Shown here one piece after another: positions 1-34,515 of a DNA stretch of 34,515 nucleotides. The notes under the pieces were generated by a model, which saw only the letters and a list, made by a program, of their open reading frames with translations, ran no database searches and was not told the origin of the DNA. Where the stretch lies: assembly GCA_020428025.1 (NCBI GenBank), contig JAGQNO010000005.1, forward strand, positions 1 to 34,515. The letters run 5' to 3'. How positions within the stretch are numbered: the stretch's first letter is position 1; every line of letters starts with the position of its first letter. Made by a program: the position numbers and the translations under genes. Source of the DNA: Candidatus Saccharimonadota bacterium (lineage in GTDB: Bacteria > Patescibacteriota > Saccharimonadia > Saccharimonadales > UBA4665).

Positions 1-41
1 TCGCGGCCAAAGCCAAAGAACAAGAAATTATGACTCTGTAG
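1..41 (+). CDS. frr: 3' end of a probable ribosome recycling factor gene (partial)
   Basis: The frame starting at base 3 reads AAKAKEQEIMTL and stops at TAG (39-41). A charged helix ending in KxKExEIM-L resembles the C-terminus of ribosome recycling factor, which splits post-termination ribosomes, and frr commonly lies just upstream of rseP/proS clusters in bacteria. Only 12 residues are visible, so the call rests on that tail and on position. The stop codon abuts the -10 box of rseP. Confidence 0.5.
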   Translation, partial: AAKAKEQEIMTL

Positions 42-47
42 TACAAT
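42..47 (+). promoter_or_regulatory. -10 box of rseP (leaderless type)
   Basis: TACAAT ends 9 nt before the rseP ATG and follows the preceding stop codon directly. No Shine-Dalgarno site fits in the gap, so transcription probably starts at or next to the start codon. Confidence 0.6.
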
Positions 48-56
48 AGACCAGAC

Positions 57-1223
57 ATGGCAGTAGCACTATTAATCCTGGGCATTATCTTATTTATCGG
101 CCTGATTCTTATCCATGAGTGGGGCCACTTTATTGCCGCCAAAAAGGGCGGTGTAGAAGTAGAAGAGTACAGCGTTTTTTTTCCGCCAAAGTTGTATAAG
201 CGTAAAACAAAAGGCGGCTGGCAATTTGTAATTGGCGCTTTGCCGCTAGGCGGCTACGTCAAACTCAAGGGAGAGCACGATACGGACACCGCCAAGGGCA
301 GCTACGGCGCGGCCGACCTCTGGACCAAGACCAAAATCATGGGTGCTGGTGTTTTTATGAACTTAGTCACCGCGTTTCTGTTGTTGATGGTCCTGGCTTG
401 GCTGGGTATGCCAAAGATTATGGACAATCAGTTTACGGTGGCATCGGACACCAAGGTGATTAGTCGCGGCCAGCACCACGTGGTTTTAGAAGAAGTGACT
501 AAAAATCAACCCGCCGCTAAGGCTGGCCTAAAGCGCGATGATATTTTGCAAAAAATTGCTGACACCCCTGTTACCGATGTAAAAAGCTTACAGCAGGCCA
601 GCAAAAAATATGCCGGTCAGACGGTTACGGTAACGTATGAGCGAGCCAAAAAGCAGCAGACTGCTACCGCTACGCTTAACTCTGTAGAAAGCCAGCAAGG
701 TAAGCAGCAGCCAACGTACCTAGGGGTATCGATTAGCGAGGTCAAGCAAGGCGCAGACCTACGGCGATCCACCTGGTCCGCACCTATAGTGGCCGGGGGT
801 CTGATTGGCCAGTTTACCTGGGCTACGCTCCAGGGCTTGGGCAACGCGCTGCAGGGCTTGGGTAGCCTGATTGCCGGCGCAGCTACTGGCAACACGGTGG
901 CTCGGCAGCACGGACAATCGGAGGCGGCCGGGCAGGTGTCTGGGCCGATTGGCATTGTTATGGTGCTTAATCTTGTATCGCATATGAACTACCAATTCAT
1001 GCTGCTGATTATTGCGCTCATTTCTTTAACTTTGGCCATTATGAATCTGTTACCAATCCCGGCATTGGACGGTGGCCGGCTCTGGCTGACGCTGATTAGC
1101 CGCGGCATTTTTAAGAAACCGCTGACGCAAAAAGTTGAAGAAAATGTCAACGCCGCCGGCTTTTTTATCTTAATTGGCCTGACGATTATTATTGCATTCG
1201 TGGACATAAAAAGGTTCTTCTAA
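57..1223 (+). CDS. rseP: Site-2 intramembrane zinc metalloprotease RseP
   Basis: 388 residues. This is an integral membrane protease of the S2P family (peptidase M50), which cuts membrane-embedded substrates such as anti-sigma factors or signal-peptide remnants. The zinc motif HEWGH (residues 20-24) lies in the first membrane segment. A PDZ-like domain occupies about residues 120-230 (AAKAGLKRDDILQKI is its carboxylate-binding part). The second catalytic motif NLLPIPALDGGRL is in a late membrane segment, as in RseP/MmpA. A hydrophobic segment ends the protein. The ATG start follows a -10 box by 9 nt. The stop overlaps the next gene (TAATG), so two intramembrane proteases are translationally coupled. 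No anti-sigma factor gene is nearby, so the substrate is unknown. Confidence 0.93.
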   Translation: MAVALLILGIILFIGLILIHEWGHFIAAKKGGVEVEEYSVFFPPKLYKRKTKGGWQFVIGALPLGGYVKLKGEHDTDTAKGSYGAADLWTKTKIMGAGVFMNLVTAFLLLMVLAWLGMPKIMDNQFTVASDTKVISRGQHHVVLEEVTKNQPAAKAGLKRDDILQKIADTPVTDVKSLQQASKKYAGQTVTVTYERAKKQQTATATLNSVESQQGKQQPTYLGVSISEVKQGADLRRSTWSAPIVAGGLIGQFTWATLQGLGNALQGLGSLIAGAATGNTVARQHGQSEAAGQVSGPIGIVMVLNLVSHMNYQFMLLIIALISLTLAIMNLLPIPALDGGRLWLTLISRGIFKKPLTQKVEENVNAAGFFILIGLTIIIAFVDIKRFF

Positions 1224-1972
1224 TGGAGCAAAAAAAAGTACCATGGAACGGCTGGGTGGCGCTCATTTATGGCGTGGTTTTGTTCTTTGTGGCACAGATT
1301 ATTGGCGGTTTGGCAGCGGCCATGTACGGCGCGCTCCAGGGGTGGAGTGCACAAAAAACCACCGACTGGCTGCAATCGGCTGTGGCCGGACAATTTGCTT
1401 ATATTCTGATTGCGGAAGTACTAACCATTGCCGGCATTTTTGCGTTTATTAGCTTCTACAAACAGCCGCTGAACATCATTGGCTTTAAGCGTCCCCGCTG
1501 GGACGATTTGTTCGCTGGACTAATGGGCTTTCCAATCTACTTTGTGCTCTTTGCGATTATGTTGGCCATAGCTAGCCAGGTCTTCCCGGGTCTTGACGTC
1601 AACCAGGAACAGCAGATTGGCTTTAAGGATGTGGCAGGCACATGGCCCTTAATTATGACATTCATTAGCTTGGTGATCTTGCCCCCATTAACAGAGGAAA
1701 TATTGCTGAGGGGCTTCTTATATACTAGCCTCCGTAAGTACTTCAAATTTGGTCTGGCGGCGTTGATTGTCAGCGCCATCTTTGCTGCCGCGCACCTACC
1801 GGAAGGTGGCGATGCCGGGCCGCTGTGGGTTGGGGCAATCGATACATTCATGCTGTCATTGGTGCTTTGTTATGTCCGGGAAAAAACCGGCAGTTTGTGG
1901 GGCGGCATTGTTATTCATGCGCTTAAGAACTGCCTGGCATTTATTCTGCTGTTTATTATTCAGGTCCGCTAG
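1223..1972 (+). CDS. CPBP family intramembrane glutamic endopeptidase
   Basis: 249 residues with about seven hydrophobic segments. The CPBP/CAAX-protease (Abi) motifs are present: EEILLRGFLYTSLRKYF contains the EExxxR signature, AAHLPEGGD supplies a conserved histidine, and GIVIHALKN gives the HxxxN motif near the C-terminus. Family members cleave peptide bonds inside the membrane; bacterial roles include bacteriocin self-immunity and protein maturation, and the substrate here cannot be told. The ATG overlaps the rseP stop as TAATG, and AAGG lies about 8-15 nt upstream, so it is the second gene of an operon. It ends with TAG. Confidence 0.9.
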   Translation: MEQKKVPWNGWVALIYGVVLFFVAQIIGGLAAAMYGALQGWSAQKTTDWLQSAVAGQFAYILIAEVLTIAGIFAFISFYKQPLNIIGFKRPRWDDLFAGLMGFPIYFVLFAIMLAIASQVFPGLDVNQEQQIGFKDVAGTWPLIMTFISLVILPPLTEEILLRGFLYTSLRKYFKFGLAALIVSAIFAAAHLPEGGDAGPLWVGAIDTFMLSLVLCYVREKTGSLWGGIVIHALKNCLAFILLFIIQVR

Positions 1973-2005
1973 GGCGGTCGGCTAACATAAGATAACAAAG
2001 CATGC

Positions 2006-2011
2006 TAAAAT
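2006..2011 (+). promoter_or_regulatory. -10 box of proS (leaderless type)
   Basis: TAAAAT preceded by TGC (extended -10) ends 9 nt before the proS ATG. The 9-nt gap has no purine-rich ribosome-binding site. Confidence 0.55.
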
Positions 2012-2020
2012 ACACCCCAT

Positions 2021-3280
2021 ATGAGAGCATCTAATTTATTTACCAAAACCAGCAAAACTGCGCCCGCGGACGAGGTCGCCAAAAACGCCCAACTACTGAT
2101 AAGAGCGGGCTATGTGTACAAAGAAATGGCTGGCGCCTATGCCTATTTGCCACTTGGCCTACGTGTCATAGAAAAAATTAAAGAAATTGTGCGCCAGGAA
2201 ATGAACGCCATTCATTCTAATGAACTGGTCATGACCAGCCTGCAGCGCAAAGAAATTTGGGAAAAAACTGGCCGCTGGGACGACAAAGTTGTAGACATTT
2301 GGTTCAAGACTCAATTGGCAGATAAAACAGAGGTGGGATTGGGCTGGAGCCATGAAGAGCCAATCGTAGAGATGCTGCACCAGTACATCCACAGCTACAA
2401 GGATTTGCCGGTCAGTTTGTATCAGTTCCAGACTAAAATGCGCAATGAAAAGCGGGCTAAATCCGGGGTCATGCGCGGCCGCGAATTTATCATGAAGGAC
2501 ATGTACAGCTTCCACGCCACCAAAGAAGACCTGGATCACTACTATGACCAAACCATAGAAGCATACAAGCGGGTCTATGACCGGCTAGGCATTGGCCAGG
2601 ACACATACGTCACGTTTGCTAGCGGCGGTGCCTTTACCAAGTTTAGCCACGAATTCCAGACCATTTGCGACGCTGGTGAGGACGTTATTTATCTGCACCG
2701 TGGCCAGAACATCGCCGTCAACGAGGAAGTGGTTGACGATGCGGTCAAAGAGCTGGGCATTAAGCGGGAGGAGCTAGAAAAAGTCAAAACCGTAGAAACT
2801 GGCAACATTTTTAACTTTGGCACCCAAAAGACAGATGAGATGGGCCTGTACTTTACTGATCAGGATGGCAAGCAGGCATCACTTTGGATTGGATCATACG
2901 GCATTGGCATTAGCCGCGCCATGGGCGTGATTGTAGAAAAAATGGCGGACGACCGCGGCCTAGTCTGGCCGGCCAACATAGCTCCGTACACCGTCTATCT
3001 GGCGCGCCTGGGCGTGGAAGACAATGTGGTGCAGGCCGCAGATAAACTATACGATGAACTAACCGCCGCAGGCGTAGAAGTCTACTACGATGACCGCGAC
3101 GAGCGCCCCGGCACCAAATTCGCCGACGCCGACCTGTTAGGTTTCCCGCTGCGCGTGGTAGTCAGTGCCAAAACAGAAGAGCAGGGCAAGTTTGAAGTTA
3201 AGCTGCGTACGGAGTCGGAATCGGCCTTGGTGGACCGCGCAGAGCTTGAGAGCCAGCTGAAACAACTGGCAAATTCATAG
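2021..3280 (+). CDS. proS: Prolyl-tRNA synthetase, short form without the editing domain
   Basis: 419 residues. Class II aminoacyl-tRNA synthetase that charges tRNA-Pro. The N-terminus (residues 1-60) is bacterial type. Motif 2 is KMRNEKRAKSGVMRGREF followed by MKDMYSFH, and motif 3 is GSYGIGISRAMG. The C-terminal anticodon-binding domain covers about residues 325-419 (VEVYYDDRDERPGTKFADAD). Typical bacterial ProS is about 570 residues because a YbaK-like editing domain (INS) sits between motifs 2 and 3; here only a short linker is present (about residues 225-270). It therefore cannot remove mischarged Ala-tRNA-Pro in cis. Its own leaderless-type promoter lies just upstream. Confidence 0.95.
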   Translation: MRASNLFTKTSKTAPADEVAKNAQLLIRAGYVYKEMAGAYAYLPLGLRVIEKIKEIVRQEMNAIHSNELVMTSLQRKEIWEKTGRWDDKVVDIWFKTQLADKTEVGLGWSHEEPIVEMLHQYIHSYKDLPVSLYQFQTKMRNEKRAKSGVMRGREFIMKDMYSFHATKEDLDHYYDQTIEAYKRVYDRLGIGQDTYVTFASGGAFTKFSHEFQTICDAGEDVIYLHRGQNIAVNEEVVDDAVKELGIKREELEKVKTVETGNIFNFGTQKTDEMGLYFTDQDGKQASLWIGSYGIGISRAMGVIVEKMADDRGLVWPANIAPYTVYLARLGVEDNVVQAADKLYDELTAAGVEVYYDDRDERPGTKFADADLLGFPLRVVVSAKTEEQGKFEVKLRTESESALVDRAELESQLKQLANS

Positions 3281-3307
3281 TTGCATTCCCTGAAGTTCTG
3301 CTATAAT
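3280..3307 (+). promoter_or_regulatory. greA promoter
   Basis: TATAAT (3302-3307) with an upstream GTTGCA/TTGCAT 15-16 nt away as the -35. Unlike most promoters here it lies about 75 nt before the start codon, giving greA a real 5' leader. Confidence 0.6.
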
Positions 3308-3345
3308 GGTGGCGAATTAGTGTAAACGATGTGGGTAACAAAAGA

Positions 3346-3362
3346 GGCCGCCAGGTGCGGCC
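3346..3362 (+). promoter_or_regulatory. Hairpin in the greA leader
   Basis: GGCCGC and GCGGCC form a perfect 6-bp stem with a 5-nt loop, 8 nt before the AAGGAG ribosome-binding site. The stem could influence translation initiation. A related sequence occurs in the secA leader (see findings). Confidence 0.45.
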
Positions 3363-3381
3363 ACATTAAGGAGTAAAAGTA

Positions 3382-3846
3382 ATGGCAGTAAAGAAACAAT
3401 TTAAGTTAACCAAAGATGGTGCCGCAGAATTGCAGGCAGAGCTAGATCAGCTCCACGCCACCCGGGCAGACCTGGCTGAGGCAATTCGTGTTGCCCGCGA
3501 GTTTGGCGATTTGTCAGAGAACACAGAGTACCAATCCTTGCGCGCCACGGCAGAGCGCAACGATGCGCGCATTGCAGAAATTGAACACATTTTGCAAAAC
3601 ACAGAGCTCATTAAAGATGGCGGCAAATCAGACAAAATCCGCTTAGGCTCGCACGTGACCCTAGAGGGCGCTGGCGGCAAAAAAGAGTTCCAAGTGGTTG
3701 GTACTATGGAAGCAGATCCGCTCAACGGCAAAATTAGCGATGAATCCCCAATTGGCCACGCCCTCATGGGCCGCAAAGTTGGCGACGACGTAGAGATTAA
3801 GACTCCTGCAGAGACCGCCAGCTACAAAGTTGCTAAGATTAGCTAA
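3382..3846 (+). CDS. greA: Transcription elongation factor GreA
   Basis: 154 residues, the usual GreA length. GreA enters the secondary channel of RNA polymerase and stimulates cleavage of backtracked RNA. The N-terminal coiled coil (about residues 10-75) carries the tip motif in AREFGDLSENTEYQSLRATAERN, with acidic residues of the DLSEN.EY signature. The C-terminal FKBP-like domain follows (GSHVTLEG..., ISDESPIGHALMGRKVGDDV). The start codon has a good AAGGAG site 8 nt upstream. It stands between two tRNA synthetase genes and is transcribed from its own promoter with a structured leader. Confidence 0.96.
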   Translation: MAVKKQFKLTKDGAAELQAELDQLHATRADLAEAIRVAREFGDLSENTEYQSLRATAERNDARIAEIEHILQNTELIKDGGKSDKIRLGSHVTLEGAGGKKEFQVVGTMEADPLNGKISDESPIGHALMGRKVGDDVEIKTPAETASYKVAKIS

Positions 3847-3870
3847 TTTGCGGCAACGACTTCCAGCAGA

Positions 3871-3876
3871 TATACT
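3871..3876 (+). promoter_or_regulatory. -10 box of lysS (leaderless type)
   Basis: TATACT ends 9 nt before the lysS ATG; the intervening bases have no convincing ribosome-binding site. Confidence 0.55.
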
Positions 3877-3885
3877 AGGGGCATC

Positions 3886-5358
3886 ATGGCAACCCTAAAA
3901 GAACTGCGCGATGAGCGCCTTCGCAAGCTTCAGGATCTTAAAGAAAAAGGCATTGAGCCCTATCCGGCCCGGGCGCAGCGTACGCACACGCTGCAGCAAA
4001 TCAAAGATCAATTTGCTGACCTAGAAAATCAGCAGGTAAGTGTGGTGGGGCGCATTCAGGCCATCCGCAAGTTTGGCAAAATCGCCTTTGTGGTTATTAA
4101 GGACCAGACCGGGGAGCTACAATTGTTTGTAGGTCCAGACCAGTCGGCCATTATTGAGCTGCTGCCACTTTTAGATAGCGGCGATTTTGTAGAGGGCCAT
4201 GGGCCAGTTATAAAGACCAAAACCGGTGAAGTTAGTGTTGGTGTAACAGAGATAAAACTGTTGACAAAATCGCTGCGGTCGTTGCCTACAGAGTTGACGA
4301 ATAAAGAAGAGCGACTGCGCCGTCGGTATGTAGACATGGCCGTAAATGACGATGTGCGCCAGCGTTTTGTGCGCCGCTCTAGGTTCTGGCAGGCTACCCG
4401 CGATTTCCTGAATCAAAACGGTTTTACAGAGATAAATATTCCCGTGCTAGAGCACACCACTGGCGGGGCAGATGCCAACCCGTTTGTGACGCACATGGAC
4501 GCGCTGGACCAGGATTTTTACCTGCGCATTAGCCACGAGCTGCCACTTAAGCGCCTCCTGGGCGCCGGCTTTGAGAAGGTCTACGACATTGGCCCCCGCT
4601 TTAGAAACGAAAATTACAGCGATGAGCATCTGCCAGAACACATCGCCATGGAGTGGTACTGGGCTTATGCAGACTGGCAGCAGGGCATCCAGTTCCAGGA
4701 AGATTTATTTAAGCACGTGCTGGAGCAAACGTTTGGCACACTGCAGTTTAAGCTGGGCAATTTTGACGTTAACCTAGAGGGCGATTGGCCGCGCTGGGAT
4801 TACGCCCAGGTTATTAAGGACCACTACGGCCTGGACCCATTTAGTTGCACGCTAGAAGAAGTTAAACAGGCGCTCAAGGACAACAAACTAGAAGTAGCCC
4901 AAACAGAAAACAAGGCCCGCGGCATTGATAAGCTTTGGAAGAACGTGCGCAAGGACGTGGCTGGGCCTATCTGGCTGATTAATACGCCGCTGTTTGTTAG
5001 CCCGCTTGCCAAAGCCAACCCGGATCGCCCAGAAACTACCCAGCGCGCTCAGGTAGTCATTGCCGGTTCAGAACTTTGCAACCTATTCTCAGAATTAAAC
5101 GACCCGCAGGAGCAGCTAGCCCGCTTTGTAGAGCAGCAAAACATGCGCGACGCCGGGGACGATGAAGCCATGATGCTCGACATCGACTACGTGGAAATGC
5201 TGGAATACGGTATGCCGCCGGCTTGCGGCCTTGGCTTTTCAGAACGAGTGTTCTGGATTTTTGAAGGTGTTTCTGCGCGCGAGGGCGTGCCGTTCCCGCA
5301 GCTGCGAGCGGAAATCGACCCGGTTACAGCCGGCCTGTACCCGGACGTAAAACTGTAA
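3886..5358 (+). CDS. lysS: Lysyl-tRNA synthetase, class II
   Basis: 490 residues. It charges tRNA-Lys in the cytoplasm. The N-terminal OB-fold anticodon-binding domain spans about residues 50-140 (VVGRIQAIRKFGKIAFVVIKD). The catalytic core follows with motif 2 (GFEKVYDIGPRFRNEN, then HLPEHIAMEWYWAYADW), the LysS-type NLFSELNDPQEQLARF and LDIDYVEMLEYGMPP. Motif 3 is unusual: CGLGFSERVFWIFEG in place of the common GGLGIGIDRLVMLLT, though the conserved arginine is kept. Length and the other motifs fit LysS rather than AsnRS or AspRS. It has its own promoter, and a hypothetical gene follows after 5 nt. Confidence 0.93.
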   Translation: MATLKELRDERLRKLQDLKEKGIEPYPARAQRTHTLQQIKDQFADLENQQVSVVGRIQAIRKFGKIAFVVIKDQTGELQLFVGPDQSAIIELLPLLDSGDFVEGHGPVIKTKTGEVSVGVTEIKLLTKSLRSLPTELTNKEERLRRRYVDMAVNDDVRQRFVRRSRFWQATRDFLNQNGFTEINIPVLEHTTGGADANPFVTHMDALDQDFYLRISHELPLKRLLGAGFEKVYDIGPRFRNENYSDEHLPEHIAMEWYWAYADWQQGIQFQEDLFKHVLEQTFGTLQFKLGNFDVNLEGDWPRWDYAQVIKDHYGLDPFSCTLEEVKQALKDNKLEVAQTENKARGIDKLWKNVRKDVAGPIWLINTPLFVSPLAKANPDRPETTQRAQVVIAGSELCNLFSELNDPQEQLARFVEQQNMRDAGDDEAMMLDIDYVEMLEYGMPPACGLGFSERVFWIFEGVSAREGVPFPQLRAEIDPVTAGLYPDVKL

Positions 5359-5363
5359 TTACT

Positions 5364-6002
5364 ATGAGCGCTATTGAACAAATCGGTAGAGAATTTGCTA
5401 TCTCTGAACGAGTGCAGCAGCAGGTCGTACGTGCCGTAGAATCCACGTATCCCTATGCTAATCCCGATCAGAGCGTGGCTGCTTATGTCAGGCAGCTACC
5501 ACTGAGAATTAAGCCTAACGTCCGTACATTTGCAGCAGCTGCACTTGCAGCAGTTAGATCTATAGACGACCCAACAAAAGTCTATTTGCCCAGGCATGGG
5601 GCAGTTTTCAAAGCGGGCGTCTATGTAGCGTTTCATGCGATTCGTCAGGAACATGGCAATCACTTTGCGGACGGCCTTGACCCCTCGCTGATAAGTGGGC
5701 TGTATCCCAGACAAATCGACCCCAGCAGAGCAGTCACAGACGTGGAATCTCAGGCCTGGCTGAACGGTGTAGCAGAGGATGGGCTGGATATTGCCCCAAG
5801 GCTGGCTTTACATGTCAGCAAATGGTCGTCAATTTTTGACCACATAAAGGACCGGCCGGCGTTGTTCACGACTGGCTTTGGTGTAACATTGGCCCTTGCA
5901 AAAAACAAATGGCAGCAGCAGGCCGATGTTGCCTTTGCTGACTTTTTAACCGGCTCCGGAATTGATGTTGCGTACTGGGGAGAGGGCGGCCTACATGATT
6001 AG
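5364..6002 (+). CDS. Hypothetical protein, probably coupled to the following zincin
   Basis: 212 residues, not recognised. It is soluble and mostly helical in appearance, with Ala-rich stretches (FAAAALAAVRS) and no signal peptide, membrane segment or clear catalytic motif. The start ATG lies 5 nt after lysS, with no Shine-Dalgarno site, so it is probably expressed by read-through from lysS. Its last 8 nt overlap the start of the zinc peptidase gene, which suggests a functional pairing (inhibitor, substrate or partner), but that is inference. Composition is somewhat more AT-rich than lysS. Confidence 0.75.
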   Translation: MSAIEQIGREFAISERVQQQVVRAVESTYPYANPDQSVAAYVRQLPLRIKPNVRTFAAAALAAVRSIDDPTKVYLPRHGAVFKAGVYVAFHAIRQEHGNHFADGLDPSLISGLYPRQIDPSRAVTDVESQAWLNGVAEDGLDIAPRLALHVSKWSSIFDHIKDRPALFTTGFGVTLALAKNKWQQQADVAFADFLTGSGIDVAYWGEGGLHD

Positions 6003-6363
6003 CGTTTCCGACAATCAGTTTCAGGCCATGGTAAACGAAGCCGCCGCGCGCCTGCCGGAGCCGCACAAGAGCCAAATTACAAACGTGGCGCTACTGTATG
6101 CCGATCAGCCATCGGCAGAGCAGGCGGATAAAATCGGTCTGCGGCAGGACCAGCTGTTACTAGGATTGTATGAGGGCGTGCCACTGACGCAAAGACAGGG
6201 CATGCAGCCGCATTTCCCAGATAAAATTACGCTCTTTAAAGACGCGCTGCAGTTGTTGTCTACGGACCAAGACGATTTACAGCAGCGCATTTATCACACG
6301 CTCTGGCACGAGGTTGCGCACTATTACGGCTTGGACCATCCAGCCATACACGCGCTGGAGTAG
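5995..6363 (+). CDS. Small zincin-like metallopeptidase (DUF1025 / PF06262-like)
   Basis: 122 residues from the ATG at 5995. This start is preferred over a longer in-frame one at 5962 because the family begins with a short Ser-x-x-x-Phe segment, matched by MISVSDNQFQAMVNEA. The metzincin-like motif HEVAHYYGLDH supplies H105, E106, H109 and H115. The middle contains LLLGLYEGVPL and PDKITLFKDAL, both typical of this family. It is cytoplasmic; the biological substrates of the family are poorly known. The start overlaps the preceding stop by 8 nt. It ends with TAG shortly before the next promoter. Confidence 0.85.
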   Translation: MISVSDNQFQAMVNEAAARLPEPHKSQITNVALLYADQPSAEQADKIGLRQDQLLLGLYEGVPLTQRQGMQPHFPDKITLFKDALQLLSTDQDDLQQRIYHTLWHEVAHYYGLDHPAIHALE

Positions 6364-6378
6364 TGTGCCAAAAACAGG

Positions 6379-6384
6379 TACAAT
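6379..6384 (+). promoter_or_regulatory. -10 box for the 6393 gene (leaderless type)
   Basis: TACAAT ends 8 nt before a GTG start codon. This placement is what supports the GTG at 6393 as the start. Confidence 0.5.
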
Positions 6385-6392
6385 AGAGCGTA

Positions 6393-6674
6393 GTGAAGAA
6401 ACAAAACCTATGGAACAAAATTTGGCGCGACAAGCGCGGCCACGTGGTTATTTGGCAGTGGCCAAACCTATGGCTGTGGGGGTGGCTGGCATGTACCGGC
6501 ATCTCTTTGTTTGTTCCGCAGTCCGTGGCCAATTGGCTGTGGTACGGTGGCCTGATTTTTTTGACCGTTTGGGCTGGATTAGAAATTTTTAGCGGCGTTA
6601 ATTATTTTAGGCGCGCGTTGGGTGTGGGCGTAGCAGTGCTGATACTTTTGCAATTATTAAATTTTGGTCGATAA
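6393..6674 (+). CDS. Small tryptophan-rich membrane protein
   Basis: 93 residues starting at GTG. A basic N-terminus (KKQNLWNKIWRDKRGHVV) is followed by three hydrophobic segments at about residues 24-42, 47-66 and 72-90, with many tryptophans in the first two. No enzyme motif is visible. It resembles small conserved membrane proteins of Saccharibacteria, but no function can be assigned. It has its own leaderless-type promoter and is followed after 10 nt by the HAD hydrolase gene, so the two are likely co-transcribed. Confidence 0.8.
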   Translation: MKKQNLWNKIWRDKRGHVVIWQWPNLWLWGWLACTGISLFVPQSVANWLWYGGLIFLTVWAGLEIFSGVNYFRRALGVGVAVLILLQLLNFGR

Positions 6675-6684
6675 GGACACGCGC

Positions 6685-7320
6685 ATGCAGGCAGTAATTT
6701 TTGATTTTGACGGAACACTTGCCAATAGCTTTAATGAAGTCGCTGGCTTTTTAGCGGGGCAGGCAGGGCGGCAGCTATCAGACTTTTCTGCCGCTCAGCT
6801 TAAGGACATGCACGGTCTGTCCATGAAAGATTTAGCGCTTCATCTTGGCGTCCCAGCCTGGAAATTGCCACTAGTGTACTTTAGAGGCCGCCGCTCCATG
6901 CATAAGCGTATGACCGGCGTCACCTTATTTCCTGGCATCGTTGAGGTATTAGAGGCACTCCACAAAGACAACTATCAGCTGCTTATTCTAAGCAGCAACA
7001 GCGCGCGAAATATTAAAAAATTCTTAAGTCAGCATGGTTTGTCCGGGTATTTTAATGGGGTGTATGGCAGCGCTGGTTGGTTTGGCAAGGGCGCAGCGCT
7101 TAAGGCAGTTGTTAAAAAACGGCGCCTATCACCAACCTCTACGGTCTATGTGGGCGATGAAGTCCGCGATGTCTACGGCGCTCACCGCGCCGGCATGCCT
7201 ATTATTGCTGTAGACTGGGGCTTTGCCTCTAGCCAGGCGCTGCTTGATCGCAGTCCAACTTTATTGGTGCACACCCCAGCGCAACTGCAAAAAGCGTTGC
7301 TAGATTGGGGGCGTCCGTAA
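6685..7320 (+). CDS. HAD superfamily hydrolase, phosphoglycolate-phosphatase-like
   Basis: 211 residues from ATG 6685, chosen because AAGG lies 8 nt upstream and motif I then sits at the usual N-terminal place; an in-frame TTG at 6664 overlaps the previous gene. Motif I is FDFDGTLANS (nucleophile D7, acid D9), motif II is LILSSNSA, and motif IV is VGDEVRDVYGA. A helical cap (about residues 15-80) places it in subfamily IA. It probably dephosphorylates a small phosphorylated metabolite; the substrate is unknown. The stop overlaps the next start as TAATG. Confidence 0.88.
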   Translation: MQAVIFDFDGTLANSFNEVAGFLAGQAGRQLSDFSAAQLKDMHGLSMKDLALHLGVPAWKLPLVYFRGRRSMHKRMTGVTLFPGIVEVLEALHKDNYQLLILSSNSARNIKKFLSQHGLSGYFNGVYGSAGWFGKGAALKAVVKKRRLSPTSTVYVGDEVRDVYGAHRAGMPIIAVDWGFASSQALLDRSPTLLVHTPAQLQKALLDWGRP

Positions 7321-8579
7321 TGGATTTAGAACTGATTCATATAGAAAAATTGGTGCCGGGCGGGCAGGGGCTTGGTACGTTGGCGTCTGGCCAAAAGGTG
7401 TTTGTCTGGAATGTGCTGCCGGGAGAAGAAGTCCGAGTGCGTCTTATTAAGAAAAAGCGTTCATATGCAGAGGCTATTGCGGAAGAAGTGCGGCATCCAT
7501 CGCCAGCCCGTATAGAACCGCGTGAACCAGAGGTGTACTTAGGGTCATCGCCCTGGCAAATGATGGATTTTGAGGCAGAAAATGCCTACAAAGCAGAACT
7601 GGCGCATGAGTCCATGCATCAGGAAAAAGTGCCGCTGCCGCATGACGTGCCAATAACCGCGGTAACAGTGGGACCAGAGTGGCACTACCGTAACAAAATG
7701 GAATACTCTTTTTGGGGCGATGATGATGGTCTGCACCTAGCGCTGCACCAACGCGGCTCCAAGGGCAAACAAATTGTAGACGGCTCTGCCTTGGCTATGC
7801 CCGCCATAGACGCTGCCGCCCGCGCACTTGTGCAGCAACTACAGGGCATACGTGCCGGGGATTTAAAAACGCTTATGTTGCGCTGCTCCGCCGATGGTCA
7901 GGTAGTCGCCGCCTTGTTTATTAAGGTGCACGAGGCGCCAGCACTAACACTGCCGCCAGAGCTGAAAGGCTTGCGGATTTACCATTCAAATCCCAAGAGC
8001 CCAGCCAGTGTGCCCACAGAACTGTTGCAAGAACTAGGCAACTGTGAACTAGTAGACACACTTCTTGGTCAGCCATTTACTTACGATGTAGACAGCTTCT
8101 GGCAAGTTAATTTGCCGATTTTTGAACGCGCCCTTACAGATATAAAAGAGCATTTAGCTGCCCCGCAGGTGATTGATTTATACGCCGGGGCGGGCAGCAT
8201 TGGCCTGAGCGTGGCCGGCCAGCAGACTACTTTGATAGAACTAGACACCGCCACTGCGCGCATGGCCGGTTTGAACGCCGCCGCAAGCCCACTGGATGCA
8301 GAAGTAGTGCAAACCAGCGCAGAGGCCGCGCTGGAGCACATTTTGCCAGATGTGCCGCTGACGTTGGATCCGCCGCGCGCTGGACTGCACCCTAAAGTCA
8401 CGGCTCGCATTTTAGAGGTGCGGCCGCCGCGTATCGTCTATCTAAGCTGCAATCCGTCTACCCAGGCGCGGGACCTAAAGCTGCTGACAGATGGCGGCTA
8501 CAAAATCACGCATTTTCAGGTGTATAACTTCTTTCCGCGCACGCCGCATATTGAATCACTTGCTATACTAGAACGGTAA
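7320..8579 (+). CDS. RNA (uracil-C5) methyltransferase, RlmD/TrmA family
   Basis: 419 residues from the ATG at 7320, which overlaps the HAD stop (TAATG). An N-terminal TRAM domain (about residues 1-60, LVPGGQGLGTLASGQKVFVW) precedes the methyltransferase domain. Motif I is VIDLYAGAGSIGLSVA, the catalytic region is TLDPPRAGLHP, the nucleophile Cys is in SCNPSTQARDL, and the terminal motif is FFPRTPHIESLAIL. It transfers methyl from SAM to uracil C5 of rRNA or tRNA. The four cysteines that bind a 4Fe-4S cluster in RlmD are missing (YLGSSPWQMMDFEAENAY stands there). The exact target uridine is not predictable. Confidence 0.9.
   Translation: MDLELIHIEKLVPGGQGLGTLASGQKVFVWNVLPGEEVRVRLIKKKRSYAEAIAEEVRHPSPARIEPREPEVYLGSSPWQMMDFEAENAYKAELAHESMHQEKVPLPHDVPITAVTVGPEWHYRNKMEYSFWGDDDGLHLALHQRGSKGKQIVDGSALAMPAIDAAARALVQQLQGIRAGDLKTLMLRCSADGQVVAALFIKVHEAPALTLPPELKGLRIYHSNPKSPASVPTELLQELGNCELVDTLLGQPFTYDVDSFWQVNLPIFERALTDIKEHLAAPQVIDLYAGAGSIGLSVAGQQTTLIELDTATARMAGLNAAASPLDAEVVQTSAEAALEHILPDVPLTLDPPRAGLHPKVTARILEVRPPRIVYLSCNPSTQARDLKLLTDGGYKITHFQVYNFFPRTPHIESLAILER
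8564..8569 (+). promoter_or_regulatory. -10 box for the 8579 gene, inside the upstream coding region
   Basis: TATACT preceded by TGC ends 9 nt before the ATG at 8579 and lies within the last codons of the methyltransferase gene. The nuclease gene may thus have both a leaderless transcript and coupled translation through TAATG. Confidence 0.5.
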
Positions 8580-9361
8580 TGAGTTACTGGAGGGAACGTT
8601 CGCAGCCGTATCGGCCCGGCCAGACCGCACCGTTTAAGGTGAGCCGGTCTAAAATTGAGTTGTTTATGCAGTGCCCGCGCTGTTTCTGGCTGGATGTGCG
8701 GCTTAAAATTACGCGGCCCTCTACGCCGCCGTTTAACATCAACAAAGCTATAGACGAGCTGTTTAAAAAAGAATTTGATAGGTACAGACGTGCCGGCCAA
8801 GCGCACCCGCTCATGGAGGAGTTTAAGGTGCAGGCCGTGCCGTTCCAGCACGCCCAAATTGACACCTGGCGGGAAACATTTACAGGGGTGGTGGCGCTCC
8901 ATAAACCAACTAATTTGCACGTGTTTGGTGCGGTGGACGATTTGTGGGTTAACCCCAAGGGGCAGGTAATTGTGGTGGATTACAAGGCCACCGCCAAAGA
9001 CCGCGACGTTTCCATAGACTCAGACTGGCAAATCAGCTACAAGCGCCAAATGGAGGTCTACCAATGGCTGCTGCGCCAAAACGACCTAGACGTTTCCGCC
9101 ACCGGCTACTTTGTCTACACCAACGGCCGCATGGACCTGGACAGCTTTGGCGACCGCCTAGAATTTCGCACTAAAATCATCCCGTACAAAGGTTCTGACG
9201 ATTGGGTGGAGCCGACGCTGGAGCGCATGAAAGCTTGCATGGATTCAGATACGATGCCGCCCGTGGGCGATGATATCATGGGCGGGCCGTGCAGCTACTG
9301 TAGCTATGCGCGGGCGCGGACTGAGCTGACGCTCGCGGCGGTTAAAAATACCAAGAAATAG
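8579..9361 (+). CDS. PD-(D/E)XK nuclease-like protein with CxxC...CxxC (Cas4/RecB-like)
   Basis: 260 residues. The core has GAVDDLWVN (D120), VIVVDYKAT (D134, K136) and a Q-x3-Y helix RQMEVYQWLL (Q157, Y161), the RecB/Cas4 nuclease pattern. Two cysteine pairs flank the core: C32 and C35 in MQCPRCFWLDV, and C238 and C241 near the end (GGPCSYCSYARAR). Cas4 and AddB place cysteines on both sides of the nuclease core to hold an Fe-S cluster, so a cluster or zinc site is likely here. No cas genes or helicase are nearby, so it is probably a stand-alone DNA-repair-type nuclease. The ATG overlaps the upstream stop. Confidence 0.82.
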   Translation: MSYWRERSQPYRPGQTAPFKVSRSKIELFMQCPRCFWLDVRLKITRPSTPPFNINKAIDELFKKEFDRYRRAGQAHPLMEEFKVQAVPFQHAQIDTWRETFTGVVALHKPTNLHVFGAVDDLWVNPKGQVIVVDYKATAKDRDVSIDSDWQISYKRQMEVYQWLLRQNDLDVSATGYFVYTNGRMDLDSFGDRLEFRTKIIPYKGSDDWVEPTLERMKACMDSDTMPPVGDDIMGGPCSYCSYARARTELTLAAVKNTKK

Positions 9362-9409
9362 GATTTGAAATACTAAAGGTCAAATTATTAACTTTGAGAG
9401 GATTATCAT

Positions 9410-9772
9410 ATGCCAGGTTTGCCGACTGAGGTTTTAGAAGGTCTTGATGAAGTGTATGGCCCGATTGTCATAGACTTTACAATTACGCAGGTCCCAGAAG
9501 GCGGGGCACCAGAAGAGATAAGGCGTGAATGGGTTGGATTATCTTTGCCGGTACGTGAGCAAAATGCATTAGGGCTTGGACCAAGATATTTTGATCTGCT
9601 AACTGGTCAGATGAGAGACAACCCCAGTTCGGTTGGTATTTCAGGCATAGAGGCGGTTGATGCGCTCTACCGAGCAGGAAAAATTGAAGCATCAAACTTT
9701 TGGTATCCATATCATTTAGGGCTATTTACCTTTAGAGCCTATGAAGGTAGATTTGATCACTTGCGCGACTAA
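9410..9772 (+). CDS. Hypothetical protein
   Basis: 120 residues, not recognised. Soluble, acidic, without signal peptide or membrane segment; rich in aromatic residues near the end (NFWYPYHLGLFTFRAYEG). A GAGAGGAT ribosome-binding site lies 7 nt before the ATG, unlike the leaderless genes. More AT-rich than its neighbours. Its stop codon overlaps the stop of the convergent AbrB-type gene by 2 nt. Confidence 0.75.
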   Translation: MPGLPTEVLEGLDEVYGPIVIDFTITQVPEGGAPEEIRREWVGLSLPVREQNALGLGPRYFDLLTGQMRDNPSSVGISGIEAVDALYRAGKIEASNFWYPYHLGLFTFRAYEGRFDHLRD

Positions 9773-9948
9773 CTTGATAGATCGACAGGAGCAATAATCA
9801 GTTTCCGCATCACAGCATCCTCAAAAATCCTGATAGTTTCACCATTTTGTACCCCCCATTTTTTGCGAATTGCAATTGGCAGGGTAATGCGGCCTCGGCT
9901 ATCAATATTGACAACAAAATCTATACTATAAATTATAGTCCTAGACAC
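9769..9948 (-). CDS. AbrB/MazE-type SpoVT-AbrB domain regulator
   Basis: 59 residues on the minus strand, from GTG 9948 to TAG 9769. An in-frame TAG three codons upstream leaves GTG as the only standard start. The core NIDSRGRITLPIAIRKKWGV, followed by NGETIRIFED and KLIIAPVD, is a clear swapped-hairpin SpoVT-AbrB DNA-binding domain (compare the usual VDSKGRITIPKEIRKKLG). Such proteins are dimeric transcription factors or antitoxins; no toxin gene is adjacent. It is divergent from an ABC transporter operon, with only 14 nt between the two start codons, so it likely controls that operon and itself. It converges with the gene ending at 9772. Confidence 0.8.
   Translation of the reverse strand: MSRTIIYSIDFVVNIDSRGRITLPIAIRKKWGVQNGETIRIFEDAVMRKLIIAPVDLSS
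9925..9939. promoter_or_regulatory. Perfect odd palindrome, candidate AbrB-type operator
   Basis: ACTATAAATTATAGT is a 15-nt palindrome around a central A. It covers the expected -35 region of the ABC transporter promoter (-10 at 9951) and lies in codons 4-8 of the divergent regulator gene. Its role as an operator is inferred from position and symmetry. Confidence 0.4.
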
Positions 9949-9950
9949 GG

Positions 9951-9956
9951 TACACT
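9951..9956 (+). promoter_or_regulatory. -10 box of the ABC transporter operon (leaderless type)
   Basis: TACACT ends 6 nt before the ATG at 9963. No canonical -35 is present; a palindrome occupies that place. Confidence 0.5.
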
Positions 9957-9962
9957 AGAAGC

Positions 9963-10637
9963 ATGATTGAGCTCAAAGGAGTAACCAAAACCTACGGAAA
10001 GGGTGGCAACACTTTTACCGCGCTAGACAATATTAATCTAACTATTCCGGACGCCGCCGTGGTGGCGGTGGTGGGCAAGTCCGGCAGCGGCAAGTCCACG
10101 CTGATGCATATTATGAGCGGGCTAGATCGGCCGTCGGAGGGGAGCGTTACGGTTAGCGGCCGCAACCTGCACGACCTCAAGAAAAAAGAGCTGGACCAAT
10201 TCCGCGCGCGTGAAATTAGCTTTATTTTTCAGAGCTTTTTTGTGCAGGGCGGAGACAGCTGCTACGACAATGTCAGCCTGCCGCTAGAAATTGCCGGCGT
10301 CCCGCGCAGTAAGCGTCAGCAAAGGGTAGAAAAAGCCCTAGAAAGTGTGGAGTTAACAGATAAGACCCGCCAAAAAGCCAAGAACCTCAGTGGTGGCCAA
10401 AAGCAGCGTCTGGCTATTGCCCGCGCCATCGCCGGGCAGCCGCGGATTTTGTTTGCCGATGAGCCTACCGGTAACCTAGACAGTGCCACTGGCGCCGTGG
10501 TAGAGAAGCTGCTATTTGACTATGCGCGCGCCAACAAAGCCACGCTGGTAGTCGTAACGCACGACCAAGATTTGGCTGCAAAATGCGATATCCAAATCCA
10601 CGTTAAAGATGGCCGCATAACAGAGGTAAAACAATGA
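9963..10637 (+). CDS. ABC transporter ATPase, MacB/LolD type
   Basis: 224 residues. Walker A is GKSGSGKS (residues 38-45), the Q-loop is in FIFQSFF, the signature is [14 protein letters not shown], Walker B is [13 protein letters not shown] and the H-loop is VVVTHDQD. It is the nucleotide-binding subunit for the FtsX-fold permease encoded next, with ATGA overlap. The type 7 ABC family (MacB, LolCDE, bacitracin exporters) acts by mechanotransmission rather than classical transport; in a monoderm-like cell it may export or extract lipids, peptides or drugs. It is divergent from an AbrB-type regulator, suggesting controlled expression. Confidence 0.92.
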
Positions 10638-11995
10638 AACGATTAGACATTATCCGCCGCGCCGGCCGCAACTTAAAGCAGGCAAAAGTCCGCACACTCT
10701 TAACCGCGCTGGCTATTTCTGTGGGCGCGTTTACGCTGACGCTCAGCCTGGCTATTGGCGCCGGCACGCGTGAGTACTTTGCCAAGTTCTTAGAGACCAA
10801 CGTCAATCCGCAGTCGCTATTTGTGGTGGCAGACAAGAAGCTGGTCGGCTTTGAGGGCGGCAATACCGGACCCAAAGAATACGACCCCGGCGCGGCCAAC
10901 ATCAGCGGCAGCTCCTACAAAACATTGGGTCAGTCTGATTTGGATAAAATCGCCGCCAACAAAAACATTAGCAGCGTACAGCCCAACTACAACCTAGAGG
11001 CCACCTACTTTACCTACCAGGGAAACAGCAAAAAGTTTACTGGCCAGGTAGGTATGTATGACAAAACGATTCGCGGCGAAGCCGCGGCCGGTAGCCTGCC
11101 AAAACTTGGCACAATGATTGGCGCGGATGACATCGTGGTGCCAGAATCGTACCTAAAAGCGCTGGGCATAAAAAACGCCAAAGACGCCATTGGCAAGACC
11201 ATTACCGTGCACGTTGTGCAGCAAGCCCAGACCAAAACAACAGAGGAGCTACAGGCTCTGTACGCCCAGGGCGGGCTAGATGCCTTAACTGCCGCCACCC
11301 AGGGAAAAAGCCAGGATGTGTCGTTTAAAATCAGCGCCGTGGCCGCCAAACCAGCCACTGCATTAAGCGATAATGTGCAGCTCAATATCTCTGATACTCG
11401 CGCCCAAGAATTAGCCGACTTTACCACACAAGGCACCTCGCAGCACAAACGCTACATTGCCGCCATTGCCATGGTTAAAGATGGCGTTAAGCCAGAGACC
11501 GTCAAGGCAGAGCTAGAAAAAACCGGCCTAACCGTTAAGACGGCGCGCGACCTGCAGGGCATCTTGTTTACAGTGGTCAACGTGGTGCAGGGCATTGTGG
11601 CCGGCTTTGGCATTTTGGCCCTGCTGGCCAGCATTTTTGGCATTATTAACACGCAGTACATCTCTGTCCTGGAGCGCACCGGCCAGATTGGCCTTATGAA
11701 GGCGCTGGGCATGAGCAACCGTGCTATAGGCCGATTGTTCCGCTACGAAGCCGCCTGGATTGGTTTCTTGGGCGCCATTTTGGGCGCTTTAGGCGGCATT
11801 GGTCTGGGCACTTTGCTCAACCCCTGGATTAGCCGCAAAATGAGCCTTGGTGCGGGCAGCCATCTGTTAATTTTCCAGCCGCTGCCAATTTGCTTGCTAA
11901 TTTTGGCACTTGTTTTGGTGGCGATTGTGGCCGGCTGGTTCCCATCGCGCAAGGCAGCGCGGCTGGATCCGATTGAGGCGCTGCGGACGGAATAG
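10634..11995 (+). CDS. ABC transporter permease, MacB/FtsX fold
   Basis: 453 residues. A membrane segment at about residues 18-40 is followed by a large extracytoplasmic MacB-type periplasmic-core domain (about 45-310), then three membrane segments near 315-340, 365-395 and 410-435. The conserved ERTGQIGLMKALGMSNRAI lies after the second membrane segment, and the end has PSRKAARLDPIEALRTE, the classic C-terminal MacB motif. It pairs with the ATPase just upstream (ATGA overlap). The lineage often carries several such pairs; the transported or sensed substrate is unknown. Confidence 0.92.
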   Translation: MKRLDIIRRAGRNLKQAKVRTLLTALAISVGAFTLTLSLAIGAGTREYFAKFLETNVNPQSLFVVADKKLVGFEGGNTGPKEYDPGAANISGSSYKTLGQSDLDKIAANKNISSVQPNYNLEATYFTYQGNSKKFTGQVGMYDKTIRGEAAAGSLPKLGTMIGADDIVVPESYLKALGIKNAKDAIGKTITVHVVQQAQTKTTEELQALYAQGGLDALTAATQGKSQDVSFKISAVAAKPATALSDNVQLNISDTRAQELADFTTQGTSQHKRYIAAIAMVKDGVKPETVKAELEKTGLTVKTARDLQGILFTVVNVVQGIVAGFGILALLASIFGIINTQYISVLERTGQIGLMKALGMSNRAIGRLFRYEAAWIGFLGAILGALGGIGLGTLLNPWISRKMSLGAGSHLLIFQPLPICLLILALVLVAIVAGWFPSRKAARLDPIEALRTE

Positions 11996-12021
11996 CTCCA
12001 TTGGCGGCACTTGTTGTGATT

Positions 12022-12063
12022 CACTCTACCTTCCAGTGTAAAACGCGTACAAAAGGTAGAGTG
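12022..12063. repeat. 11-bp perfect inverted repeat before serS
   Basis: CACTCTACCTT (12022-12032) and AAGGTAGAGTG (12053-12063) can pair around a 20-nt loop. A second CTACC at 12065-12069 can compete for the same GGTAG. It has no U-tract, so it is not a standard terminator. It lies between the permease stop and the serS -10 box. Confidence 0.55.
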
Positions 12064-12079
12064 GCTACCCTGTCGGTGA

Positions 12080-12085
12080 TAGAAT
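12080..12085 (+). promoter_or_regulatory. -10 box of serS (leaderless type)
   Basis: TAGAAT ends 6 nt before the serS ATG, with no ribosome-binding site between. Confidence 0.55.
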
Positions 12086-12091
12086 AGAGCT

Positions 12092-13384
12092 ATGCTAGAC
12101 ATCCAACTCATCCGCGATGACCCGGAAGGGGTCAAAACCAAGGCTCTGCAAAAGGGCTACGACATAGATATTACCAAGCTGGTCCAGCTGGACGAGCAGC
12201 GCCGCCAACAGTTATCAGACATAGAAAAACTGCGCGCCGAGCGCAATGAGCTGACGGCCGCTACCAAGGGTCAAAAACCGTCAGAAGAGCAAATTGCGCG
12301 CGGCAAAGACCTGCGTAATCAGGTGCAACAGCTAGAAGAAGCACTGGCTCAAACAGACCAAGACTATTGGCCGCTGCTCAAGTCCGTGCCGAATATGCCG
12401 CTGCCGGAAGTGCCAGTTGGCGCAACAGAAGAAGAAAATGTGGTGGCCAGAACTTGGGGCCAAAAGCCGGAGCTTACAAATCCCAAAAACCACTGGGAAA
12501 TTGCGGAAGCTAAGGGCTGGCTAGACAAAGAGCGGGCCGCTAAAATTGCCGGGAATCGATTTGTTTACCTTAAGGGCGACCTGGTGCTGCTAGAATTTGC
12601 GCTGTGGCAGTACGGCCTAAACGTGCTGACCAACCCGGATACGCTCCAAAAAATTATTCAAGAAAATGGTCTACAAGTTCCCAACAAGCCATTTACGCCG
12701 GTGCTGCCACCTGCAGTGGCTAGAACAGAGGTGTTTGAGGCTACGGGTCGGCTCAACAAGCTGGAACAAACCTACAAATTAGAGGACGAGGATTTGTGGC
12801 TCAACGCCAGCGCAGAGCACACACTGAGCCCCATGTACCTCAATGAGATTTTAGAAGAAAAAGACCTGCCAATCCGCCTGGTGGGCTACACCACCGCGTT
12901 TAGGCGCGAAGCCGGCACCTACGGCAAAGACACGGAGGGCTTTTTACGCCTGCACCAGTTTAACAAGCTTGAAATGGAGTCGTTTACCACCGCAGACACC
13001 AGCTTGCAGGAGCACCTATTCATGGTTGCAATCCAAGAATATTTAATGCAGCAGCTGGGCCTACACCACCAGGTCATAGAGAAGTGCACGGCCGATATCG
13101 GTCGACCCAACGCCAAGGGCGTAGACATAAACGTGTGGCTGCCAGGGCAAGGGCAGTACCGCGAAACGCACACCGCGGATTATATAACCGATTTCCAGAC
13201 GCGCCCCATGAAAACGCGCGTTCGCCGCTTGAATGGTCAAGTAGAATTGGCGCACACCAACGACGCCACTGCATTTTCTGAGCGGCCGCTCATCGCTATT
13301 ATAGAAAACTTCCAAACACCGCAGGGCGATGTTATCGTGCCAGAGGTACTGCGGCCATTTATGGGTGGGCGCGAGAAGATTTAA
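12092..13384 (+). CDS. serS: Seryl-tRNA synthetase
   Basis: 430 residues, the normal bacterial length. The N-terminal long coiled-coil arm (about residues 28-105) binds the long variable arm of tRNA-Ser. The class II core follows: TSE-like segment LNASAEHTLSPMYLNE, motif 2 TTAFRREAGTYGKDTEGFLRLHQFNKLEME, and motif 3 region RPLIAIIENFQTPQGDVIVPEVLRPFMGG. It charges tRNA-Ser (and tRNA-Sec where present). The promoter is leaderless type. A 55-residue ORF follows after 2 nt and is probably co-transcribed. Confidence 0.96.
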   Translation: MLDIQLIRDDPEGVKTKALQKGYDIDITKLVQLDEQRRQQLSDIEKLRAERNELTAATKGQKPSEEQIARGKDLRNQVQQLEEALAQTDQDYWPLLKSVPNMPLPEVPVGATEEENVVARTWGQKPELTNPKNHWEIAEAKGWLDKERAAKIAGNRFVYLKGDLVLLEFALWQYGLNVLTNPDTLQKIIQENGLQVPNKPFTPVLPPAVARTEVFEATGRLNKLEQTYKLEDEDLWLNASAEHTLSPMYLNEILEEKDLPIRLVGYTTAFRREAGTYGKDTEGFLRLHQFNKLEMESFTTADTSLQEHLFMVAIQEYLMQQLGLHHQVIEKCTADIGRPNAKGVDINVWLPGQGQYRETHTADYITDFQTRPMKTRVRRLNGQVELAHTNDATAFSERPLIAIIENFQTPQGDVIVPEVLRPFMGGREKI

Positions 13385-13386
13385 GC

Positions 13387-13554
13387 ATGAATTCAGAAGA
13401 CAAAAATAAAATTGATGAGATAAGAACCCGTGCTTGCGCGGATTTAGATAAGCCAAAAACGGACGAAGAAGGCAAACCGCGTTATATTGTCGGTGTCGCA
13501 TCGCTTGAAGACGCCGCTGAAAAGATGTGGAAACGCTACAGAATAAAAATTTAG
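13387..13554 (+). CDS. Small hypothetical protein following serS
   Basis: 55 residues from ATG 13387 to TAG 13554, too short for many gene finders. It is hydrophilic and highly charged (MNSEDKNKIDEIRTRACADL, then EDAAEKMWKRYRIKI). No known domain is recognised. The start lies 2 nt after the serS stop, which favours coupled translation. Codon use and the close spacing suggest a real gene, but no family supports it. Confidence 0.55.
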   Translation: MNSEDKNKIDEIRTRACADLDKPKTDEEGKPRYIVGVASLEDAAEKMWKRYRIKI

Positions 13555-13560
13555 AAGGCG

Positions 13561-13566
13561 TATAAT
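13561..13566 (+). promoter_or_regulatory. -10 box of hpf
   Basis: Perfect TATAAT, 32 nt before the hpf ATG. The short leader holds a small AGAAG-TAG-CTTCT hairpin and then an AGGAGGG ribosome-binding site, so this transcript is not leaderless. Confidence 0.6.
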
Positions 13567-13598
13567 TAGAAGTAGCTTCTTAAAACAGGAGGGTCACT

Positions 13599-13967
13599 AT
13601 GATTCAAAAAACCGAGATCAAGGGCGTGCACCTGAAGGTGGACGATGACCTGCGCGCGTACGCGCTCAAAAAGTTGGGCGGCCTAGACAAATTTATCACC
13701 AAGCATGCGCGGGCGGCGGCCTTTCTAGAGGTGAGCTTTGAAGAGCCCAAGCCCAAAAAAGGCGAGCAAGAGCACATCTGCCACGCCAAACTGCAGCTCC
13801 CAGGCGACATTTTAGTTGTTAAAGAATCCGGCCCCAACCTGCTGGCCGCGGTGGACATTGTAGAGGCCAAATTCAAGATTTTACTCAAGAAGTACAAGGC
13901 AAAATATGAGCCGATGCGTTTGCACCGGCGGGTGTTGCGTCGTTTACGCCGTGGCCGGGAAGAATGA
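13599..13967 (+). CDS. hpf: Ribosome hibernation-promoting factor, short form
   Basis: 122 residues. HPF/YfiA-type beta-alpha-beta-beta-beta-alpha fold: TEIKGVHLKVDDDLRAYALK, then a helix LGGLDKFI and KLQLPGDILVVKESGPNLLAAVDIVEAK. The very basic tail (KYKAKYEP...RLHRRVLRRLRRGREE) resembles the YfiA side of the family and would contact 16S rRNA. It binds the 30S decoding region and idles ribosomes in stress or stationary phase. The long-form dimerisation domain is absent. A strong AGGAGG site precedes the ATG. The TGA stop overlaps the next start (ATGA). Confidence 0.92.
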   Translation: MIQKTEIKGVHLKVDDDLRAYALKKLGGLDKFITKHARAAAFLEVSFEEPKPKKGEQEHICHAKLQLPGDILVVKESGPNLLAAVDIVEAKFKILLKKYKAKYEPMRLHRRVLRRLRRGREE

Positions 13968-14512
13968 AGAACACTTCTAAAAAAGTCCTAACAATTCTGG
14001 TAGCATTGTCGTTACTTATATTCATCGGGTACCTCAGTAGAGGAATGATAAGAACAAATATACTGCCAGGGTATGCAACTTTACAACATAAAAAAATGAT
14101 CAACGAAGTAACTGATTCGCAGTTAAATGCTATCAATGATTCCTTGACCCCGATAAATACCGGCTTTAGTGAGGTGGTAGAAAACGGATGTGTACTAGAT
14201 ATTGCTGTAGACATCAGCACCTCCATATATTGCGTCAAGACTTTTAGGAGCATCCCAAAAGTCGTCACCTTTAAAAAAGACAATAACAACACCGGTGCTC
14301 CCAGCTCTTCACAAGTAGAACAGTCGGTCTCAAAAATGAAGCTAGCAGGCTGGAGCGGAGGGGTCGAAAAAGGATATCCGTCTATCATAAATTTTTATAA
14401 GAACGTTAAAGGATTTGAGTGTCACATCTCAATCGATTTTAGCGCACTAGGGAATGATTATAGCTGCAGTAAAGTCTATTATTTTTTTGGCGATCCATAT
14501 AAAAAATTATGA
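13964..14512 (+). CDS. Hypothetical membrane-anchored or secreted protein
   Basis: 182 residues, not recognised. A basic N-terminus and hydrophobic stretch (about residues 8-26, VLTILVALSLLIFIGYL) form a signal anchor or signal peptide; the rest would be extracytoplasmic. Four cysteines in two pairs (NGCVLDIAV / SIYCVKTF and GFECHIS / DYSCSKV) could form disulfides. The gene is clearly AT-richer than its neighbours and uses TGA as stop, which may mean recent acquisition. The start overlaps the hpf stop (ATGA), so it is translated with hpf. Confidence 0.7.
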   Translation: MKNTSKKVLTILVALSLLIFIGYLSRGMIRTNILPGYATLQHKKMINEVTDSQLNAINDSLTPINTGFSEVVENGCVLDIAVDISTSIYCVKTFRSIPKVVTFKKDNNNTGAPSSSQVEQSVSKMKLAGWSGGVEKGYPSIINFYKNVKGFECHISIDFSALGNDYSCSKVYYFFGDPYKKL

Positions 14513-14591
14513 CGGCTATAGAATTGATTGGTGTATTCTTGATGATTTGAAGGCCAAAAATCTGACTGACTAATTCGTGATATCCTAAGTC

Positions 14592-14747
14592 ATGAGTGAC
14601 GCAATAAAGAAGCTTTTCGACGATGAATATTTGGAGACAATGCTGGTGCTTAGAAAAGACTGGGATAAGCCAGAAGAGGATGCAGTTTGGGAGTTTTTGC
14701 AGGAATCGTCTAAAAAATCTGGCAAAACCCCCGTTAACCCGCTATAA
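14592..14747 (+). CDS. Small acidic hypothetical protein before secA
   Basis: 51 residues from ATG 14592 to TAA 14747. Acidic N-terminal half (DAIKKLFDDEYLETMLVLRK, DWDKPEEDAVWEFLQE) and a basic end. No known domain. There is no Shine-Dalgarno site; TATCCT at 14581-14586 could be a leaderless -10 box. The stop codon lies inside the -10 hexamer of secA. The 79 nt between 14512 and this ORF show nothing else. Confidence 0.5.
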   Translation: MSDAIKKLFDDEYLETMLVLRKDWDKPEEDAVWEFLQESSKKSGKTPVNPL

Positions 14748-14748
14748 T
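14743..14748 (+). promoter_or_regulatory. -10 box of secA
   Basis: Perfect TATAAT 61 nt before the secA ATG; it contains the TAA stop of the upstream 51-residue ORF. Confidence 0.6.
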
Positions 14749-14763
14749 ACCTAGGAAGAATTG

Positions 14764-14785
14764 GAGGCCGCGTGGGGGCCATTAA
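14764..14785 (+). promoter_or_regulatory. Structured element in the secA leader
   Basis: GAGGCCGC (14764-14771) is followed by GGGGGCC and ATTAA. GGCC at 14766-14769 can pair with GGCC at 14777-14780. The greA leader has the same order: GAGGCCGC, a second GGCC, then ATTAA. Confidence 0.35.
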
Positions 14786-14809
14786 TACGGGGGTAACCAA
14801 CGTACCATA

Positions 14810-17422
14810 ATGCACACTGTTTTTAAAAAAATTCTGGGCGATCCACAAATCAAGACGCTAAAGCGCCTAAACAAGCGCGTCAAAGAGGTCAATGCCTTAG
14901 CAGACAAATACCAAGCTATGACAGATAAGGAGCTGCAGAATCAGACCGCAGTTCTTAAAAAAAGATTAACTAAAAAAGGCCAGACATTAGACACTATCTT
15001 GCCGGATGCCTTTGCTGTTGTTCGTGAGGCGGCCACAAGAACCATTGGCCAACGGCACTATGATGTCCAGCTGGTCGGCGGTATGGTCCTGCACGAGGGC
15101 GCCGTGGCAGAAATGAAAACCGGTGAGGGTAAAACCCTAATGGCTACCCTGGCTGTCTACCTAAACGCCTTAACAGAAAAGGGCGTGCACGTGGTTACGG
15201 TTAACGATTACCTAGCTCAGCGCGACGCCGGCTGGATGGGCCAGGTTAGTCATTTTCTAGGCCTTTCAACAGGGGTCATTAAAGCAGACCACAGCTACAT
15301 CTACGACCCTTCGTTTACCAGTGATGAACACCAAGACCCACGCATGAAAAACCTAAAGCCGTGTTCTCGCCAGGACGCTTACAAAGCAGACATCACCTAC
15401 GGCACCAACAACGAATTCGGCTTTGACTACCTCCGCGATAACATGGTCCGCGAGGTTGATCAGCTCCGCCAAAGAGAGCTCAACTTTGCCATCGTGGACG
15501 AGGTGGACTCCATCTTAATCGATGAAGCCCGCACGCCGCTGATTATTAGCGCCCCCAGCGTCACCCCCGGCAATGCTTACGACCAGTTTGCTAAAGTGGT
15601 CCGTCAGCTGGTTAAAGAAAAAGATTTTGAAGTAGATGAAAAGCGCAAACAGGTCATCCTAACAGATAAGGGCGTAGACAAAATGGAGAAGGCACTGGGC
15701 TTAGACAACCTGTACGCCTCTAGCAACATCCGCACCATTTACCACTTACAGCAGGCGCTCCGGGCGCAGGCGCTATTCCATCGGGATAAAGATTACGTGG
15801 TCACCAAAGAAGGGGAAGTCGTTATTGTGGACGAGTTTACCGGTCGTTTGTTGGCAGGCCGCCGCTACAACGAGGGGCTGCACCAAGCCATAGAGGCCAA
15901 AGAGGGTGTAGAAGTGCAGCAAGAGTCCATGACACTGGCCAGCATTTCTTTCCAGAACTACTTCCGTCTCTACAAAAAATTATCCGGCATGACCGGTACG
16001 GCTCTGACGGAAGCGGAAGAGTTCCACCAAATTTACAAGCTCAATGTAGTTTCCATTCCGCCTAACCGCCCCATTGCGCGCACAGACAAGGCTGACCGCA
16101 TTTACCGCACGGAAAAGATTAAAACCAATGCCATTGTTAAAGAAGTAAAAATGTTGCACACCAAGGGGCAGCCGGTCCTGATTGGTACTGCTAGCATTGA
16201 GAAAAACGAAGCCATTGGCGCCGCGCTGGCTAAGGCCGGCATTCCTCACCAAGTTCTAAACGCCAAGAACAACGAGGGAGAGGCCGCCATTGTGGCCAAA
16301 GCCGGTCAGCCTGGCGCTGTTACGTTGGCTACCAACATTGCCGGCCGCGGTACGGACATTGTACTGGGAGAAGGCGTTAAAGAGCTGGGCGGCCTGTTTG
16401 TCTTGGGTTCAGAGCGGCACGAGTCGCGCCGTATAGACAACCAGCTCCGTGGCCGCGCCGGCCGGCAGGGAGACCCCGGCACTACCCAATTCTTTGTAAG
16501 CACAGAAGACGATCTTATGCGCATCTTTGGCGCGGACCGCATCGGCTCCGTTATGGCCCGCCTCAGCGCCGATGATGACACACCCATTGAAAACCGGGTC
16601 ATTAGTCGGTCTCTAGAAAAAGCCCAAGAACGGGTAGAGGGTTACAACTTTGACCAACGTAAAAGTGTGGTCCAATACGACGACGTCATGAACCGTCACC
16701 GCAAGGCCGTCTACGCCATGCGCCGCGACATTCTAACTCAGGCCGATGTTTCTAAGCGCATCAAAGTGCTGATAGATGAAGAAGCCCACGCTCTGGCCAC
16801 CAGCCCGCTGCTGATGAGCGACCAACTAGAGGACGTAGTGCGGGAAGTCTTCCCGCTGGACGACAAGCAGCTAGACAAGCTGTTTGATAATAATGCCGCT
16901 GATTTTGAATCGGCTCTTAAAAAAGCTGCTCAAGATTTGTACAAGGGGCGGGAAACTGCCTTTACTCCAGAAATCATGCGCCGCGTAGAGGCGGATATTT
17001 ATCTGCAGGTGCTGGACAACCTCTGGATGCAGCACCTAGAAAACATGGACCACCTTAGGGAAGGTATCCACTGGATTAGCGTCGGTCAGCGCGACCCGTT
17101 GGTAGAATATCGCAGCCGCGGCCAGCTGCTGTTTGATGAAATGCAACTTCAGCTGCGCCACGACATTGTCCGCGCCCTCATGCATGCCCAGCCGGTTGAC
17201 CTAGCGGCCGCACCGGTAGAGACAGAATTAACCCTAGCCGCCCGTGCGTCTGTAGATAATGCATCGCAAATCAACCAAGGCGGGGAAGAGTTTGACGCTA
17301 GCGACTTTAGCGGTAAATCGGCAAAACAGGCCACGCAGCCCAAGTCCAAGCAGCAGGGTCAACGCAAAAAAGCCCGCAAAACAGAGCGCAAGCGTAAAAC
17401 TGCTGCCCGCAAGAGGAAATAA
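14810..17422 (+). CDS. secA: Preprotein translocase ATPase SecA
   Basis: 870 residues. SecA drives unfolded preproteins through SecYEG using ATP. Walker A is AEMKTGEGKT (about residue 100), Walker B/DEAD is IVDEVDSILIDEARTPLIIS, then the preprotein cross-linking domain, NBD2 with AGRGTDIVLGEGVKELGGL and RQGDPGTTQFF, and the helical scaffold/wing (VEGYNFDQRKSVVQYDDVMN; IYLQVLDNLWMQHLENMDHL). The usual C-terminal zinc motif (CxCxSGxxxxxCH) is absent; instead the last 30 or so residues are almost all Lys, Arg and Gln (QGQRKKARKTERKRKTAARK). It has its own promoter and a 55-nt leader. An M16 peptidase and prfB follow in the same operon. Confidence 0.97.
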   Translation: MHTVFKKILGDPQIKTLKRLNKRVKEVNALADKYQAMTDKELQNQTAVLKKRLTKKGQTLDTILPDAFAVVREAATRTIGQRHYDVQLVGGMVLHEGAVAEMKTGEGKTLMATLAVYLNALTEKGVHVVTVNDYLAQRDAGWMGQVSHFLGLSTGVIKADHSYIYDPSFTSDEHQDPRMKNLKPCSRQDAYKADITYGTNNEFGFDYLRDNMVREVDQLRQRELNFAIVDEVDSILIDEARTPLIISAPSVTPGNAYDQFAKVVRQLVKEKDFEVDEKRKQVILTDKGVDKMEKALGLDNLYASSNIRTIYHLQQALRAQALFHRDKDYVVTKEGEVVIVDEFTGRLLAGRRYNEGLHQAIEAKEGVEVQQESMTLASISFQNYFRLYKKLSGMTGTALTEAEEFHQIYKLNVVSIPPNRPIARTDKADRIYRTEKIKTNAIVKEVKMLHTKGQPVLIGTASIEKNEAIGAALAKAGIPHQVLNAKNNEGEAAIVAKAGQPGAVTLATNIAGRGTDIVLGEGVKELGGLFVLGSERHESRRIDNQLRGRAGRQGDPGTTQFFVSTEDDLMRIFGADRIGSVMARLSADDDTPIENRVISRSLEKAQERVEGYNFDQRKSVVQYDDVMNRHRKAVYAMRRDILTQADVSKRIKVLIDEEAHALATSPLLMSDQLEDVVREVFPLDDKQLDKLFDNNAADFESALKKAAQDLYKGRETAFTPEIMRRVEADIYLQVLDNLWMQHLENMDHLREGIHWISVGQRDPLVEYRSRGQLLFDEMQLQLRHDIVRALMHAQPVDLAAAPVETELTLAARASVDNASQINQGGEEFDASDFSGKSAKQATQPKSKQQGQRKKARKTERKRKTAARKRK

Positions 17423-17423
17423 T

Positions 17424-18716
17424 TTGAAACATACCGTATCGGAAATCGCCCTAAAAACTGGCGCCCGTGGCCTATTTATAGACATTCCTGATACAGAGGT
17501 CATGACGTTTCAACTTAACTTCCGGGCCGGGGAATACCTGGTTTTGCCAGAAAAATACGAGGCGCCGCACCTTATGGAGCATGTGCTGCTTGGCGCCAAC
17601 GAACTCATTCCGCGGGCCCGCGATTTTCAGGCAGAGCTAGAAAAGAACGGTGCCTATTCTAATGCCAGCACCAGCTGTTACGACATTACCTACGAGGCCG
17701 AGTGCGCCGATTTTGAGTGGGACCGCATCTTAGGCCTCATGCTGGCTGCCATTACTCGGCCACTGTTTCTAGAAGAAGAATTTAAGTCCGAGTTTGGTAA
17801 CGTGCAAGAAGAAATGGCTGCGCGGTCCAACAACCACTTTAGGCGGCTGAGCCTAGAGATGCGCCAAGCGTTTGGCCTTGTGGCCAAGCCAGATGCCGAG
17901 CGCTTGCGCATCATGGACAATGTTAGTGTAGAGGATGTGCGCAACCACTACCAGCTGACGCACTTTTCTCCCAACATGCGATTTGTCATTGCCGGCCAAC
18001 TGCCGCCGGAGCGCCGCGAGCACATTATTAATCTGTTAGAACAGGTGGATTTGCCCACGGAAGGCAAGCGCTTTGAGCTCCCGCACGAACTGCCAGTCGG
18101 CCTCAAAAAGCCCATTTACGTAGCCAACGACACCGTAGAAAACCTGTATTTTTACATAGACACCTTTACCAAGCAGCGCCTGACAGACGCCGAGTCCGAC
18201 GCGCTCAACCTGGCCAACGTGCTGCTCACAGAAACACTATATTCCCGTATTTTGGGCACCGCCCGCGAGCGCGGCCTGGTCTACGGCATGAACAGCGGCG
18301 TCAGCCAAACACGCGGCTCCAGCAACTGGTGGTTTGGCGCGCAGGTATCAGACAAAAACATCGAGCCACTACTAGGCATTATTAGACACGAGCTAGAACG
18401 CCTTATGAATGGCGATATTTCCCCCGCCGATTTAACCACCATTAAGCAGTACGCCCTAGGCCGCCATCAACGCGGCGCCCAGCGCGCCGCAGACACAGCC
18501 GATGCCTACGCTCAGCGCTATTTCTTTGACGGCGTCATAGAAAATTATTACCAAGTACCAGAACGCATAGAAGCCGTAACTAAAGACCAGATTGTGGCAG
18601 TCTGCCGCGCCATGTTTAAAGATGCCGTCTGGGGCTTTGGCGTCTTGGGCAGCTGTGGCTCGGACTATGCCGCCAAGCTGCAGCAACAGTTGGCGCCGCT
18701 CTGGGAGGGCAAGTAA
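17424..18716 (+). CDS. M16 family zinc peptidase
   Basis: 430 residues from TTG 17424, one nt after the secA stop, chosen because AGAGGA lies 8 nt upstream and longer in-frame starts lie inside secA. The inverted zinc motif HLMEH (H49, E52, H53) is followed by E130 in NVQEEMAARSN, the expected distance for the third ligand. The C-terminal half contains the second M16 lobe with RERGLVYGMNSG, the usual (R/Y) substrate-binding region. No signal peptide, so probably cytoplasmic. M16 proteins degrade peptides; position between secA and prfB suggests co-expression with secretion and translation, but the substrate is unknown. Confidence 0.9.
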   Translation: MKHTVSEIALKTGARGLFIDIPDTEVMTFQLNFRAGEYLVLPEKYEAPHLMEHVLLGANELIPRARDFQAELEKNGAYSNASTSCYDITYEAECADFEWDRILGLMLAAITRPLFLEEEFKSEFGNVQEEMAARSNNHFRRLSLEMRQAFGLVAKPDAERLRIMDNVSVEDVRNHYQLTHFSPNMRFVIAGQLPPERREHIINLLEQVDLPTEGKRFELPHELPVGLKKPIYVANDTVENLYFYIDTFTKQRLTDAESDALNLANVLLTETLYSRILGTARERGLVYGMNSGVSQTRGSSNWWFGAQVSDKNIEPLLGIIRHELERLMNGDISPADLTTIKQYALGRHQRGAQRAADTADAYAQRYFFDGVIENYYQVPERIEAVTKDQIVAVCRAMFKDAVWGFGVLGSCGSDYAAKLQQQLAPLWEGK

Positions 18717-19781
18717 ATGTCGCTCCTGGCCGATGTCCAGGCCGCCTGTGACCAGCTTAAAATAGATGCTCTAGCCGCGGAGCTAGCCGCGCTGCAAACA
18801 GAGGCGGCAGCGCCGGATTTTTGGCAGACCGCGACTGACCCGCAGGCGGTCATGCAGCAAATCGCCAAGCTAGAAGCGCGCACTGCGCCGTGGTTAAGTT
18901 TGCGTCAGTCTGCCACAGACCTAGAGGAACTATCCGCACTGGGGGACTCGTCCATGCAGGCAGAGCTCAATCAGCAAACGGCCGCTTTGACCACGCAGTT
19001 TGAGTCCCTAAAAAAAGACCTACAGTTTAGCGGCCCCTACGACGACCACGACGCCGTACTGACCCTGAGCGCCGGCGCCGGCGGCACCGACGCCCAAGAC
19101 TGGACCCAGATGTTATTTAGAATGTATCAGCGCTGGGCAGACGCCTCGGGCTATAAAACTACGCTGGTGGAAGAATCGGCTGGGGAAGAGGCGGGGCTAA
19201 AATCTGCCACCCTGGAAATTAGCGGCCCGTTTGCTTACGGCAAACTCAAGAGCGAGCACGGCGTGCACCGCCTAGTGCGGCTGAGCCCGTTTAACGCAGA
19301 GAGCCGCGAGACCAGTTTTGCAAAAGTAGAAATCACCCCCCAAATAGACCGCCCTGAAGAAGTCCAACTAGATGACAAAGACCTTAAAATCGATGTCTAC
19401 CGCGCCGGCGGCCACGGCGGCCAATCAGTTAACACTACAGATAGCGCCGTACGCGTGACACACCTGCCCACCGGCTTGGTGGTGGCAATCCAGAACGAGC
19501 GCAGCCAGCTTCAAAACCGCGAAACAGCCCTAGCTATTTTGCGCGGTCGATTAGCGCAGCTGCAGCTAGAGCAGCACGCCGCCAATCTAGAAGACTTGCG
19601 CGGCCCCTCAGAGCAGGCAGCTTGGGGTAACCAGATTAGAAGCTACGTGCTGCATCCTTATAAACAGGTTAAAGATTTGCGCACTGGACATACATCGTCT
19701 GACCCGGATAAGGTTTTGGACGGGGAACTGGAGCCGTTTATGCAGGCGTATCTAGACGACACAATAGCAAAACTTGCATAA
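18717..19781 (+). CDS. prfB: Peptide chain release factor 2 (RF2)
   Basis: 354 residues. RF2 ends translation at UAA and UGA. The anticodon-like SPF tripeptide is present in HRLVRLSPFNAESR, and the catalytic GGQ in RAGGHGGQSVNTTDSAVRV. The gene is one open frame: the programmed +1 frameshift (in-frame TGA near codon 26) seen in many bacteria is absent. The start ATG directly follows the M16 stop (TAAATG). Presence of RF2, together with TGA stops at several genes in the window, supports the standard genetic code. Confidence 0.95.
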   Translation: MSLLADVQAACDQLKIDALAAELAALQTEAAAPDFWQTATDPQAVMQQIAKLEARTAPWLSLRQSATDLEELSALGDSSMQAELNQQTAALTTQFESLKKDLQFSGPYDDHDAVLTLSAGAGGTDAQDWTQMLFRMYQRWADASGYKTTLVEESAGEEAGLKSATLEISGPFAYGKLKSEHGVHRLVRLSPFNAESRETSFAKVEITPQIDRPEEVQLDDKDLKIDVYRAGGHGGQSVNTTDSAVRVTHLPTGLVVAIQNERSQLQNRETALAILRGRLAQLQLEQHAANLEDLRGPSEQAAWGNQIRSYVLHPYKQVKDLRTGHTSSDPDKVLDGELEPFMQAYLDDTIAKLA

Positions 19782-19787
19782 ATATGC

Positions 19788-19793
19788 TATAAT
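19788..19793 (+). promoter_or_regulatory. -10 box for the 19803 gene (leaderless type)
   Basis: TGC-TATAAT ends 9 nt before the ATG at 19803, 6 nt after the prfB stop. Confidence 0.6.
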
Positions 19794-19802
19794 ACACAAA
19801 TA

Positions 19803-20459
19803 ATGAGTGAGTTACATCAGGCGCTTGGCGCTCCTGTTACGGGGCGTCATGCAAGGCAGCTAGCCTATTACTATGGTTATGGCCAGGAGTATCCCCAGGG
19901 TATAGAAGCACTCATGGGTGACATTCCGGCATGTGCAAACGTTATTGACGTTGGGAGCGGCATATCTAATCTTGGTATAACTGTTGCCCGGAATCGGCCG
20001 GATATAACATGGGTAAATTATGATTTTGGTTATCATTTACCAGAGAACATACAGCGGCTTGGCGCCGTTCCACCTAATGTTTATATTGAGCCGGGTGATA
20101 TCACCCAACCTCTTAAGCAAGAATTATTAATGTCGTTTGATAATGTTTTTTCATACTATTTGTTGCCGCATCTCTCTTTAGAAGAGAATAAAACTCCAGC
20201 AGCGGCGGCTGCAGTCAACATGCTGCAATTACTCAAAATGGATGGCTTACTCCAGGTTGGTCCCACGGAGTTTGACTTTGATAAGTTGGAGGGAGCAGTC
20301 GTAAAGATGAGGAAACCAGAGAATGCCCAAAAAACAGCAGCAGCCATTGATACATTGGTGGCTTCAACTATGATGCCGCCCAGAGTCGTTAACACACATC
20401 TAAACTCGAATAGACGTGGCTTAGAACGTTACCGTGGTATTGCCGCCCTACAAGGATAG
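19803..20459 (+). CDS. Class I SAM-dependent methyltransferase-like protein
   Basis: 218 residues. Motif I is NVIDVGSGISNLGITVARN (about residues 46-64), the acidic loop follows in ITWVNYDFGYHLPENI, and a motif IV-like DNVFSYYLLPHLSLEE is present, so a Rossmann-fold methyltransferase is likely. The substrate is not apparent. The gene is more AT-rich than prfB and may have a different origin. It has its own leaderless-type promoter. Its stop lies 1 nt from the stop of the convergent secreted-protein gene. Confidence 0.75.
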   Translation: MSELHQALGAPVTGRHARQLAYYYGYGQEYPQGIEALMGDIPACANVIDVGSGISNLGITVARNRPDITWVNYDFGYHLPENIQRLGAVPPNVYIEPGDITQPLKQELLMSFDNVFSYYLLPHLSLEENKTPAAAAAVNMLQLLKMDGLLQVGPTEFDFDKLEGAVVKMRKPENAQKTAAAIDTLVASTMMPPRVVNTHLNSNRRGLERYRGIAALQG

Positions 20460-20460
20460 C

Positions 20461-21711
20461 CTAGAACGTCCCCGTAGCAATCACCGCCATGTTGGCGGTG
20501 TAAATACCCGCCGCTGTGGTGTTGCTGGCGGTGGCGGCAAATTTCCAGGTGTTCATGACATTATCCGTTGGCCCGGTACTAGAGACTACGCGGCTGCCAA
20601 AGGTAGTGGTGGCGTTGGCGCCGCTGGTAGTGGTGTCCATGCCGTAGTAGCCTAATGAGCCGTCGCCATCGTACGGTGCATTGGTTGTTACGTTGGCGCT
20701 GCTTGGAACCGATAAGCCCAGTGCCGCAGTGCCCGCCGCCATAGCACTGGCAGGCGTGGTGGCAGCTCCAGCAAAAACAGGTGGGATGCCGCAGGTGGTG
20801 CCGCCGTCTACGCTTAGGCCGCCACAAGCGTTGTTGTTGTGAATCCTAATAATCACGCCGTGTAGGGCATTAGTAGAGACAAAGCTGTACACCTGGTTGG
20901 TGTCTACTGAGCCGGCGTCCAAGACGTTATTGGGGCCGTGACCCAGGGTAATAGCCGGGCTGGTGGCGGCGGCGTCCGCGCAGTCGGTTGGAGCAGTTTG
21001 TGTGGGCGGGGTGGTGGTGCCCAGCATGCAAAAGGTCAATGTTTCCTGGACCTTGGCGGTAATCTGAACAATTTGGGCGGTGCTGAGCGCAAAGCCGCCA
21101 TAGTCCTGGTAGGAGCCAGGGGTATCGTGGCCGTAGGTAGCAATATCACCGGTGTCACTGGTGTACGTTAAGAGTCGACCATAAAAGGTGCCTACAGTGG
21201 ATGGGTTGGTCACGCCGGTGATGGCAAAGGTATAAAGTGTGCCGGCAGTGACCGCTAGGCCAGTGGAGTTGGTGAGCTTGAGCGTCTGACCACTATTAAC
21301 AGAAGTGGCTGTCCAGCCACTGCCAATGCCAGTGGCAGTAATGGCGCTTTCCGTATTATTGGCAGTGTCCATAGCTGGGGTGGTGCCCAGGGTAAAGCTA
21401 GTTGGCTTAGAACAGGAGACATCGCCGATGAGCGGCGTGCCCGCACCGTCACAGATGTCTAAGACGATACCTTTCATGGTATACGATGTTGCTGCCTTAA
21501 AGGTGACGCGGTAGGTTGCGTTGGTGCCGCTGCCCACGCCGCTGGTTATGGCGCCGCCACTGGCACCGTTATCGCTCAGGCGGATTGATCGTTCTGGCGT
21601 TAGACCGCCGGCGGCGGCTGCCCAGACCTGCTCAGCTGTTGTAGCCAACAAAAAGACACTGGCAACAAGAGTCCAGACGATGTGGCGACCGACAACAGAT
21701 ATATTTCGCAT
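20461..21711 (-). CDS. Secreted Thr/Ala/Gly-rich surface protein
   Basis: 416 residues on the minus strand. A signal peptide (residues about 1-32, with VWTLVASVFLLATTAEQVWA before AAAGG) leads to a Thr-, Ser-, Ala- and Gly-rich, beta-type extracellular region with few charges. Cysteine pairs occur (DICDGAGTP / GDVSCSK; NNACGG / GGTTCGI). The end, ASNTTAAGIYTANMAVIATG, resembles the C-terminal strand common in secreted proteins of this phylum. No sortase motif is visible. It could be a cell-surface or pilus-associated subunit for host contact; that is inference. It is divergent from ftsE. Confidence 0.75.
   Translation of the reverse strand: MRNISVVGRHIVWTLVASVFLLATTAEQVWAAAAGGLTPERSIRLSDNGASGGAITSGVGSGTNATYRVTFKAATSYTMKGIVLDICDGAGTPLIGDVSCSKPTSFTLGTTPAMDTANNTESAITATGIGSGWTATSVNSGQTLKLTNSTGLAVTAGTLYTFAITGVTNPSTVGTFYGRLLTYTSDTGDIATYGHDTPGSYQDYGGFALSTAQIVQITAKVQETLTFCMLGTTTPPTQTAPTDCADAAATSPAITLGHGPNNVLDAGSVDTNQVYSFVSTNALHGVIIRIHNNNACGGLSVDGGTTCGIPPVFAGAATTPASAMAAGTAALGLSVPSSANVTTNAPYDGDGSLGYYGMDTTTSGANATTTFGSRVVSSTGPTDNVMNTWKFAATASNTTAAGIYTANMAVIATGTF
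20482..20500. repeat. Hairpin at the convergent gene ends
   Basis: CACCGCC and GGCGGTG form a 7-bp perfect stem around a 5-nt loop, 22 nt past the methyltransferase stop and inside the last codons of the secreted-protein gene. No U-tract follows. It may stop transcripts from either side, but could also be chance in a coding region. Confidence 0.3.
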
Positions 21712-21728
21712 GATTAATGCTCATGTTT

Positions 21729-21734
21729 AGTATA
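21729..21734 (-). promoter_or_regulatory. -10 box of the secreted-protein gene
   Basis: TATACT on the minus strand, ending 17 nt before the ATG at 21711; a short leader of about 10 nt is expected. Confidence 0.45.
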
Positions 21735-21765
21735 CGATTTTATGTTGGTCCACGTCCACTGCCTG

Positions 21766-21804
21766 ATATAGACTATAGTCGATAATATAGATCATGGTCT
21801 ATAT
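21766..21804. promoter_or_regulatory. Cluster of inverted repeats between divergent genes
   Basis: ATATAGAC (21766-21773) is mirrored by GTCTATAT (21797-21804). Inside lie the perfect palindrome GACTATAGTC (21771-21780) and ATATAGA (21785-21791), which also pairs with TCTATAT. The cluster lies between the divergent secreted-protein and ftsE promoters, where an operator would be expected. Confidence 0.4.
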
Positions 21805-21853
21805 GCGGCGCCAGATAGCCTGTGCGATTAAGCGAGCCGTAAGCCCCTTATGC

Positions 21854-21859
21854 TACAAT
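21854..21859 (+). promoter_or_regulatory. -10 box of ftsE (leaderless type)
   Basis: TGC-TACAAT ends 7 nt before the ftsE ATG. Confidence 0.6.
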
Positions 21860-21866
21860 AAAAACA

Positions 21867-22628
21867 ATGATTCTACTGGATAGGGTAAGCAAAACATATA
21901 GTAAGGCCATGGGGCCGTCTCTGGACCGCATAAGTCTGCATGTAGAGCCCAAGGAATTTGTGATTGTGGTGGGGCAGTCCGGCGCTGGTAAAACCACCTT
22001 GCTGCGCCTTCTAACTAGAGAAGAGCGTCCCACCAGCGGCAAAATCGTGATTGGCGGGATTGACTACGATAAATTAAAAGACCGCGACATTCCGCTGCTC
22101 AGAAGAAAAATTGGTGTGGTCTTCCAGGACTTTAAGCTGCTACCTAACCGCACGGTGTTTGAAAACGTGGCCTTTGCGCTGGAAATCGTAGGTATGGGCA
22201 AGAAAGAAATTGAGCATACCGTGCCTAAGGTGCTCGATATCGTCAATTTAAAGGGCAAAGAAAAGTTTATGCCCCAACAGCTGTCTGGCGGCGAGCGCCA
22301 GCGTGTGGCCATTGCTCGCGCCATTGTGCGCCAGCCACGCATTTTAATTGCCGATGAGCCCACCGGCAACCTAGACCCCAAACACGCCTGGGACGTTATT
22401 AGAGTTCTAGAAAAAATTAACAGATATGGCACCACCGTGCTGCTCACAACGCACAACCAAGAAATCGTTAATAAATTGCAGCGGCGGGTCGTGACATTGC
22501 GGCACGGTAAAGTCCTCAGCGACCGCGCCAACTCTGGCTACACGCTTTCAGACACGGATGACGATGGCATTATAGACCAGCAAACGCGCGCGGGCAGGCC
22601 CAGCGCCCAGAGGATAGGCCGCCTATGA
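21867..22628 (+). CDS. ftsE: Cell division ATP-binding protein FtsE
   Basis: 253 residues. Walker A GQSGAGKT (residues 36-43), Q-loop GVVFQDFKLLPNRTVFENV (FtsE-typical), signature LSGGERQRVAIARA, Walker [14 protein letters not shown] and the H-loop LLTTHNQE. With FtsX it forms a membrane complex that transmits ATP hydrolysis to extracellular peptidoglycan hydrolases during division. A C-terminal extension of about 30 residues (SDTDDDGIIDQQTRAGRPSA) goes beyond the usual 220-230 residues. The TGA stop overlaps ftsX (ATGA). Confidence 0.95.
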   Translation: MILLDRVSKTYSKAMGPSLDRISLHVEPKEFVIVVGQSGAGKTTLLRLLTREERPTSGKIVIGGIDYDKLKDRDIPLLRRKIGVVFQDFKLLPNRTVFENVAFALEIVGMGKKEIEHTVPKVLDIVNLKGKEKFMPQQLSGGERQRVAIARAIVRQPRILIADEPTGNLDPKHAWDVIRVLEKINRYGTTVLLTTHNQEIVNKLQRRVVTLRHGKVLSDRANSGYTLSDTDDDGIIDQQTRAGRPSAQRIGRL

Positions 22629-23569
22629 AGCGCAAATGGATAACCTTTGGTCGGGTGCTGCACACCGGCGTAGTCAACTTTATTAGAAATGCCAGCCTGG
22701 CCATTGCCGCCATGGCGGTTATGGTGGTTACGCTGACCATTGTGCTATTTTCCCTAATTACCAACGCTACGCTTACCAATACTATTGACGATATAGCCTC
22801 TAAGGTCGATGTATCAGTTTTCCTAAAAGACTCTGTAACAGAGGCGCAGGGCAAAGAACTGACAGCTAAAATCAAGCAGCAGCCTAGCGTGCAGAGTGTG
22901 GAGTACCTAAGTAAAGAGCAAGCCTTGGCGGCCTACGTAAAGCAAAATGCCAACAACCAGGCTTTATCGGCGGCTGCTACATTGTCCAATAATCCGATTC
23001 CGGCCACGATTCACGTTAAGCCAAAAGAATTAAAGCAGCTCGGTGCGCTTAAGAATTATTTAACAAGTCCCGCTAATTTGGCACTACAAACAGAGGGGTC
23101 ACCATCGTACTCTGGTGATCGGCAGAAGGCCATAGACAATATCACTAAAGCCACAGAGGCGCTGCGCATGATTGGTATTATTGCGGTCATTGTCTTTGCG
23201 GTTGTTAGTGCGCTCATTATCTTTAACACCATTCAAATGGCCATCTTTAACCGACGCGATGAAATTCAGATTATGCGTCTTTTGGGCGCCAGCAGTAGTT
23301 ATATCCGCGGACCGTTTATTGTAGAGAGCGTTATTTACGGCGTTTTATCGGCAGTTATTTCTGTATTGATTATTAATGCCACGTTTGCCGCCAGTAGCGG
23401 CGCGCTGCAGGCTAGTAGTTTGGGGCTTCTAGATATAAACTATGCTAGCCAGTACTTCACTGATCATTTTCTGCGCTTTTTGGCCATGCAGATTGGAGTG
23501 GGTGTGTTAATTGGGGCTGTATCGTCTTTTATTGCAACGCGGCGCTACCTAAAATTTAAGACTAAGTAG
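22625..23569 (+). CDS. ftsX: Cell division protein FtsX
   Basis: 314 residues. Cytoplasmic N-terminus, a first membrane segment at about 20-45, an extracellular domain (about 50-185, SVEYLSKEQALAAYVKQ is the conserved FtsX ECD motif), then three membrane segments near 190-215, 235-260 and 285-305. NRRDEIQIMRLLGASSSYIR is the conserved loop after the second segment. It relays the FtsE ATPase cycle to a coiled-coil hydrolase; the next gene encodes exactly such a protein. Confidence 0.94.
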   Translation: MKRKWITFGRVLHTGVVNFIRNASLAIAAMAVMVVTLTIVLFSLITNATLTNTIDDIASKVDVSVFLKDSVTEAQGKELTAKIKQQPSVQSVEYLSKEQALAAYVKQNANNQALSAAATLSNNPIPATIHVKPKELKQLGALKNYLTSPANLALQTEGSPSYSGDRQKAIDNITKATEALRMIGIIAVIVFAVVSALIIFNTIQMAIFNRRDEIQIMRLLGASSSYIRGPFIVESVIYGVLSAVISVLIINATFAASSGALQASSLGLLDINYASQYFTDHFLRFLAMQIGVGVLIGAVSSFIATRRYLKFKTK

Positions 23570-23633
23570 TTTCTCAGGTTTTGTCTGTAAGCTGTTTTGG
23601 TAAGGAGGGTTTTAAAGCCTTGACATTTCGTGC

Positions 23634-23639
23634 TACAAT
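23634..23639 (+). promoter_or_regulatory. -10 box of the CHAP hydrolase gene
   Basis: TGC-TACAAT ends 28 nt before the preferred ATG at 23668. An ATG begins 1 nt after the hexamer, too close to be downstream of the transcription start. TAAGGAGGG at 23601 offers a second route (TTG at 23620). Confidence 0.5.
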
Positions 23640-23667
23640 AATGCATAGCATAAGCAAAAACAAAACT

Positions 23668-24828
23668 ATGCCACAAAAACCAGTCAAAAACCGATTCAAA
23701 TCTTCTGCTCGCATCTCTTTTGCGCTGCTGCTTGCTGGCCTTTTAACCTATGGCTCCGCGCCGCTCTGGCGCCAGGTGCGCGCAGCTACTTGCGCTACTA
23801 TTTCTGAATGTACGGCTCAAATTAATGACAACAACCAAAAAGTAGCCGATTTACAAAATCAGGCCGTTAGCTATCAAGATGCGATTCAGCGTTTGCAGTC
23901 GCAAATTGGTATTTTGCAGGGGGCAATTAGCGAGAGTCAGCGCCAGCAATCCGTTTTGGAGCAGCAAATAGCAGAGGCGCAGAATGAGATTAATCGTCAA
24001 AAAGAAATTCTGGGCCACGACCTGCGCACTATGTACATTGATGGTCAGATGACCACTATAGAGGCGCTGGCAACCAGTAATGACTTAAGCGAATACATTG
24101 ATAAGCAAGAATATCGCAACGCAATGCAGTCGGCTATTCAGAAAACGCTCAAGAAAATTGGCGACTTGCAGGCCAAACTACAAACGCAGAAGCGACAGGT
24201 GAGTGACTTGCTTGCTCAGCAGCAACAGCAGGCGGCGCAGGTACAGGCCGCCAAAGCAGAGCAGGATCAAATGCTGGCCATGAATAACGATCAGCAGGCC
24301 CAGTACAATGCGCAGACCGCTGACAACAGGTCTAAATTAAACTCGTTAATCGCCGCGCAGCGCGCTGCAAACAGCGCTGGGGCTAGCTTTAGCAGCAGTG
24401 GCGGCGGGTATTACTTCATTAGAATTCCGGGTGCTGTTGGCGCGCACAATATTGACAGAGACGACTACCCATACATTGGTGCTGGCTTTAGCATGAGCAC
24501 CGCGCCCGGCTGTAACGATGGCGATGGTCCCGACCGTTGGGGTTACTGTACGCGCCAGTGTGTCTCTTACGCCGCTTGGGCAGTAGAACGCTCCGGCCGC
24601 ACCGCACCACGCTACTGGGGCGATGCCGCCAGTTGGCCGGCTCGCGCTCGAGCTGCTGGTATCCCAGTATACGGATCACCGCAGCCTGGCGACGTCGCGA
24701 TTAGCATGGCTGGTTACTGGGGTCACGCTATGTATGTAGAAGCTGTCTCCGGCAATAAGATGTTTGTCTCTCAGTACAACCAGTCGCTGACCGGTTCGTA
24801 CTCTACGCAGTGGCGGCAGTGGCAGTAG
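23668..24828 (+). CDS. Secreted coiled-coil CHAP peptidoglycan hydrolase (PcsB-like)
   Basis: 386 residues from ATG 23668; in-frame alternatives are ATG 23641 and TTG 23620, the latter behind a TAAGGAGGG site. The chosen start gives a compact signal peptide (RISFALLLAGLLTYGSAP, cut near VRAA). A long coiled coil rich in Gln (about residues 45-235) resembles PcsB/CwlO and would bind FtsX. A linker leads to a C-terminal CHAP domain with catalytic Cys in CTRQCVSYAAW, His in GYWGHAMYVE and a polar residue in VSQYNQS. It should cut peptidoglycan cross-links or stems at the division site under FtsEX control. Confidence 0.9.
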   Translation: MPQKPVKNRFKSSARISFALLLAGLLTYGSAPLWRQVRAATCATISECTAQINDNNQKVADLQNQAVSYQDAIQRLQSQIGILQGAISESQRQQSVLEQQIAEAQNEINRQKEILGHDLRTMYIDGQMTTIEALATSNDLSEYIDKQEYRNAMQSAIQKTLKKIGDLQAKLQTQKRQVSDLLAQQQQQAAQVQAAKAEQDQMLAMNNDQQAQYNAQTADNRSKLNSLIAAQRAANSAGASFSSSGGGYYFIRIPGAVGAHNIDRDDYPYIGAGFSMSTAPGCNDGDGPDRWGYCTRQCVSYAAWAVERSGRTAPRYWGDAASWPARARAAGIPVYGSPQPGDVAISMAGYWGHAMYVEAVSGNKMFVSQYNQSLTGSYSTQWRQWQ

Positions 24829-24880
24829 GTGCCTCCTGAAATCCAGGGATTTTAAACTTCCCAAACGACCGGCCAAACGG

Positions 24881-24886
24881 TATACT
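24881..24886 (+). promoter_or_regulatory. -10 box of the S41 protease gene (leaderless type)
   Basis: TATACT ends 8 nt before the ATG at 24895; TTCCCA lies 17 nt upstream as a weak -35. Confidence 0.55.
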
Positions 24887-24894
24887 TAAGCGTA

Positions 24895-26073
24895 ATGAAA
24901 AAAGCACGACTACTTGCGCTGCTTACAGCGCTGATTTTTGCGGGGACAACCTTTTGGGCGGGACTACAAATAGGACAGGGCACCTGGAAAGCGCCCTGGA
25001 AAAAACAGGCTGCTAGCGGCAACTTGCCGGCCCAATTGGACTACACCAGCGTAAATCAAGTTTACCAATCGCTCAAAGAAAATTACGACGGCAAGCTAGA
25101 CACCCAAGCATTAAACGATGGTCTTAAGCACGGGCTAGCTACTGCCACCAAAGATCCGTACACATCGTACTTTACGCCAGAAGAGGCCAAGCAGTTCCAG
25201 AGCCAGCTTAATAACAGTTTTAGCGGCATTGGAGCGGAGCTAGGCAAAAATGCTGCTGGCAATATCCAGATTATTTCGCCTATTGGCGGCTTGCCAGCAG
25301 ACAAAGCCGGGCTAAAAGCCGGGGATTTAATCGCGTCTATAAATGGCAAATCCACAGCAGACATGTCCGTAGACGATGCCGTCACTAACATCCGCGGCAA
25401 GGCCGGAACAGAGGTAAAACTACTGATTGTTAGAGCTGGGGCGCCGCTGGACTTTACCATTACACGCCAAAACTTGCAGGTACCAAGCGTAGAATGGAAA
25501 ACGCTCGACGGCGATCTGGGCTATATCAGAATCCTAACATTCTCTAACGACACGCCAGACCTTATTGCAAAAGCCGCCAACGAGCTTAAGGACTCCAAAG
25601 GGATTATCTTGGATTTGCGCGGCAACCCAGGCGGCCTAGTCAGCTCTGCGGTAGCGGTGGGCAGCCAATGGCTGTCCCAGGGCGATATAATCATGCAGGA
25701 AAAACGCGGCTCAGAAGTGGTGCAGACCTACAACGCTACTGGTGGCAACGTGCTCAAGGGTGTGCCAACAGTCGTGCTCATAGATAGCGGCTCAGCATCA
25801 GCCTCAGAGATTACGGCCGGCGCGCTTAAGGACCACAAGGCAGCGACCATTATTGGCACTAAGAGTTACGGTAAGGGCGTGGTGCAGCAAATCATTAATT
25901 TTGCCGATGGTTCGCAGCTCAAAGTCACCGTAGCTAGCTGGTATCGCCCCGGCGGGCAGAGCATTAATCATAAGGGCATCTCCCCAGACCAAGAAGTCAA
26001 AGTGGCCAAGGGCGACACCGCTGGCGGCGCCGACGCGCAGCTAGATGCCGCCAAAAACTTTCTTAGCAAATAG
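24895..26073 (+). CDS. S41 C-terminal processing peptidase (CtpA/CtpB-like)
   Basis: 392 residues. An N-terminal signal anchor (about residues 5-27) places it outside the membrane. A PDZ domain (about 110-195: FSGIGAELG, ADKAGLKAGDLIASINGKS) precedes the S41 protease domain with DLRGNPGGL, the catalytic serine in DSGSASASEI and the lysine in GTKSYGKGVVQ (Ser-Lys dyad). CtpB in Bacillus subtilis lies beside ftsEX, as here, which suggests maturation or turnover of wall enzymes. No peptidoglycan-binding domain is visible at the C-terminus. Confidence 0.93.
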   Translation: MKKARLLALLTALIFAGTTFWAGLQIGQGTWKAPWKKQAASGNLPAQLDYTSVNQVYQSLKENYDGKLDTQALNDGLKHGLATATKDPYTSYFTPEEAKQFQSQLNNSFSGIGAELGKNAAGNIQIISPIGGLPADKAGLKAGDLIASINGKSTADMSVDDAVTNIRGKAGTEVKLLIVRAGAPLDFTITRQNLQVPSVEWKTLDGDLGYIRILTFSNDTPDLIAKAANELKDSKGIILDLRGNPGGLVSSAVAVGSQWLSQGDIIMQEKRGSEVVQTYNATGGNVLKGVPTVVLIDSGSASASEITAGALKDHKAATIIGTKSYGKGVVQQIINFADGSQLKVTVASWYRPGGQSINHKGISPDQEVKVAKGDTAGGADAQLDAAKNFLSK

Positions 26074-26086
26074 AATCTAGCCATGG

Positions 26087-26112
26087 TACTATAGAAGCTG
26101 AAAAGAGAGGAG
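26087..26112 (+). promoter_or_regulatory. pyrG promoter and ribosome-binding site
   Basis: TACTAT (26087-26092) is a possible -10; AGAGGAG (26106-26112) lies 8 nt before the GTG start and decides it. A short leader, not leaderless. Confidence 0.45.
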
Positions 26113-26120
26113 AGACGCGC

Positions 26121-27725
26121 GTGGCGGACAAATCCACGAAATATATCTTTGTGACTGGTGGTGTGCTTTCTGGACTAGGGAAGGGCATCGCTGCCGCCTC
26201 CATTGCCAACCTCTTAAAAGCCCGCGGGCTATCTGTTAACCTTCAAAAATGCGACCCCTACTTAAATGTTGATGCTGGCCTCTTAAACCCGCGCGAGCAT
26301 GGCGAGTGCTTTGTAACAAAAGACGGTGCAGAAACAGACCTAGACCTTGGTCACTACGAGCGCTTTATTGACCAAGACCTAACCCAGGTTAGTAGCCTTA
26401 TGTCTGGCCGCGTTCTACTTGAGGTCATAGAAGATGAGCGTCATGGTCGCTACCAGGGCCGCAGCGTCCAAGTTGTGCCGCAAGTCACAGGCAAAATTCA
26501 GGACTATATCCAAGAAGCCGGCAAGGGCTTTGATGTCCATATTGTAGAAATTGGCGGCACGGTGGGGGATTATGAATCACTGAGCTTTATAGAGGCAATT
26601 CGCGAATTTAGTCAGCGCGTGGGCCGCGAGAATTGCTGCTATATCCACCTAGTCTATCTGCCATATCTGGGCGCTAGCCAAGAAACCAAGACTAAGCCGG
26701 CTCAAAATTCTGTTAGAGATTTGCGCGGCTTGGGTATTCAGCCAGATGTTCTTATGGCTCGTTCAGAGGAAATGCCGCCAGAAAACGTTAAAGACAAGCT
26801 GAGCCAATTCTGTGGTGTGGCGCCAGAGGCAATCGCGCTTCTACCTAACGCCAAGAGCATCTATCAGGTGCCGCTCACACTAGAGGACGAGGGCATTGTA
26901 GATGTTATTGCAAGCAAGCTAGATTTGCCAACTGGCAAGCCTGACCTAAAAGACTGGCGTGAGATGGTTAGCCGTGCTACCACCAAATACGATAAAACAG
27001 TCACTATCGGAATTGTAGCTAAATACATGGACAACGCAGACACCTACCTCTGTGTCTTTGAAGCTCTGAAGGCTGCAGCATGGTGGAACGATGTAAACAT
27101 TGACATCCAGTGGATTGATGCCGCCGGCCTAGAAGACCAGGCTACACTAGATTTCAGTAAATACGATGGCATTGTGGTGCCGGGCGGCTTTGGCACCCGT
27201 GGCGTAGAGGGCAAAATAAAAGCTGCGACGCTGGCGCTAGAATCAGAATTACCTTATTTGGGCCTCTGTTATGGCCTGCAAATTGCAGTTATTGCGGCGG
27301 CACGCAAATCCGGCCTAAAAGATGCTAACACAACAGAAATTGATCCTAAAACTAAAGATCCAGTTATTACCACCATGGCGGGCCAGGAGGGCAAGGAGAG
27401 CACTGGCGGCACCATGCGGCTGGGCAATTACAACTGTCATCTGGAGCCCAGTAGCAAAGCGGCAGCGTTGTACGGCGCGGCAGATATTGTAGAGCGCCAC
27501 CGTCACCGCTACGAATGCAATCCCAAGTACGTAGATCAGTATGAGAGCTGGGGCATATCCGCCGTTGGCCACAATCCAGAGACCAACCTAGTAGAAGTCA
27601 TAGAGGCCAAAAACCATCCGTTCTTTGTTGCCAGTCAGTTCCACCCAGAACTAAAGGGTCGGCCGGTGCGGGCGCACCCCTTATTTGATGGACTCATAAA
27701 AGCCGCCAAAAAGCGTGCCAAGTAG
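26121..27725 (+). CDS. pyrG: CTP synthase
   Basis: 534 residues from GTG 26121. It converts UTP to CTP with glutamine and ATP. The N-terminal synthetase domain (about 1-270) has KYIFVTGGVLSGLGKG, CDPYLNVDAG and EIGGTVGDYES. The class I glutamine amidotransferase domain (about 290-534) has the oxyanion GGFGTRG, the nucleophile Cys in GLCYGLQIAV (usually CLGMQ) and the His-Glu pair in SQFHPELKGRP. A good AGAGGAG site precedes it. Pyrimidine-pathway neighbours are absent, so it may work on salvaged nucleotides, as is common in reduced genomes. Confidence 0.97.
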   Translation: MADKSTKYIFVTGGVLSGLGKGIAAASIANLLKARGLSVNLQKCDPYLNVDAGLLNPREHGECFVTKDGAETDLDLGHYERFIDQDLTQVSSLMSGRVLLEVIEDERHGRYQGRSVQVVPQVTGKIQDYIQEAGKGFDVHIVEIGGTVGDYESLSFIEAIREFSQRVGRENCCYIHLVYLPYLGASQETKTKPAQNSVRDLRGLGIQPDVLMARSEEMPPENVKDKLSQFCGVAPEAIALLPNAKSIYQVPLTLEDEGIVDVIASKLDLPTGKPDLKDWREMVSRATTKYDKTVTIGIVAKYMDNADTYLCVFEALKAAAWWNDVNIDIQWIDAAGLEDQATLDFSKYDGIVVPGGFGTRGVEGKIKAATLALESELPYLGLCYGLQIAVIAAARKSGLKDANTTEIDPKTKDPVITTMAGQEGKESTGGTMRLGNYNCHLEPSSKAAALYGAADIVERHRHRYECNPKYVDQYESWGISAVGHNPETNLVEVIEAKNHPFFVASQFHPELKGRPVRAHPLFDGLIKAAKKRAK

Positions 27726-27754
27726 TTGCCAACAAGGGTAATCTGGGTTACCAT
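27726..27754 (+). promoter_or_regulatory. Promoter of the first response-regulator gene
   Basis: TTGCCA (27726-27731), 17-nt spacer, TACCAT (27749-27754), ending 8 nt before the ATG. GGTAA and TTACC (27737-27752) form an inverted repeat inside the spacer, a possible operator or the pyrG terminator stem. Confidence 0.6.
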
Positions 27755-27762
27755 AAGCGTAT

Positions 27763-28143
27763 ATGGACAACAATAACAAACGAATTTTATTAGTAGAAGA
27801 CGACGATGCGCTAGCTAATGTGTACCAGATGCGCCTAGAGGCAGAGGGCTTTACGGTGCGCCGCGTGGCAAACGGGGAAGAGGCTTTAGCAGCGGCCTTA
27901 GCTTTTAAGCCAGACCTGGTACTGTTAGATGTCATGATGCCTAAAGTCAGTGGCTACGATGTGCTAGATATCCTTAGAAACACCCCAGAAACCGCCAATC
28001 TTAAAGTTATTATGCTGACTGCTCTGAGTCAGGAAAGTGACAAGCAACGCGCAGAAGCCCTTGGGGTAGATGACTACATGGTTAAGTCGCAAGTTGTCAT
28101 TGCTGATGTTGTAGATCGCATTCGACACCATCTTGGCATATAA
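27763..28143 (+). CDS. Single-domain response regulator (REC only)
   Basis: 126 residues, one receiver domain and nothing else. Acidic pocket D13/D14 (VEDDDA), phosphoacceptor D56 in LVLLDVMMP, T86 in IMLTALS and K108 in YMVKSQ are all present, so it should accept phosphate. With no output domain it must act by protein contact, as CheY does, or in a phosphorelay. It is followed at once by a Crp/Fnr gene; its stop TAA lies inside the -10 box of that gene. A CHASE kinase is encoded nearby on the other strand. Confidence 0.92.
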   Translation: MDNNNKRILLVEDDDALANVYQMRLEAEGFTVRRVANGEEALAAALAFKPDLVLLDVMMPKVSGYDVLDILRNTPETANLKVIMLTALSQESDKQRAEALGVDDYMVKSQVVIADVVDRIRHHLGI

Positions 28144-28144
28144 T
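28139..28144 (+). promoter_or_regulatory. -10 box of the Crp/Fnr gene (leaderless type)
   Basis: Perfect TATAAT ending 6 nt before the ATG at 28151; it contains the stop codon of the response-regulator gene. Confidence 0.6.
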
Positions 28145-28150
28145 AGCCCT

Positions 28151-28768
28151 ATGTCCGGGAGACTGAGGCCCATAAAAAAGGGTCAAATCATCTTATATCA
28201 GGGTGAAGCAGCATGGCAGATTCATCGTCTGGAGACTGGTTTGGTGCGCGCCTACAGTATTTTGCCTGGTGGCAATGAAGTTAACATTGCCCTGTTTGGC
28301 TCGGGTGACTTTTTTCCGGCAGAGGTCATGCACGAGTCCGCCCCGGCCACACTCTTTTATTACGAAGCCATGACGGATTGCCATGCAGAAATTATCAGCC
28401 AAGCCGATTTTGCTGCCAGCCAAGCAGCGGACCCAAATGTTGCCGCCAGCACCGCTAAGCGCTACGTGGGCGCTCTGCTGCACATCAACGCCATGGGGCA
28501 GGCCACGGCGTATCACAAGATAGGCCACACCCTTAGATACTTGGCTATGCGTTTTGGTAAGCCACTGACTGGCCCAGGGTTTGTTAGAATTGTGCCGCGC
28601 CTGACGCAGCAAGATTTAGCCAACTTGTGTGGCATTTCCAGAGAAACAGCCAGCGTGGAGCTGGGCAAGCTAAAAGAAAGCGGTGCCGTAACAGAGAAGA
28701 GCAAGCAATATTCTGTGCACATGCCGTCGCTTAACAAGCTAATGGGCGATAATATTACGCTGGAGTAG
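28151..28768 (+). CDS. Crp/Fnr family transcriptional regulator
   Basis: 205 residues from ATG 28151; an in-frame TTG at 28133 lies upstream of the promoter and is rejected. The N-terminal cyclic-nucleotide-binding-like domain (about 1-120) has KKGQIILYQGE, LETGLVRAYSILPGGNEVNIALFGSGDFFP. A dimerisation helix follows. The C-terminal winged helix has LTQQDLANLCGISRETASVELGKLKESGAV, the Crp/Fnr helix-turn-helix. The cNMP phosphate-binding motif (GExxxx-RxA) is not clear, and no Fe-S cysteine set is seen, so the signal is unknown. The end overlaps the convergent response-regulator gene by 14 nt. Confidence 0.9.
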   Translation: MSGRLRPIKKGQIILYQGEAAWQIHRLETGLVRAYSILPGGNEVNIALFGSGDFFPAEVMHESAPATLFYYEAMTDCHAEIISQADFAASQAADPNVAASTAKRYVGALLHINAMGQATAYHKIGHTLRYLAMRFGKPLTGPGFVRIVPRLTQQDLANLCGISRETASVELGKLKESGAVTEKSKQYSVHMPSLNKLMGDNITLE

Positions 28769-29132
28769 GAGTGGCCGCTAGAGCGTCCTCTATGACGCGT
28801 ACCAGCTCTGTAGGCGTGGCCCAAGCCTTGAGCATATAACGGCTGGCGCCTAGGTCCATAACTTCTTGAATTTCTGACTTGCTGTCTAGGTTGCTAAATA
28901 CAATAATAGGCACGTGGCCGGCATTGTTAAACTGCTGCAAAAATTCTTTGCCGCCTAAGACTGGCATAAGTAAATCTAACAGAATGATGTCTGGCTGCAC
29001 CGTTTTTAATAAATCTAGAGCCTGCTGGCCGTCAAATGCGGAGCTGACCTGGTAGCCATTTTTAGTCAGCATTATGGTGAATGCATCGTTTAGGGCGTTG
29101 TCATCCTCTACTAGTAAAACTGTTTTACTCAT
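28755..29132 (-). CDS. Single-domain response regulator (REC only), downstream of the kinase
   Basis: 125 residues on the minus strand. Receiver domain with VEDDNA, D53 in IILLDLLMP, S80 in IVFSNLD and K102 in YMLKAW. There is no output domain. The gene follows the CHASE histidine kinase after 34 nt in the same direction and has its own -10 box. It is a likely phosphorylation target of that kinase. The Thr/Ser switch residue is Ser rather than Thr. Confidence 0.92.
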   Translation of the reverse strand: MSKTVLLVEDDNALNDAFTIMLTKNGYQVSSAFDGQQALDLLKTVQPDIILLDLLMPVLGGKEFLQQFNNAGHVPIIVFSNLDSKSEIQEVMDLGASRYMLKAWATPTELVRVIEDALAATPTPA

Positions 29133-29144
29133 ATTTCAGAAATA

Positions 29145-29150
29145 ATTGTA
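29145..29150 (-). promoter_or_regulatory. -10 box of the second response-regulator gene
   Basis: TACAAT on the minus strand, ending 12 nt before the ATG at 29132; would give a leader of only a few nucleotides. Confidence 0.45.
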
Positions 29151-29166
29151 ATGCTAACAGTGGTGA

Positions 29167-30948
29167 TTAATCTGTGAGCTGGGCCACATTTTGCTCTTTT
29201 GCCGATGTTTTTGGCAGCCGCAGCGTAAACAGGGCACCCTTGTCCGCCGAGGAAGCTACTTCTAAGGTGCCGCCGTGCGCTTCAGTAAGTACACGGGCCA
29301 AGTACAGACCCAGGCCGCTGCCGCCCTCTGATACTGACAAATCATTATGAATCCGACTAAATTTTTGGAACAGCTTGCCGTGGTCTTCTGGCGCAATGCC
29401 CACGCCCTCATCGCGGACGGTGAGCTCTACGTGATCAACTCGGCCTTGCAATTTTATCCAGACCGATGCGTTTGGATACGAGTATTTTACCGCGTTACTA
29501 ATTAAGTTTTCTGCTACCATGGCCAGGAGACGTTCGTCGCCAACCAAGGGGAGCTGTTTGCGGCCCTGTAGCTTGATATTGAGCTGTTTAGCTTTGGCGG
29601 CAGCGGTTAGATTAACGGTAGCGTTTTTAATTACGGCCGCAAAATCAAACTCTGTTTGCTGCAGGTTGAGCTGGCCTGCATCGGCCTTAGCCACGTAGAG
29701 TAGCTGATCAATAATTTCTAGCTGGCGATCATTGGCGGTAGCTGCTTTAGTAATGACCGAGTGCTGCTCTGGCTCTAAGTCGCCAAAATACCCGGCTTGC
29801 AACATGCCCAGGTACTGCTTAACACCGCTTGCTGGCGTGCGCAGTTGGTGACTGGCCAGCGCCAAAAGTTCATTGCGGGTGTCTTGAATTTCTGCGTCGT
29901 GCAGGTGCCGTAGGTAGGTCAAGCGCCGATCAATCAACAGATACACAAAGCCGCCCAGCAGCACACTAATGAGGCAGCCGCTAATAAACAGGCCACTGGG
30001 CGTTATCCAGCCTTGCTGGCTAGGGGTGCTAAATTGCTGCAGTTGCCAACGCCTATCTACGACTTGTAAATCCTTCTGGACGGCATCGCCTGTCTTGCCG
30101 GAGCGCGGAGTTGTGCTTTGGACCATGAGCTGGGGCTTGACGGTAATGTCCGTCAGCACGTATCCAGCGCCGACTTTTTGCAGGGCCTCTGCCCGCACCG
30201 ACATTATATCCGCCAACCTAAAGGCCATATATACATACCCAGTGATATTGGCTTGGCGATCTGCCAGCAAATCGTGCGGGCCCTCGTACAGCGGGTAGTA
30301 GAGCAATATACTTTTTGGCGGGTTAGATTTGTCCATATCTTGGCGTAGCACCACAGATGATGTCAGAGCAAACGTGCCGCTGTTCCGAGCAGCGGCCATG
30401 GCGGCGCTGCGGGCTGGATCGGTCTGCATATCAAAGCCAAAAGCAAGCTGGTTAACAACATCAAACGGCTCAATAAACGTAATAGGGGAGTAGCTGGCGC
30501 GTTCGCCGCTTGGGGTTATGGCAAAATCCGCAAAACCTTCTGCTTGGCGCTGGGCAATGTAGTCTGGCAGGGCATCGGCGTTGACGTGCTGCACATAGCC
30601 AATGGCCAGCGCTTTAGGGGCCCGCGCTTGAACCTGGCTGCTGTGGTAGAACGTTTGCCAGTCAGCCCTAGTCAGCCCCTGGCCGCCCTTAACGTTACTG
30701 ACGCTGGCAGCCGCCAACAGAATCTGCTCATAGTCTGCAATTTTTTGGTTGATATGTTCTGTGGTCAGCGCGAGTTGCTGCTGTTTAAAGTCGTTGTATT
30801 CCTGTGTGTGTTGCCGCTGAGTGGTAAAGGCGCTCAGGTAGCTGGCCAGCGAACCCAGTAGTACCAGCACCAGCGCCACCACAATTGCCATGACATGCAG
30901 GTCCTGCAACGACTGCTTCTTAGACCAAAACCGCCGGAAAATGTCCAT
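29167..30948 (-). CDS. CHASE-domain sensor histidine kinase
   Basis: 593 residues on the minus strand. Membrane segments at about 18-39 and 317-339 enclose an extracellular CHASE domain (about 60-300; GYVQHVNADALPDYI, SYSPITFIEPFDVVNQLAFGF split over residues 152-172). The cytoplasmic part has HisKA with H367 in ALASHQLRTPASG and a HATPase with ENLISNAVKYS (N box), VRDEGVGIAPED (G1) and GGSGLGLYLARV (G2). CHASE senses small extracellular molecules, for example cytokinin-like or peptide signals in other organisms. A REC-only regulator follows; there is no HAMP or PAS domain. It could sense a host-derived signal, which is speculation. Confidence 0.94.
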   Translation of the reverse strand: MDIFRRFWSKKQSLQDLHVMAIVVALVLVLLGSLASYLSAFTTQRQHTQEYNDFKQQQLALTTEHINQKIADYEQILLAAASVSNVKGGQGLTRADWQTFYHSSQVQARAPKALAIGYVQHVNADALPDYIAQRQAEGFADFAITPSGERASYSPITFIEPFDVVNQLAFGFDMQTDPARSAAMAAARNSGTFALTSSVVLRQDMDKSNPPKSILLYYPLYEGPHDLLADRQANITGYVYMAFRLADIMSVRAEALQKVGAGYVLTDITVKPQLMVQSTTPRSGKTGDAVQKDLQVVDRRWQLQQFSTPSQQGWITPSGLFISGCLISVLLGGFVYLLIDRRLTYLRHLHDAEIQDTRNELLALASHQLRTPASGVKQYLGMLQAGYFGDLEPEQHSVITKAATANDRQLEIIDQLLYVAKADAGQLNLQQTEFDFAAVIKNATVNLTAAAKAKQLNIKLQGRKQLPLVGDERLLAMVAENLISNAVKYSYPNASVWIKLQGRVDHVELTVRDEGVGIAPEDHGKLFQKFSRIHNDLSVSEGGSGLGLYLARVLTEAHGGTLEVASSADKGALFTLRLPKTSAKEQNVAQLTD

Positions 30949-30954
30949 GCATCT

Positions 30955-30960
30955 AGCATA
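30955..30960 (-). promoter_or_regulatory. -10 box of the histidine kinase gene (leaderless type)
   Basis: TATGCT on the minus strand ends 6 nt before the ATG at 30948. Confidence 0.5.
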
Positions 30961-31107
30961 CAGCCCTGAGGTGGCTCTGTCGATGTGTGGTCCAGCTCAC
31001 AAAAACGCTGTGCGCGATTTCATAGTTAACCAAGGCCTGACCGCGGTAAGCTGGGGCTAGTTCTTTAACAAAGAGGCAAGGAGAAATTAACAAAAGGGAG
31101 ATAAATT

Positions 31108-31203
31108 ATGAGCTACAACAACGAAGCTCTGGAAGCCCGCATATCGGCCTTTATGAGCCGCAAAGAGCGTGAGTTTCCGGAACTAACAGACGTCAGATTC
31201 TAG
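31108..31203 (+). CDS. 31-residue small ORF at the head of the GlsB-like operon
   Basis: MSYNNEALEARISAFMSRKE begins a hydrophilic 31-residue peptide ending in ...LTDVRF. AAAGGGAG lies 7 nt before the ATG, a strong ribosome-binding site, so it is probably translated. It may be a small protein or a regulatory leader peptide for the membrane genes downstream. The region 30961-31107 before it shows only a CCAGCT/AGCTGG inverted pair and a second AAGGAG-like site at 31078; no firm promoter was found. Confidence 0.55.
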   Translation: MSYNNEALEARISAFMSRKEREFPELTDVRF

Positions 31204-31224
31204 ATTATAGATGTAAGATTTAAG
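31189..31224 (+). repeat. Imperfect direct repeat across the stop codon of the 31-residue ORF
   Basis: GACGTCAGATTCTAG (31189-31203) and GATGTAAGATTTAAG (31210-31224) are 21 nt apart and in the same frame. Reading through the TAG would add IIDVRFK before TAA, repeating the DVRF ending. Confidence 0.5.
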
Positions 31225-31248
31225 TAAATTTTTTAAGGAGAAAATAGT

Positions 31249-31506
31249 ATGGGAATTATTGCATGGATTGTTTTGGGTGCGTTAGCTGGTTGGGTCGCTA
31301 GTATTATTGCTGGCACAGATGCTCGTCAGGGCGCAGTTGCCAACGTAGTCGTAGGTATTATTGGTGCATTCTTGGGCGGCTTCTTAATGAGCCTAATTGG
31401 CAAAACTGGTGTAACTGGCTTTAACCCGTACAGCTTTATTGTGGCCGTAGTCGGCGCCGTAGTGCTGCTGTTTGTATACAAAGCTGTAACTGGTCGTACC
31501 GTCTAG
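31249..31506 (+). CDS. GlsB/YeaQ/YmgE family membrane protein (transglycosylase-associated)
   Basis: 85 residues with three hydrophobic segments. It matches the family pattern: IAWIVLGALAGWVASIIAGT, then NVVVGIIGAFLGGFLMSLIG and a C-terminal IVAVVGAVVLLFVYKAV segment, with GxxxG-rich helices. Members are small stress-induced inner-membrane proteins of unclear function. TAAGGAGA lies 11 nt before the ATG. It is followed after 10 nt by another small membrane protein gene; together they form an operon ending at a strong terminator. Confidence 0.88.
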   Translation: MGIIAWIVLGALAGWVASIIAGTDARQGAVANVVVGIIGAFLGGFLMSLIGKTGVTGFNPYSFIVAVVGAVVLLFVYKAVTGRTV

Positions 31507-31516
31507 GAGCTAGCAG

Positions 31517-31780
31517 ATGCGGAAACTGTTTGGAAGAAGCTTTAACTACAGCATCATAGCACTGGCCGGCCAAGCCCTGTACTACGTTTTTGGTGCCCTA
31601 GGTGGCAATCCAGACAGTCCTGTTTGGAGCCCGGCATATAACTGGTTTGCAGTCTGGGGCACTGCCATCCTTGTGGCCGTGGCCCTAGCTGCCGCAGCAA
31701 CCATGATGCTTGACTACCGACCAGAACCCAAGTACAAACTTACCTCTGGCTCCTCTGGTGGCCAGGCCATTGCTAACTAG
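31517..31780 (+). CDS. Small membrane protein, unknown function
   Basis: 87 residues. Two hydrophobic stretches (about 12-28 and 43-64) and a polar tail (DYRPEPKYKLTSGSSGGQ). Not recognised. TAGGAG lies 8 nt before the ATG and includes the upstream TAG stop. Co-transcribed with the GlsB-like gene, so a shared envelope or stress role is plausible. A rho-independent terminator follows the stop. Confidence 0.75.
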   Translation: MRKLFGRSFNYSIIALAGQALYYVFGALGGNPDSPVWSPAYNWFAVWGTAILVAVALAAAATMMLDYRPEPKYKLTSGSSGGQAIAN

Positions 31781-31796
31781 AACTGTACTTTGCAAA

Positions 31797-31830
31797 AACA
31801 CCGCCGCTGCGAGGGCGGTGTTTTTATTTT
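31797..31830 (+). terminator. Rho-independent terminator of the GlsB-like operon
   Basis: AACACCGCC (31797-31805) pairs perfectly with GGCGGTGTT (31814-31822) around an 8-nt loop, followed by TTTATTTT. Confidence 0.9.
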
Positions 31831-31843
31831 GTAATAGTATTAC
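31831..31843. promoter_or_regulatory. Palindrome upstream of the 31923 promoter
   Basis: GTAATAGTATTAC is a perfect 13-nt odd palindrome ending 12 nt before the -35 box; a possible activator or repressor site. Confidence 0.35.
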
Positions 31844-31855
31844 TTTGCCAGGGGA

Positions 31856-31884
31856 TTGACAATTAATAAAGCTTGTGCTAATAT
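31856..31884 (+). promoter_or_regulatory. Consensus sigma-70-type promoter of the 31923 gene
   Basis: TTGACA (31856-31861), 17-nt spacer ending in TGTGC, TAATAT (31879-31884). The best -35/-10 pair in the window. The leader is about 32 nt with an AAGGAAA site. Confidence 0.8.
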
Positions 31885-31922
31885 GTAACTAGTTTAAACA
31901 AACCAAACAAGGAAACAGAAAA

Positions 31923-32153
31923 ATGATCGAACAAGTACCAGACCATATTATGAACCCAGAAGTAGCGCAACGTAAAATGCCAGTTGAGCAAGTTCAAGCA
32001 GCCGGAGAGCTTGCTGCCGCACATGCGGTTGATTCGGTCCCCGCTCGAACAACACATCGGGAAGGGTACTGGAAACAGCCCACACAAGAACAAACTGACA
32101 GAGCTGCAAAATCTGGCTATGATTTGAACGCGCAGTCAAAATACTACTCATAA
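31923..32153 (+). CDS. Small hydrophilic hypothetical protein, strongly promoted
   Basis: 76 residues (MIEQVPDHIMNPEVAQRKMP... YDLNAQSKYYS). No membrane segment, signal or known domain; a helical Ala/Glu/Gln-rich centre (VEQVQAAGELAAAHAV). The AAGGAAA site, the near-consensus promoter and the long perfect terminator mark it as a highly expressed monocistronic gene. It may be an abundant stress or structural protein; function unknown. Confidence 0.75.
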   Translation: MIEQVPDHIMNPEVAQRKMPVEQVQAAGELAAAHAVDSVPARTTHREGYWKQPTQEQTDRAAKSGYDLNAQSKYYS

Positions 32154-32158
32154 GTTCA

Positions 32159-32200
32159 ATAAACTAAAAACAGCCCCTTAGGAGGCTGTTTTTAGTTTAT
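32159..32200. terminator. Bidirectional terminator between convergent genes
   Basis: A 17-bp perfect stem (32159-32175 with 32184-32200) around an 8-nt loop. Both arms carry A/T runs (CTAAAAACAGCC and GGCTGTTTTTAG), so it can stop the 31923 transcript and the opposing rpmA transcript. Confidence 0.9.
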
Positions 32201-32210
32201 GTAAGGCCGG

Positions 32211-32483
32211 TTATTTAACAGTAACTTCAGTCCGGCGGACGCTGCGGCCGGTAAAGAGGCGAACTTTGCGTGACTCAAAGTTTACAATGCCGTCTTTGGC
32301 AGCGTGGATTGTAAAGTTACGGCTCACGGTGGTGCCAACGCCGGGGCGCTTGGTCATGCCTACCTGGCGAACAAGAACCTCGCCGGTGCGGACTTTTTGG
32401 CCGCCGCTGCGCTTAACGCCAAGCCGTTGGCCGGGGGAATCGTGTACGTTTTTGGCGGTACCGCCAGCTTTTACGTGTGACAT
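32211..32483 (-). CDS. rpmA: 50S ribosomal protein L27
   Basis: 90 residues on the minus strand. The L27 pattern is clear: MSHVKAGGTAKN, RLGVKRSGGQKVRTGEVLVR and PGVGTTVSRNFTIHAAKDG, then NFE. The N-terminal tail reaches the peptidyl-transferase centre; it starts SHVK where E. coli has AHKK, and there is no N-terminal cleavage extension of the Firmicutes type. A basic C-terminal part follows the usual end. rplU and obgE, its usual partners, are absent; instead it starts 1 nt after the Trm11-like gene, whose last codons hold the AAGGAAG ribosome-binding site. Confidence 0.95.
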   Translation of the reverse strand: MSHVKAGGTAKNVHDSPGQRLGVKRSGGQKVRTGEVLVRQVGMTKRPGVGTTVSRNFTIHAAKDGIVNFESRKVRLFTGRSVRRTEVTVK

Positions 32484-32484
32484 G

Positions 32485-33726
32485 TTACTTCCTTATAATT
32501 ACTAGTAATTCACGGGCAACAATTTGATCTGGCCGATGATAGGTCAAATGCAAACCCTTGGTTGCCTCAAAATCTACTGTATTATAACCCAGCTCAGGTA
32601 AATGGTCAATAAGGGGCAAATGCATGATTTTGGAGCCCATGTGCCAGGCCGGTACGGCAAGGCACAGGCGGGTGCCGCTAGGCAGCTGCTTGGCTAGGTT
32701 TTGCAGGGTTTTTCTAATGATAACGTTGCACTCGTTCATGGTCTGGGCCAGGACGTCTCTTGGCGGTGCGGTGGTAAAGGGTTTGCCCAGGTAGCCCTCT
32801 GCCGCCACCAGGTTAGGGGCGGGGGACCAATTGTGGTTAGTGGCATCGCCTTGTTCTAGCTGGACGCTGGAGTCAGTTAGCTGGTACTTGTCTGTCAGCC
32901 AGTCCAGGTTGCGGCGGCTGTAGTCAATCATGCGCTTTTCTATGTCTGTGCCGTAGGCGGCGTAACCCATTAGCAGGGCCTCTTGTAGCAGCACGCCGGT
33001 GCCGCAGAAGGGGTCCAGCACTGTTTGGTTTAAGATGGTGGGCGGTATGGGGTCGCCCGCAGGGATGTCGCAAATATTTTGCTGCGCGGATTCTGGTAGC
33101 GGTCCTGCGGCCAGGTTTATGATAATCTGCGCTAGTTTAGGCGGCAACATACCCACGCGGCTGTCGCGCGCCGGTCGTCCCTGATCCCGTGCTCCATAGG
33201 CAGCAATATCCTGCACTTTTACAGTTTGCGCCACTATGGTCTGCTGGCCGTCCTTAATAAATACCAGCTCCCAGCCGTTTGGCGTGGTGAGATTGTTGTG
33301 GATGACCTGCGCGGTGTTTAGAGCCGATTCTTTATTTGGTACCACGCGCACGGACCTATTTGGGTCTGCACTGCGGATGGCTTTTTTGAGCTTGAGTGCA
33401 GTGGCCTGGATGCGCTGGGTGGTTTCTTTAAAATCGTAAGCGCTGAGGCCCAGGTGCATCTTGCCGTCCGGCATACTCTGCGCGTGGCCGGGCGCCGCGC
33501 TCAGCAAAAACTTTTCTATTTTGGACCAATTGGTATTGTCTAGGGTAGTGAGTACTTTGCAGAATTTTTGGCTGCCGCCTAGACGATTAAATGTTAGCAA
33601 ACAGGGGTCAACATCAACCAGCGCCGCCTGCGAACCAGCCGCCCGGACCTGCCCGGCGCCGTACAGGCTTTCTAGTTCTGCTAGACCTAGCTCTGGCTGG
33701 CGGCCTAAAATCAGTAAACTTTGCAT
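32485..33726 (-). CDS. Trm11/TrmG10-like RNA guanine-N2 methyltransferase
   Basis: 413 residues on the minus strand. The N-terminal half is THUMP-like and ends with YGARDQGRPARDSRVGMLPP and KLAQIIINLA, the RD-RP-RD...GMLPPKLAQ signature of the archaeal/eukaryotic Trm11 group. Motif I is VLDPFCGTGVLLQEALLMG and the acidic loop YGTDIEKRM. The catalytic motif IV, normally DPPYG, is replaced by AAEGYLGKP, so activity or target may differ. It probably modifies tRNA or rRNA. Its start overlaps the cupin stop (TAATG) and rpmA starts 1 nt after it. Confidence 0.85.
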   Translation of the reverse strand: MQSLLILGRQPELGLAELESLYGAGQVRAAGSQAALVDVDPCLLTFNRLGGSQKFCKVLTTLDNTNWSKIEKFLLSAAPGHAQSMPDGKMHLGLSAYDFKETTQRIQATALKLKKAIRSADPNRSVRVVPNKESALNTAQVIHNNLTTPNGWELVFIKDGQQTIVAQTVKVQDIAAYGARDQGRPARDSRVGMLPPKLAQIIINLAAGPLPESAQQNICDIPAGDPIPPTILNQTVLDPFCGTGVLLQEALLMGYAAYGTDIEKRMIDYSRRNLDWLTDKYQLTDSSVQLEQGDATNHNWSPAPNLVAAEGYLGKPFTTAPPRDVLAQTMNECNVIIRKTLQNLAKQLPSGTRLCLAVPAWHMGSKIMHLPLIDHLPELGYNTVDFEATKGLHLTYHRPDQIVARELLVIIRK

Positions 33727-34070
33727 TAAACCTTGATCCTTACAAAAATCATTTCGTGCTCAGTAGCCGTGGGGTTGTGGATCTTATGCTGGATGCCCGC
33801 AGGGAAGACAAAGACATCACCGGGAGCATAGGGGTAGACGCCGTCTTCATCATGAACTTCTCCCTGGCCGGCAATAACCACCATAATTTCTTCTATGTCT
33901 TGGTGGTCGTGCCAGTCAAATGTTTTGCCAGCCGGCAGCCAGCCGTGGGTCATGGCTTCAAAGTGGCCGCTTTTTAGGTGGTCTGGACTAGCGTAGACTT
34001 TGCGCGAGCCGCTGCCGCCGTGGGCTTCTTCTTTAGGGATATCCGTGGCAGGTCGTTTGATAATTTTCAT
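33726..34070 (-). CDS. Small cupin-domain protein
   Basis: 114 residues on the minus strand. One cupin_2 barrel: motif 1 is FDWHDHQDIEEIMVVIAGQG (two His and a Glu as metal ligands) and motif 2 is APGDVFVFPAGIQHKIHN (His). It likely binds a metal and a small ligand; enzymatic or sensing role unknown. It is first in an operon with the Trm11-like methylase and rpmA, with a GATAAT -10 box 7 nt upstream. Confidence 0.88.
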   Translation of the reverse strand: MKIIKRPATDIPKEEAHGGSGSRKVYASPDHLKSGHFEAMTHGWLPAGKTFDWHDHQDIEEIMVVIAGQGEVHDEDGVYPYAPGDVFVFPAGIQHKIHNPTATEHEMIFVRIKV

Positions 34071-34077
34071 AATTACT

Positions 34078-34083
34078 ATTATC
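34078..34083 (-). promoter_or_regulatory. -10 box of the cupin operon (leaderless type)
   Basis: GATAAT on the minus strand ends 7 nt before the ATG at 34070. Confidence 0.45.
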
Positions 34084-34117
34084 CCACAACTTACTAAAAA
34101 AGTGGTGGCCGGCGCGG

Positions 34118-34123
34118 TATACT
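34118..34123 (+). promoter_or_regulatory. -10 box of the flippase-like gene (leaderless type)
   Basis: TATACT ends 7 nt before the ATG at 34131; divergent from the cupin promoter. Confidence 0.55.
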
Positions 34124-34130
34124 AGACGCA

Positions 34131-34515
34131 ATGGCAGAATTTTTCAAAAAGCGCTGGAAGTTAGTGCTCAACATTGTGACCGTGCTGGCGTTGGGCGCGG
34201 TGGTCTATGCTAGTCGGCATGATGTACTGGCTACGATTGATAACCTAGGCAAGGTTAACACCTGGGCGCTGCTGCTAATGATTCCAATTCAGCTCCTAAA
34301 TTACCACGCGCAGACGCGCATGTATCAGGATATGTTTGGGGTGGTGGGGAACAAGCTGGAGTACAAAGATTTGTACAAATTATCCTTGGAGCTTAATTTT
34401 GTAAACCATGTTTTTCCCAGCGGCGGGGCAGCAGGAATATCGTACTTTAACATTCGGCTGAAAAATGCCGATTTAACGGCTAGCAAAGCCACGTTAGTGC
34501 ACATCATGAAGCTGG
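34131..34515 (+). CDS. Flippase-like / LPG-synthase-TM domain protein (5' part, cut by window end)
   Basis: 128 residues are visible and the frame stays open to the end. A basic N-terminus (MAEFFKKRWK) leads to a membrane segment (about 11-28), then a second (about 44-58) and NFVNHVFPSGGAAGISYFNI, the conserved motif of the lysylphosphatidylglycerol synthase TM / UPF0104 family. Such proteins act as lipid flippases or glycolipid-related membrane proteins. The rest lies outside the window. Confidence 0.8.
   Translation, partial: MAEFFKKRWKLVLNIVTVLALGAVVYASRHDVLATIDNLGKVNTWALLLMIPIQLLNYHAQTRMYQDMFGVVGNKLEYKDLYKLSLELNFVNHVFPSGGAAGISYFNIRLKNADLTASKATLVHIMKL

Follow-up and report, generated by a model that had tools for sequence, protein, structure and literature searches.

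Introduction

The closest described systems each share some features with the locus described here, which combines a sensor kinase and a stand-alone receiver (REC2) with a Crp/Fnr-type transcription factor (hereafter Crp). Classical two-component systems (a kinase plus an OmpR-type regulator) likewise pair a HisKA/HATPase kinase with a receiver encoded next to it, but our receiver has no DNA-binding domain, and the DNA-binding protein is instead encoded by a separate, convergent gene. That protein resembles the cAMP receptor proteins (CRP, GlxR) in its fold, and boxes of the TGTGA-N6-TCACA type, the CRP consensus, occur in its relatives, but its phosphate-binding cassette has been replaced (G to P, no Arg). 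In the cyanobacterial NtcA–PipX pair a Crp-fold factor, NtcA, depends on a separate small co-activator, PipX, much as we propose for Crp and REC2. NtcA also binds 2-oxoglutarate, PipX is no receiver, and a kinase is not known to take part. The VemR-type single-domain response regulators of Xanthomonas are stand-alone REC proteins like REC2, and VemR acts by binding other proteins: one report describes its interaction with HrpG and SirA (PMC9218911), and RpoN2 is named in a title cited there. Unlike REC2, VemR is an orphan phosphorylated by CheA, and the passages of that report consulted here mention no Crp partner gene (PMC9218911).

Gene layout and domain content

The window (the whole 34,515-nucleotide stretch analyzed, from contig JAGQNO010000005.1 of a Candidatus Saccharimonadota bacterium) carries a gene cluster with two single-domain receivers, one on each strand. 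REC1 (27763-28143, forward strand, 126 aa) is followed on the same strand by Crp (28151-28768, 205 aa), for which we took the ATG at 28151 as the start; an alternative in-frame TTG at 28133 would make the gene overlap REC1. Converging on Crp from the reverse strand are REC2 (28755-29132, 125 aa), whose 3′ end overlaps that of crp by 14 nt (28755-28768), and the kinase (29167-30948, 593 aa). The gene upstream of REC1 (26121-27725, forward strand), which from its protein sequence we take to be pyrG (CTP synthase), and a gene for a transglycosylase-associated protein (TAP; PF04226; 31249-31506, forward strand), divergent from the kinase, complete the neighborhood considered here. The layout described by the sequence-only reading, with REC1 and Crp on one strand, REC2 and the kinase on the other and the 14-nt overlap between Crp and REC2, agrees with the coordinates and with Pfam.

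Both receivers match Response_reg (E-values 1.9e-23 and 3.4e-22) with no second domain above the Pfam cut-off, and both carry the acidic pair, phospho-Asp, Thr/Ser and Lys, bearing out the earlier description of them as proteins whose phosphorylation residues are intact and which have no output domain. REC2, with its REC fold (single-chain model, pLDDT 93.6), phosphorylation residues and lack of an output domain, is a single-domain response regulator. The kinase is a HisKA-type membrane sensor kinase with CHASE (2.3e-43), HisKA (3.7e-10) and HATPase_c (5.5e-28) domains, in which the His of the SHQLRTP motif is nearly invariant across a 73-row kinase alignment. Its CHASE domain (PF03924, residues 92-268, 148.6 bits) lies N-terminal to the kinase core and is flanked by hydrophobic stretches identified by eye. 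Crp matches HTH_Crp_2 (PF13545, 3.1e-10) and cNMP_binding (PF00027, 3.1e-09), as expected for a Crp/Fnr factor. The cluster was also correctly said to contain no DNA-binding response regulator. The genome does encode such regulators outside the cluster: of eight receiver proteins scanned, three carry Trans_reg_C and one carries LytTR.

Conservation of the kinase, REC2 and Crp as a unit

Among 121 Crp loci examined across the Saccharibacteria order, a convergent REC-only gene lies next to Crp at 82, and 74 of these also have the kinase behind that gene; at 33 of the 121 neither partner is found although the contig continues. The pyrG and S41 genes that flank the unit in the window recur at only one of the 121 loci, so conservation of the triad (kinase, REC2 and Crp) does not simply reflect background synteny. 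Viewed from the receiver side, REC2 forms a distinct family, with 109 matches of at least 155 bits (lowest 155.3) in an order-wide search and the next match at 139.5. Of these family members, 93 adjoin a Crp (90 convergent, 3 co-directional). In the three genomes in which the orientation has changed, the genes are still together: Crp, kinase and REC2 share one strand in L086 and L131, as do Crp and REC2 in L087. The remaining 16 family members, one of which lies at a contig end and some of which belong to REC2-kinase-REC2 clusters, are not beside a Crp, so REC2 can act without an adjacent one. Outside the order, none of the 19 Crp homologues considered has a receiver or kinase nearby, and no natural REC–Crp fusion turned up in the ORFs of these 121 Crp loci.

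The E, D, D and K phosphorylation residues (E9, D10, D53 and K102 in the family alignment) are invariant across 82 REC2 sequences. The input side is less constant: of 73 triad kinases, 50 have a PAS_9 sensor and 18 a CHASE domain, and thus the sensor changes while REC2 and Crp stay constant. The sequence-only reading had the circuit sense its signal through CHASE; the window's kinase does carry that domain, but only one part of the family uses CHASE for input, and in most relatives a PAS-type kinase occupies the same position. Pairwise distances computed for the three triad proteins are correlated with one another (r 0.87 to 0.90, n = 74), and the nearest relative of the window's Crp, REC2 and kinase is in each case the same locus, L072. 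We do not take the correlation as proof, as the comparison includes no control gene and the correlation may only reflect shared descent. Taken together, these counts provide strong support for the conservation of kinase, REC2 and Crp as a unit beyond chance. Conservation of the gene pairing, which the sequence-only reading had named as a check, thus holds for these three genes; REC1 falls outside it, as discussed below.

Crp has lost the cAMP cassette

In CRP proper, the phosphate-binding cassette contains G-E and R-S/T, and FNR requires N-terminal Fe-S cysteines. The AlphaFold2 model of the window's Crp (single chain, pLDDT 91.5) has GlxR, NtcA and MtbCRP as its best PDB matches in Foldseek, and its highest-ranking structural matches include NtcA chains, among them the one in 2xko, the complex with PipX. 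When aligned to GlxR, however, its cassette reads P-A in place of G-E and A-T in place of R-T, and we reject the assignment as a cAMP-binding CRP. Nor is it an FNR: the N-terminal part of the protein contains no Cys, and within the paired Crp family Cys exceeds 20% in a single column, at position 72 of the trimmed protein. Pro replaces the cassette Gly in 79 of 82 paired Crps, which have no conserved Arg in the cassette, but it does so in 32 of 33 unpaired ones too, and cassette loss is therefore not a mark of pairing (residue roles are partly from PMC12937710).

Crp-type boxes and candidate targets

Because a PWM score above 7 picked out the upstream regions of 55 of 82 crp genes and still 32.3 in shuffles, we used only higher cut-offs. 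With a score of at least 14, boxes precede 23 of the 82 triad crp genes (shuffles: mean 0.8, largest 3). Tandem boxes spaced by 23 bp occur at nine loci and any other spacing at no more than two, while no clear box precedes crp in the main PAS-type branch. In relatives, 23-bp tandem boxes also precede other genes (for example a heliorhodopsin/TetR pair and divergent Crp–bPH_3 pairs), for which we claim no regulon. In the window, a Crp-type box, TGTGAGCTGGACCACA (30986-31001, reverse strand), is located 37 nt before the start of the kinase gene; it is a weak lead, and boxes of the same form occur at about the same offset in the relatives L072 and L212. The TAP gene, a candidate target, is present at 12 of 20 long-kinase loci versus 3 of 54 short-kinase loci.

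Two further candidates were rejected. A canonical-box regulon in the window's own genome is unsupported (38 matches, against 52 when the pattern is reversed as a control). Between pyrG and REC1 lies a GGTAA-N6-TTACC dyad (27737-27752) with one other copy in the genome; as the window's own Crp box it finds no support from L212 or L072, and at one mismatch over the window it is compatible with chance.

A proposed split circuit and its alternatives

The recurrence of the triad side by side and tail to tail across the order suggests one signaling circuit with a separate DNA-binding protein. We propose, with about an even chance of being right, that the three genes form a split two-component circuit in which phospho-REC2 gates Crp. 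The kinase would sense an outside signal via its CHASE domain and phosphorylate REC2, its operon partner. Phospho-REC2, lacking an output domain, would then alter the activity of the neighboring Crp, most simply by binding it, for which the binding of NtcA by PipX offers a model. Crp would then bind TGTRA-N6-TYACA-type boxes at its own promoter, the kinase promoter or both, and probably also at the adjacent TAP gene. We infer the phosphotransfer, the REC2–Crp contact, the direction of its effect, the targets and the signal; given the conserved pairing of kinase, REC2 and Crp, the earlier suggestion that a phosphorylated receiver acts through Crp is reasonable for REC2.

A fuller version of that suggestion has both receivers feeding Crp, with REC1 as a co-transcribed partner. 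In the window REC1 is indeed co-oriented with Crp and ends 7 nt before its start. REC1 orthologues (63-87% identical) are found in 79 of 88 other same-family genomes (80 of 89 counting the window), but they adjoin pyrG at 18 of the 19 other loci read (19 of 20 counting the window) and Crp at none of those 19. Moreover, genome G182, which has the triad closest to the window's, carries REC1 on a different contig, and L212 has the triad but no REC1. Thus REC1 is a member of a pyrG–REC1 pair outside the triad; we reject it as a circuit member and its grouping with the Crp/kinase cluster as unconserved, and we consider the two-receiver version highly improbable.

The other alternatives keep the triad but explain it differently. 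Crp might only set transcription of itself and of the kinase–REC2 operon, with phospho-REC2 acting on another target such as a protein of the pilus or envelope; shared regulation rather than REC2–Crp contact would then keep the genes together. The boxes before crp at many loci and before the kinase at some fit such a one-way link, as does the existence of REC2–kinase units without Crp. However, strong boxes (score of at least 15) precede the kinase at only 6 of 74 loci, and a regulatory site alone needs no tail-to-tail adjacency, yet 66 of 82 crp–rec2 pairs lie within 40 nt of each other; we judge the one-way link unlikely, if worth keeping in mind. That close spacing, with 38 of the 82 pairs overlapping and, in the window, crp and rec2 separated by no convincing terminator, could also mean that the convergent arrangement is itself the mechanism, the overlapping crp and kinase–rec2 transcripts repressing each other (by antisense or collision) to make a switch. 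Gaps of up to 331 nt and the three co-directional loci make such a switch improbable. Lastly, the adjacency might have no function, with an old order of genes persisting by chance or the genes having moved together. The window's triad is closest to that of G182 and unlike that of its genus-mate G255, and its three genes may thus have been transferred en bloc. But the order is kept across many families while flanking genes change, and the pairing label requires only 13 changes on the Crp tree versus 32.9 in shuffles, leaving functionless adjacency very unlikely.

Implications

Saccharibacteria are tiny, have small genomes and include several parasites of other bacteria; to our knowledge, little is understood of the ways in which they perceive host and environment. 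In the literature searched, with most subscription papers outside its scope, we found no earlier description of the kinase–REC2–Crp unit. Extending the split circuit with REC2 gating Crp to the whole group, we tentatively suggest, at somewhat less than even chances, a Saccharibacteria-wide architecture in which a Crp/Fnr protein free of small-molecule control is gated by the phosphorylated stand-alone receiver of a convergent kinase operon, with interchangeable CHASE and PAS sensors feeding one REC2–Crp output pair. If REC2 does control Crp directly, two-component phosphorylation would here govern a Crp/Fnr protein via a separate receiver. The order-wide sensor–receiver–regulator unit is a concrete, testable candidate for a route by which Saccharibacteria sense their environment.

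Conservation of the kinase–REC2–Crp triad

The four genes lie where the sequence-only reading placed them: REC1, a receiver (27763-28143, + strand); the Crp/Fnr gene, beginning 7 nt past the REC1 end (28151-28768, +); REC2, which overlaps the Crp/Fnr 3′ end by 14 nt (28755-29132, −); and the CHASE-HisKA-HATPase_c kinase (29167-30948, −), with REC2 downstream of it on the same strand. In the draft genome (820 kb, 142 contigs, 90% complete), this Crp is the sole cNMP-type protein. HATPase_c occurs at 8 places and receivers at 11; among the 8 other receiver proteins scanned, 3 carry Trans_reg_C and 1 LytTR.

Crp homologues are present in 193 of the 294 genomes of the order. We took 120 of the order's homologue places plus the window (121 loci), and called a locus paired if a REC-only gene was convergent with Crp and at most 400 nt from its end. 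Such a gene was found at 82 of the 121 loci, with a kinase next after REC2 in 74 of the 82; 33 loci had neither receiver nor kinase although the contig ran on, and the other 6 had a kinase alone or were interrupted by a contig end. Crp and REC2 are separated by at most 40 nt in 66 of the 82 pairs and overlap in 38. The window's pyrG and S41 peptidase flanks were found again at 1 of the 121 loci. The proposed check of neighbor conservation thus came out in favor of a linked kinase, REC2 and Crp, kept together while flanking genes change.

At a threshold of 155 bits the REC2 family has 109 members (the next match scores 139.5 bits). By coordinates, Crp lies near 93 of these and is convergent in 90, both counts including one adjacent Crp/REC2 pair in genome G090. 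The 3 co-directional cases are all in genomes of one genus; loci L086 and L131 have the order Crp, kinase, REC2 on a single strand, and at L087 Crp and REC2 are co-directional. The 16 members without a neighboring Crp consist of one at a contig end, four REC2-kinase pairs and, in a few genomes, REC2-kinase-REC2 clusters. Four loci of one genus (L194, L195, L196 and L198) combine such a cluster with a transglycosylase-associated protein (TAP) gene, with no Crp nearby.

Outside the order, the stretches read around the 19 Crp homologues fetched held no receiver or kinase, and another lineage of the phylum has one REC2-like and kinase pair without Crp. The arrangement is repeated in the best named matches from a collection of 84,980 species. 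Most of these records are from Saccharibacteria; a few bear just the title "bacterium", and one that of Parcubacteria. Since "Candidatus Saccharibacteria" is the name on most named relatives of the triad, we regard the order as the one to which the Saccharibacteria belong.

REC1 and pyrG

The sequence-only reading had tentatively grouped both receivers, the kinase and the Crp/Fnr factor in one possible split two-component circuit. The genetic linkage of kinase, REC2 and Crp stands, but REC1 belongs to a separate pyrG unit: pyrG adjoins it on the same strand at 19 of 20 loci read, including the window (L362 is the exception), and Crp lies beside it only in the window. The window therefore holds, side by side, a pyrG-REC1 unit and a separate Crp/REC2/kinase unit. 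In G182, the genome with the closest triad, REC1 sits on a different contig.

The search of 89 family genomes, window included, gave a REC1 orthologue (at least 160 bits) in 80; those outside the window (79 of 88) are 63-87% identical to it, and conservation across family genomes is far above the triad's. No kinase was recognized near REC1 within the short stretches read. The conserved pair of REC1 and pyrG, which encodes CTP synthase, spans 26121-28143, and the identity among REC1 orthologues is high for a receiver. The protein at locus L004, which has a kinase as its neighbor, is 425 residues long; its N-terminal receiver is 55% identical to REC1, and it has no further Pfam domain. Many of the family genomes searched encode long proteins of this kind.

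Sensor exchange and possible block transfer

Among triads the sensor is swapped and the output kept. Of 78 triad kinases found, 73 were aligned: HATPase_c is present in 73, HisKA in 72, PAS_9 in 50 and CHASE in 18. In REC2 the E, D, phospho-Asp and Lys are invariant across the 82 sequences.

Locus L072, in G182, is the nearest fetched-triad relative of the window's Crp, REC2 and kinase alike, yet the triad of genus-mate G255 (L118) differs from the window's and is more typical, which suggests that the Crp/REC2/kinase block may have moved as a unit. L212, a named relative carrying the triad, is 38% (kinase), 64% (REC2) and 47% (Crp) identical to the window.

Crp-type boxes and candidate targets

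In the regions preceding triad crp genes, the dyad TGTAA-N6-TTACA is found at 7 loci and TGTGA-N6-TCACA at 5; in the shuffle control no dyad exceeds 3. A weight matrix, trained on the same upstream regions it scored, gave 14 or more in 23 of 82, versus a mean of 0.8 in shuffles. Box pairs at a spacing of exactly 23 bp were found at 9 loci, and at any other spacing at 2 or fewer. These boxes lie mostly beyond the large PAS-type branch.

The window kinase has a related sequence, TGTGAGCTGGACCACA, 37 nt ahead of its start, with similar sequences at about equal offset in L072 and L212. Since the window's own genome shows no enrichment of the box pattern, we treat this candidate box as a lead only. 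The TAP gene divergent from the kinase is a candidate target; TAP genes are found close to the triad at 12 of 20 long-kinase loci versus 3 of 54 short-kinase loci. A 31-codon open frame, MSYNNEALEARISAFMSRKEREFPELTDVRF (31108-31203), occupies part of the space between the window's kinase and TAP genes, and frames resembling it by eye are present in L212 and L072 DNA. Tandem Crp-type boxes also lie between divergent heliorhodopsin and TetR genes at L318 (genome G037), and between Crp paralogues and divergent bPH_3 (bacterial PH-domain) genes at L336 and L340.

A proposed route to Crp

In an alignment to the cAMP-binding GlxR, G-E becomes P-A and R-T becomes A-T in the window Crp. The cassette Gly is Pro in 79 of the 82 paired Crps, and their cassette shows no conserved Arg. 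Because Pro is likewise found in 32 of 33 unpaired homologues, cassette loss either predates the pairing or is independent of it. Neither a cAMP site nor an Fe-S site is apparent in Crp, so its signal probably arrives from elsewhere.

The sole partner tracking the Crp gene is REC2 with its kinase, and the kinase-linked REC2 would supply Crp's signal through a putative REC2-Crp contact. REC2 and Crp, each modeled as a single chain, both gave confident structures. The best structural matches of the Crp model include 2xko (NtcA-PipX), a precedent for a small protein binding a Crp-type factor, and VemR (PMC9218911) is a precedent for a stand-alone receiver binding regulators. The evidence partly supports a two-component system in which receiver and DNA-binding output are separate proteins that are linked genetically and, we infer, physically.
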